Assembly: GCA_014803985.1 (NCBI GenBank)
Contig: JAAVAO010000042.1
Location: forward strand, 26,094 to 90,093
DNA from: Treponema sp.
Lineage (GTDB): Bacteria > Spirochaetota > Spirochaetia > Treponematales > Treponemataceae
DNA length: 64,000 nt
Direction of reading: 5' to 3'
In this document: one piece after another, positions 1-64,000 of the stretch
How the letters are laid out: the number at the start of each line of letters is the position of its first letter
Position numbering within the stretch: the first letter of the stretch is position 1
The notes under the pieces: model-generated
What the model saw: the letters and a program-made list of their open reading frames with translations, nothing else
What the model was told of the DNA's origin: nothing
Databases searched by the model: none
Translations under genes and position numbers: made by a program

Positions 1-633
1 GCAGAAGCAGAAAAGGCACTTGGAAACGCCTGCCACTCTGCTGGAATGGATTATGAAATACAAGAAGGTGAAGGTGCATTCTACGGACCAAAACTTGAAT
101 TCACCCTTGTTGATGCGCTTGAACGAGAGTGGCAATGTGGCACAATCCAACTAGACTATCAACTCCCGAGCGAAGAAAGACTCAATGCACAATACATTGG
201 CTCTGACAATCAAAAACACCACCCTGTTATGTTACACAGAGCCGTCTTGGGAAGTCTTGAACGCTTTATGGGCATTCTCATTGAACATTTTGCAGGAAAT
301 ATGCCTGTTTGGCTTCATTTTGAACAAGCAGCGGTAGTTCCCGTCGCACAAGATTTCAACGACTATGCAGAAGAAATTGCGTCAAATCTTCGAGCTCAAG
401 GATTTGCTGCCAACGCCTACACAAATAGCGATAATATGAAATCCAAAATCAAAATGCTCACAAGTGAACACAAAGTGCCCTATATTTTAGTTGTCGGACA
501 GCGGGAACAAGACGAAAAATCCGTTTGCGTGCGCTTCCGCCCTTCTTCAGGGAAAGCACAAACAACAATGACAGTATCTGACTTCACAAAATACATAACC
601 GAAAAGTGCCGTTCAAAGGATTTGGAAATATGA
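1..633 (+). CDS. thrS: Threonyl-tRNA synthetase, C-terminal part (gene truncated by window start)
   Basis: Frame is open from base 1; translation ...[46 protein letters not shown]... is the ThrRS catalytic core followed by the anticodon-binding domain. Confidence 0.95.
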
Positions 634-764
634 CGCTTGAGTTTGACGATTGGACTGCCTACGATAACTGGCTTGTTGAAAACTATGTACAATTTGACAT
701 ACTCAAAGCAAACAAAGATGATCAAGATGGTAAAATAAAAATTGAGTATGAAAATAAGCACTAA
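630..764 (+). CDS. Small 44-aa acidic protein overlapping the thrS stop (ATGA overlap)
   Basis: ATG at 630 overlaps the thrS TGA (631-633); translates to [44 protein letters not shown]; below the ORF-track length cutoff. Confidence 0.5.
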
Positions 765-973
765 AATAGCGTTACCTATTGTATTACGAGTTTTGAAAAG
801 ATAGAAAAAACACACTTTTCCCGTTACAGAGAAAAAGTTTCTTTATCTTTTCAAAACTCAGCAGACAACCCCCTCCCTTGCGACCGAAAGTCGAGGGATA
901 GAAAAGAAAACCCCATGTATCTTTTCGCCACATTACAACCCACTCGGTCAGTTTTGGTAGCAACGCGAACAAA

Positions 974-3637
974 TTATAAATGTCCTACACGCGCTTGTGG
1001 AGAGGTGAGGTCATCAACATCCTCTTTTTCACGAGAAGTTGACTCATCATCAGAACACGGTTCAGCCGCATTATCAACCATGCTCACATCCCACGGACAA
1101 CAATCCATAAGAGAGCCGCCATTTGTCGTAATTTGGCGCACACCAATTCCTTTAGATTCCAAATCGGCCTTTGTTCTTCCAATCGTTGAAAGCGGAATAG
1201 TATACCAATAACTCATATCAAGATTTTTGCCAGAATTATGTTTGCTCGTTACTTTTGAATAGGTAGTTGACTTTAACAAATCCTCTCCTGTTTGTTTTGA
1301 AGTTCCCCTGTTATCAGTTGGAGTTGCTTCGTAATAGATATTCATTTCGCTTACAACGCATCCTCTGTTATAGCGAATCACAATTCCCGAAGTTCCCGGA
1401 GTTCCACTTCCAGTAGCCGTAACAGCAGAGTTCACGCTCATACAATGCTCTTCATCATAACTAAACCCATTTGATGAAGCCGCCTTGAAAAATCCAGGAG
1501 TTCCAACACCCACAAATTCTCCTTTATGCTGCGCAAACCCATATTTTGAAGAATGATACAAAAGATAATCAAAACCATTCGCGTCAGAAAAATTGACCCC
1601 ACCCCAAATACATTCATCTGTTCCACTTATCTTCGGACTTTTTGTAATTCCATCAGTGCTAATAATAAATCCAATAGGAAGGTCTCGATTGTCCCACCAT
1701 GCATTATCACTTCCCGCATAATCATGCGACATAAAAATATTGTCATCCGCTATGTTTGTTAATTCAACAAGCAAATAAAGATTTGTATCATCATAAGCGG
1801 CATAGAGCGCGTAAACATCATAAGGCACTTCTTGAATTCCTTTCCATGTTCTAGGGTCATCATAAGCGGCGCACTGTGCAATCTGTTCAGCACTTGTCCA
1901 ATCACTCCAATTCTTAATCGTTTTATTTGTTCCGACCATACCGTCTTTATTTGTCCAGTAATATTGACTTTGAGGAGTTGTTGATTTTTTATAACTCACA
2001 TTTACTGTATAATCGCTGCTTTTTGTTCCATTTGTGACAGTAATTTTTACAACCGTTGTACCTCCATCTTTCAATGAAACAGAAGAAGGAGTGCATACCA
2101 CTTTTGCATTAGAATCAGTTGGAGTTACACTAACAGTTGCCTTCAATTCATCACTTGAGCCTATAGCAGAAACCGTATATGTATTTCCACTCACAGAAGC
2201 AGTAGTATTTCCGATTTTTACAGTAGCAATTGAAGTGTCATTCGCCACCTTTCGCCTCACTGAAAGTGTATATTTTTTTTCGTTTCCATTTTGAGCGGTT
2301 ACAGTAATTGTAAACGTCGCGCTTTTCCCTTCTTCTATCGTTGTATTTTCTGGAGAAACACTCACCTTTGCCAAAGGATCTGTGGGGGTTGCCGTCACAT
2401 CAACACGAGAAATATTTTGATCAACCGTATAGTTTGTCGTAGACGCTCCAATTGAAACACCATTCACTTTTATATCAGAAAGACTCGTATCGCCAGAAAG
2501 TTGATTAGCCGTTGGGTCTTCATCATAAAATTTTTCACCGTCATACCAGAATGTGGCAGTTTTACCTGAAGATTTTTCAGAATCTTTATTTAATATAAAT
2601 GTGATTTCTCCTCCGCTTGGATTTGCATTAGTAAAATTCTTCATATACCAGCCTGTCGGATTAGCCATATAGATTTCTGATGCCGCCTCCATATCAGGCT
2701 GAGTCTCCCAAGTTTCATTAAGCTTTATAGAAAGTTCAACCTTTTGACTTGTAGTTTCCCATGCCCAAATCTTTGGTGCAGAAGAAGCCTTTACAAACAC
2801 AAACAACTTTCCTTTCAACGGATTTCCTATTGAATCAATCGTTGTTGTTTCTCCAGAACGCACTGTAACTGATTTTTTAGTGTTTTTTCCATCGCCGTCG
2901 GTTATTGTGTAGTTCCAAACGCCCGGCGCAACGCCTGTAATTTCGTATGTGCCGCTATCGTCAGAAGGTATCTTTTTGCTTTCAGAACACGGATCATTTA
3001 TGCAAACAACATAATCCTTTGCATTGCTTGCACCGAAAGAAACCGCTCCATAGTTTAATACATAATTATTTCCTGTTTTCAAAGTTTCAAAATCAGAAAC
3101 AATCAAATCCACATTCACAAGGTAGGCTGCTCTTCCCTCCGGAATCGCGCTAGAAATCCATGAATTTTGCGCGTCTGTAAAGTCAGCAATATTTTTTCCA
3201 GCATTTAATAATTTTTTATATACATTTGCTTTTGCACTCGTAATCCAGTTAATTGTGGACAATACATTTTCACCAGATTTTATATCCAAAACTTCTGAAA
3301 TTTCAAAACCACTCACATTTGATACTATTGAAATTATTCTGTTTTTTCCTACAGGAATGTTATTGATGGAAAATTCACCCTTCCCACTGGCAACCGAAGC
3401 AGTTCCCGTTATTTTATTCATACCAGAACTTTCCACTGTGTAAGAAACACTTTTTATCTCAGACATATCAAGCTTTCGCCCTGCATTTTCAGAGGACATC
3501 GTGATTGTAATAAAACCTGTTGCACCCCCCCCCTTATTTTCTTGAACTCCTGTATTTTTCTCATCAAGATCAGAAGAACATCCCGTCACCAAAAGAAAAA
3601 CAACAGCAACCATAATCCCTGTAAAAGTCTTTCTCAT
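974..3637 (-). CDS. Large surface lipoprotein with cadherin-like/Ig-like repeats and a C-terminal carbohydrate-binding-like region
   Basis: Start re-set to MRKTFTGIMVAVVFLLVTGCSS (lipobox VTGC) with RBS GGGAGGATGT; repeated '...VSVTPTDSNAKV...TVVKITVTNGTKSSDYTVNV' modules; poly-G tract at codons for KGGG after the lipobox. Confidence 0.8.
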   Translation of the reverse strand: MRKTFTGIMVAVVFLLVTGCSSDLDEKNTGVQENKGGGATGFITITMSSENAGRKLDMSEIKSVSYTVESSGMNKITGTASVASGKGEFSINNIPVGKNRIISIVSNVSGFEISEVLDIKSGENVLSTINWITSAKANVYKKLLNAGKNIADFTDAQNSWISSAIPEGRAAYLVNVDLIVSDFETLKTGNNYVLNYGAVSFGASNAKDYVVCINDPCSESKKIPSDDSGTYEITGVAPGVWNYTITDGDGKNTKKSVTVRSGETTTIDSIGNPLKGKLFVFVKASSAPKIWAWETTSQKVELSIKLNETWETQPDMEAASEIYMANPTGWYMKNFTNANPSGGEITFILNKDSEKSSGKTATFWYDGEKFYDEDPTANQLSGDTSLSDIKVNGVSIGASTTNYTVDQNISRVDVTATPTDPLAKVSVSPENTTIEEGKSATFTITVTAQNGNEKKYTLSVRRKVANDTSIATVKIGNTTASVSGNTYTVSAIGSSDELKATVSVTPTDSNAKVVCTPSSVSLKDGGTTVVKITVTNGTKSSDYTVNVSYKKSTTPQSQYYWTNKDGMVGTNKTIKNWSDWTSAEQIAQCAAYDDPRTWKGIQEVPYDVYALYAAYDDTNLYLLVELTNIADDNIFMSHDYAGSDNAWWDNRDLPIGFIISTDGITKSPKISGTDECIWGGVNFSDANGFDYLLYHSSKYGFAQHKGEFVGVGTPGFFKAASSNGFSYDEEHCMSVNSAVTATGSGTPGTSGIVIRYNRGCVVSEMNIYYEATPTDNRGTSKQTGEDLLKSTTYSKVTSKHNSGKNLDMSYWYTIPLSTIGRTKADLESKGIGVRQITTNGGSLMDCCPWDVSMVDNAAEPCSDDESTSREKEDVDDLTSPQARVGHL
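3525..3533 (-). repeat. Homopolymeric G(9) tract inside the lipoprotein coding sequence (in-frame state)
   Basis: + strand CCCCCCCCC; reads AAT AAG GGG GGG GGT GCA on the - strand, in frame with the lipoprotein. Confidence 0.9.
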
Positions 3638-3756
3638 ACATCCTCCCATAACAATCACTATTCATCATTGAAATTTCACCCATCGGCAAACAAACACTAT
3701 ATGTATTTTGGCTATATAGTACTATGCATAATTATAACACGGATATTTTAAATGTG

Positions 3757-3800
3757 CATTTTTTATTTTTTTTTATTTTTTTTATTTTTATTATTTTTGA
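3757..3800. repeat. Low-complexity T-rich tract upstream of the lipoprotein gene
   Basis: ttttttatttttttttattttttttatttttattattttt. Confidence 0.7.
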
Positions 3801-3916
3801 AATTACAAAAACACGTATTACAACACTTCGTGACTGTTTACACGGCGACCGAAAAACATTTCTAAAAAAAGACAGGAACAAACAAAATGAGGGGAAAGAG
3901 GAGAAGTGGAAGGAGA

Positions 3917-4723
3917 TTAATTATTATCATCGCTTGCATCTATTGGAACACACCCTAAATGCAAAACCTTGCTATAAAAAGTCGTGAGATATTCATCCTG
4001 TCCCACCGCAACAGCATACATATCCACATACCATACATTCTTATCGGCATCACTAAATGTGCCGTACACAACATCTCCCACTGAAGTTGCTTCATCTTCA
4101 GTAGGCACTGCATTTTTTACAACCGTACCCGCCCCTGCAATAGTCAAGGCACTAGAAACAGAACTATTATCTGCAATTTGATCTTCCTTTCTGGCAAAAT
4201 CAAAAGTTTGCCTGTTCCCTGTTCGCAACGGAACTCCTATATAGTTCCATTCGCTCGTGCTACTAGAACTATTTCTATATTTTATCTCTGCTATAAAATC
4301 TTTTCCAGTATTCTCGTAATAGTTTGTCAGACGGATATACACTCGCTGATTGGTACTTGTCGCACCTATCAACGGACTTTTTGTTCCATTGTTTGTACCA
4401 AGCTCTTTATATCCATACGTTTCTATCATTTGTTTTGCAGCCGCAGTTTCATTTGTTGAAGAGGCAAGAGAATCAATCGAACTGTTTCGACTAGCCATTG
4501 TAGAATAGTTATTGTATATCTTGTAGTAAACCGCAGTTCCAGTATACCCTGCCGATGATTGCTCTTCATTTGTCTCAAAGTCAAAATAGCACCTATCATA
4601 ACCAGTGGTTTGAGTCGGTGTATTATAAGAATTGGAAGGAGGACTTAAATAATTAACAACTTCCAGTCCACAGCCCACAAATAGCAGACTGAAGACCGAA
4701 AGAACAAAACAAAACAGTTTCAA
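3917..4723 (-). CDS. Putative lipoprotein, unknown function
   Basis: Signal peptide and lipobox MKLFCFVLSVFSLLFVGCG; 268 aa ORF. Confidence 0.75.
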   Translation of the reverse strand: MKLFCFVLSVFSLLFVGCGLEVVNYLSPPSNSYNTPTQTTGYDRCYFDFETNEEQSSAGYTGTAVYYKIYNNYSTMASRNSSIDSLASSTNETAAAKQMIETYGYKELGTNNGTKSPLIGATSTNQRVYIRLTNYYENTGKDFIAEIKYRNSSSSTSEWNYIGVPLRTGNRQTFDFARKEDQIADNSSVSSALTIAGAGTVVKNAVPTEDEATSVGDVVYGTFSDADKNVWYVDMYAVAVGQDEYLTTFYSKVLHLGCVPIDASDDNN

Positions 4724-5386
4724 CTAGTTGTTTTCTAGAGCAATAAGGCGTGATTTTGCAAGATTTCCCCACGAAGAGTCCGGACTTTTATCATTCAACG
4801 CTTTGTAAGCTTCTATTGCTCCCTCCACATTGCCCATAGACTCTCGAACTCTTCCAAGACTAAAATATGCATGCGCCGCGCTCAAAAAATCAGGAGATTC
4901 AGAGGCAGCCTTATAGCATTTTTCAGCATTTTCAAAGTCCTCAACATTTTCAAAGGAAACTCCAGCATTAAAATAGGCGATAGGCGCAGTATACGCCTTT
5001 TTGTCTTTTTCAGCCGCAGTAAAATAGTATTTTGCAGAAGCCTGATAGTCTTTTTTAGAATAAGAAATTTCACCAGCAAGAAGATTCGCCCTCACACCAA
5101 CAACCCTGCTCTTTGCAACATACGGCTGCAAATTAGCAATGGCAACGGCTCTGCGCGCCTCAAGATCTTCCTCTGAAAGATCAGATGAATTCATCGTAAG
5201 AGAATACTCAATGGCATCAAGCGCGGCAAGTCCCTTTTCATTAGACTTTGAAATTGCACTTACGCACACAACATAAGAAACAATCGCCACAACAAGCACA
5301 ACAAGAATTGTAATAAGAATTTTCTCTCGCGACTCCACATAAGACGAAACTTTTTCACCAACAGTAGTTCTTTCAATCTTTGCCAT
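4724..5386 (-). CDS. Membrane-anchored TPR protein
   Basis: N-terminal TM helix (ILITILVVLVVAIVSYVVCVSAI) followed by TPR-like repeats (YFNAGVSFENVEDFENAEKCYKAA...AYFSLGRVRESMGNVEGAIEAYKAL). Confidence 0.75.
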   Translation of the reverse strand: MAKIERTTVGEKVSSYVESREKILITILVVLVVAIVSYVVCVSAISKSNEKGLAALDAIEYSLTMNSSDLSEEDLEARRAVAIANLQPYVAKSRVVGVRANLLAGEISYSKKDYQASAKYYFTAAEKDKKAYTAPIAYFNAGVSFENVEDFENAEKCYKAASESPDFLSAAHAYFSLGRVRESMGNVEGAIEAYKALNDKSPDSSWGNLAKSRLIALENN

Positions 5387-5401
5387 TTTTATACCTCAAA
5401 A

Positions 5402-6346
5402 TCATTTATTTTCACGGATATTAAGTTCAAGAATCAACCTTGAAACATAGGTTCTTTGAATCTGTAAGATTTTACTAGCCTTAGTTTGATTCCAATTGCA
5501 TCCCTCAAGAATTTTTATAATATAGGCGCGTTTGAATGTATCAAGGGCACTTTTTAAAGACCTATCGCCACTTTCATTTAATGCAATACCCTCTGCAATC
5601 TCATTTGAATCATCAGATTTATCACTGGGAACAGAAAGGCGCAAGTCCGCGCTCAAAATCTCTCCTGACACGCCAACCATGCAAGCACGCGCAACAACCA
5701 ACTCAAGCTCCCGCACATTTCCAGGCCATCTATATGCGAGCATATCGGAAACCGCTTTATTTGAAAACCCTTTGCAACGTTTTCCATATTCACCAAAGCA
5801 GTGCTTTGAAAAACTCAACGCAATAGGAAGCACATCATCCTTTCTCTCTCTTAACGGCGGAACACGAACAGAAAGTGCATTGAGTCGAAAATAGAGTTCC
5901 TCGGAAAATTCATTTCGTGCAACCATTTCATTTAAATTACACGAAGTAGTCGCAATCACCCTTACACAATTCTTTTGCAAAAGGGCAAGAAATTCATTCT
6001 GCGCCGAAAGAGAAAGATGCTCTACATTCCGAAACAGAGCAACGCCCCCAAACGCCTCATCAGCAACGGCAGAAATAGAAGAAGTGCTTCCAAAGCATGC
6101 ACAATTTACTGAAAGAAAAGGCATCGAGGAACGCCCGCTATGAACGCCATATAAAAAGATCTGTTTGGCAAAAAGTGATTTGCCAGAGCCATGCTCGCCC
6201 ATAATCAAAACAGGAGAATTGACGAGGGCAATATTTTTTGCAATTTCCAGTAAATCCTTTAAAGCGGGGCTTTCAGCAATAAAGTCATTGCCAAAAGCCC
6301 CTGTTTTTTCAGAGGAATCAGAATTATCCATAAAAAACTGATTCAT
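5402..6346 (-). CDS. AAA+ sigma-54-activator-like regulator with C-terminal Fis-type HTH (degenerate)
   Basis: Walker A GEHGSGKSLFAK, RFRLNALSVRVPPLRERKDDV-like region, WPGNVREL, Fis-like HTH at C-terminus; GAFTGA region absent. Confidence 0.8.
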   Translation of the reverse strand: MNQFFMDNSDSSEKTGAFGNDFIAESPALKDLLEIAKNIALVNSPVLIMGEHGSGKSLFAKQIFLYGVHSGRSSMPFLSVNCACFGSTSSISAVADEAFGGVALFRNVEHLSLSAQNEFLALLQKNCVRVIATTSCNLNEMVARNEFSEELYFRLNALSVRVPPLRERKDDVLPIALSFSKHCFGEYGKRCKGFSNKAVSDMLAYRWPGNVRELELVVARACMVGVSGEILSADLRLSVPSDKSDDSNEIAEGIALNESGDRSLKSALDTFKRAYIIKILEGCNWNQTKASKILQIQRTYVSRLILELNIRENK

Positions 6347-6365
6347 CCTTTACCTTCAAATGCAA

Positions 6366-8720
6366 CTAGTTTTTTTGGTTCTTCAAAAAGTCACCAAGCG
6401 TATATGCTCCATCATCTTCATTGCTTGACGTAGACATATACTGTGCAATTTCATCTCGCTGCTGTTTTCTCGTGAATTCTCGAACGGAGAACGATGCCTT
6501 TTCCTTGCCGACATTCACATCAACAACATAGACATTGATTTTATCTCCAACCTTATACTTTTTCACAGCCTCTTCAAACGGTGTTTTAGGGTCTTCGCTC
6601 AAATTAGACTTGTTCACAAGACCTTCAATTCCATTGTCAACCCGTACAAACACACCAAAATCCGTTATTGAAGTGATTTCGCCTTCAAGCGTAGAGCCTG
6701 GCTTGTGATCCGCAGCAAATTGCTTCCACGGACTTTCCGTCAACTGCTTTACGCCGATTTTGATATTTCGCTTTTCAACATCGCATTCAATGACAACGCC
6801 CTCAATTTCTTGATTAACAGAAAGTTCAGAACCTGCATGTTTAACTTTTTTAGTCCAAAAAAGATCATCAACATGAAGGAACGCCTCAATGCCATCTTCA
6901 AGAGCAACAAATGCGCCTGTATTGATAACTTTTACAACTTTGCCAGTGACTTTTGTTCCAACAGGATATTTTTCACCAATCGAATCCCACGGATTTACAG
7001 AAACTTGCTTCAATCCAAGTGAAACGCGACCACCTTGAATGTCATATCCCAAAATCATGCACTCAACTTCATCGCCAACATTCACCATATCAGCAGGTTT
7101 GTTCACTTTCTTTGTCCAAGAGAATTCGCTTATATGCACAAGCCCCTCAATCCCCTCTTCCAATTCAACAAACGCACCAAATTCAGTAAGTTTTGTGACC
7201 TTGCCCTTTACAATGTCATTCACGTGGAATTTTTCCTCAAAGTGCATCCACGGATCTTCTGTAAAATGCTTGAGGGAAAGATTTATCCTCTTTGCAGCAG
7301 AATCCATGCGGATAACTTTAAGCTCAATTTCTTGACCACGTTTTACAAAATCCTTTGGACGGGCAACATGACCCCAACTCATATCATTGATATGAAGAAG
7401 TCCGTCAAATCCACCCAAATCAATGAACGCACCGAAACTCGTAAAGCTCTTTACGACTCCCTTTACAGTGTCATCAATTTTTACATTTTCAAAGAACGCA
7501 TCGCGTTTTGCAGCGATTTGTTCCTCAAGATATTTTCTGCGATTTACAACAACATTAACCTTATTTTCAGAATAAAGTCTTTCAACATAGAAACTAGACT
7601 TCACCCCTATAAGCGACTCTGGTTTTTCAACTCTTTGACTATCAGACTGGCTTATCGGCAAGAATGCATGAACATCTCCGCCAAGGCTCACATCGTAACC
7701 GCCTTTCACGATCTTAGTAATAGTGCCGGATACAGGCTTCTTTTCTTTGTATGCCTGCTGAACATCCTTCCACATCCTTTTTGCATCTGCCCTCGTCTTT
7801 GAAATCTCAGGCCCGTTTCGACCGAATTTCTTATCCAAGAACACTTGCACCTTGTCTCCAACTTTAGGCAAGGAATCCGAAAACTCCATAATCGGGAGTC
7901 TACCCTCTGACTTGCAGCCAACATCAAGGAAAACATACTCTTCTGTCACTTGCACTACAGTGCCTTCCACAAGCTGTCCTTCCTTTGGTTCAGCGCGATT
8001 GTTCAGAGACTCTTCTAATTGTGTCTGAAAGTTAGCTTTATCCGCGCTCTCTTCCTTTTCCACTTCCATTTCTTCCATTACAAACCCTTTTTTGAGAATA
8101 TAGTGATATATTATCTCACAAACCTCATCTATAGTCAAGTTACTCGTATCTATATAATGTGCATCTGGAGCAATTTTTAAAGCGCCTTCCGCCTTGGTTT
8201 TGTCAATTTCATCGCGTTTTTTTATGGCTTCCTTTATTTCCTCAAGAGAAAGATTGCTAACTCCCTGCTTAAAACGACGCTCCGCCTGCACGTCAAGGCT
8301 TGCATCAAGATACAATTTGCAGTCCGCATTGGGAAAAACAACAGTCGTCATATCCCTCCCCTCGCAAACGATGTCAAGACTTCTTGTGAGTTCCTGCATG
8401 CGCTCGTTCACTAAATGACGAATTGGCACAATCGCAGAAATTTGCGCAACATTTTTTGAAACTTCGTCATTGTGGAGAGAATCCTCAACATCAACGCCGT
8501 TCAATTCAAGACGAGAATTATTGTAATCCAGCCTTTGCTTTTTGCAAAACTCAACAATTGCGCTTTCATCTGTTAAATCAACGCCATTATTCAAAAGTGA
8601 CAATGTGAGAGCGCGATAAAAACTGCCACTATTTAAATAGATGACACCTAATTTTTTTGCAATAATCGATGCTATCGTGCTTTTTCCGGTTCCCGCCGGT
8701 CCGTCCATTGCTATAATCAT
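6366..8720 (-). CDS. cmk-rpsA: Cytidylate kinase / ribosomal protein S1 fusion
   Basis: N-terminus MIIAMDGPAGTGKSTIASIIAKKLG...DAHYIDTSNLTIDEV (Cmk), then about six S1 domains (e.g. VKGVVKSFTSFGAFIDLGGFDGLLHINDMSWGH). Confidence 0.92.
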   Translation of the reverse strand: MIIAMDGPAGTGKSTIASIIAKKLGVIYLNSGSFYRALTLSLLNNGVDLTDESAIVEFCKKQRLDYNNSRLELNGVDVEDSLHNDEVSKNVAQISAIVPIRHLVNERMQELTRSLDIVCEGRDMTTVVFPNADCKLYLDASLDVQAERRFKQGVSNLSLEEIKEAIKKRDEIDKTKAEGALKIAPDAHYIDTSNLTIDEVCEIIYHYILKKGFVMEEMEVEKEESADKANFQTQLEESLNNRAEPKEGQLVEGTVVQVTEEYVFLDVGCKSEGRLPIMEFSDSLPKVGDKVQVFLDKKFGRNGPEISKTRADAKRMWKDVQQAYKEKKPVSGTITKIVKGGYDVSLGGDVHAFLPISQSDSQRVEKPESLIGVKSSFYVERLYSENKVNVVVNRRKYLEEQIAAKRDAFFENVKIDDTVKGVVKSFTSFGAFIDLGGFDGLLHINDMSWGHVARPKDFVKRGQEIELKVIRMDSAAKRINLSLKHFTEDPWMHFEEKFHVNDIVKGKVTKLTEFGAFVELEEGIEGLVHISEFSWTKKVNKPADMVNVGDEVECMILGYDIQGGRVSLGLKQVSVNPWDSIGEKYPVGTKVTGKVVKVINTGAFVALEDGIEAFLHVDDLFWTKKVKHAGSELSVNQEIEGVVIECDVEKRNIKIGVKQLTESPWKQFAADHKPGSTLEGEITSITDFGVFVRVDNGIEGLVNKSNLSEDPKTPFEEAVKKYKVGDKINVYVVDVNVGKEKASFSVREFTRKQQRDEIAQYMSTSSNEDDGAYTLGDFLKNQKN

Positions 8721-8751
8721 ATTACAACCTCAAAAAAAAGGCAAAAAGCCC

Positions 8752-9474
8752 CTAATATACTGTTTTTCCTGTATTTTTGCAGAGAGCTAAAAGCCCCGAA
8801 ACTTCCCGCATTGTCAAATCCCGAAATTTGCCGCTTTGCAAATTTTCCATTTTCACATTACCAATTCTCACACGAGTAAGACGGCGTATTCTCACATTTT
8901 GAGATGCAAAAACAGTGCGAATCTCGCGGTTCTTTCCCTCTAAAAGAATTACTTTCATTTTGCGAGGATTTATTTCAACCGCCGACTTGCACTTGTAAAA
9001 AACACCGTCAACCCGCACACCATGCATAAAATCATCACATAGATAGCGAGGAAGCGGAGATGTCGCCTCAACTATATATTCCTTTTCAAGTTCGGCAGAA
9101 GGATGCGAAAGCGTTGCGGCAAAATCGCCATCATTTGTAAAAATAATAAGCCCCTGACTGTACATATCGAGCCGCCCGATATTATACAAACGCTCTGAAT
9201 ACCGCTCCTTTAGCAAGTCGGCGGCAACTTCACGTCCCTTTTCATCGGAAAGAGAACACACATATCCTTCGGGCTTGTTTAAAAGTACATAGCGTTTTTT
9301 TTGTTCAAGCGTAATTTTTTCACCGTCAAGGCAAATATCATCATTTACAGAAACTTTCTCCCCCATTTCTGTAACGACCCGACCGTTTACAGTCACCCTG
9401 CCAGAAGCAATTATTTTTTCAGAAGCACGACGACTTGCAAGACCTGAATGAGCAAGAAAAACCTGCAGGCGCAT
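8752..9474 (-). CDS. rluB: 23S rRNA pseudouridine synthase RluB family (S4 domain)
   Basis: MRLQVFLAHSGLASRRASEKIIASGRVTVNG (S4) ... IGRLDMYSQGLIIFTNDGDFA (catalytic motif); ORF extends to 9540 but the S4 start at 9474 is more likely. Confidence 0.9.
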   Translation of the reverse strand: MRLQVFLAHSGLASRRASEKIIASGRVTVNGRVVTEMGEKVSVNDDICLDGEKITLEQKKRYVLLNKPEGYVCSLSDEKGREVAADLLKERYSERLYNIGRLDMYSQGLIIFTNDGDFAATLSHPSAELEKEYIVEATSPLPRYLCDDFMHGVRVDGVFYKCKSAVEINPRKMKVILLEGKNREIRTVFASQNVRIRRLTRVRIGNVKMENLQSGKFRDLTMREVSGLLALCKNTGKTVY

Positions 9475-9508
9475 TTTTGAATCGGTATTTGTATCAAACG
9501 TTTTGTCG

Positions 9509-10048
9509 TTATCGGGAAAGTTCAAATCTCTGCTCCTCATCCTCGTCTAGTCGAGGCAATTCTGAAATGCTATTTAAATGAAAAAACTTAAGGAATTCTT
9601 TTGTAGTGCCGAACAAGACAGGTTTGCCCGGCACATTTTTTCGTCCAGTTTCCTTTATTAAATTTCGCTCAATTAAAAGGCGAATCATATTATCTGCGCT
9701 CACACCGCGAATCGCTTCAATTTCAGCGCGTGTAATCGGCTGTGAATAGGCAATTATTGAAAGCGTTTCCATTGCAGATCGAGAAAGGCGACCCGAATTT
9801 TTTTCTCCATACCGCTCTCGAAGGACATCCCAAAACTCCTGCTTTGGAACAAGCGCCCATCCACCAGTAATCAGAGAAAGCTCCACCCCCGAATTCGCAA
9901 GGGAATATTTTTCCTTTAAATGTTCTATGCAAGAGCGAACGACATCTTCCGAAAGGGACGAAATATTCGCAATCACTTTTTCCGTAATTGGCTCGCTTTC
10001 CAAAAACAAAACCGTTTCCACCAGTGCTGTTTCTTTTTCAAGTTCCAT
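9509..10048 (-). CDS. scpB: Segregation and condensation protein B
   Basis: LSRSAMETLSIIAYSQPITRAEIEAIRGVSADNMIRLLIERNLIKETGRKNVPGKPVLFGTTKEFL. Confidence 0.93.
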   Translation of the reverse strand: MELEKETALVETVLFLESEPITEKVIANISSLSEDVVRSCIEHLKEKYSLANSGVELSLITGGWALVPKQEFWDVLRERYGEKNSGRLSRSAMETLSIIAYSQPITRAEIEAIRGVSADNMIRLLIERNLIKETGRKNVPGKPVLFGTTKEFLKFFHLNSISELPRLDEDEEQRFELSR

Positions 10049-10296
10049 TTTTCAAGTGTAATGGAAAGAGCGGAAAATTTCAACTATAAGGTCAAAATTC
10101 ACGTTTTACATTTACTATCTTGAGCGGCTTGTTGCGTCATTCGCTTAAGCTCACATCTCAGGCTTTGCCGTGCAACCTTTTCGGGATTTCGGCATTCGCT
10201 TCCAGCCGCTCCCCTCGCTCGTAAACTCGTTCAGTCCAGTGGCAGCCTGCACCTCCCCTCCAATCCTTGCCGCAATAAAATTTGACATTTTGCCTA

Positions 10297-21395: not shown

Positions 21396-22304
21396 ATGAA
21401 AAAGGTACAATTTTTTAGCGTTGCTATCATATTGGCAATTATCGCTATCTGCGGATGTTCTAATGATTCGGAGGAAGAAAACTCCGCAGCGAATGTCTCT
21501 CCCGTTGAACTTTCAGAAGAAACCGCAAAGGAAATTTTGGGAAGTAATTACTGGAACATGGAAAGCATCGAAATACCAGCGAATGTAATATCAATTTCAG
21601 AAAATGTTTTTTCACGCTCAGAATACAAATTAGTAAAAGGTGCTTGGTGGACTTGGATTACAACGAGTTCAAATATAAAAAAGATAACATTTCAAAAGGG
21701 AAGTCGCTTACGCAATATAGATAAGAAGGCATTTTATAAGTGCAAACTGGAATCCATTGAACTTCCTGAAGGCTTAGAAAAAATTGATAACTACGCTTTC
21801 TATAACTGCCCATTCAAGGAACTAAAAATACCAAAAAGCGTGACTTCTATTGGAGAGAGTGCATTCAGATATTGTTCAAGCCTTTCGAAAATAGTGATCC
21901 CAAACAGCGTGACTTCTATTAGAGAGAGTGCATTCAGATATTGTTCAAGCCTTTCGAAAATAGTGATCCCAAACAGCGTGACTTCCATTGGACATTATGC
22001 ATTCAGAAATTGTTCAAATCTTTCTGAAGTAGTTATTCCAAACAGCGTGACTTCTATTGGATATGAGGCATTCTCAGATTGTTCAAATCTTTTAGAAATA
22101 GTGATTCCAAATAGCGTGACCGTTATTGGAATACGTGCATTTTATGGATGTTCGAATCTCAAAAGCGCAGTATTTGAAAATCAAAATTGGTGTGGTATTA
22201 ACGATTACGGACAACATTTTGAAATTAATCCTAATATTTTTGAAAGCAAAGAAAAAACCGCAGACTGGTTAAAAATTGATGGTCATGGACTAGAGCGTTT
22301 ATAA
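21396..22304 (+). CDS. BspA-type leucine-rich repeat (LRR_5) lipoprotein
   Basis: RBS GGAGG, MKKVQFFSVAIILAIIAICGCS lipobox; repeated IPNSVTSIGxxAFxxCSNLxxIV. Confidence 0.88.
   Translation: MKKVQFFSVAIILAIIAICGCSNDSEEENSAANVSPVELSEETAKEILGSNYWNMESIEIPANVISISENVFSRSEYKLVKGAWWTWITTSSNIKKITFQKGSRLRNIDKKAFYKCKLESIELPEGLEKIDNYAFYNCPFKELKIPKSVTSIGESAFRYCSSLSKIVIPNSVTSIRESAFRYCSSLSKIVIPNSVTSIGHYAFRNCSNLSEVVIPNSVTSIGYEAFSDCSNLLEIVIPNSVTVIGIRAFYGCSNLKSAVFENQNWCGINDYGQHFEINPNIFESKEKTADWLKIDGHGLERL
21830..22174 (+). repeat. Five in-frame 69-bp tandem repeats (23 aa LRR units) in the BspA-like gene
   Basis: ccaaacagcgtgacttctattggagagagtgcattcagatattgttcaagcctttcgaaaatagtgat repeated; the first two copies are nearly identical. 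Confidence 0.85.
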
Positions 22305-22355
22305 TTTAAAACCAGTCTTAATTTTTTAATGCAAAAGAATTTTCTGATTCTACAG

Positions 22356-22392
22356 TTAAAGTGAGTGACTATAATTTTTGCACTCACTTTAA
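22356..22392. terminator. Perfect 12-bp stem hairpin downstream of the BspA-like gene (possible terminator, no clear U-tract)
   Basis: TTAAAGTGAGTG-actataatttttg-CACTCACTTTAA. Confidence 0.5.
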
Positions 22393-22515
22393 ATCAGTAT
22401 ATACGCAAGTTACTTTATTTCAAAAGGAATCTATAGTGAAATATGGAGCAAAAGAAGAGTACGCTCAACTTAGAATTGAAATGAATTTAAGGATTGAAAT
22501 AACTTTTCATTAAGT

Positions 22516-22606
22516 CAAGGGGGCGTTGCGGGGGTGTCCCCCGCTAGAAGGGGTAGCGTAAGACTGCGCAGCAGGCTGGAGCGAGGGGAAGGCTTTCCCC
22601 CCTCTT
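22516..22606. repeat. GC-rich intergenic repeat, family with 13557-13656
   Basis: GCGGGGGTGTCCCCCGC..AAGGGGTAGCG..GGAGCGAGGGGAAGGCTTTCCCC. Confidence 0.7.
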
Positions 22607-22812
22607 GTTTTACATTCTGCTCTAAAAACTGACCTGGACTTTCGTCACTGCACAATCAAGCCCCCCACCCTTCACTCCCTCAAAAAATCGTAAAACTAAA
22701 ACACCCGAAACAAAAATGTGCGCAAGCGTTTTATACACCTTGTTGCATTTTTAATTCTAGAGTATGATATACAAAATGCCGTACAACAAATAGACTATGG
22801 CATTTTGGGAAT

Positions 22813-23601
22813 ATGCGTATGGGGAAAAGCACAATTACGGGTGGTGTAGTCATTTCACTCAAGCCGCAGGGGGAAAACAACTCTCTCGTCTGCTGTTTTG
22901 CGGAAAATCTCGGAATAATTTATGCGTCAATGTATGGCGGCGCAAAAAGTCGTCTTCGCTCGCTTGTTTCTCCATGGAACAGCGGAACACTGTATCTTTC
23001 AGAAAGCTCCCGTGCAAAAATGCTAAAAATAAGCGACTTTGATGTAAAAAAATACCATCTTTCATTCCGTGAAAATCTTTTGAAAGGGTTTGCCGCCTCC
23101 CTCGCCGCAGAACTCATCATAAAAACAAAATGTGCGGGAAACCACGAAAACGCATGGCTATTTTTCAACGGATTTCTTGACGGATTGGAGTTGTGCGCCG
23201 ACGAAGAGCAAATCTCAAGCGGCTTGATACGATTTTTATGGCGTTTTTTAGATCTTTTGGGGGTTCGCCCTGACGCTTTAAAATGCTCGCATTGCGGAAA
23301 AGATTTTTTGACTAATATATCGTATAATAATGAGTCATATCTTTCTTGTGGTGCGCTATACAACGCAAGCGAAAACATTTTTTTATGTTCTGAATGCGCC
23401 TCAAAAGAATCGGGATTTTTTTTGAATCATGAGGCAATCAGATACTTGGCGGCAGTTTCTCTACTGCTTCCGCAGGAATCGCGTCTTATTCCATTGAGCG
23501 AAGAAACCCGCGGAAAACTAAAGCAGTTTTTATTTTTTTTGATTGAAAACGCATCTGGTTCGCATTTAAAAACGCTTGAAACAGGAATGGGGATTTTATG
23601 A
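22813..23601 (+). CDS. recO: DNA repair protein RecO
   Basis: GGVVISLKPQGENNSLVCCFAENLGIIYASMYGGAKSRLRS...LLGVRPDALKCSHCGKDF. Confidence 0.8.
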   Translation: MRMGKSTITGGVVISLKPQGENNSLVCCFAENLGIIYASMYGGAKSRLRSLVSPWNSGTLYLSESSRAKMLKISDFDVKKYHLSFRENLLKGFAASLAAELIIKTKCAGNHENAWLFFNGFLDGLELCADEEQISSGLIRFLWRFLDLLGVRPDALKCSHCGKDFLTNISYNNESYLSCGALYNASENIFLCSECASKESGFFLNHEAIRYLAAVSLLLPQESRLIPLSEETRGKLKQFLFFLIENASGSHLKTLETGMGIL

Positions 23602-24968
23602 GAGCAGTTGAAATAATTATGAAAAAACGCGGAACATTTATCCGCGATGAAAACGGAAAGCACATCTTAACGGGAAACACAACGTTAAGCAACGAAGAGA
23701 TAAAATGTATTGTTGAAGGATATGTAAACGGCGAAATTCCTGACTATCAAATGTCCGCCCTGCTGATGGCAATATACTTCAACGGAATGACATTCGAGGA
23801 AACCGCCGCACTTACAGAATGTATGCTGCATTCGGGAGATGTGATTTCATTAAAAAGCGACTATCTAAAAGGTCCATTTGTTGACAAGCACTCAACGGGT
23901 GGCGTTGGAGACAAAATCTCTCTTCCGCTCGCACCGATTGTCGCCTCTTGTGGCGTAAAAGTGCCAATGATGAGCGGGCGCGCGCTTGGACACACTGGTG
24001 GAACTCTAGACAAACTGGACTCCATAAAAGGATACCGCACAACAGTATCTGCAGACGAATTTTGCGCGATAATCTCAAAAAATGGTTATGCAATGACAGG
24101 TCAAACAGAAAAAATTGCACCGGCAGACAGATTGTTATACGCCTTGCGAGATGTTACAGGAACGGTGGAATCAGTGCCGCTCATAACCGCCAGCATCCTT
24201 TCAAAAAAAATTGCAGAAGGAAGCGACTCCCTTGTGTTTGATGTAAAATGTGGAAGCGGTGCATTTATGAAAAGCCTTTCAGACGCAAAAACGCTCGCCT
24301 CCTCCCTTGTAAAAACCGCAAATGCAATGGGAAAAAAGGCATCCGCGCTCATAACCGCCATGGACACCCCTCTAGGACTAAAAATCGGAAATTTTCTTGA
24401 AATTGAAGAAACCCTTGACTGTCTGAGAGGAGAAGGACCTACAGACGTTATGGAAGAAACCTACGCACTGGGAGCGGAAATGCTTATTTTGGGCGAAAAG
24501 GCATCTTCAAAGGAAGAGGCTCTCGAAAAATGCAAAGCGGCAGTCGAATCCGGGCAGGCGTTAAAAAAATTCCTTGAAAACGTTGAAGCACAAGGGGGCT
24601 CTTCAAGAAAATTACTGGAAGAAGAAGGAAAACGCCGCTCTCCTTTTTCGGAAAAGCTCTATGCAGAGGACGATGGATATATTTTTATCGAAGCATATAA
24701 CACAGGTCTTGCAGGAGTAACGCTGGGAGTCGGGCGAAACAAAACCACAGACACTGTATGCGCAGAATCAGGAATCATCCTGCATAAAAAAAGTGGAGAT
24801 TATGTAAAAAAAGGTGACGCACTTATGGAACTCTTCGGAAAAAATGAAGAATGCCTGCCAGAAGCAAAGAAGCAACTTCTCCGTGCAATAACATATTCAA
24901 AAAGTCCCATTGAAAAAACGCCGCTCATAATCCATGAAATGAAAAACGAAACAAGACAAGGAAAATAA
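23598..24968 (+). CDS. pdp: Pyrimidine-nucleoside / thymidine phosphorylase
   Basis: VNGEIPDYQMSALLMAIYFNGMTFEETAALTECML...VDKHSTGGVGDKISLPLAPIVASCGVKVPMMSGRALGHTGGTLDKLDSI. Confidence 0.95.
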   Translation: MRAVEIIMKKRGTFIRDENGKHILTGNTTLSNEEIKCIVEGYVNGEIPDYQMSALLMAIYFNGMTFEETAALTECMLHSGDVISLKSDYLKGPFVDKHSTGGVGDKISLPLAPIVASCGVKVPMMSGRALGHTGGTLDKLDSIKGYRTTVSADEFCAIISKNGYAMTGQTEKIAPADRLLYALRDVTGTVESVPLITASILSKKIAEGSDSLVFDVKCGSGAFMKSLSDAKTLASSLVKTANAMGKKASALITAMDTPLGLKIGNFLEIEETLDCLRGEGPTDVMEETYALGAEMLILGEKASSKEEALEKCKAAVESGQALKKFLENVEAQGGSSRKLLEEEGKRRSPFSEKLYAEDDGYIFIEAYNTGLAGVTLGVGRNKTTDTVCAESGIILHKKSGDYVKKGDALMELFGKNEECLPEAKKQLLRAITYSKSPIEKTPLIIHEMKNETRQGK

Positions 24969-24970
24969 AA

Positions 24971-27127
24971 TTGAAAAAGCATATCAAAAAAAACGCTGAA
25001 AATAAAACAGTACAAGCAATTTCAAAAAAATACGGAATCAGTCTGCTCGAATCCGCAATTTTCGCACGACGTAAAATCACAGCAGGAAACGATATACTGT
25101 ACTACTTGGAAAACGACACGAGGTTTTTGCATCAGCCATTCTGTTTTAATGCTATGGAAGACGCAGTTGAACGCATACATCAAGCCATTGAAGAAAATGA
25201 AAAAATATTGATTTTTGGCGACAAGGATGTGGATGGAATCTCTGCAACCGCCATTTTATACACCTATCTAAAAAAGCGCGGAGCAGACGTTCAATGGAGG
25301 CTGCCAGTCGGAGAAGATGCCTACGGGCTTTCCATTGACGCAGTAAATGATCTTGCACAGTATGCAGGGGAAAGTGGCGCACTAATAATTACAGTGGACT
25401 GTGGAATTTCAAATTATGTTGAAATTCAGAGGGCAAATGAACTTGGAATTGACACAATAATAACGGATCACCACAACCCGCCTGAAACTGTTCCCGATGC
25501 AATTATAATCTTAAACCCCAAAATGGATAATTCGGGCTACCCGTACAAAGATATATCGGGAGCGGCACTCGCCTATAAATTAGTTTCAGCACTGCGCTTT
25601 AGTTCATTTCAACTATATAACCAGGACTTTTGTCTCATGACAGTCACAAAGCAGGACGAAGCATATATTATCGATTGTTTAAAAATACGAAATCTTGTAA
25701 AAAAATCACAAATAAGCGTAGTGATAGACGAAAAAATCCGTTCAATTTATGACACCCCGCTACTCAACTTCCTTTCAGGGCAACAAATTCTCGTTTGGGA
25801 CGAAAAATCAGTCAAATCCATGCTCAAAGAACTATTTGGCTCGAGCATTGACTTTCAAATGATGGATATGCGACCAAAAATCGCACATATAATTCCCGCA
25901 GTAAACAACAAAGCCCTTTCAGACATAAAAAACCTTTCAAAAATCGCACGATATTCTGAAAAACCAGTCAAAGAAATCGATGGGTTTTACAATCTTTTTG
26001 TGACTTTTGCAGAAAAATCGGCGACCAGTGCAAATCCACAATACAAGAATGAGCAAAATGATGACTTGCAACTAGTGGCGATTGCCGCCCTTGCAGACAT
26101 TATGCCCCTAAAAGATGAAAATCGAATTTTTGTAAAAGAGGGATTGAATCTTATAAACAACGGAAAAATCAGAAAGGGGCTTGCAGAATTGATCGCACGC
26201 AGCGATCTTCAAGGACGAAGAATTTCATCGACGGATCTTTCATGGAAAATCATCCCTTCTTTAAACGCTGCGGGCAGACTGGGAAAATCAAATCTTTCAC
26301 TAGAACTTTTGATTTCAGAAAACCCAATTGAAAGGAACCAAAAAGCAGACATAATAAAAGACTTGAACGCACAGCGAAAAATATATCTTTCGGACGCAGA
26401 ATTTTTCACGGCAAAACAAGCAGAAGATTCATTCAAAAAATACAATGAAAAATTGTGCATTGTGTACGACGAGCGGATTTTCAAAGGAATAACAGGTCTT
26501 TTGGCAAACTATCTTGTTTCAAAATACGAAGTGCCTGCAATCGCAATCAGTTTTTCTGAAGACAAAACCATTGCATCAGGTTCAATGCGCACCTGCCGCT
26601 CCCTCATTGCAACAGACTTTCTTGACAAATTCGGAGAAGGATTCTTCATAAACCACGGCGGACACAATGCAGCAGCAGGCTTTTCGTTCACTGCAGAAAA
26701 ACTGGATGCATTTCTTGAAAAAGCGCAGACAATTATAAGCGGCGAAACGCTGGAAGAAAAAGACGGAGCGATTATCGAAATTGATGCAGAGCTTCCAAGC
26801 GAATATATAACGCCTGAAATTCTAAAGACCATCGACAAATTCGAGCCGTTTGGCGAGGAAAACCCTGAAATTATATTTTTCTCAAAAAATCTCTCGATCA
26901 ATAACGCAATTATCACAGGAAAAACAGAGCGGCAACACTTAAAGCTCATCCTTAACTGCGGAAAGTATAAATTTCCTGCAATGTATTGGGGGGAGGCAGA
27001 ACGGCTCGGCCGCGATTTTTCCAGCACAGACAAACTGGACATTCTATATAAAATCGAAAGAAACTATTACAACGGCAACTGCACCCCTCAAATGATAATT
27101 ATAGATGCAGAACCAGCCAAAAATTGA
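24971..27127 (+). CDS. recJ: Single-stranded-DNA-specific exonuclease RecJ
   Basis: TTG start; IFGDKDVDGISATAILYTYLKKRGADVQWRLP, ITVDCGISN, IITDHHNPPE, INHGGHNAAAGFS. Confidence 0.93.
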   Translation: MKKHIKKNAENKTVQAISKKYGISLLESAIFARRKITAGNDILYYLENDTRFLHQPFCFNAMEDAVERIHQAIEENEKILIFGDKDVDGISATAILYTYLKKRGADVQWRLPVGEDAYGLSIDAVNDLAQYAGESGALIITVDCGISNYVEIQRANELGIDTIITDHHNPPETVPDAIIILNPKMDNSGYPYKDISGAALAYKLVSALRFSSFQLYNQDFCLMTVTKQDEAYIIDCLKIRNLVKKSQISVVIDEKIRSIYDTPLLNFLSGQQILVWDEKSVKSMLKELFGSSIDFQMMDMRPKIAHIIPAVNNKALSDIKNLSKIARYSEKPVKEIDGFYNLFVTFAEKSATSANPQYKNEQNDDLQLVAIAALADIMPLKDENRIFVKEGLNLINNGKIRKGLAELIARSDLQGRRISSTDLSWKIIPSLNAAGRLGKSNLSLELLISENPIERNQKADIIKDLNAQRKIYLSDAEFFTAKQAEDSFKKYNEKLCIVYDERIFKGITGLLANYLVSKYEVPAIAISFSEDKTIASGSMRTCRSLIATDFLDKFGEGFFINHGGHNAAAGFSFTAEKLDAFLEKAQTIISGETLEEKDGAIIEIDAELPSEYITPEILKTIDKFEPFGEENPEIIFFSKNLSINNAIITGKTERQHLKLILNCGKYKFPAMYWGEAERLGRDFSSTDKLDILYKIERNYYNGNCTPQMIIIDAEPAKN

Positions 27128-27343
27128 AAACCGCAGTAAAATAGTATTGAGTCAAAATCTGGAAGAAAGAAAAAAGATGGGAGGGGGGTATCTCTCTTCA
27201 GAATGTTACATAACTATAAGCCCCTTGCTTTGAACATGTTTTACGACATACGACAAAATGTCGAATTTTTTGGAGGGAGTATGATGTTTTACTGTAGTGA
27301 TTTGCGGATGTTGTCGAGTACAAAAGATCATAAATGAAGAATC

Positions 27344-28390
27344 TTATAAAGGCAATGAAATTTTGAGTGCATTGAAGAATTCTCGTATGTTTATTCCAAA
27401 ACAACGTAATACATATCCAGTTTTTGCCAATATATCTTGGCAGTTGTCATAATTTGTCAGAATATGTGCCTCTATATAATAACATAACGCAATTATAACA
27501 AAGATGATACATTTTCTGAAAATCGTTCGCGCAGGAAATTTGCAGGAAAAAGCAAAGGCGAAACTTGCAATTAGACAGATTGATGAAAAAATCCAGAAAT
27601 TTTCTGCCAGCAGAGTACACGTCAGAATTGTTAATACAACCATCAAAATAGATACAATTTTCTGCGAACTTTGATTTTTCACAAAGGACAAGACGATAAT
27701 TTTCAATATAATGTACAACGCAAGAAACAGTGCGACAAAAATATTTCTTGCAATTCTCAATTTTGGAGAAATAGTTTGAATTATTTTTATTTTTATCAAA
27801 CAACTGCCGAGTTCATCCGTCATCTTAACGATACGAGGCATATCACTTTGATAATTTTTATTTGAAATGTGCAACACATTGCCGAGCAGTTCAGGTTTTA
27901 GAGCAATGACAACGGCAGAAAAAAACAAAAGCCCCGCCAAAATATCTGCTACATGGATAAAAAAATACCTCGTTTTGTCACGAGATTTCCGCCCGTTATT
28001 CTTATGTTGAAATTCTGCATTGTCTGATTTTGCCTTTGTTTCATTGGAAGACTCCGTTTCCGTATGTTGTGGATCTCCAGTCTCTGCAGTGGTGTCGGAG
28101 AAATCAGTTTCACGGTTTTCTGATTGCGTAAAATCTGTTTTTTCGGTTGAATCATTTGAATTTGGATTTGCATTGAAATTCGTTTCTTTTTTCGGACGTT
28201 TGAAATTGCTTTTGAATGAACGAAATATGTCCATCGTTTTTTTTCTTATATCCGCAAAGGAGCTTTTAATATACAGTTTCGTTTTCGTGGCAGCTTTTGC
28301 AATTTTATTCCCAACCGTTTTCACTGCATTCTGCACACACCTTCCAATCCGTTTAAAACAGTCCTTCATTTTATAAAAAAAAGAAGTCAT
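27344..28390 (-). CDS. Predicted membrane protein, unknown function
   Basis: Several hydrophobic segments in the C-terminal half; low-complexity N/E/T-rich N-terminal half. Confidence 0.55.
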   Translation of the reverse strand: MTSFFYKMKDCFKRIGRCVQNAVKTVGNKIAKAATKTKLYIKSSFADIRKKTMDIFRSFKSNFKRPKKETNFNANPNSNDSTEKTDFTQSENRETDFSDTTAETGDPQHTETESSNETKAKSDNAEFQHKNNGRKSRDKTRYFFIHVADILAGLLFFSAVVIALKPELLGNVLHISNKNYQSDMPRIVKMTDELGSCLIKIKIIQTISPKLRIARNIFVALFLALYIILKIIVLSFVKNQSSQKIVSILMVVLTILTCTLLAENFWIFSSICLIASFAFAFSCKFPARTIFRKCIIFVIIALCYYIEAHILTNYDNCQDILAKTGYVLRCFGINIREFFNALKISLPL

Positions 28391-28617
28391 ATAATCCTCA
28401 TAAAAAGTCAAAAACGATTTTCAAAATCCGAAAAAAGTTCTTTAATTATATCATAAAAAATTGATTCTATGAAATAAATTTTCATCACAAATGCGACCAA
28501 TTGCCTTGCTACACAATCTTTAACGTTAAATATCCTTAAAAAATGCTTCATGCCACGAAAAATCATAAGAATCCGTGTCATATCACCGATTTTATTTTTT
28601 CGAACGCATTTTTATTA

Positions 28618-28705
28618 TGCTTCGCTCCGTTTGCATGATAAGAAGAAATTATTTTAATCATTGCTTGTGCGACTTGAGCATCCCTTGTACGCACCCCGCA
28701 AAAGA
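28618..28705. repeat. Dispersed intergenic repeat (pair with 31826-31908)
   Basis: tatgcttcgctccgtttgcatgataagaagaaattattttaatcattgcttgtgcgacttgagcatcccttg. Confidence 0.65.
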
Positions 28706-28729
28706 ATGTCGCAAAATCAGTTTGAATTC

Positions 28730-29074
28730 TCAAGCACTGTTTTTTCGGTAAGCGAGACTGAGTTTGTGGATCATTTCAATGACGGGCGCACGAACTTCGG
28801 GTGGCAGAGATTCCAGTTCGGCAGTGATACTTTTATACTTTTCAGCAATGATCGTTTTGTCGGCATTTTCAGGCGCGACTGTTCCATACAACAGATATTC
28901 AATAGAAACATGCAGCGTCTTTGCGATGCTCAGCGCGGTGTCTGCGCCTGGCATGCTGTCGCGCTCCAAACCAAGCCCAATTCCCGAATAGGAAATGTTG
29001 GCTTTATATGCAAGTTCTTTGCGAGAAATTCCCTGATATTCCATTTCTTTTTCTACATTTGCCCAAAAGCCCAT
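28730..29074 (-). CDS. XRE-family HTH regulator
   Basis: MEYQGISRKELAYKANISYSGIGLGLERDSMPGADTALSIAKTLHVSIEYLLYG. Confidence 0.87.
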   Translation of the reverse strand: MGFWANVEKEMEYQGISRKELAYKANISYSGIGLGLERDSMPGADTALSIAKTLHVSIEYLLYGTVAPENADKTIIAEKYKSITAELESLPPEVRAPVIEMIHKLSLAYRKNSA

Positions 29075-29084
29075 ACAACAATGA

Positions 29085-29150
29085 TACTACTATAGTTGCA
29101 TTTCCTTTATATTTTCGCTACTATTGTATTTATATGCTACTACAGTAGTA
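29085..29150. promoter_or_regulatory. Putative operator cluster (TACTAC-N-GTAGTA type) between the divergent XRE gene and acyltransferase
   Basis: TACTAC-T-ATAGTT at 29085, TACTAT-T-GTATTT at 29119, perfect TACTAC-A-GTAGTA at 29138. Confidence 0.5.
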
Positions 29151-29160
29151 AAAAACAACA

Positions 29161-30357
29161 ATGGTAACGGAGAAAATTATGGAAACTCAAAACCAAAAGC
29201 CACTTATCGGGCGCGAAACGTCGCGCAGGATTACGTCGCTGCGCTTTCTGCTGGCGGTGTTCGTCGTATTTATTCACAACAACTTCACGGCGAAAAGCGT
29301 CGCCGAAATATTTCAGGATACTGGCGTGCAGACGGCGTTCTGTCAAAATGCGTTTGGAAAATGGACGCAGCTGTTCATTTCGGACGGAATCGCGCGGTGC
29401 ACCGTGCCGCTGTTCTTTCTGTTCGCGGCATATCTTGCGGCACGAAAAGACGATTCGTATCCTGTCATGCTGCGCAAAAAGGCGAAGTCGCTCGTGTTGC
29501 CGTTCGTGCTGTGGACAGGATTGTACGTGTTTTTTTACGGCGGAATCAAACTGCTCGTCCTGCGGATTGCGCCGCAGTTCATTTTGAATCCAAACAAAAC
29601 GGTGCTTTCATGGACGACGGCGGACTGGCTGCATAAAATCCTCGGCTACAATGCCGAAAAGATAGATCCAGGGCTGCAAAATTTTCCGTCCAGCCTGCCG
29701 GAATTGACCGTGCAGTTTTGGTTCGTGCGCGACCTTTTGATTCTGTTCGCCCTTTCCCCGATTCTTCGGTGGTTCATCAGGAAGTTTCCGGCAGGTTTCC
29801 CTGCGCTTGTCTGCGTGCCGTTTTTTGCCGACGTTCCCGGCGTTTTGTTCGTGCGGACGGACGCACTGCTGTTCTTTTGCCTCGGCACATACTGGGGAAT
29901 ATATGACATTCCGCTGTTTGAGCAAATAGACCGAATCAGCTGGGCGGAAGTTGCCGTGCTGTTCGCACTCACGTTTGTGTTTGGTAATATGTTTGACGGA
30001 GAGAAAAATGTGATGAGACAGTTCATGGTGATTTTTTCGTGCGTCCTTATGCTGAAATGCTCCGCGCTCATCGAGCGGAACGAACGGGCGTTCGCAACGG
30101 CGGAATACCTTGCGCCCATGTCGTTCTGGCTGTTTGCCGTCCACAATCCTTTGTTGAACGGATTTTTGGTAAAACTGTGGTTGCACTTTTTCCCGATGAC
30201 GACACCAGCGCGATGTCTTGCTGAATATTTTTGCGTGAATATTTTGACTGTCGTGCTTGGCACGGCAAGCGGGCTTTTGTTGCGGAAAATTTGTCCGCCG
30301 CTTTTTTCAGTCCTCAACGGCGGCAGGAAAGAGAGCAATGGTGCTTCACAAATGTAA
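29161..30357 (+). CDS. Acyltransferase family 3 membrane protein
   Basis: RITSLRFLLAVFVVFIHNNF...FFLFAAYLAARK...WFVRDLLILFALSPILRWF, multiple TM segments. Confidence 0.8.
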   Translation: MVTEKIMETQNQKPLIGRETSRRITSLRFLLAVFVVFIHNNFTAKSVAEIFQDTGVQTAFCQNAFGKWTQLFISDGIARCTVPLFFLFAAYLAARKDDSYPVMLRKKAKSLVLPFVLWTGLYVFFYGGIKLLVLRIAPQFILNPNKTVLSWTTADWLHKILGYNAEKIDPGLQNFPSSLPELTVQFWFVRDLLILFALSPILRWFIRKFPAGFPALVCVPFFADVPGVLFVRTDALLFFCLGTYWGIYDIPLFEQIDRISWAEVAVLFALTFVFGNMFDGEKNVMRQFMVIFSCVLMLKCSALIERNERAFATAEYLAPMSFWLFAVHNPLLNGFLVKLWLHFFPMTTPARCLAEYFCVNILTVVLGTASGLLLRKICPPLFSVLNGGRKESNGASQM

Positions 30358-30558
30358 TTTATTCGCCCCATATCACAATGACAACCCACTAGGTCCGTTT
30401 TACAAACACGTTTATTCAGTGCCATTTTCGCTTGAAACTTCGCGCTACACACTTGTTGCAAAAGCACTTCGCTACAAAATGACGTTTTCAAAATCCTCGA
30501 AAACTGATATTTTCTGCGATGTTGAAAATCAACGGAAAATAAATACTGAAAAACTGAT

Positions 30559-30861
30559 TCATCTTCCGTCACCAAACAAATCCGCGTGAGACCCCGTTCG
30601 CGTCAGTTCCAACACAAGCATGTCATCTTTTTTCTGATAAATCAGAAGCTAGTCGCCCTCAATATGCAATTCGCGGTGATTTTTCCAGTTGCCTTTCAAC
30701 TCGTGGTCGCACAACGATTCTGGCAGTTCAAGATCTTTCGAGAGCATTCTGATAATATCGTCAAGTTTATTGATTTTCTGTCCACGACGAACGGCTCGCT
30801 TGTATTCTTTTTTGAATCGTGCTGTCCAAACAGTCTTGTATTTATCTGCAATGTCGTTCAT
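30559..30861 (-). pseudogene. YafQ/RelE-type mRNA interferase toxin interrupted by an in-frame TAG
   Basis: MNDIADKYKTVWTARFKKEYKRAVRRGQKINKLDDII...HELKGNWKNHRELHIEGD[TAG]LLIYQKKDDMLVLELTRTGSHADLFGDGR; stop codon sits at 30649-30651. Confidence 0.8.
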
Positions 30862-31031
30862 CTTTTCAACTTCGCAAGGGCGTCTTCAACGCTGTCATAC
30901 ACCTTCACCTTGTGCAAGTTTTTGAGTATTTTGTCGCCTTCCTTCATCGCGCGGATCGTGGTGCGGTTCGGCTTGTCAAGCCCGATTCTGAACGGAATTT
31001 CGCCCTCTCGCAAGACGGTTTTCGTGAACAT
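30858..31031 (-). pseudogene. RelB/DinJ-type antitoxin remnant lacking its N-terminus
   Basis: MFTKTVLREGEIPFRIGLDKPNRTTIRAMKEGDKILKNLHKVKVYDSVEDALAKLKR*; upstream in-frame codons FCDQIGISISGLFT have no start before a TAA; stop overlaps toxin ATG. Confidence 0.65.
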
Positions 31032-31174
31032 TGTAAAAAGCCCAGAAATAGAAATCCCAATCTGGTCGCAGAAATCCGACTGGCTTTACGATTCGCCATG
31101 CTTCGGGAAAAACAATCGTAAAAGATTTTACAATAAAACTTGTTTTTCCGCTCCTGACATGCTATACTCATCGC

Positions 31175-31570
31175 ATGAAGTGCTTGAAAACAATTCTGCG
31201 CTGGCTGCCCGCGCTCTTCATTTTTGGATGCAGTTGGTATCTTTCTTCACAAGAGACCATCGAACATATACCGACCTTTTGGAACGCGGATAAACTGGTG
31301 CATTGCATTTGCTTTGCAGGACTGGCGTTTTGGGTCGCATTCGCCGTGGGAACAAAACCATCCTCGCAGTGGAAAATCGTTTTGCCCGTGATAATCGTTT
31401 CCGTGTGGGGTATTACCGATGAAATCCACCAAAGTTTCACGCCCGGAAGAGAGTCGTCCCTATTTGATTGGTGTGCAGACACCTTGGGCGCAGTCATTGG
31501 CAGCCTCGCATTCTTTTACCTCTGCAAAGGAATTGCCTGGTACAAAAACAAAAAGAATATGCATATATGA
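31175..31570 (+). CDS. VanZ-family membrane protein
   Basis: LSSQETIEHIPTFWNADKLVHCICFAGLAFWVAFAV...GITDEIHQSFTPGRESSLFDWCADTLGAVIG. Confidence 0.88.
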   Translation: MKCLKTILRWLPALFIFGCSWYLSSQETIEHIPTFWNADKLVHCICFAGLAFWVAFAVGTKPSSQWKIVLPVIIVSVWGITDEIHQSFTPGRESSLFDWCADTLGAVIGSLAFFYLCKGIAWYKNKKNMHI

Positions 31571-31739
31571 AAACACTTTTTTAATTGTTTTGTAATTTTT
31601 CGCTATCGTTTTTTTCAGGGCGCATTTTTTGCATACGCAAAAACCATGCTTGCTCGGAGGGTCACCGTCTTGCGCGCCTCCGTTGCCTTGCGGCAGCCGT
31701 TTAGCAGGCACAATTCACCAGCCATTTTCGCTAGCATAC

Positions 31740-31816
31740 AAAACTGGGTAAGCAGGGCACCCCCTGCGCCCGAAAGTCGAGGAATAAAAACGAGAAAACC
31801 AATACATCTTTCGCCA
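31740..31816. repeat. Dispersed intergenic palindromic repeat (CGAAAGTCGAGGAATAAAAA..CTTTCGCC family)
   Basis: aaaactgggtaagcagggcaccccctgcgcccgaaagtcgaggaataaaaacgagaaaaccaatacatctttcgcca; nearly repeated at 34990-35067. Confidence 0.75.
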
Positions 31817-31825
31817 CTCCGCATA

Positions 31826-31908
31826 CATCGCTTTGCTCCGTTTGCACGAAAAGAAATTATGTAAATCATTACTTGCGCGATTTGTGCATCCCTTGCGCAG
31901 ACAACTTA
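31826..31908. repeat. Dispersed intergenic repeat, pair of 28618-28705
   Basis: tcgctttgctccgtttgcacgaaaagaaattatgtaaatcattacttgcgcgatttgtgcatcccttg. Confidence 0.65.
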
Positions 31909-31994
31909 AGCATGTGGCAGGAACTGTTTCAGATAACTTGTAGGTAGAATGACACACCAGTTGCATTCGACCAGTGTGCCGCAGAATTAGTGTG

Positions 31995-32378
31995 TTAAAT
32001 TTTTATATATAATAATGAATCCTCATCATCCTCGCCATATAAATACAGTTCATCCCCATCCTTGTCAATACGTAATGTATAGTTAATGTTATTTGGAATG
32101 TAATCTCCTGATACAGACAGTGAAGATGGTTGTATAATCGTCACTATTCCCATTGTTGTTGGAGAGCCACTATACTTTCCTTTTTCTGCTACAATAGAAC
32201 CTGATTTTAATTCGTATGTGTTATCATTATAAAATATAAAAGAAAATGTATAGGATTCTACATCTTTATACTCTGCCACAACGCTGCGACTTTCTTCTCC
32301 ATCACTGCACGCCGCCAAGCAAACCAACCCAAATACCAACGCGGTCAAAACCACGCCAATTTTTAAAACTTTTTTCAT
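31995..32378 (-). CDS. Small lipoprotein of unknown function
   Basis: RBS AAGGAGAAAC then MKKVLKIGVVLTALVFGLVCLAACSDGEE lipobox. Confidence 0.75.
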   Translation of the reverse strand: MKKVLKIGVVLTALVFGLVCLAACSDGEESRSVVAEYKDVESYTFSFIFYNDNTYELKSGSIVAEKGKYSGSPTTMGIVTIIQPSSLSVSGDYIPNNINYTLRIDKDGDELYLYGEDDEDSLLYIKI

Positions 32379-32467
32379 AAGTTTCTCCTTGATTTTTTGT
32401 TCGCCACTGTTTTTACCACAATGACAATTATAGTTTTCAATTTTACCCAAATGACATAAAATTGTCA

Positions 32468-32482
32468 ATAACCATTGGTTAT
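32468..32482. promoter_or_regulatory. Perfect palindrome in the divergent lipoprotein/XRE intergenic region, candidate operator
   Basis: ATAACCA-T-TGGTTAT; neighbouring TGACA-TAAAAT-TGTCA. Confidence 0.45.
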
Positions 32483-32519
32483 GTAAAATAAAAATCACCA
32501 ATATACTATTTAGGTAAAA

Positions 32520-32822
32520 ATGAACAATTTACAAAAATGTCTTTCTGCCAACATGAAAAAATATCGCAAACTGCGCGACTTTTCTCAAGAAAAACTTGCG
32601 GAACAAGCAGGTGCTTCAGCAAATTATATTGCGCTCATAGAAAGCGGGAAAAATTTTCCATCACTACCAATGATTTGCCAAATTGCTGCCGCGCTTGAAA
32701 TTGACGAACTTGAACTTTTCAATGCAGATGGAATCAAATACGAAAACTTTCAAAAACTCCACAAAGAACTCACCTGCGATATTTTGCACACAATAGACAA
32801 ATATTTTGAAAACTTGCGCTAG
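32520..32822 (+). CDS. XRE-family HTH regulator
   Basis: MKKYRKLRDFSQEKLAEQAGASANYIALIESGKNFPSLPMICQIAAALEI. Confidence 0.9.
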   Translation: MNNLQKCLSANMKKYRKLRDFSQEKLAEQAGASANYIALIESGKNFPSLPMICQIAAALEIDELELFNADGIKYENFQKLHKELTCDILHTIDKYFENLR

Positions 32823-33037
32823 CGTTTTTTGCGTAAACAATTTATTTTGCAAACCCTTCGTTTCTTTTGCATATTATTGCACACGCCCCCCCATACAAAA
32901 AAAACGGAAGCAGAATAAAAACAACTTGCCAAAAATAAAAGATGCACCTCTTGCTTATTAACTATAAAAAATTTTTATTTTGAGATCATGACAGACCGGA
33001 GAATACGCACAAGACACTTCAGAAAACAAAGAGCCTG

Positions 33038-33568
33038 TTATGGATTTTTTATTAATTTTGGATTTGCAGAAAGAATGTCTATATCAGACTTTGAAAAGTC
33101 TGCATCGTGTGTCAACAAAACTAAATTATAAGTTTTGCAAATATCATAAATTATCTTGTCGTTAAAATCCAATGTATCAACAACAAGCATATTTTTAATG
33201 TCTTCCGATGTTCTCTGCGTATCAATTACTTTAAAAGAGGTTAAGATTCTATTTCTTATTATATCAAAAACATCTTTTTGGGCTTGCATTCCATCACAAG
33301 TATTGCGGAAAACTTTAAAATTACTGTTCTTTTTTGCCCGCAAATGCCATTCATACCTCAAAATTCGGTTTATAACTTCTGACAAAACACCTGTATCTAC
33401 CGCCAGTTGATTTTTATGTAAGAGCAGGCTTTTTAAAATTGAAGAATAACTCTTTTCATTTTCAGGAGAAAAAACGGGCCAAAACAAATAAATAACTACA
33501 TTTGCATCAAAAAATATTGTTCTACCAGAAAGAGCAGAAATGTCAGCCTGTTTAAATCGATTTGCCAT
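33038..33568 (-). CDS. PIN-domain nuclease (VapC-like fold)
   Basis: IFFDANVVIYLF, VLSEVINRIL, LDFNDKIIYDICKTYNLVLLTHDADF; all PIN acidic positions apparent; RBS GAGAGGG. Confidence 0.8.
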   Translation of the reverse strand: MANRFKQADISALSGRTIFFDANVVIYLFWPVFSPENEKSYSSILKSLLLHKNQLAVDTGVLSEVINRILRYEWHLRAKKNSNFKVFRNTCDGMQAQKDVFDIIRNRILTSFKVIDTQRTSEDIKNMLVVDTLDFNDKIIYDICKTYNLVLLTHDADFSKSDIDILSANPKLIKNP

Positions 33569-33569
33569 G

Positions 33570-33923
33570 TCATCCCTCTCCAAGGATTTCTTTGACAGAC
33601 TGCTCTATACGTTTTGGATTTTTATAATATAATTTTGCAGTATCAACAACACGTTTTAGCAAAACGGTGTCTGTAGATGTCAAATCTTCAACCTTTAGAA
33701 ATTTTTTAACGTCATTTTCTGAGAAATCTTTATATAACGCTCCAATCGCTGTATTAAGAAAAGCAGATGTCAGCATAGTTATATTTAGAAAAGACAAAAC
33801 AACTGGTTTATTCTGTCGTATAAACTCGCAAATCACATCATAAACTTTTTTCCCGTCATCTGTTTCTACACAAATATCTGTTCCAACAATTTGATACACA
33901 CTTTTCTTTATTGCTTCTGCCAT
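33570..33923 (-). CDS. STAS-like protein (DUF4325-type)
   Basis: Start re-set to MAEAIKKSVYQIVG; KPVVLSFLNITMLTSAFLNTAIGALYKDFSENDVKKFLKV. Confidence 0.7.
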   Translation of the reverse strand: MAEAIKKSVYQIVGTDICVETDDGKKVYDVICEFIRQNKPVVLSFLNITMLTSAFLNTAIGALYKDFSENDVKKFLKVEDLTSTDTVLLKRVVDTAKLYYKNPKRIEQSVKEILGEG

Positions 33924-33933
33924 ACATATCCTC

Positions 33934-34794
33934 TCAAAATATATCATCCGCACTATATTCTTCAGATGAAAGTCGATATAAATTGCTATCATCCGTCCTA
34001 AACTTCATATTTACAATAGTTCCTGGAAAAGGAGCTTTCAAAAAACTCATAGTTTCTGTCTTGCTTTGTTCATAATAGCCGTCATCGCTTATAATTTGGA
34101 ATGCACCATTATTTAGTTTAATGAATTCTGTCAGCAATGCCAATCCAAGCCCTCCAGAAACATCTATTTTAGTTGTATTTCCATCTATCAACGCCCATTT
34201 TATTGCTTGCAGTGATGTCAGAGTGCTGTTAAATCGAGTATTTAAAAGTTTTTTAAAGCCAAGCCCCATATCAACAATGGTAAATTCGATTATATGTTTA
34301 TTTGGAAAAAATTGTCCACATGTATAAATATAGTCTGTGTTACTATGAATTTGAGCATTTACAAATATTTCATAAATTGATTCAGCAATCTTTTTCTTAA
34401 GTTCATCTGTCATAGACGGCAGCGCAGAACGAGAAAGCAATTCTTTCATAACATAAGAATTAAAATACCTACTCTCCGCTGGTTTTAATTTCAAATATTT
34501 TATAGTTGTATTATTTATATCTTGATATGCGTTATAGCCGTAATTCGCAAGAAAATTATTCCTCTGTAAAACTGAAAGAATATCACGATTTTTTGATGTC
34601 ACAGAAATTTCGTTTGTAGAAGATAGGCTGTCAAGAATTCCCCCTAAAACTGCACACATATTTGCCCCGAACCAATTTTCAAGACGTATGTGTATGTTTT
34701 CAAAATTGGAATTTTGCAAATCATTATATAACTGTACAAATCTATTATAGCAAGATATACTTGTATCTATATTTGACAGGATAAATTCTTTCAT
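33934..34794 (-). CDS. GHKL/HATPase-domain ATP-binding protein
   Basis: N box KIAESIYEIFVNAQIHS, G1 TIVDMGLGF, G2 DVSGGLGLALLTEFI. Confidence 0.78.
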   Translation of the reverse strand: MKEFILSNIDTSISCYNRFVQLYNDLQNSNFENIHIRLENWFGANMCAVLGGILDSLSSTNEISVTSKNRDILSVLQRNNFLANYGYNAYQDINNTTIKYLKLKPAESRYFNSYVMKELLSRSALPSMTDELKKKIAESIYEIFVNAQIHSNTDYIYTCGQFFPNKHIIEFTIVDMGLGFKKLLNTRFNSTLTSLQAIKWALIDGNTTKIDVSGGLGLALLTEFIKLNNGAFQIISDDGYYEQSKTETMSFLKAPFPGTIVNMKFRTDDSNLYRLSSEEYSADDIF

Positions 34795-34989
34795 ACTTCT
34801 TTATCGGAAAAACGACACCTTTTGTTTACTCACAAAGAAACAAAATTCCAACCATACTTTTCATTGCAATTTACCCAAATGCATACAACAAAAACAATCC
34901 ATAGCCCTACTCGTTATTGCCCTAATCCATGAAATGTCAGCAGAAACATGCTAACCCATTTTGCGTAAAACCGAGCAGTGCGAGGTAGC

Positions 34990-35067
34990 AAAACTGGGTT
35001 AGCAGGGCAACCCCTGCGCCCGAAAGTCGAGGAATAAAAACTGAAAAATCGATGCAGCTTTCGCCGT
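34990..35067. repeat. Dispersed intergenic palindromic repeat copy
   Basis: aaaactgggttagcagggcaacccctgcgcccgaaagtcgaggaataaaaactgaaaaatcgatgcagctttcgcc. Confidence 0.75.
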
Positions 35068-35124
35068 GTATTTGCCGCCATTTTACAATTGACGACAAGA
35101 AAATCTTTTGATAAAATTCAATGT

Positions 35125-37044
35125 ATGTGTAATTCAATTTGGCTTAAAAGTATTTATAGCGATGGGTCTCGTTATTTTGTTTCAAATCCACTGCCCAAAA
35201 CTGGCGATAAGATTGTGATTGCCGTTCAGATGATTGAAAATCCTGAAGTGCAAAAAGTTTCATTTCTCGCAAAATTTAACGGAGTGTCTCACCCGAAAGA
35301 AATGAAGAAAGTGGATGTAAAAAATGGTCTTGCCCGCTATGAAATTGAAGTGCTTGTTTTTGAATCAGAACTTGACTATCACTTTGTTATTGCAACAAAC
35401 TCTTGTGTTTACTACTATGATGAAGGGGGCGTAAAAACCTATCTTCCCGATGAATCACGCGCTTTTCGTCTCCTTGTAAATTACACACAACCCGAATGGG
35501 TAAAGAACGCTGTATTTTATCAGATTTTCCCAGATAGATTTTTCAACGGAAATCCAAACAATGATGTAAAGGATGGAGAATATATATTTGACGGATTTGA
35601 AAGCCAGCATATCGCCGACTGGAATTCCGCCCCAAAAGAATACAGCGAAGCACATTGCCTTGACTTCTACGGCGGAGATCTTGAGGGAATAAAACAAAAA
35701 ATCCCCTACTTCAAAAAACTTGGCATTACCGCGCTCTATCTAAACCCGATTTTCTATGCAGCCACGGTGCACAAATATGATTGCCTTGACTATTTCCATG
35801 TTGACCCGCATTTTGGCGGAGATGAAGCACTCTCGGACTTGACAAAAGAACTTCATAAGAACGGCATAAAGATAATTCTCGACGTTTCAATAAACCATAC
35901 AGGAATTGCAAACCGCTGGTTCAACCGCGATGGAACATTTTTTCCAAAAACAGAGGGGGCGTACAATAATCCCCAAAGCACTGAACGAGAATTTTATTTT
36001 TTTGACAAAAACGGATCATACAAGTCTTGGTTTGACGTGAAAACGCTCCCAACTTTAAATTACACTTCCGAAAAACTGTGTAACCGTCTGTTCAATGATG
36101 ATGACTCGCTTGTGAAAAAATGGCTGAAAGCCCCCTATTCCACCGACGGCTGGAGATTCGATGTGGCAGACACCATGGCGAGAAACAACGAAATTCAATT
36201 GCACCATACAATTTGGCCTAAAATCCGCAAAGCAATAAAGGAAACAAACAAAGACGCATATATTCTCGCAGAAGACTGGAGCGACTGCACCGAATTCTTA
36301 AACGGCAACGAATGGGATGCCACTATGAATTATTTTTCATCGTGCCGTCCAATAAGACAGTTTTACGGAGAAACCGATTTTCATCTCGCGCCAGCAATGG
36401 GAGAAGCCGCGAAAAACTACAAAATGACGGCAAAGGATTTATCCGCACGAATCACTGCTTTTTTAACGCGCCTGCCGTTTCAAGTGCGCCAAGTCCAGTT
36501 CAATTTAATTGACAGTCACGATGTTCCGCGCTTCCATAACAATCCCGCCATATCAAAAGAAGCAGTGCAAGGCGCACTCATACTGCTCTTCACCCTTCCT
36601 GGCTGCACAAATATGTATTATGGAGATGAAGTGGAAATTGATGGTCGCATAGAAACGATAGAGGGATGCCGCTATCCTATGCCCTGGAACAAGGACAGAG
36701 AAAAAACAGATGCCTACAAACTGTACTCAATGCTGATAAAAATAAAGACGACAGAAGAAGCATTTAAAGACGGCGGATTTATAGTCTTAAGCGACAGCGA
36801 CTATGTTTTTGCATTTGCACGATTCACCCCCACTGAAGTTTTTATTTCTATCGCTTCAAACGACACTGAAAAAAGAACGTTAGAAATGCCCATTGCAATT
36901 TTCGGAGAATCTTTTAAAACCGCCCAACTTTCAAAAACAGATGCATTGGGTCAAAAAATAATCGTCGAAAACAAAAATGGCATTTTAAAGGTATCCGTTC
37001 CACAAGGGGCATCGTTCTTGATAAGAATTTCACAGGGATTGTAG
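35125..37044 (+). CDS. GH13 alpha-glucosidase / neopullulanase-type maltodextrin hydrolase
   Basis: FYQIFPDRFFNG, ALYLNPIF, HKYDCLDYFHVDPHFGGDEAL, GWRFDVADTM, LAEDWSD, LIDSHDVPRF. Confidence 0.9.
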   Translation: MCNSIWLKSIYSDGSRYFVSNPLPKTGDKIVIAVQMIENPEVQKVSFLAKFNGVSHPKEMKKVDVKNGLARYEIEVLVFESELDYHFVIATNSCVYYYDEGGVKTYLPDESRAFRLLVNYTQPEWVKNAVFYQIFPDRFFNGNPNNDVKDGEYIFDGFESQHIADWNSAPKEYSEAHCLDFYGGDLEGIKQKIPYFKKLGITALYLNPIFYAATVHKYDCLDYFHVDPHFGGDEALSDLTKELHKNGIKIILDVSINHTGIANRWFNRDGTFFPKTEGAYNNPQSTEREFYFFDKNGSYKSWFDVKTLPTLNYTSEKLCNRLFNDDDSLVKKWLKAPYSTDGWRFDVADTMARNNEIQLHHTIWPKIRKAIKETNKDAYILAEDWSDCTEFLNGNEWDATMNYFSSCRPIRQFYGETDFHLAPAMGEAAKNYKMTAKDLSARITAFLTRLPFQVRQVQFNLIDSHDVPRFHNNPAISKEAVQGALILLFTLPGCTNMYYGDEVEIDGRIETIEGCRYPMPWNKDREKTDAYKLYSMLIKIKTTEEAFKDGGFIVLSDSDYVFAFARFTPTEVFISIASNDTEKRTLEMPIAIFGESFKTAQLSKTDALGQKIIVENKNGILKVSVPQGASFLIRISQGL

Positions 37045-37059
37045 GGCTAGAAAGGGCAA

Positions 37060-37200
37060 AAGAAGGGAAATGCGTTAGGGTATGGAGCGGTGCGAGGAGC
37101 AAAGCGACGACGCAGGACCGCCGAATGGCGGGACCGAGCGGATAGCGGGCCGCGGAACACCCGACCGACCGCAAAGCGGACGGGAACGCCCTACTATGAT
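37060..37200. repeat. GC-rich intergenic repeat-like element
   Basis: gcgttagggtatggagcggtgcgaggagcaaagcgacgacgcaggaccgccgaatggcgggaccgagcggatagcgggccgcgg...; strongly GC-rich with short inverted repeats. Confidence 0.5.
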
Positions 37201-37275
37201 ATACGGTTTTCAAAAACGTTACCAATTAAAAAAACAAAAAACACGCTTTTCTATCTCGGTTGTTGATTTTTACGA

Positions 37276-38889
37276 TCAATATCCAATGGCATCAAGACGC
37301 GCTTCTTCCTCAACCAAACTTTGCTCTGTTGGAAGCCAATTGTATTTTTCTCGCAAGGACTGGATTGCAGTGATTTCATCTCCCGGAGTTTTTTCAAGCG
37401 CCTCCTTATAATCAAGGCTAAAGGGCAACGGGCTTATTGTTTCAATCGACAACAAAGTCTCCTTTAATTCCACAATCTGCCACTTATTGCCTGAATAACT
37501 CAAGCAAACTGCCGTTTTAAACCGTTCAATAACAAGATTCATATCAACTGTATGCACTAAAAAATACAGCACGGTATGCTCTGTCTTGGAAAAATCGTTC
37601 AATCGTTCGCCATTTTCAACGCGCACGGGGGGCTTGTGCTTTTTTGCAGTTGGAACAGCCTCATTTAAAGTGGACGGGTCGCCGTCAATCGTAAAATTAG
37701 TAAGACCATACACAGTGTGAGAGTAAGACTTTGTTGAATCAGGTTCAAAGAACATCCAATTTTCAGGTGTGGACATGCCAGAATCAAAATTATACGCCCC
37801 TCTCAACTGGGTAGTAACAAAAATCTGCGGCACTTTTGAAATATACCCTTGCGCTTGTGGACAGGGCTTTGCCGCGGCAAGCATCAAATCCGTGTCCATT
37901 TTGTGAATGCCCTGATAAAACACTTTTACCGTTTCAACGGAATTCAACCCCACAACGGTCGGTCTTCTTCCAGTTTCAAGGACAACTAAAAATGCAACAA
38001 AAAACAGTATGACAAACGTTGCAATCCCCAAAAAGACAGAACCGTGCCACTTATTAAATGCCAGTTTTCTTTGGACTTTCTTTTCCTGCCGTTTTTTAAA
38101 TGCCTCTCCCGCCTTTTTAAATTCGTCATTTGGAATCTTATTCCTTCGATTTTCGGGAAAAAACAACTCATTTTTTAAAGCCTCAATCGGAAAATCACGC
38201 CCTGTGTCCTTTGCACAAAGCCCTGTGTCAACATAGACTGCGAGCATAGAGTCAACTCCGTTCACGCACAGTTCAAGCGGCATAAAATTCTTGTAGGCAA
38301 TTGCAATGCTTTTATCCTCGTCAGAAGGCGGAAACGGAAGCTCTTTTGTGAGGGCAAAATACGCATAAACCGCACGAGAAAAGCACATTGCACCACTTCC
38401 CGTCAACGCAGAATCTATCCACGGCTCTAATATGAGACTTACATCTTCCTTTCCAAGATTTGCACATGACAAATTAAACGGTTTTTGAGGGACAAAAAGA
38501 AGTTTTTCCCCGCCATAGACAACAGCACTCGGTCCTGAACAAGGCAAATTGACATTCTGTTGAAGCGCACACGTATATGCCTGGCAAACGGCAAAAAGTG
38601 CATTGCACATATCTTCATTTGAAAAATGATTGTCCGGCATAGAGGCAATTGGACATCCAAAAAATCCCTCGCCCGTAAAAAAAACTTCGTCACCGATTGT
38701 TTTTGTCCCTGAAAACGACCACAATGAAAATTTTGAAAAGTCGCCGTTTTCATCCTTTTCAACAATAAAACCAGTTTCAGAGAGAAGATTTGAAAATTTT
38801 GTTTTTCCGAATAACTCCTCTGTCAAAGAGGAGTTAAGCATAACTATTCCGCCGTCTGCGCCTTCATCAACGCTAAGAATTGTTTTCAT
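37276..38889 (-). CDS. Conserved-looking membrane protein of unknown function
   Basis: 537 aa ORF with central TM helix (GSVFLGIATFVILFFVAFLVVLETG). Confidence 0.6.
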   Translation of the reverse strand: MKTILSVDEGADGGIVMLNSSLTEELFGKTKFSNLLSETGFIVEKDENGDFSKFSLWSFSGTKTIGDEVFFTGEGFFGCPIASMPDNHFSNEDMCNALFAVCQAYTCALQQNVNLPCSGPSAVVYGGEKLLFVPQKPFNLSCANLGKEDVSLILEPWIDSALTGSGAMCFSRAVYAYFALTKELPFPPSDEDKSIAIAYKNFMPLELCVNGVDSMLAVYVDTGLCAKDTGRDFPIEALKNELFFPENRRNKIPNDEFKKAGEAFKKRQEKKVQRKLAFNKWHGSVFLGIATFVILFFVAFLVVLETGRRPTVVGLNSVETVKVFYQGIHKMDTDLMLAAAKPCPQAQGYISKVPQIFVTTQLRGAYNFDSGMSTPENWMFFEPDSTKSYSHTVYGLTNFTIDGDPSTLNEAVPTAKKHKPPVRVENGERLNDFSKTEHTVLYFLVHTVDMNLVIERFKTAVCLSYSGNKWQIVELKETLLSIETISPLPFSLDYKEALEKTPGDEITAIQSLREKYNWLPTEQSLVEEEARLDAIGY

Positions 38890-38896
38890 AAAACTA

Positions 38897-39655
38897 TTAT
38901 AGCACGGCTTTTAAAAACTTTTGAAGTCTTTCAGTCTTTGGAGCGGAGAAAATTTGTTCAGGAGAGCCCTCTTCCATAATAATTCCGTCTTCCATAAAAA
39001 CAACTCTGTCAGCAACCTCACGTGCAAATCCCATCTCGTGCGTCACCACAACCATAGTCATTCCATCCTGAGCGAGTTTTTTCATAACGGAAAGAACTTC
39101 TCCCACTAACTCTGGATCAAGAGCGCTTGTCGGTTCGTCAAAAAGCATAATTGTAGGATTCATAGCCAAAGCACGAGCAATCGCGACTCGCTGCTGTTGA
39201 CCGCCAGAAAGTTTGAGCGGATATTCATTCACTTTATCACCAAGACCAACAGCGGTAAGAAGCTCTATTCCGCGAGCGGCAGCCTCTTCCTTTGATTTTT
39301 TTCGCACATTCATTGGTGCAATCATAGTGTTTTCAAGCGCAGTTTTATGCGGAAAAAGATTAAAACGCTGAAAAACCATTCCAACGTCAAGCAAAATCTC
39401 GCGCCGCTCTTTTGAAGAAATATGAAGTTTTCTCTCTCCATTTTCTTTGTGAGCCAAAAGTTTTTCCTCAATATAGATTTTTCCGTGGTCAATATGCTCA
39501 AGATGATTTAAAGTTCTCAAAAAGGTGGACTTACCCGCTCCGCTCGGTCCGATTATACAAACAACTTCCTTTTCCTCAACAGAAAGGGAGACTCCTTTTA
39601 AAACATTCAGTTTTCCGAATGAATTTTTGACATCTTCAGTTCTAATCATACTCAT
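38897..39655 (-). CDS. glnQ: Polar amino-acid ABC transporter ATP-binding protein
   Basis: [60 protein letters not shown]. Confidence 0.92.
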
Positions 39656-39671
39656 AAAACACCTCGCCTAC

Positions 39672-40322
39672 TCATTCATAAACGGAATGCTTCTTTTCCA
39701 TAAGATGGAACACAAGAGTAAAAATAGCAGTGATAATCAAATAGAGAATCATAGCGGGAATATAGACAAGAGAACTCGCTGTTGACGACTGAATGCTTCG
39801 TGTAACTTTCGTTATATCGGCAAGCGCAATCAATGAAACCAAGGAGGCATCCTTTAATATCATAATAAATTCGTTTCCAACTGGAGGAATCAAGCGACGA
39901 ATTGACTGGGGAATAATTATCAAGCGCATTGTTTGAAAATAACTCATTCCCAACGCCTTGCTCGCCTCAAACTGCCCCTTGTCAATGGATTGCAGCGCCG
40001 CACGGATTATTTCCGTTAAATATGCCGCAGTGTTAAGCGAAAAAGCAATCCACGCCGCAAAAAATCTGTTGTTTATTGTGAGGGAGCGGCTTATCATTGG
40101 AAGACCAAAATACACAAAATATAATTGCATTAAAAGCGGCGTACCCCGAAAGAAAAACACATAGGAGCGGCAAAGAAACGCAAGAAATTTGGACTTCGAT
40201 AATTCACCAAATGCAAGAAACAAACTGATCACCAACCCCGCCGAAACGGAGCATAGCGTCAATAAAATCGTGATTTTTGCTCCGCCCAAAAGTTGTGGAA
40301 TCCAACTCAAAATTTTTTGCAT
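39672..40322 (-). CDS. Polar amino-acid ABC transporter permease
   Basis: FFFRGTPLLMQLYFVYFGLP, EIIRAALQSIDKGQFEASKALGMSYFQTMRLIIIPQSIRRLIPPVGNEFI. Confidence 0.92.
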   Translation of the reverse strand: MQKILSWIPQLLGGAKITILLTLCSVSAGLVISLFLAFGELSKSKFLAFLCRSYVFFFRGTPLLMQLYFVYFGLPMISRSLTINNRFFAAWIAFSLNTAAYLTEIIRAALQSIDKGQFEASKALGMSYFQTMRLIIIPQSIRRLIPPVGNEFIMILKDASLVSLIALADITKVTRSIQSSTASSLVYIPAMILYLIITAIFTLVFHLMEKKHSVYE

Positions 40323-40437
40323 TTTTCCCGCCTATGCATTTTATTAGGATAGTATTTTTTCAACAACACACAATTCAAAGCAATCCACAGTGCATAGTAG
40401 ATTGCTTCGTTTGTATGAAAACACAGTGTGCGTTATT

Positions 40438-41241
40438 TTATTCGTTTATTGAATCGGATAAATCCATTCCAAAAACCTTCATATACAATTCAGAAAGGCT
40501 TCCATCGTTTTTCATATCCGTGAGAACAGCATTAAGTTTTTCAAGCAAGACTGTATTTCCTTTCTTCACACAAATTCCAAAATATTCATCTGGCTCTCCC
40601 GCCCAAACCTGTTTGAATTCAGAATTTTCAGCAGTAAGATAACTCACCGCAACAAGGCTGTCGGAAATAACAACATCAATTCGACCGAATTTCAAGTCGT
40701 CATAGGCATTCAAAACTTTATCATATTCACAGGCAACATATTCAAATCCAAGTTCAGCCGCATGTTTTTTAATGTAAAAGTCGCTGGTAGTTTCCGCCTG
40801 ATAGCCAACTTGAAGCCCCGCAACATCTTCTAACGACGAAATGTCAAGCGTCGAATCTTTTCTAACAATCAAAGCCTGTCCATTTCCAATATAACTTTGA
40901 GTAAAATCGTAGTTTTCAAGTCTTTCAGGCGTAATTGTAGCAGCGGACATAACTGCATCATAGCGGTCAATTTTCAATCCGTCAAAAATTCCGTCCCACG
41001 CTGTATCAATGATAGTACATTCAAGCCCAAGTCTTTTTGCAACTTCACGAGCCAAATCCATATCAAGACCGATAGGAGTCGTTCCATCCTCATCATAATA
41101 CTCAAAGGGAGGATAGCCAATTTCAGATCCAACACTGAATTTTCCTTTTTCAACCGTAAACTCACCTTTCTCTAGTTTTTTTGAGCAAGAAGACAACAAA
41201 ACCGCAACAATTGCAAGCGAAGCAAGAAGAATTTTTTTCAT
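40438..41241 (-). CDS. Amino-acid ABC transporter substrate-binding lipoprotein
   Basis: Lipobox LLSSC; FSVGSEIGYPPFEYYDEDGTTPIGLDMDLAREVAKRLG. Confidence 0.93.
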   Translation of the reverse strand: MKKILLASLAIVAVLLSSCSKKLEKGEFTVEKGKFSVGSEIGYPPFEYYDEDGTTPIGLDMDLAREVAKRLGLECTIIDTAWDGIFDGLKIDRYDAVMSAATITPERLENYDFTQSYIGNGQALIVRKDSTLDISSLEDVAGLQVGYQAETTSDFYIKKHAAELGFEYVACEYDKVLNAYDDLKFGRIDVVISDSLVAVSYLTAENSEFKQVWAGEPDEYFGICVKKGNTVLLEKLNAVLTDMKNDGSLSELYMKVFGMDLSDSINE

Positions 41242-41559
41242 TATATGACCTCTATATATAGATTTTTGTTAACTATAAAATTTTTAAGGCTCTGTGTCAA
41301 TATTAGGAGAGGACATTGAAAGCACACACAAAAGGCAACCACCACTTTCAAAATCATTACCCTGTTGAAATGAGCTTTTTCTATTACTGGGGCAGTTCGT
41401 TGCTTTGCAACAACTCTCCAGCCAGTTTTGATAGCGGTAGCATACAAAACGAGGCAAGCAGGGCTTTGCCGTGAGACTGGAAGTAGAGGCGTAATTAAGA
41501 TCAAAAGAAATACCTCTTCCGCCGTTTATCCTCGCAATGACAACCCCCCTAGCCAGTTT

Positions 41560-41645
41560 TGCGTAAAGCCGAGCAGTGCGAGGTAGCAAAACTGGAGGCG
41601 GAAGTCGAGAGATAAAAATTGAAAAAGAAATGAATCTTCCGCCCC
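41560..41645. repeat. Dispersed intergenic palindromic repeat copy
   Basis: agccagttttgcgtaaagccgagcagtgcgaggtagcaaaactggaggcggaagtcgagagataaaaattgaaaaagaaatgaatcttccgcc. Confidence 0.6.
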
Positions 41646-43444
41646 TATTCCTCCCGTTCCTTAAGCACGGCGAGAAATGCAGATTGGGGGAGTTCCACCT
41701 CTCCAAACATTTTCATCCGTTTTTTGCCTTCCTTTTGTTTTTCCAAAAGTTTTCTCTTTCGGGTGATGTCGCCACCATAACACTTCGCCAAAACATCCTT
41801 TCTAAACGCACTCACCGTTTCACGCGCAATAATCTGCCCTCCGATCGCGCCTTGAATTGCAACCTTGAACTGCTGATGGCTTATTTCATCCTTTAATCGT
41901 TCACATACTTTTCGCGCACGGTCAACCGCATTTTCCTTGAACGCCAAAAAGCTCAATGCATCAACTGGTTTTGAATTCAGCAAAATATCAACTTTTACTA
42001 ACTGCGTGGGTCTATATCCAATCACCTCGTAATCCAAAGACGCATAACCACGACTGTAACTTTTCAACTTGTCATAAAAATCAAAAAGCACTTCAGAAAG
42101 CGGCATCTCATAAATGAGTTCAACTCGTTTTTCATCAAGATACGTCATATTCGTTTGCTCGCCCCGCTTCGTCTTGCAAAGCTCCATCAAAGAACCAAGA
42201 TATGTTGCAGGGGTAATAATGCTCGCCTTGATATACGGCTCTTCAGCGGACTGCAGCCGCCCCTGTGGATATTCAGAAGGATTGTCCACAAAAATATCGC
42301 TTCCATCAGTCAAGCGAACCTTATAGCGAACAGACGGGGCGGTGAAAATAATCGCCTGGTCATAATCGCGTTCAAGACGCTCCTGCACAATTTCCAAATG
42401 CAAAAGCCCCAAAAATCCACATCTAAAGCCATTTCCAAGCGCAATGGAATTGTCCTTTTCATACACAAGGCTCGCATCGTTCAATTTCAGTTTTTCAAGG
42501 CTTGCCTTTAATTCGTCATACTCATTTGAATCCATAGGATATATAGATGAATAGACAACTGGCTTCACATCCTTAAAGCCTGCAAGCGGAGAATCCGCCG
42601 CTTTCTCCGCTAACGTTACCGTATCGCCAACACGAACATCACTAACCGTCTTTATTCCTGCAATTATATAGCCAACATCACCAGCACAAAGAAAATCCAC
42701 CGGTTCATAGTCAATCTTAAAAATGCCAACCTGTTCCGCCTTGTATGAAGAACCGTTGCTCATCATCAAAATTGTATCGCCTGCCTTTATTTTTCCATTT
42801 TTCACTCGAACATGAACAATAACTCCGCGGTAAGGGTCGTAATGGCAGTCAAATATCAACGCTTGAAGCGGTGCATTCTCATCTCCCTGCGGGGCTGGAA
42901 AATAATTTACAATCGCCTCAAAGAGTGCGTCAATGCCCTCCCCCGTTTTTGCAGAAACAAGCTGCGTCTGGCTGTCGTCAAGCCCCAACTCCTTGTCAAT
43001 TTGAGTGCGCACAGACGGAATATCAGCGGACGGAAGATCAATTTTATTTATGACAGGCACAATCGTTAAATCTTGCTCCAAAGCCATATACATATTGCTG
43101 ACCGTTTGGCTTTCAACCCCCTGGCTTGCGTCTATCAAAAGCAACGCCCCTTCGCAAGAGGCAATCGCCCGGCTAACCTCGTAAGAAAAGTCAACATGTC
43201 CTGGCGTGTCAACAAAATTCAATTCATAATCATTCCCATCGCTCGCATGATACGGAATTGTTACCGCCTGACTTTTTATAGTGATACCCCGCTCCCGCTC
43301 AATATCCATATTGTCAAGAATTTGATTCTTCATTTTTCGTTCATCAATAATCTTTGACTTTTGAATCAATCTATCGGATAAAGTTGACTTTCCGTGATCT
43401 ATGTGTGCAACAATACAAAAATTGCGTTTAAATTTCATTTCCAT
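41645..43444 (-). CDS. lepA: Elongation factor 4
   Basis: FCIVAHIDHGKSTLSDRLIQ, NFVDTPGHVDFSYEVSRA, GAIGGQIIARETVSAFRKDVLAKCYGGDITRKRKLLEKQKEGKKRMK. Confidence 0.97.
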   Translation of the reverse strand: MEMKFKRNFCIVAHIDHGKSTLSDRLIQKSKIIDERKMKNQILDNMDIERERGITIKSQAVTIPYHASDGNDYELNFVDTPGHVDFSYEVSRAIASCEGALLLIDASQGVESQTVSNMYMALEQDLTIVPVINKIDLPSADIPSVRTQIDKELGLDDSQTQLVSAKTGEGIDALFEAIVNYFPAPQGDENAPLQALIFDCHYDPYRGVIVHVRVKNGKIKAGDTILMMSNGSSYKAEQVGIFKIDYEPVDFLCAGDVGYIIAGIKTVSDVRVGDTVTLAEKAADSPLAGFKDVKPVVYSSIYPMDSNEYDELKASLEKLKLNDASLVYEKDNSIALGNGFRCGFLGLLHLEIVQERLERDYDQAIIFTAPSVRYKVRLTDGSDIFVDNPSEYPQGRLQSAEEPYIKASIITPATYLGSLMELCKTKRGEQTNMTYLDEKRVELIYEMPLSEVLFDFYDKLKSYSRGYASLDYEVIGYRPTQLVKVDILLNSKPVDALSFLAFKENAVDRARKVCERLKDEISHQQFKVAIQGAIGGQIIARETVSAFRKDVLAKCYGGDITRKRKLLEKQKEGKKRMKMFGEVELPQSAFLAVLKEREE

Positions 43445-43526
43445 AATTTATCCCCCATAAGAAAACGTGTCGAAATAAAGAACAGACGCATTTTTTCAGC
43501 TGTCTTCATCGTACAATATCTATGAA

Positions 43527-45272
43527 TCAAAAATAATAGGGACTGTCTAACTGCGAGCCAATGCCCATCGTTATATCAAGATACCCTTTTTTTCTTCTCC
43601 GTGTGCTCAAACCCACTGAAATTATGCTTTTTTCATCATTAAACTTAACCTCAAGTATATTCACTGGATCTGTCACTGAAAAACCAGACTCATCCGCAAT
43701 CGAGCCTTTGATAATTTCAGTTATCACATATTTTCTAGAAAACGTTGTTGAAGCATTCGCAAGAGCCATTCCAAACAGCGGAATAAAGGAATTATTCAAC
43801 AGATCGTGTGTATACATTTCATATCCGGGATACTCAGGTCTTTCGTCAAGATAGACAAGGCATTTTTTGTCCTCTCCGTCACGCACATAGTTCAGCGTCA
43901 AAAGATTTTCGGGAATAAAACCACGCATAATATTCTGCATATCCTCAAGATTTCTCACCTTTCTTCCGTTCGCAAAGGTAATCACATCTCCTTTTTCAAG
44001 TCCTGAACGACTGGCAACTCCACCAGGCATAACATATTGAATTTCAAGCCCTGTTTCTGCAAGCCCCTCACGCATTGTGTGACCATACGCCCCAATCCAT
44101 GTATGAAGCCTTTTTCCCCCGCTATACAAATACGGCAAGTCCTGTCGCAAATATTCAACGGGAATTGCAAAATTAAGCCCCTGATACTGCAAAATTCCAG
44201 CAAACACAATCGCCTGCACCCTCAACTGACTATCGATGCAAGGTCCGCCTGAATTTCCCGAATTAACCGCAGCATCTATTTGAAGAACGCTCCCCGTTGT
44301 AAACAGCTTTCTGTCAACATTTGAAACAATTCCTGTAGTCACCGTGCCATGAAAGCCCAACGGAGTTCCAATGCAACTGACTTTCTCTCCAATTTGCAAT
44401 TCAGAACTAGACCCCAAAGCCAAAATGAACGGAGGATCAACTTCCGTCTTTAAAAGCGCGAGATCAATCACCGCATCATAGCCAACAACTTTCGCAGGAA
44501 TTCTCGTTTCAGAATCCCGGTTTAACTTTATAAAAAGACGCGTATACCCCTCTCTTTTTGGATCAACCAAATCATTTATCACATGATGGTTTGTCACAAT
44601 ATATCCGCGCTTGTCTATAAAAAAGCCGGAGCCTATCACCCTATCTGCATACCCTGCTCCATGCTCTATTTTAATCCCCTTGTCAACCCAAATCGTAACA
44701 GTTGCATCCACGCATTCCGCCATAGTCTTTGGAAGAAGCCGCCTATTCTCCTCGTCCAAATAAAGTCCCGGAACATTGGCATAAAAGCCAGTGCGTATTT
44801 TGTTTTCAATATCAGGAAATTTCTCATCGGGGCTAAACGTCTTTAGAGAATAGAAATACTTTAGGCTTGAAGCATAATCGTTTTTTTCAAGCGATTCATG
44901 TAAAAGCGAAGCAAGATTCTCCTTGTATTCTGAAACAATTTCCTTGTCGTCAAGAATATTCGCCCTCCACAGAGCCTGCACAGGAAACTCCTCCTTCAAC
45001 TGTGCAATTCGTTTTATTTCGTTATTTTTCACATCATCTTCTGTATAATCGGGAGTCGTAAAAATCTCTTTTGGTTGCTTCAATGACGAACAGGAAACAA
45101 TCGCAGACAAAAAAATAACGCTCCATAACAAAATGAAGAGCATACCTTTTTTCTTACAATGAGCGGTCACTTCACCCATCACGTTACTTTTTCTCACTCT
45201 CACTTCACTCATCCCCAACGGTGTCATCACTATTGTCAATAGGAATAATCCAAGAAAAAATATTCTCTCCAA
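43527..45272 (-). CDS. Trypsin-like serine protease with PDZ domain (HtrA-like), lipoprotein; true start probably internal
   Basis: GSGFFIDKRGYIVTNHHVI, AVIDLALLKTE, NSGNSGGPCID; PDZ GVASRSGLEKGDVITFANG; SAIVSC lipobox. Confidence 0.88.
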   Translation of the reverse strand: MERIFFLGLFLLTIVMTPLGMSEVRVRKSNVMGEVTAHCKKKGMLFILLWSVIFLSAIVSCSSLKQPKEIFTTPDYTEDDVKNNEIKRIAQLKEEFPVQALWRANILDDKEIVSEYKENLASLLHESLEKNDYASSLKYFYSLKTFSPDEKFPDIENKIRTGFYANVPGLYLDEENRRLLPKTMAECVDATVTIWVDKGIKIEHGAGYADRVIGSGFFIDKRGYIVTNHHVINDLVDPKREGYTRLFIKLNRDSETRIPAKVVGYDAVIDLALLKTEVDPPFILALGSSSELQIGEKVSCIGTPLGFHGTVTTGIVSNVDRKLFTTGSVLQIDAAVNSGNSGGPCIDSQLRVQAIVFAGILQYQGLNFAIPVEYLRQDLPYLYSGGKRLHTWIGAYGHTMREGLAETGLEIQYVMPGGVASRSGLEKGDVITFANGRKVRNLEDMQNIMRGFIPENLLTLNYVRDGEDKKCLVYLDERPEYPGYEMYTHDLLNNSFIPLFGMALANASTTFSRKYVITEIIKGSIADESGFSVTDPVNILEVKFNDEKSIISVGLSTRRRKKGYLDITMGIGSQLDSPYYF

Positions 45273-47379
45273 TTTTTATCACAGTCATCTGTTTTCCTTC
45301 AGTCTCTAATATCACAGAAATTCCCTGCTGCATATTTTTATCAAAGTGAGAAAGCACATAAGATTCATCATCAAAAGACCCTCTCGTTCCTATCCAATAA
45401 AATGACGCGCTCTCCCCTTTTGTTACAGAAAATTCTTGATTTTCAGTTTCAACTTTTATCGGCACACTATTATACTGTGTAATCGTTACAAGAGTCTGAT
45501 CCAAATTGAAATAAAACTGCGTTTCTTCTACGATAGAATCATTGCTGTCAATCCGTGGATACTTTTTATAGCGCAAATTCCACTTTCCATCATTATTAAA
45601 ATCCCATGACGTAATTTTTCCGCCGTCAGGCAGATATTCCTCTATAAAATCAGGAACTGTATCTCCGTTTCTATCAACCTGAATTTCCCGCACATATACG
45701 CCGCTGCCAAAAGCGGGCAGTCCAAAGATATTTGTCATAACTTGATTTTGTTCGCTTGAATTTATATTCATCGCATTTTTTTTGTCATATCCCATAAATT
45801 CCGTTGTTTCATAGATGCCGTCCCCTGTATTGTCAACAAATCTCGCACGCGGAAATCCATTTTCAAATTCCGTATACGCATATCGTCGTCCGTCAGCAAA
45901 ATATTCCGCAAAAACGGGAAGTCCGTCAAGAACAGAAAACTGTATGCTCGCTCCATACTTTTCATCAGAAGGCATCTCATAGCCAGAGCAAAACTGCAAG
46001 AGCATAGCCCCGTCAAATTCCTCCCGCTGAAAAATCGGAGACACAATAAAAAAATCATAGTCAAAAAGAGATGTTATTATATCCACTGTTTCAATTCGAC
46101 ACGGAGACCAATAGAACGAACGATCGGGAAACATAAACTTCACCCTGCGACTTTCGTCATCTGCAAAAACATACTCCGCAAGAACAATTTCAGGATAATT
46201 CCCGTAAGTTAAAAGCACATTTCCCGCCGTAATCTTTATTTCCGTTGGATTTCCGAAATCGCACTTTCCAGTCCACTCAAAAATTCCATCATTCGTTTCA
46301 TCCCAAGAAAACAAGGCAGGTCTGCCCCGCTCATACTGTATATGAAGCTCATTTTCGCCATCGCTGTTTGTGTCAATCAAAAGCTCCCCTGAAAAAGACG
46401 ACAAGTGCTCCTTTACCGATGCAATAGAAACGCTGTCAGTTATAAAAGGCAACATTTGCACAAGGTCAGCCAAAGAAACAGATTTTTCGAAGAATGCACA
46501 AAAATAATCCCATGCCTCCTGCTCGTTCATCAGCCCCACAGCAAGAGCGATATGCGCATACAGAGGATGCACCATACCACGCGATGCAAACGCCTGAAGC
46601 ATGCGAACCTGTGTTTCTCCATCCGCAAAAAGACAGGCATACATTTCTAACTCCACATCGGAAGAACTATATTCAGGCATTCTCGAAACAAAGGAATCTG
46701 AGAGCTGCAAGGCAAGCGGTGAAAGCGTTTCCCGATTCACAACAGGCTTTTTCAAGTCGGCATAATCCCCCAAAAGATAGGAAGAAGAAAATGCAGATGC
46801 CCGCAATAGATCGTATTCTCTTTTAAAAAACAAACGAGGAAAACGGGTGTCATCAAAATAAATTTTTCTCGCATCATCAATTCTTTTGCGCGCTAATTCA
46901 ATATTTTTTTCATCGCCAAGTCCATAATAGGATTTTGCGCGTGTAAATTCAGCATCAGCGGAATAAATCTTAGGCTCTGCATCAAGAACGGCAATTGCCT
47001 CTTCGCATTTTCCCGTATCACACAAAATGGAGGCATATAGGATTCTCGCAGGATTTTGGTTGTAGTCAACCCATCCGCCGCTGTTCAATGCCCGAACGAC
47101 AAACGGAAGAATTTCCGCATTCGCCGCCCCCAAAGCACTTTTTGAAGCGGCATTTATATACCACAAATCGCTAATGGTGTCATCATAAGCCAAACCCAAT
47201 GCACTTTGGGAAATCGCCTCATTATAATTCTTTGAAAAAAAATAGCCTTCTGCAACCTTTAAATATTTAACGGCGGTTTTTCTGTCGTTATGCTCCTCTG
47301 CGGAAGAATCGGAAGGAAGAGCAAAGAGTCCTGCCGAAAAAAATGTCAAAAATAGACAACAAACAAAAAATCCCTTCAT
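45205..47379 (-). CDS. Exported TPR-type protein of unknown function
   Basis: Signal peptide MKGFFVCCLFLTFFSAGLFA; repeat-like N-terminal region. Confidence 0.6.
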   Translation of the reverse strand: MKGFFVCCLFLTFFSAGLFALPSDSSAEEHNDRKTAVKYLKVAEGYFFSKNYNEAISQSALGLAYDDTISDLWYINAASKSALGAANAEILPFVVRALNSGGWVDYNQNPARILYASILCDTGKCEEAIAVLDAEPKIYSADAEFTRAKSYYGLGDEKNIELARKRIDDARKIYFDDTRFPRLFFKREYDLLRASAFSSSYLLGDYADLKKPVVNRETLSPLALQLSDSFVSRMPEYSSSDVELEMYACLFADGETQVRMLQAFASRGMVHPLYAHIALAVGLMNEQEAWDYFCAFFEKSVSLADLVQMLPFITDSVSIASVKEHLSSFSGELLIDTNSDGENELHIQYERGRPALFSWDETNDGIFEWTGKCDFGNPTEIKITAGNVLLTYGNYPEIVLAEYVFADDESRRVKFMFPDRSFYWSPCRIETVDIITSLFDYDFFIVSPIFQREEFDGAMLLQFCSGYEMPSDEKYGASIQFSVLDGLPVFAEYFADGRRYAYTEFENGFPRARFVDNTGDGIYETTEFMGYDKKNAMNINSSEQNQVMTNIFGLPAFGSGVYVREIQVDRNGDTVPDFIEEYLPDGGKITSWDFNNDGKWNLRYKKYPRIDSNDSIVEETQFYFNLDQTLVTITQYNSVPIKVETENQEFSVTKGESASFYWIGTRGSFDDESYVLSHFDKNMQQGISVILETEGKQMTVIKIGENIFSWIIPIDNSDDTVGDE

Positions 47380-47400
47380 CTTGACCTCAAAAAAATATAA

Positions 47401-48786
47401 TTAGTTCTTGCAAACCCAATCTTTATATCCCATAACGCTCGTTGCCACAACAACGATTTCCTGATCTTTTGAAGAAAGCTCCTGAATAACAGGAACAGCA
47501 TCCCTCAAACTGTTTTGAATATGCAATGAAGAAAGAAAATCCGCAACGCTTTTTCTTCCTCCATCAGCAGTTTTCACATAGTCATCCGCTTGTCTATTCC
47601 GTATGCAAAACGGAACAGGAATATGATGAAAAATTCGCTCCTTTATGAAAACATCAGCAGAATTTCCATTCGTTTGCACAAAAACATCTCCAAACGGAAA
47701 AGTGTATGTTCCATCCTCTTCAATTATAGCAAAAAAACAAGAATCAGTCGCTATATTTTGCCGTAATTTCACAAAAAGATTGTTTTCATCAAGCGAAATT
47801 TGAATTCCCGCCGCCTCAACAAGAAAATTTCTCTCGTTAGAACGTATCGCATCCAACACCGAACGTATATGTATATACGGAAATCTCGTTTCCCCTGCAA
47901 CTTCTGAAATGGCCTTAAAAATCACCCGCGACAAAACCGCTCGTGAAAGGGTGGAAATGGAATCCCGCGAAAAGCAAACGCCCCCATCAGGCATTTTTTC
48001 ACCCTCACAGCAGACGGCGCGCAGCTCTTCAAGCGCATCATCATCATCACCACACTTCAATGCCGCCGCAAGCACTCCCTGCCGCCAGCCCAGAAATTTT
48101 TCATCAAGAAGAGGAATTAAAGAATGGCGTATCCGATTTCTAAAATAGCTTTCATCAAAGTTCGTTTTGTCCGTTCTCCAGGAGATTTTTCGTTCAATCA
48201 AATACCTTTCAATTTTGCGGCGGCTCACCGAAAGCATTGGACGCAAAAAGATTCCGCGCCTACCTCGTATGCCGCGCAAGCTTGAAACATCTCCCCCCTG
48301 TAAAAAGCGCATCAAAATCGTTTCCACATTGTCATCACGATTATGCGCAAGACACAGAAATGCAACTCCCGAACGACGTGCAAAATCTTCAAAGGCGTTA
48401 TAGCGCAAAAAACGCGCGGCATCCTCAATGCCCTTTTTCCGTTTTTCAGCAGTTTTATACACCTCGCCATCTCCAAGCGCATATAAAAAGCACTCAACAT
48501 CGCACCCCGCTTCACAAAGCCCCTTGCAAACATTCTCAACAGCACGCGCGTCCCCTTCGCTTTCATCTGCCGTCCTGATTTTATGATTTACGGTAATCAC
48601 CTTTAGCGGCACACGCTCTCTTTTGCAAATGCGAGAAAGCGCAAAAAGCAAGCAAATAGAATCTGCACCGCCAGAAACCGCCGCCCCCATGGGAAAACCG
48701 CCACTGCGCAAAGCCTCAAAGTCCACTCCACATTTCAAGAGATTTTCAAAAATTTCGTCTTCAACAGATTTTTGCATAATAAACAA
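47401..48786 (-). CDS. tilS: tRNA(Ile)-lysidine synthetase
   Basis: GAAVSGGADSICLLFALSRICKRERVPLKVITVNHKIR, LAHNRDDNVETILMRFLQG, RNRIRHSLIPLL. Confidence 0.92.
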   Translation of the reverse strand: MFIMQKSVEDEIFENLLKCGVDFEALRSGGFPMGAAVSGGADSICLLFALSRICKRERVPLKVITVNHKIRTADESEGDARAVENVCKGLCEAGCDVECFLYALGDGEVYKTAEKRKKGIEDAARFLRYNAFEDFARRSGVAFLCLAHNRDDNVETILMRFLQGGDVSSLRGIRGRRGIFLRPMLSVSRRKIERYLIERKISWRTDKTNFDESYFRNRIRHSLIPLLDEKFLGWRQGVLAAALKCGDDDDALEELRAVCCEGEKMPDGGVCFSRDSISTLSRAVLSRVIFKAISEVAGETRFPYIHIRSVLDAIRSNERNFLVEAAGIQISLDENNLFVKLRQNIATDSCFFAIIEEDGTYTFPFGDVFVQTNGNSADVFIKERIFHHIPVPFCIRNRQADDYVKTADGGRKSVADFLSSLHIQNSLRDAVPVIQELSSKDQEIVVVATSVMGYKDWVCKN

Positions 48787-48821
48787 AAAAAAGAAGCCCC
48801 TAGAATCTAAGGACTTCTTTA
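48784..48821 (-). terminator. Intrinsic terminator downstream of rplY
   Basis: - strand AAGAAGTCC-ttagattcta-GGGGCTTCTT followed by a T-run. Confidence 0.7.
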
Positions 48822-48844
48822 AAAATCATACTTATTTGGAAAAA

Positions 48845-49396
48845 CTATCGCGCTGGAGCGATGTTCACCAATTCAGCCTCTGGATCGGTCAAAATCGTAA
48901 CATCTTTTCCAAGCGACAAATCCTTCACCTTAAACGAATCTCCAATGTTCATAGGAGAAACATCAATCACAACCCTTTCAGGAAGTGCTGAAATCGGAGC
49001 AACAATAGTTATTTCTGGAAGATGCTTCAACAAAAATCCACCCTTTAGAACACCAGCAGCTTTTCCAGAAAATTGCACCTTCATTCTGTATTTCAACTTT
49101 TGATCTGCCGCAGGAACAAAGAAATCCGCGTGAAGAACGCTGTCATTACGAATGTTATATTCTGTATCCTTGATTAAAGCGGTCATTGACTTTCCTTCAA
49201 CAATCAATTCAATAGGAGTGGTTTTTGTGATGTTGCGCCACACCTTATTAAATTCGACCGTATTAACCTCAAGCATTGTAGACGTTCCTTTGTCATCATA
49301 CATAACGGCTGGGATACTACCTACCTTTCTAAGTCGTTTTGCAGCCGCCTTGCCAGTTGTCGTGCGAATCTTTGCATTTATTGTCTGCATACTCAT
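48845..49396 (-). CDS. rplY: 50S ribosomal protein L25/general stress protein Ctc
   Basis: INAKIRTTTGKAAAKRLRKVGSIPAVMYDDKG...LKHLPEITIVAPISALPERVVIDVSPMNIGDSFKVKDL. Confidence 0.92.
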   Translation of the reverse strand: MSMQTINAKIRTTTGKAAAKRLRKVGSIPAVMYDDKGTSTMLEVNTVEFNKVWRNITKTTPIELIVEGKSMTALIKDTEYNIRNDSVLHADFFVPAADQKLKYRMKVQFSGKAAGVLKGGFLLKHLPEITIVAPISALPERVVIDVSPMNIGDSFKVKDLSLGKDVTILTDPEAELVNIAPAR

Positions 49397-49430
49397 TTTT
49401 AAAGCTCCTTATATCCTTAAAAAATAAAAA

Positions 49431-49502
49431 TTGGGCTGACAGGATTCGAACCCGTGAATAGCGGCACCAAAAGCCGATGGCTTACCACTTGCCTACAGCC
49501 CA
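49431..49502 (-). tRNA. tRNA-Gln (anticodon TTG)
   Basis: TGGGCTG acceptor pairs CAGCCCA; anticodon loop TTTTGGT; T-arm GGGTTCGAATCC. Confidence 0.93.
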
Positions 49503-49608
49503 ATAAGAAATAAATATCAGCGGTCAAAACTGACCGCTTGACATATAATTTTAGAGAAAATTAAAATTCTTTGCAAGAGGTTTGCAAAAGAATTACAAAA
49601 AAAATAAT

Positions 49609-49890
49609 CTACTCGTCCGCAGAAGCAGATGTTTCAACATGCCCCGCTTTATACTCTTCGATTATCTTAGTCTGCAACTCATTGCGAAACTCTGGGCTGA
49701 TTGGATGAGCAACATCTTTATACTCTCCATTAGCAGTCTTTCTGCTCGGCATTGCAATAAACAAGCCGTTCTGCCCCTCGATAATTTTGACATTGTGAAC
49801 AACAAAACAACTGTCGAATGTCACTGTAACATAAGCGCGAAGTTTTCCTTCGTCCTCAACCTTGCGAATACGCAATTCTGTAATCTGCAT
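49609..49890 (-). CDS. spoVG: Septation/RNA-binding regulator SpoVG
   Basis: [63 protein letters not shown]. Confidence 0.95.
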
Positions 49891-49933
49891 AATGGCAACC
49901 TCCGTTTTAGCGCCCAAGTATTTTTTTAAGGAA

Positions 49934-50803
49934 TCAATGCGCTTTTACGCAATCAAAACCTTCAGATTCAATTAAAGAAAGAGCATTTTTTGCATCGGGC
50001 TCAGAGCCATACACTCCGAAAACGGTTGAGCCAGAGCCTGACATATCAGAGAACAACGCCCCACTCTTTTTTACTGCATCCAACGCACATTTGATTTTTT
50101 CATAGCGCGCACACAAAGGAGCGGTAAAAGAGTTTACAAATTTCCATTCCACAGGAGGCAGTCTATACATCTTCTCCAAACTATTAAAAACAGGATAGGA
50201 AAGCGCACTGTCATCTGCAAGCATTTCATCAACAAGTGCATAAGCTTCGCGCGTAGAACTATACACATTCGGAAAAACAAGAACAATATGCAAGTCCGAA
50301 CGATATGGTATTTTTCGCACTATTTCACCGCGCCCCGAAACAACGGCAGCAAATTCCTTATTTCCAAAACTGTGACAAAAGAAAAACACATCGCTTCCAA
50401 CGCTTGAAGCAATTTTATTCAATTCATCTGCACTCAATGAAACGCCATGTATTTTTTCCAACGCCCTGACTAAAGACGCAGCATCAGAAGAACCGCCTCC
50501 CAGTCCACCTCCACTAGGAATGTTTTTTTCAAGACGCACCTCTATCGACTTTGACTCAATTCCAGTCACACGACAAAAAGCCTTGTATGCCATCGAAAGT
50601 GTATTTTCCGCAGGAAGGGAAATATCATCGGAATGAACGCTACAATTTCCAACCCCTTCTCGCACAGAAACAAAAAGTCTATCGCACAAGTCCACCAAAT
50701 AAAATATACTTTCGATATTATGAAACCCGTCTTTTCGCGGGGGAAAAACCTTTAGCCCAAGATTTATCTTCGCCCGCGCGCATTCACAGATTTCATTCAA
50801 CAT
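49934..50803 (-). CDS. ispE: 4-diphosphocytidyl-2-C-methyl-D-erythritol kinase
   Basis: [56 protein letters not shown]. Confidence 0.93.
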
Positions 50804-50848
50804 ATCTCAATTATACACCGATTTTATTTGTTCTGTCAAAAAAAATTT

Positions 50849-51226
50849 TTAAGCCACCAACGAAAAAAGTTCCCCTGGTTCAGGTCTAACCCCTGCCAAT
50901 CCATAAGAGGTTTCTTTTGCATTTTCAATTGCATTGTGAATTTGAGATTGATAGTTTTCTATCAACAAATTGATTTCATCGGCAGACGTTCCGTGCTTTG
51001 GAACAATTTTCTCGCCCTTTATATTTGAAAGTCGATCTATTAATGCATTGAGGATTTGAAGTTTGGTAATTGAAACTCCGCCCTGCTCTTTGGACGCCAC
51101 CACTCCTGAAACATGATCAAAATGCGAATATATAAGGGCAGTCCGTGAAACTGGTATATACACCTTGCCAGGACTACCATCACTTATGATATTGCTATAA
51201 GCAGCAGATGAAATTGAAATTGCCAT
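50849..51226 (-). CDS. Hypothetical protein
   Basis: 125 aa ORF with an AGGAGG-like RBS upstream. Confidence 0.6.
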   Translation of the reverse strand: MAISISSAAYSNIISDGSPGKVYIPVSRTALIYSHFDHVSGVVASKEQGGVSITKLQILNALIDRLSNIKGEKIVPKHGTSADEINLLIENYQSQIHNAIENAKETSYGLAGVRPEPGELFSLVA

Positions 51227-51397
51227 ATCCTGCCTCCTTTTTTATATGCTTATTAAAAAAGCCGGGAGCGAAGTCCGTCATGCAGTCGTGCAATAGACTT
51301 CACACTTTATTGTCATAAACCTCTTCTTTTATCGGAAAAAATGCAATTTCAGTTTAGAAATATTATTATAGAAAAAAACAAAACACATTAGTGAAAT

Positions 51398-51904
51398 GGC
51401 GAAAGGTGCATCGGTTTTCTAATTTTTATTCCTCAACTTTCGCCTCCAGTTTTGTGCGCTTCCACTACCAAAACTGGCTAGCGGGTTGTGATCGCCCAAC
51501 ATAGCAACGAGCCGGCCAAAAGTATATAAAAGTGCAAAACTCAAATGACTTATTGAAATAAAAAGTGGCGAAAGGTGCATCGGTTTTCTAATTTTTATCC
51601 CTCAACTTTCGCCTCCAGTTTTGTGCGCTTCCACTACCAAAACTGGCTAGCAGGTTGTGATCGCGCAACATAGCAACGAGACAGCCAAAATTATATAAAA
51701 GTGTAAAACTTGAATTTTGACTTATTGAAATAAAAAGTGGCGAAAGGTGCATCGATTTTCCAGTTTTTATCCCTTAACTTTCGCCTCCAGTTTTGTGCGC
51801 TTCCGCTACCAAAACTGGCTAGCGGGTTGTGATCGCGCAACATAGCAACGAGACGGCCAAAAGTATATAAAAGTGCAAAACTCAAATGACTTATTGAAAT
51901 AAAA
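51398..51904. repeat. Three tandem ~170-bp intergenic repeat units
   Basis: Units start at 51398, 51567 and 51739 with ggcgaaaggtgcatcggttttctaatttttatccctcaactttcgcctccagttttgtgcgcttcc... Confidence 0.9.
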
Positions 51905-51958
51905 GGCGAAGTGGTGTATCATATATAATAAGATTTTAAATTATTATAAAGAAGAAAT

Positions 51959-53368
51959 ATGAATAGATCAGAATTTTTAGAAAAGTTGTCATCCGCTATA
52001 AAAACAAAAGGTGACTGGTTCAATTCCAAAGAACTCCCCCAATTGCTTGAAAATTTTAGAATAATGCATATTTGCATAAAAAATGTTTTCGATTTGCTTG
52101 TAAAGAGAGGTCTTATTGTTCCTGATCCGTATAAAAATGACAAAAAGATCTCGTCCATTCAAGCGCCCTCCGATGAACCATATATTGAAACAGACTCCGC
52201 ATCAGTTATAGGTTCGCGCCTTTCCGACTATGAGAGCATGGTTGAGTTTATCTGTTCATATTTTAAGTTTTCCGTTGAAAACCTTGATCTCAAAAAGATA
52301 AAAAATCTCACGGAGCTGGTGAATTCATTTCAGTGGGGAAACCTTTCGCCCAATTCAACACGACCAAATACACGCGGGCTTGCAATTTTAATAATCAGCC
52401 TCAGAAAAGGACTTCCCGCGATTTCAGTAAGTATGTTGAATGACTCTCTTTCAAAAAGTAGCAAAGCGTATATGGAAATTGTAAGAGCCTTGAAGGGAAT
52501 TTCAGACTACAAAAGAGAGGAATATAAATTCAAAATCCGAAATGAAATAATGGGGCTTTCAAATTTTCCAATAAACAACATCGACTCCCCCTCACAAGAA
52601 GTTGCTGAAATCAAAAAACTTTTTCCGTCTGTAATGGGCAAATCCCCCTGTTATACAGAACTTTTAAACGAAATTGCTGCGGAAGACTTTGAAGCAAATG
52701 CAGATGTACTTCAAAACAATGTCCTTGCAAAACTAGAAATCCGAGAAGAAAAAAAGAAGGTTGAAAAAGAAGTCATTGACACAAAACTCGTTCTCCTTGA
52801 TGTTGTAAGAACAATGCTATCCATTGCGCCAACATACTCCGTCATTGTGGAAAAAATTTCAAACAACAGCAATATTCTTGAAATGTCAAAAAACACTGTA
52901 ATGGAAAAACTAAAAAAGAATTTGCGAAAGGCATTCAAGATAAAAGAGCCACCTGTCATCTATAAATTTATCATAATTGACAAAAAGAACGACAGCAAGA
53001 CGATGCGAGAAGTTGAAATCAATGCATTCATATCAAACATTGAAAAAAAGGCGAATTTTTATTTGGCTTTGGCAAACAAAAATTCTACAGAGTACAAAAA
53101 AATCGCGGCGGCGGACGAAGATACACTGCTGCAATTTATAAACAGGCAAATGAGCGAAAGCAAAGAACTTGCAACGCTTATAACAGCGGCGGACGAATAC
53201 TTTAAGACGAACGCTTTGCCCGCAGACCGTTCAAAAATAAAAGGGCTAAAAATGGATATAATGTCTGCAAACAACATAATTGTAAAAGCGAATAAAAAGC
53301 GCGCGGAATATCTATCATATATTGAAGAACAAGCCCAAATGAAAAAACTTGGAATAAAAGATGAATAA
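51959..53368 (+). CDS. Hypothetical protein (large, coiled-coil rich)
   Basis: 469 aa ORF, overlaps the next gene by a few bases. Confidence 0.65.
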   Translation: MNRSEFLEKLSSAIKTKGDWFNSKELPQLLENFRIMHICIKNVFDLLVKRGLIVPDPYKNDKKISSIQAPSDEPYIETDSASVIGSRLSDYESMVEFICSYFKFSVENLDLKKIKNLTELVNSFQWGNLSPNSTRPNTRGLAILIISLRKGLPAISVSMLNDSLSKSSKAYMEIVRALKGISDYKREEYKFKIRNEIMGLSNFPINNIDSPSQEVAEIKKLFPSVMGKSPCYTELLNEIAAEDFEANADVLQNNVLAKLEIREEKKKVEKEVIDTKLVLLDVVRTMLSIAPTYSVIVEKISNNSNILEMSKNTVMEKLKKNLRKAFKIKEPPVIYKFIIIDKKNDSKTMREVEINAFISNIEKKANFYLALANKNSTEYKKIAAADEDTLLQFINRQMSESKELATLITAADEYFKTNALPADRSKIKGLKMDIMSANNIIVKANKKRAEYLSYIEEQAQMKKLGIKDE

Positions 53369-54992
53369 ATTGTTCGTAAAAAAAACGGTATCCTGTAGTA
53401 TCATCATGGCAATGATGCTTTTCTTTAGTCCGCTTGTATTTTCACAAAGCGAAGATGACTTTTTAGATCCGCAACTTGAAGAAGATTTTTTTGAAACTGA
53501 AAACACGTATATAAACGATGCCATTCAAAAGAATTTCACCATAATTTTAACGGAACACAACTATGACTTGAATCCTCACACAGCAGAATACAATGCAGAG
53601 GCACAAATACTGACGGGATTATATGAAGGTCTTTTTTCCTACGATCCTGCCACTTTGAATCCTGTGCCTGCAATTGCAAAATCATATCTTATTTCACGCG
53701 ACAAAAAACGATGGACTTTTACCTTGCGTGACGATGCATATTTTTCAGACGGAACTAAAATTACAGCGGAAAGCGTAAGAGAATCGTGGCTTTCAATGCT
53801 GAAAAATCCACGTGCCCCCTATTCATCTCTTTTTGAAATTGTTGCAGGTGCAAAAGAATTTAAAAACGGAACGGCAAATGAAAACGAAGTTGGAATTTAT
53901 GCAATTGAGGAGTATTCTCTTTCCGTTCATTTGACAAATCCGGCAGCCCACCTTATAAGACTTCTTTGTATGCCCACCTTTTCCGTAATAAGCAAGAATG
54001 CACATGTCTATTCAGGTCCATTTGTACTCTCTGACTTTTCAACGAAACACATTGTGCTTGAAAAAAACCCCTATTACTACGACAAGGAAAATACACATCT
54101 TGAAAAAATAACGTTTTTATTGAGCAATGATGATGTTGAAAATTCCCACTTGTTTAACACTGGAAAAGCAGACTGGATCAGTTCATCCGTAGACTTGAAA
54201 AAAATAATTTTAAAAAGCGCAAGTCATATATCAGCGGAATTCGCCACCGAATATTTGTTCTTTAAAATGCGTAACTCCATTTGGCAAAACACCAAATTTC
54301 GGCAGGCATTGCTAGAGGCTGTTCCGTGGCAAGAGTTGCGTGCGAACACATTTGTTCCTGCAACAACGTTGGTATACCCCTTGAACGGCTACCCGAAAGT
54401 GCAAGGCTATGTGTACACAGATAAAATAGAAGCGCAATCGCTTATGAAAGCCACGAGAAAAGAAGCAAACATACCCGAAGATGAAATCCTTGAATTAAAA
54501 ATAGCCATATCAGAAAGCGAACGAATGAAGAAGCACGTTGAAATTTTAAAGGAAGCGTGGAGTCCTCTTGGCGTTGAATTGAAAACAGTTGAAATTGCCT
54601 CTATCAATTACTTAAAAGAAATTGCTCAAACAGATGCTGACATTTTTTCATACACGTGGATCGGAGACTTTTCCGACCCCCTTGCATTTTTGGAACTTTT
54701 TAAAGGAAATTCAACGCTCAATGTTTCCAACTGGAATAACAATGACTTCAACAGAATGTTGTTGGAAGCGGAAAGTTTGAATGATTTACAACATTTGGAG
54801 CGTCTCAGTCAAGCCGAGCAACTTTTGCTCGATGAAGCAATTATAATCCCGATTCAACATCCAGTAAGTCTAAACATCATAGACCTTGATGCAGTTGGCG
54901 GTTGGACAACAAATGCCTTTGACATCCACCCATTAAAATATATTTATAAAAAACAAACACAATGCGAAGTGCCTCATCTAGCAAAAAAATAA
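53361..54992 (+). CDS. Oligopeptide ABC transporter substrate-binding protein (OppA-like)
   Basis: YDLNPHTAEYNAEAQILTGLYEGLFSYDPATLNPVPAIAKSYLISRDKKRWTFTLRDDAYFSDGTKITAESVRESW. Confidence 0.9.
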   Translation: MNKLFVKKTVSCSIIMAMMLFFSPLVFSQSEDDFLDPQLEEDFFETENTYINDAIQKNFTIILTEHNYDLNPHTAEYNAEAQILTGLYEGLFSYDPATLNPVPAIAKSYLISRDKKRWTFTLRDDAYFSDGTKITAESVRESWLSMLKNPRAPYSSLFEIVAGAKEFKNGTANENEVGIYAIEEYSLSVHLTNPAAHLIRLLCMPTFSVISKNAHVYSGPFVLSDFSTKHIVLEKNPYYYDKENTHLEKITFLLSNDDVENSHLFNTGKADWISSSVDLKKIILKSASHISAEFATEYLFFKMRNSIWQNTKFRQALLEAVPWQELRANTFVPATTLVYPLNGYPKVQGYVYTDKIEAQSLMKATRKEANIPEDEILELKIAISESERMKKHVEILKEAWSPLGVELKTVEIASINYLKEIAQTDADIFSYTWIGDFSDPLAFLELFKGNSTLNVSNWNNNDFNRMLLEAESLNDLQHLERLSQAEQLLLDEAIIIPIQHPVSLNIIDLDAVGGWTTNAFDIHPLKYIYKKQTQCEVPHLAKK

Positions 54993-55092
54993 CAAAGCGG
55001 TGATACACAATACACCGACACGCAGTTTTTTGGCACAGGAAATCGCCCCCTACTACCAACTACAGTCGATGAAAAAACGAGTGGTCAGCCCG

Positions 55093-56418
55093 TCAGCCCC
55101 ATAAAATATACAACGCAATGGCAGCAACGGCAGTTGTTACAAAAGTAAATGGTGCGCCTATTCTTAACCAATCTGGAAATTTCATAGGATACCCTTCTTT
55201 TTTTAGAATTCCCATAGCAACAACATTCGCACTTGCACCAAAAGGAGTGAGATTTCCACCCAAACACGAACCAATTAAAAGCGCAAACATATACAACTCT
55301 TTTGGCACATTGATAGTTTCGGCAAGAGAAGCCGCAACAGGAAGCATAACAATTATATACGGCACATTGTCCACAAAACCTGAAATTAAAATAGAAACAA
55401 AAAGAATCAAAACAAAACCAAGCAATTTATTCTCGCCAGTAATTTTTGCAAGAAAAAGCGAAAAGTCTTTAAGCAAGCCTGTTTCGCTTATCGCCCCGAC
55501 AACCACAAAAATCCCACACAAAAAGAAAATCGTCTCCCAGTCAAGCTCCCTTATAAGCGTGAAAGTCTCAGACTTTGACTTTTTTTGAAAGATAACATAC
55601 CAAAGGAGGGCAGCAATTCCCAGAGAAAAGACAAAAAGTCCTGAAAGATATTTAAAATCTATTGGAATAAATGAAATGCCAGTAAGTCCAAAAATCATCG
55701 TTAAAAGTAAAATGGCGGGGAAAATAGAAATAACGTGTGTTTGTTCCACAGTCGCCTTGCCCTTTGCATTTAAAAAATAAAAATAAAAGTAAATGCACCC
55801 CGCTATCAAGCCAATTTGAATAAAAAAGAATATTGACAGTTTTCCCTGCCGAAAGAAAAAGTCGTTGAAATTGTAACCTGCAAAACTTGCAAAAATCATA
55901 GAAGGCGGATCGCCGACCAAAGTTGCAGTTCCCTCTAAATTCGACATCACCGCAAGCCCACAAAGGAAATAAGTTGGGGTCATAGAAAGTTTTTTTGACA
56001 ACGCAAGCGCAATCGGAGCCATCACAAGAACCGTCGCAACATTCTCAACAAAAATAGAAATTATACCTGTCATTGCCAGTATCAAAATAATTGCAATGCT
56101 CGTGCTAGGCGACTTTTCAATAATAAAATCAGCAATCCGAACAGGCACTTTTGAATAAATAAAAAGAGTGGCAATAATCATACTGCCTATGTATATCATA
56201 AGCACATTCCAATTTATGAGGGTAAAAAGCGAATGTGTAATTGAAAAAGTTCTATTGGCAGAAAGCGAAGTTCCGTCTGAAAAAATAGCCGATGGATACA
56301 CAGCCCCAAGAATTACTAAAAAAAGTGCTGCTATCGTTGAAAATACAACTTTTTTTTCCTGCTTTACAATCACAAGAAGATACATCACAATTGCAGTTGT
56401 CAAGACAATCCATTTCAT
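55093..56418 (-). CDS. ArsB/NhaD-type ion transporter
   Basis: ATVLVMAPIALALSKKL, GTATLVGDPPSMIFAS, GFVDNVPYIIVMLPVA, GSCLGGNLTPFGASANVVAMGI; start probably MKWIVLTTAIV. Confidence 0.85.
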   Translation of the reverse strand: MKWIVLTTAIVMYLLVIVKQEKKVVFSTIAALFLVILGAVYPSAIFSDGTSLSANRTFSITHSLFTLINWNVLMIYIGSMIIATLFIYSKVPVRIADFIIEKSPSTSIAIILILAMTGIISIFVENVATVLVMAPIALALSKKLSMTPTYFLCGLAVMSNLEGTATLVGDPPSMIFASFAGYNFNDFFFRQGKLSIFFFIQIGLIAGCIYFYFYFLNAKGKATVEQTHVISIFPAILLLTMIFGLTGISFIPIDFKYLSGLFVFSLGIAALLWYVIFQKKSKSETFTLIRELDWETIFFLCGIFVVVGAISETGLLKDFSLFLAKITGENKLLGFVLILFVSILISGFVDNVPYIIVMLPVAASLAETINVPKELYMFALLIGSCLGGNLTPFGASANVVAMGILKKEGYPMKFPDWLRIGAPFTFVTTAVAAIALYILWG

Positions 56419-56473
56419 TACTATACTATAATGCAATAAAATCATAAATGCAATCAAAATCAATAGGAAGGTT

Positions 56474-56609
56474 TTAAAACAGGCAACTAAAATTGCGTTG
56501 CCTGTTTTAATGTGAGTTTTCTTCGCAAACTCACTTATCCACTGCCATTTCATTGCGAAATGGCGTTTTCAACATCTCCCGAATCTGAAGATTCGCTCGC
56601 TGTTGAAAA
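56474..56609. repeat. Chain of four perfect short inverted repeats
   Basis: TTAAAACAGGCAAC/GTTGCCTGTTTTAA; GTGAGTTT/AAACTCAC; GCCATTTC/GAAATGGC; TTTTCAACA/TGTTGAAAA. Confidence 0.85.
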
Positions 56610-56700
56610 TCAAGGAAGGTTTTAAAACAGGCAACTAAAATTGCGTTGCTGCTTTAATAGCGAATTTTCTTTGAAAAATAGAAAGAACATTCTTCCAGTT

Positions 56701-56813
56701 GCAGTGAAAAAGGCAAAAACATGCGCCTGCGCATTTCGCACTGATTGTGGCAAAGATTTTTCTCGCTGCTCTCGCAGCGACCACAATCAGAGCGATTTTG
56801 CCTTTTTCACTGC
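56701..56813. repeat. 113-nt nested inverted repeat
   Basis: Outer GCAGTGAAAAAGGCAAAA/TTTTGCCTTTTTCACTGC (18 bp), middle CTGATTGTGG/CCACAATCAG, inner TCGCTGC/GCAGCGA. Confidence 0.9.
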
Positions 56814-56890
56814 ACCTTTGCGACTGTTTTTATATTTTTTCAAAACTCTCGTTTTTCATTTTTCTATAACTGCATATACCTATTTAAAAG

Positions 56891-57709
56891 TTAGAGGGGC
56901 AGGATTCCACCGAAATGTATATTATTCACTTCGCAGAAATTTTTATAAAACTGACTGTCATCAACATTGCTAAAGCCTGTAACAAAAAGTCTCGAAATCT
57001 CACTGTCATTTTTAGATGAAATTTCTGGATGCGCTAATAAAAATTGCCTTTCAACTTCAAGTGCATGGTGAGAAACTCCATCACGAGAGTCCACCACAGA
57101 CAGTGCATCCCCCGCATATTTTTTGATGTATTCGCTTATATTTAAAAAGTGAGTGCACGCAAGCACAACCACATCGCACCCATTCTCTTTAAAAAAATCA
57201 ACTGCACCTTTTATAGCATCAATGCGCTCTTCTTCTGTGCTTGTAAAAAATGTATGTTCAATAAAAGAAATCAACTCTGGATCTGCCCGTGAAATCAATG
57301 TACAGTCCGAGGCAAAATGCTTCTTTAGTTCAAGCGAATACGAATTATGTATTGTTGCTGTAGTCGCCAAAAGCCCAATTCTTCTCGTTTTTGAAACAAG
57401 GCTCGCAGGCTTTATGGCAGGAACAGTTCCAACAAACGGAACAGACGGAAAACGGGAGCGCAAAAACTCAAGAGCATTGACCGAAATAGTGTTGCAGGCA
57501 AGGACAATCACATTTGGATTCCACTTTTCAATGATTTTTTCAACAAGCGATGTTGCCGCCTCAATTATTTTATTGGTTGGCTTTTCGCCATACGGAAAAT
57601 TTTTTGTATCGGCAACATAAACGCAAGAAGCGGAGGGACTTTTTTCTTTTAATGCTTTTAGATACGGAAGCCCTCCAACACCAGAATCCACAAATGCAAA
57701 ATCCACCAT
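56891..57709 (-). CDS. murI: Glutamate racemase
   Basis: VDSGVGGLPYLKALKEKSP, VADTKNFPYGEKP, VLACNTISVNAL, VVLACTHFL. Confidence 0.94.
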   Translation of the reverse strand: MVDFAFVDSGVGGLPYLKALKEKSPSASCVYVADTKNFPYGEKPTNKIIEAATSLVEKIIEKWNPNVIVLACNTISVNALEFLRSRFPSVPFVGTVPAIKPASLVSKTRRIGLLATTATIHNSYSLELKKHFASDCTLISRADPELISFIEHTFFTSTEEERIDAIKGAVDFFKENGCDVVVLACTHFLNISEYIKKYAGDALSVVDSRDGVSHHALEVERQFLLAHPEISSKNDSEISRLFVTGFSNVDDSQFYKNFCEVNNIHFGGILPL

Positions 57710-57794
57710 AGTCTAAATATAATGAAAAAAGTGTATGAAATCAATTACTGAATCAGGGGGTAAGCACGAAAAAACATTCTTCCAGTTGCAGTGG

Positions 57795-57916
57795 CGGAAG
57801 ATTCAATGTTCTTTCAGTTTTACACTTCGACTTCCGGTCGCAGGGCAAAGCCCTGCTTAGCCAGTTTTGTCTGCGAGTTTGCAACTCAAACTCGGTAGCA
57901 ATTTCTACGGAATTGC
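57795..57916. repeat. Intergenic palindromic repeat copy with chained hairpins
   Basis: ggcggaagattcaatgttctttcag...cttcgacttccgg; CAGGGC-aaa-GCCCTG; CGAGTTTG-caact-CAAACTCG; GCAATTTC/GGAATTGC. Confidence 0.7.
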
Positions 57917-57949
57917 GTACTGTGATACCTCAACTTGCAATGCAACAAA

Positions 57950-58492
57950 TTACACCAAACTTAAATAAATTTGATCGGCAAGACCGAAGCCTGCATTTTT
58001 TGTCATTGCAGTGGCGTATTCATCAAAAATCATATCTTCATACATTTGACCGGCAAAACCATCTCCGCCAAGTCCACTTTTTGAAACAGTCTTTCGCATT
58101 GAAGAAAGCATTTGCTTTACAAAAAAACTTTCCAACTCCATAGATTTTTCATAAAGACGGCTTGTCTTGTCAATTGTTTTTGTTGTTCCATGCACACCCG
58201 CTTGATTTCTTGCAGCTCCTTGTGGCAAGGCATTTTTATCGGCAGAAGATGTAAATGCGCCGTGAAAGTCAGTTTTCATATCGCCGTTCAATCTTCCTTC
58301 CTGCAAGATTTGAGAAGAGGAAATAGCGGATGTTTTTTCGGCACTGTCACTGTTTTTTTCGCTTTCGGCACGAATGCTCTCTAGCAAGTCCGCAAACTTT
58401 GAGTTTTCTCCACCAATACTGGCAGTCTGCATAGCCGCACTTCCATCATTTCGCAAAAAACTATTAACTCCGCCTACATTCATAAAACCCAC
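57950..58492 (-). CDS. flgJ: Flagellar rod-binding protein FlgJ N-terminal-type
   Basis: KSMELESFFVKQMLSSMRKTVSKSGLGGDGFAGQMYEDMIFDEYATAMTKNAGFGLADQIY. Confidence 0.88.
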   Translation of the reverse strand: MGFMNVGGVNSFLRNDGSAAMQTASIGGENSKFADLLESIRAESEKNSDSAEKTSAISSSQILQEGRLNGDMKTDFHGAFTSSADKNALPQGAARNQAGVHGTTKTIDKTSRLYEKSMELESFFVKQMLSSMRKTVSKSGLGGDGFAGQMYEDMIFDEYATAMTKNAGFGLADQIYLSLV

Positions 58493-58524
58493 CTTTTTCC
58501 CTATTTTTTTCTACATCTTCAAAG

Positions 58525-59319
58525 TTATCGCTTTAAGTTCACCGCAGTGCTCAGCATATTGTCACTCGTCTGAATTGCCTTAGAATTGAACTCATACGCT
58601 CTTTGCGCCACAATCATCTGCACCATTTCATTCACCACAGAAACATTTGAAAGCTCTAGAAATTTATGGTGAGTTCGTCCAAATCCGTCAAGTCCTGGAC
58701 GACCTGCATACGCATCGCCTGATGCATTTGTTGCAACAAAAAGATTGTCCCCGTCCGCTTGCAAACCAACTGCATTCGGAAATCTAAAAAGTTCAATCTG
58801 CCCCACCTCAACCGGCTCGTTTCCGCCATTGATTTTTACGCTCACCCTGCCAGTTTGTGTCACATTCAGCGTGGAAACATCGTATCCCTCCGGGAGAATG
58901 ATTTCCGGTTGCAAGCGAAGTCCGTTTGCATTCACAAGCTGACCATTTGAATCAACCTTGAATGATCCGTCGCGCGTGTAGGCGTAACTTCCGTCATATT
59001 TTTGAACGCGAAAAAATCCCTCGCCAACAATTGCAACGTCTGTATCAACGCCAGTGTTTTGCAAAGAACCTTGCGTCATAATGCGCTGTGTTGCAGCAAC
59101 TTTTACGCCGGCTCCTTGCTGAATTCCCACTGGAGTAACGGTGTCTTCCGTTGCCGGAGTGCCCGCAAGCTTTACATTTTGATATACTAAATCCTCAAAC
59201 TCAACCCGTTGTTGTTTGTATCCCGTTGTGTTTACATTTGAAAGATTATTTGAAATTGCATCAATATTTGATTGCTGCCCGTTCATTCCTGTTGCCGCTG
59301 TCCATAAACTTCTAACCAT
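58525..59319 (-). CDS. flgG: Flagellar distal rod protein FlgG
   Basis: MVRSLWTAATGMNGQQSNIDAISNNLSNVNTTGYKQQRVEFEDLVYQ...LELSNVSVVNEMVQMIVAQRAYEFNSKAIQTSDNML. Confidence 0.95.
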   Translation of the reverse strand: MVRSLWTAATGMNGQQSNIDAISNNLSNVNTTGYKQQRVEFEDLVYQNVKLAGTPATEDTVTPVGIQQGAGVKVAATQRIMTQGSLQNTGVDTDVAIVGEGFFRVQKYDGSYAYTRDGSFKVDSNGQLVNANGLRLQPEIILPEGYDVSTLNVTQTGRVSVKINGGNEPVEVGQIELFRFPNAVGLQADGDNLFVATNASGDAYAGRPGLDGFGRTHHKFLELSNVSVVNEMVQMIVAQRAYEFNSKAIQTSDNMLSTAVNLKR

Positions 59320-59370
59320 ACTTTTTACCTTCTATCTTAAAAATTGGAAGTTCGCTCGCTCTTTTGCGCG

Positions 59371-60168
59371 CTACTTGTATATCGCAGTGCGAGACCACAA
59401 AGTTCCCATCATACTATCTTCGCTTGTAACAGTTTTTTGGTTAGCCTCATACGCCCTGTTCACTTCAATCATCTGCACCATTTCATTCACCACATTCACA
59501 TTTGATGTTTCCATATATCCTTGAAGAAAACGAGGTCTTTCAGTTCCCTCTGCAATATGGGCATCACCAGAAATATCATTTGCGCTATACAGATTTCCGC
59601 CCATTTTTTTCAAATAACGCTCGTTGTCAAATCTCACGACTTTAAATCTATCAATAAGTTCATTGTCTTCTTTGGAATAAATAATACCGTCTTCATTCAC
59701 CGTAAAACTATCATCGTTGACTAAAATGCGCCCGCTTTCACCAAGAACAGGATACCCGTCCTTTGACTCCAAAATTCCTTCCTTTCCAACGATAAAATTT
59801 CCATCACGCGTATATCGCTCTCCGTAGGGAGTTTCAAGCACAAAAAAACCTTCTCCTGCAAACGCTATGTCCGTATTTGCACTCGTCTGTCTAAACGAAC
59901 CTTGTGTAAAATCGGTGTAGTTTTCATTTGTTTCCACGCCAAGCCCCAACTTTCCGATAATAGGAGCCGCATCCGCACTTCCAAACGGCGTTTTATACAC
60001 TCCATCAAGATTTGTTCGTCTTAAGACGAGCTCTGGAAATGATTTTGATACAGTAATATCACGCTTATAGCCCGCCGTGTCCACATTTGCAAGGTTGTTT
60101 GAAATCGCATCCAGTCGATTTTGCTGTGCATTCATTCCGCTTGCACCAGTGTACCACCCTCTAATCAT
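59371..60168 (-). CDS. flgF: Flagellar basal-body rod protein FlgF-like
   Basis: MIRGWYTGASGMNAQQNRLDAISNNLANVDTAGYKRD...MIEVNRAYEANQKTVTSEDSMMG. Confidence 0.88.
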   Translation of the reverse strand: MIRGWYTGASGMNAQQNRLDAISNNLANVDTAGYKRDITVSKSFPELVLRRTNLDGVYKTPFGSADAAPIIGKLGLGVETNENYTDFTQGSFRQTSANTDIAFAGEGFFVLETPYGERYTRDGNFIVGKEGILESKDGYPVLGESGRILVNDDSFTVNEDGIIYSKEDNELIDRFKVVRFDNERYLKKMGGNLYSANDISGDAHIAEGTERPRFLQGYMETSNVNVVNEMVQMIEVNRAYEANQKTVTSEDSMMGTLWSRTAIYK

Positions 60169-60374
60169 ATCTTCCCCCTAAAAACAAGTCTGCAACACAA
60201 ACGTGAGTTTCTTACGCCTGCACTGTGCAAGCACAAGAATTGTTCCCCTCATATTTTTTTACCTTCATTTATTTATCGGAAAAACAAGGCTTGAGTTAAA
60301 GATTATTTTTAAGTATCATTATAAAAACAAGAGAAAGTTAGTATTTTCTTCTTGACGTTTTATGGGAGAATGTT

Positions 60375-64000: not shown

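Follow-up and report, generated by a model that had tools for sequence, protein, structure and literature searches.

It is of note that a run of nine guanines near the start of a lipoprotein gene can be read either as ordinary glycine codons or as a device that turns the protein on and off, and the locus described here raises the question of which of the two applies. The gene (974-3637, minus strand) lies in a 64,000-nucleotide stretch of DNA from a Treponema sp., hereafter the window, and encodes a lipoprotein of 887 aa. A Shine-Dalgarno sequence, GGGAGGA (3641-3647), stands 3 nt before the ATG at 3637, and the head of the protein, MRKTFTGIMVAVVFLLVTG^CSSDLDEKNTGVQENKGGGATGF, shows the n-region, the h-region and the lipobox Cys (MRKTFTGIMVAVVFLLVTG^C) of a bacterial lipoprotein, with the signal peptide at 3578-3637, the lipobox reading VTG^C and the Cys as residue 20 (codon 3578-3580). 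The plus strand carries nine C's at 3525-3533, i.e. a G9 in the minus-strand ORF, running from the third base of the Lys35 codon to the second base of the Gly38 codon (AAG GGG GGG GGT). The resulting GGG linker occupies residues 36-38, Cys +16 to +18, so that the short spacer of the original prediction stands, its figure of about 20 residues being slightly high. The assembled frame is open to 974, and the gene is thus in the ON state, as had been predicted, whereas the other two classes of tract length lead to an early stop and products of 49 or 61 residues. The tract therefore has the marks of a contingency locus, being a run of at least eight Gs in the 5' part of an ORF in which a change of length causes a frameshift. 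Only two G/C runs of at least eight occur in the window, this one and a G10 at 13159-13168. A promoter-like site upstream of the gene (3731-3758) was rejected, as such sites number at chance level.

The predicted product is a surface starch-binding lipoprotein, both its exposure and its binding being deduced from sequence. Its C-terminal part, residues 509-886 (980-2113), aligns over the full module with the CBM74 starch-binding module of Sas6 from Ruminococcus bromii (PDB 7uwv_A, E 1.7e-29; 7uwu_A, E 3e-29), a match of 378 residues. Sas6, however, serves starch adherence in a Gram-positive bacterium, whereas the protein described here belongs to a spirochaete and has its own N-terminal domain and Ig-like repeats. 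The N-terminal domain (residues ~39-280; 2798-3523, boundaries approximate) is common to a superfamily of Treponema lipoproteins with differing C-termini, which has five members in this genome and gave matches in 19 of 201 Treponema genomes. Between them, an AlphaFold model places two tandem Ig-like/cadherin-like beta-sandwich domains at residues ~380-551 (1985-2500), with pLDDT mostly 76-92, and a cadherin-like Pfam match in the ortholog L102 is in line with this region. The remainder of the model is poor (mean pLDDT of the whole protein 46.7), too poor for a structure search outside the Ig-like domains. A CBM26-like module between residues 275 and 385 was considered and rejected, PDB and Pfam giving no support.

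We consider it likely that the G9 works at the level of translation, as a simple-sequence contingency switch controlling this starch-binding lipoprotein. Slipped-strand mispairing during replication would add or remove Gs at 3525-3533; changes in multiples of three would keep the frame and leave the gene ON, and other changes would truncate the product after 49 or 61 residues and turn it OFF. The tract lies in what is probably a flexible linker joining the lipid anchor to the first folded domain; extra or missing glycines would be harmless there, and the switch would most likely toggle attachment to starch granules in single cells.

The tract also appears to be one of dozens of such switches in the genome (G000; 2.56 Mb, about 90% complete), which contains 87 tracts of at least eight Gs (loci L031-L101) and 17 of exactly seven, with the proviso that the assembly is in 56 contigs with some N's, so that any one tract length may be off by one. 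In ~520 kb around the tracts, where all runs of at least eight Gs are included and shorter runs are a sample, counts fall from 982 for G4 to 247 for G5, 38 for G6 and 5 for G7, and then rise again, with 6 for G8, 41 for G9, 33 for G10 and 5 for G11, whereas a geometric fall-off predicts ~2 runs of at least eight. Because the distribution of run lengths is bimodal, its upper mode lying at 9 and 10, the long G tracts form a separate class that is not due to chance; the claim that the polyG is no chance homopolymer is thus upheld by this distribution and by the 87 tracts.

The positions of the tracts point in the same direction. Searching the genome for heads made of lipobox, spacer and polyG, the test set beforehand by the original prediction, returned ten tracts at Cys +12 to +21, four ON (L032, which is the 974-3637 gene, L052, L065 and L070) and six OFF (L033, L034, L076, L085, L087 and L090). 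They fall into five unrelated families (L032, the beta-helix lipoproteins, L065, L070 and L090), as against ~0.2 expected by chance. The expectation rests on a lipoprotein count extrapolated from the five of the window, probably an underestimate, but doubling it leaves the excess standing. Other tracts lie within the signal peptide or lipobox (L053, L073, L084 and L099 OFF; L063, L071 and L097 ON) or deeper in lipoproteins (L054, L061 and L092 ON; L089 OFF). Altogether, 21 lipoprotein genes have a coding tract, with 10 ON and 11 OFF, as expected from sampling a reversible switch. Tracts also occur outside coding sequence. For example, at eight sites with a perfect TTGACA, a G9-11 directly adjoins the TATxxT in a spacer of 19-21, and at least four of the genes concerned encode lipoproteins (L056, L077, L078 and L100). 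Further tracts lie in Shine-Dalgarno regions (L042, L072, L080 and L082), in a type I hsdS gene (L075, two tracts), in an oxidoreductase gene (L095) and at gene ends. The phenomenon is thus wider than lipoprotein heads, extending to signal peptides, promoters, Shine-Dalgarno regions and non-lipoproteins.

An ordinary glycine linker that happens to use GGG codons, with a tract that does not switch in life, would account for an in-frame, ON tract, would be in keeping with how common Gly-rich linkers are and would fit the relatives of the gene, which do without the tract. At the codon frequencies of 19 neighbouring genes, however, the probability that K-G-G-G is spelled with at least eight Gs in a row is ~0.004; the 87 tracts, their bimodal lengths and a 3' T/TA bias mark long G-runs as a distinct class, and roughly every second coding tract in a lipoprotein reads OFF, so we regard this explanation as unlikely. 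Homopolymer lengths could also be artefacts of assembly and the apparent OFF states sequencing errors, since the assembly has N's, homopolymers are error-prone and each tract length rests on one consensus. Errors of one base aside, however, the tracts recur at functional positions such as the TTGACA-G9..11-TATxxT promoters, they recur in paralogs, and further Treponemataceae genomes have the same class of tract, among them a one-contig 1.14-Mb genome fitting T. pallidum, which makes this explanation very improbable. The switch reading is also consistent with differences in length between close copies, seen among the beta-helix genes and in the promoters of L078 and L100, which have an identical 15 nt before the tract yet carry G10 and G11, respectively; the 974-3637 gene itself is represented by one copy in these data.

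The mechanism itself is known from T. pallidum. Two reports on that organism give 24 of 46 polyG tracts of at least eight as differing in length from clone to clone (PMC10013896) and 13 of 17 tested as variable (PMC7864442). The one-contig 1.14-Mb genome (G021) has 46 tracts of at least eight Gs at coordinates matching the published ones (e.g. 49361, 150149 and 156833), suggesting that it is T. pallidum or very close. The T. pallidum loci given there (tprE/G/J, tprL and tp0126 promoters; tp0040, tp0127 and tp0969 within the gene) belong to the same family, Treponemataceae, and resemble those described here in being mostly G8-G13 and in lying between -35 and -10 or inside ORFs. Their targets are OMPs, hypothetical proteins and mcp1, whereas those in G000, from a species of gut/rumen type, include starch-binding and starch-degrading lipoproteins. 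The portions of PMC7864442 and PMC10013896 consulted describe no lipoprotein-linker tract at Cys +12 to +21. The nearest likeness is tp0257 (L130), with a polyG (+29) in its 5' end, in the lipoprotein signal peptide, as in L071, L073 and L097 of G000; the tract of the 887-aa lipoprotein is in the linker instead, and that of tp0257 is reported as minimally or not variable (PMC7864442). The porA/opc promoter tracts of Neisseria meningitidis, described in PMC7864442, are likewise slipped-strand homopolymer switches of surface genes, in an organism and proteins unrelated to Treponema lipoproteins. With 87 candidate tracts, G000 has nearly twice as many as the T. pallidum-like genome, where the same count gave 46. 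PolyG contingency genes of Campylobacter are also slipped-strand homopolymer switches of surface genes, again in an unrelated organism and unrelated proteins.

The second tract in the window, the G10 at 13159-13168 (minus strand), belongs to a beta-helix lipoprotein (10297-13288, minus strand; Beta_helix E 2.1e-16) and is out of frame in the assembly, the head starting at the ATG at 13288 and the long frame resuming at the tract. It lies 14 residues past the Cys, bearing out the statement that the two tracts sit at similar distances from the lipobox. Among the beta-helix paralogs with a linker tract, L033, L034, L076, L085 and L087 are OFF and L052 is ON, and another copy, L094, looks decayed. 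Copies with 3' flanks 83-97% identical carry G9, G10 or G11. In G000, contigs C3, C10 and C40 (first ~300 bases) and the end of C23 break at copies of this gene, and the paralog family is therefore probably larger than seen.

Two unrelated ectodomains behind one type of head had suggested a modular family of contingency lipoproteins. The contingency part of that proposal is supported by the ten heads in five families, but its shared or swapped head is not, given the tract-less orthologs and paralogs. We found no head sequence that is common to unrelated ectodomains yet absent from tract-less orthologs; only the beta-helix paralogs share a head, so that ectodomains swapped onto a common head sequence were not recovered. 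A single cassette of signal peptide, spacer and polyG recombined onto unrelated ectodomains would agree with the nearly identical head and tract of the beta-helix paralogs, a likeness that ordinary gene duplication explains, and with the motif C[ST]xxLxEK common to the 887-aa and beta-helix heads (CSSDLDEK and CTDTLPEK). However, relatives of the 887-aa protein at 44-55% identity and tract-less paralogs in G000 have the same type of head (CSNDLTDSK.., CSDSLDEREP.. and CSNTLSDSQ), which makes the motif a general feature of such lipoproteins, and none of the heads read has more than 5 Gs in a row. Moreover, the heads of L065, L070 and L090 have nothing obvious in common beyond the lipobox, and the L070 tract sits at a different place, all of which makes a cassette very improbable. 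In L070, a paralog of the 887-aa protein, the G9 is located within the domain's first beta strand (FGSLVLSNEEGGGRLL), not in a linker. Together with the tract-less relatives, in which the rest of the protein is conserved, this argues for independent gain of tracts, and the tract of the 887-aa gene appears to be a lineage-specific gain in a linker that is variable in length and sequence. Because orthologs in other species lack it, switching would not be essential to the protein.

Starch seems to be a recurrent target. Three further lipoproteins with tracts are starch enzymes, L054 being of the alpha-amylase family (PF00128, E 9e-79) and L070 and L097 pullulanase-like with CBM48 (TIGR02104, E ~1e-134, below the curated cut-off). 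Because three GH13 lipoproteins and the CBM74 protein carry tracts, starch capture looks phase-variable, and on the simplest reading of these sequences starch capture and surface debranching look to be switched independently and randomly, cell by cell. All four (L054, L070, L097 and 974-3637) are in the ON state, as they would be too if their tracts were in frame and stable. By protein, the nearest relatives come from rumen, omasum and caecum MAGs, and the habitat is thus probably the herbivore gut. Whereas phase variation mostly comes up in connection with pathogens that evade immunity, in this probably commensal gut/rumen Treponema it appears to govern the capture of food, through surface starch binding and debranching. 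From an ecological point of view, such switching would serve as bet-hedging against substrate fluctuations or as a way to escape phages, if the presumed benefit holds. We found no report in the open literature of phase-variable starch genes or of phase variation in rumen Treponema.

The least explained part of these data is a signature on the 3' side of the tracts. TA directly follows 68 of the 87 runs of at least eight Gs (78%; 63 of 80 with the beta-helix copies collapsed) as against 4.9% of short runs (G2-G5), and it follows about 80% of G9-G11 regardless of place, be it promoter, signal peptide, linker or gene end. Among G7 runs, T comes next in 1 of 17. In the mirror-image control, AT precedes 19 of the 87 long tracts, and for G3-G6 runs AT before (510) exceeds TA after (206). 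A count over the 43 genomes of the family listed as 99% complete gives 421 occurrences of GGGGGGGGTA and 99 of ATGGGGGGGG; 37 genomes favour the former and none the latter. The tract at 3525-3533 is an exception, being followed by TG. Length also varies with the preceding base, A going mostly with G9 and T mostly with G10 (26:8 vs 11:18, P 0.002). Several explanations of TA were rejected. A -10 box is present in the eight TATxxT promoters and L074 only, the sixth base elsewhere being T at about background; stop codons in the OFF frames would require an enrichment of A/G at the third base, which is lacking; and TA does not account for slipperiness, since in the published T. pallidum data available several variable tracts are without TA and three of four non-variable tracts are simply G8. 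As to insertion of polyG at TA, comparison of FtsW (L068) with 19 relatives placed the tract beyond the conserved C-terminus, in unalignable DNA. That long tracts in Treponemataceae are a discrete G9-10-TA element made or kept by a specific process is a tentative and rather doubtful proposal; if true, a mutational or protein-directed mechanism making or holding tracts 5' of TA would be new. Its 87 tracts make G000 well suited to the question of why tracts in Treponema are 9-10 long with a 3' TA.

Several individual tracts deserve mention. In L074 (G000:C21:25500-31500, minus strand, tract near 3020), a promoter of the form TTGACA-8nt-G9-CA-TATAAT with a spacer of 19 stands upstream of Cas12a (TIGR04330, E 5e-83, just under the curated cut-off on the part fetched), a CRISPR effector that may possibly be phase-variable. 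The type I hsdS gene (L075:2420-4189, plus strand) comprises three Methylase_S stretches, with two G tracts in frame, and slippage would leave one or two target-recognition units. In the lipoprotein paralogs L053, L084 and L099, all OFF, the tract lies between the n- and h-regions of the signal peptide (3080, reverse strand), and in a transglutaminase-like lipoprotein (L063:2972-4426, plus strand) a G9 encodes the residues immediately before the lipobox Cys (FCFIGGG^C). A G8 at ~2987 of L082 (plus strand) is a few nt upstream of a dnaX-like start, in the Shine-Dalgarno position. In L057 (G000:C12:80500-88000), three ORFs in succession each carry a G10 at the 3' end, and at least two of these tracts are near the next start codon. 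Finally, an intergenic repeat family of ~200 bp (L068:3116-3318, L067 and G000:C40:97330-97926) carries a G8-G9 tract in some copies only.

Follow-up and report, generated by a model that had tools for sequence, protein, structure and literature searches.

Classical VapBC modules consist of a PIN ribonuclease toxin and a protein antitoxin encoded directly upstream, by which the toxin is restrained. This antitoxin is the DNA-binding protein VapB, which is removed by proteolysis. In the partner-switching modules SpoIIAB/SpoIIAA and RsbW/RsbV, a GHKL kinase is paired with a STAS protein carrying a phosphorylatable serine on helix 2. The output of these modules is a sigma factor, and their kinases lack an N-terminal STAS domain.

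The operon vapKSC was named by Chambers, Rani, Min, Villa and Corbett (EMBO J, 9 June 2026; PMC13373217), who reported 289 instances, 36% of them at most 10 kb from another immune gene. Escherichia VapC is toxic and its D28A mutant is non-toxic, while VapS neutralizes VapC and requires its own C-terminus to do so (PMC13373217). The phosphomimetic variant VapS S48E lost binding and neutralization of VapC, and S48 is buried in the interface of the VapS2VapC2 heterotetramer (2:2; PDB 9Z7O) (PMC13373217). The operon of Escherichia sp. E4736 conferred about 100-fold (about 2 logs) protection on E. coli against phage Bas42, and this protection was abolished by VapC D28A, VapS S48A or VapK F54A (PMC13373217). 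Since Escherichia VapK is insoluble, its activation by single-stranded DNA (ssDNA) was only inferred, from the related CapK and from the F54A mutant, and neither this activation nor the phosphorylation of VapS was ever directly shown for VapKSC (PMC13373217). For CapK/CapS, in which a STAS+GHKL kinase likewise phosphorylates a serine of its STAS partner, ssDNA-dependent phosphorylation was shown directly (PMC13373217). CapK carries a helix-turn-helix (HTH) at its N-terminus and CapS ends in a winged HTH; the pair acts by derepressing transcription and does not release a toxin (PMC13373217). The main text of the vapKSC paper makes no mention of spirochaetes or Deinococcus, and a literature search found no second paper using the name.

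Here, a three-gene locus of Treponema sp. is described which, judged from its sequence, is very probably a vapKSC operon, i.e., a module of the toxin–antitoxin type with a probably abortive role against phages and in DNA damage. Since vapKSC was already published in June 2026, the system is not new, and the locus is a further example of it and no new kind of system.

Organization of the operon

The window, i.e., the whole stretch of DNA that was analysed, comprises 64,000 nucleotides. Within it, three genes follow each other on the minus strand in the order kinase, STAS protein and PIN protein, which is the order of vapKSC, and all three frames are open and of full length (33038–34794). The first gene, vapK (33934..34794; ATG at 34794, stop at 33934), encodes a protein of 286 amino acids with a STAS-like part and a GHKL kinase/ATPase part. 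It is followed by vapS (33570..33923; ATG at 33923, stop at 33570), encoding a DUF4325 STAS-like putative antitoxin of 117 amino acids, and by vapC (33038..33568; ATG at 33568, stop at 33038), encoding a PIN-domain nuclease of 176 amino acids as the putative toxin. The 10-bp gap between vapK and vapS (33924..33933, minus strand) is associated with a Shine-Dalgarno-like run, GAGAGGAT, that starts inside the vapK stop codon. Only 1 bp separates vapS from vapC (33569..33569, minus strand; sequence ...GGATGACATGG...), which suggests translational coupling of antitoxin and toxin. An earlier note, made from the raw sequence, had described three tightly packed minus-strand genes with 10-bp and 1-bp gaps, and coordinates, strand and packing were found to be right.

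Scans for promoters and terminators gave scores not above those of shuffled sequences. In a search of the three proteins against NCBIfam, no family reached its cut-off; the VapC equivalog scored 12 bits with the window VapC, compared with a cut-off of 80. PADLOC matches of the three proteins to DrmA and typeIV_Cas11 were weak and were taken as spurious.

Putative toxin and antitoxin

VapC matched the PIN family PF01850 above the Pfam cut-off (E = 2.9e-8), and the motifs DANV, SEV, DFND and HDAD, on which the earlier note had based its assignment, are present. The predicted active site comprises D21, N23, E64, D134, D137, D155 and D157. D21, E64, N67, D134, D137, D155 and D157 are invariant, the acidic residues being kept in all 18 aligned members, and N23 is retained in every member except one. 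In the alignment with 9z7o, D21 pairs with chain residue 28, the catalytic D28 of Escherichia VapC.

VapS matched PF14213 (DUF4325) above the Pfam cut-off (E = 6e-14), in agreement with the earlier assignment to the STAS-like proteins. Its match to Escherichia VapS in PDB 9z7o had an E value of 4.5e-13 with the single sequence and 7.5e-24 by profile. S53 pairs with chain residue 66 of 9z7o, which corresponds to Escherichia VapS S48 if the chain carries an 18-residue tag, a length inferred from the 134-residue chain and the 116-residue protein. The position of S53 is occupied by serine or threonine in 16 of 16 aligned members, and S53 is proposed as the phospho-acceptor. A structure model of VapS (pLDDT 87.9) shows a C-terminal helical segment (residues 83–113) after the STAS domain, with helices predicted at 83–101 and, at low confidence, 103–113; the final 17 residues or so are generally of low confidence. 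A Foldseek search with this model gave no significant fold match in the PDB (best E = 0.13, with RsbV and RsbS among the weak matches); the library used ends in April 2026, and 9z7o was not among the matches.

In the PDB sequence search, 9z7o was the one strong solved relative for both the STAS and the PIN profile. Since the two profiles match Escherichia VapS and VapC in this complex, the locus was taken as vapKSC.

Putative kinase

The window VapK alone gave no Pfam match; HATPase_c was matched by 9 of 17 aligned VapK homologues. In the AlphaFold2 model (pLDDT 87.8, pTM 0.88), a GHKL fold was recognized by Foldseek against the PDB (Hsp90, topoisomerase VI-B, GyrB, VraS, DesK). The sequences EIFVNAQIHS, DMGLGF and GGLGL, from which a GHKL ATPase had been proposed earlier, are present and contain the N-box (E142/N146/H150), G1 box (D175/G177/G179) and G2 box (G215/G217). 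E142, N146, H150, G177, G215 and G217 are invariant among the 17 aligned homologues. Ahead of the GHKL fold, residues 2–103 form a unit of alternating strands and helices in the model, which is called STAS-like from the order of its secondary structure elements only.

Position 41 is tryptophan or phenylalanine in 17 of 17 aligned homologues. On the basis of this conserved column, W41 is proposed as the aromatic residue contacting ssDNA and as the putative counterpart of CapK W68 and Escherichia VapK F54; if so, the Treponema protein would have tryptophan where Escherichia VapK has phenylalanine.

Occurrence in other genomes

An identical gene order with comparably tight spacing was found in Treponema and near relatives (L001, L002, L033, L089), in members of two further spirochaete families (L035, L036), on plasmid P5 of Deinococcus gobiensis (L031) and, beside an integrase, in Streptococcus phage Javan172 (L039; MK448860.1). 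It recurred in a scaffold of a faecal phage (L040) and in the viral contigs L044, L045, L059 and L062–L070, a list that holds duplicates, since L044 and L065 are one contig and L067, judged by length and coordinates, is Javan172. The association of the three families seen by the earlier note thus recurs in spirochaetes, a plasmid, a prophage and viral contigs. The Deinococcus copy was reached via searches with the ATPase and the STAS protein; searching plasmids with just the PIN protein gave no match. The viral copies were reached by alignments including distant members, and no match was obtained in viral sequences when the alignment was restricted to close Treponema ATPases.

The pairwise distances of VapK, VapS and VapC were correlated (Mantel r = 0.86–0.92; 0 of 5000 permutations), and r was 0.77–0.79 after removal of close relatives. 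This is the pattern expected of genes travelling together. Because the same order occurs in many unrelated records and the distances are strongly correlated, the trio is not a chance arrangement.

Several relatives depart from the three-gene form. In Javan172, where vapKSC is flanked by the repressor region and the integrase, vapC (L039, 5140–5667) is unannotated save for a 120-base hypothetical gene. In the relative G123, vapC (L009, 1076–1402; L090, 5738–6061) has an in-frame internal deletion that leaves 108 of 176 amino acids and removes the segment with E64; vapK and vapS are intact and conserved, and a kinase–antitoxin pair has probably been left without an active toxin. Two-gene versions, which lack a PIN gene and consist of a VapK-like ATPase and a short STAS-like protein, were found in L042 and L046–L057, L042 being a group B Streptococcus prophage with the pair at its lysis/paratox end. 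Other Treponema (L003, L005, L007) encode single proteins of 339–358 amino acids in which an HTH-like N-terminal region and a GHKL ATPase are followed by DUF4325 at the C-terminus, an architecture that marks them as a fused relative of the kinase–STAS pair. Pairs of an ATPase of about 180 amino acids and a DUF4325 protein of about 90–100 amino acids are frequent in Treponema (L010, L014, L015, L017, L019, L025, L028 and similar), and no PIN homologue was detected alongside them; the neighbours of the pairs in L010 and L025 are ordinary housekeeping genes.

Genomic setting

The G+C content of the cassette is 31.4%, compared with 40.6% for the window, and VapS was found in 5 of 201 genomes of the genus. 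For both reasons, the cassette is accessory and was probably acquired horizontally. An acquired defence module is supported by the low G+C content, the patchy occurrence and the defence-gene neighbours in relatives. In G332 (L088), vapKSC has a type IIG restriction enzyme on one side and a fused PARIS AriAB (E = 4e-123) on the other. Besides these, the cluster contains a PLD/SNF2-type helicase, a second PIN-type gene and, together with a resolvase, another type IIG fragment. In L002, SoFic and a type IIG restriction gene lie near vapKSC, and in L001 type IIG restriction fragments do. The copy in the window stands alone amid housekeeping genes, and a scan of ten of its neighbours revealed no convincing defence gene, with cross-matches only to a regulator-like HTH and an amylase.

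The repeats that the earlier note had seen at both sides of the cassette (31739–31815 and 34989–35065) are real and 88% identical. They belong to a dispersed intergenic family with 59 matches across this genome, and thus fail to delimit the cassette and were rejected as ends of a mobile element. The proposed mobility of the module is instead indicated by its patchy distribution, its low G+C content and the carriage of relatives on plasmid and phage. A comparison of the neighbouring amylase gene with relatives, in which the best match had 44% identity, was uninformative about an empty insertion site. About 2 kb from the cassette, a toxin–antitoxin pair of the YafQ/RelB type is encoded on the minus strand (30649–31031); its YafQ toxin looks truncated, since its frame ends at position 63 of the 88-position profile.

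Discussion

The locus shares with Escherichia VapKSC the gene order, a STAS+GHKL kinase, a single STAS antitoxin with a conserved serine or threonine and a C-terminal helix, a PIN toxin with conserved acidic residues, and, in relatives, a neighbourhood of defence genes. It differs in its Treponema host and in its distant sequence, as the match of the VapC family profile to Escherichia VapC illustrates (E = 7.5e-11).

By analogy, VapS in the resting cell would be bound to VapC and block its active site, aided by its C-terminal helix. DNA damage or phage infection would be sensed by VapK, probably via ssDNA held between the STAS and GHKL domains at W41. Activated VapK would then phosphorylate S53 inside the buried VapS–VapC interface, whereupon VapS would dissociate, and the freed VapC would cut RNA, perhaps tRNA or rRNA, and cause growth arrest. 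All these functional steps are drawn from the Escherichia homologue, for which alone it was established that VapC is toxic, that VapS counteracts it, that S48E disrupts binding, that the complex is 2:2 and that the operon protects against phage. The present analysis established the order of the genes, their domains, the conservation of key residues and the homology to the solved VapS–VapC complex. Partner switching like that of SpoIIAB/SpoIIAA with a nuclease as output, as envisaged by the earlier note, agrees with the experiments on the homologous Escherichia vapKSC (PMC13373217). Neither of the two outcomes that the earlier note had named as refuting it was observed, as the three families do occur together elsewhere and the catalytic residues of the PIN protein are conserved.

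The same biochemistry might serve a general stress-arrest or addiction module with no real anti-phage role in this host. Such a module would differ in purpose, not in mechanism, and would overlap with the explanation preferred here. The isolated position of the window copy amid housekeeping genes and the decayed YafQ/RelB pair 2 kb away fit it, and the authors of the vapKSC study call the boundary between stress and immune functions blurred (PMC13373217). However, the homologue protects about 100-fold against a phage (PMC13373217), and relatives reside in defence clusters and prophages, so that a purely stress-related role is possible but unlikely.

The loci without a functional PIN gene (G123, group B Streptococcus) and the prophage copies beside an integrase indicate that the kinase–STAS pair may serve other outputs. 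It might neutralize the VapC of a rival element or control another effector, and vapKSC would then represent a single form of a conflict system carried by phages, a speculation to which we give a low probability.

Alternatively, an ordinary VapBC-type toxin could lie next to a functionally separate ATPase–STAS pair exerting CapKS-like transcriptional control. CapK/CapS pairs are known to control immune operons next to them (PMC13373217), and pairs without a PIN gene occur in group B Streptococcus prophages. However, no VapB-type DNA-binding antitoxin adjoins the PIN gene; the adjacent gene encodes the DUF4325 protein, which would be a STAS antitoxin controlled by phosphorylation and which matches a structure in which VapS binds VapC directly. 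Moreover, the 117-residue VapS ends in a short helical tail and VapK begins directly with its STAS-like domain; Pfam and the models gave no HTH match in either protein and left no room for one. As the defining HTH domains are absent, CapKS was excluded as the identity of the locus, and a separate regulator is highly improbable. A degenerate or silent remnant, for which the vapC deletion in G123 offers a precedent, is scarcely credible in view of the open, full-length frames and the presence of every catalytic residue in the window.

With the locus read as vapKSC, a toxin–antitoxin defence that is triggered by a kinase and was described only recently is now placed in Treponema, Deinococcus and streptococcal prophages, and its mechanism was reached correctly and independently from a reading of the raw sequence. 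The set of loci adds a wider taxonomic range, carriage on prophages and a plasmid, and toxin-less variants. Distant homologues such as these could help with the kinase step, which has been stalled by the insolubility of Escherichia VapK.
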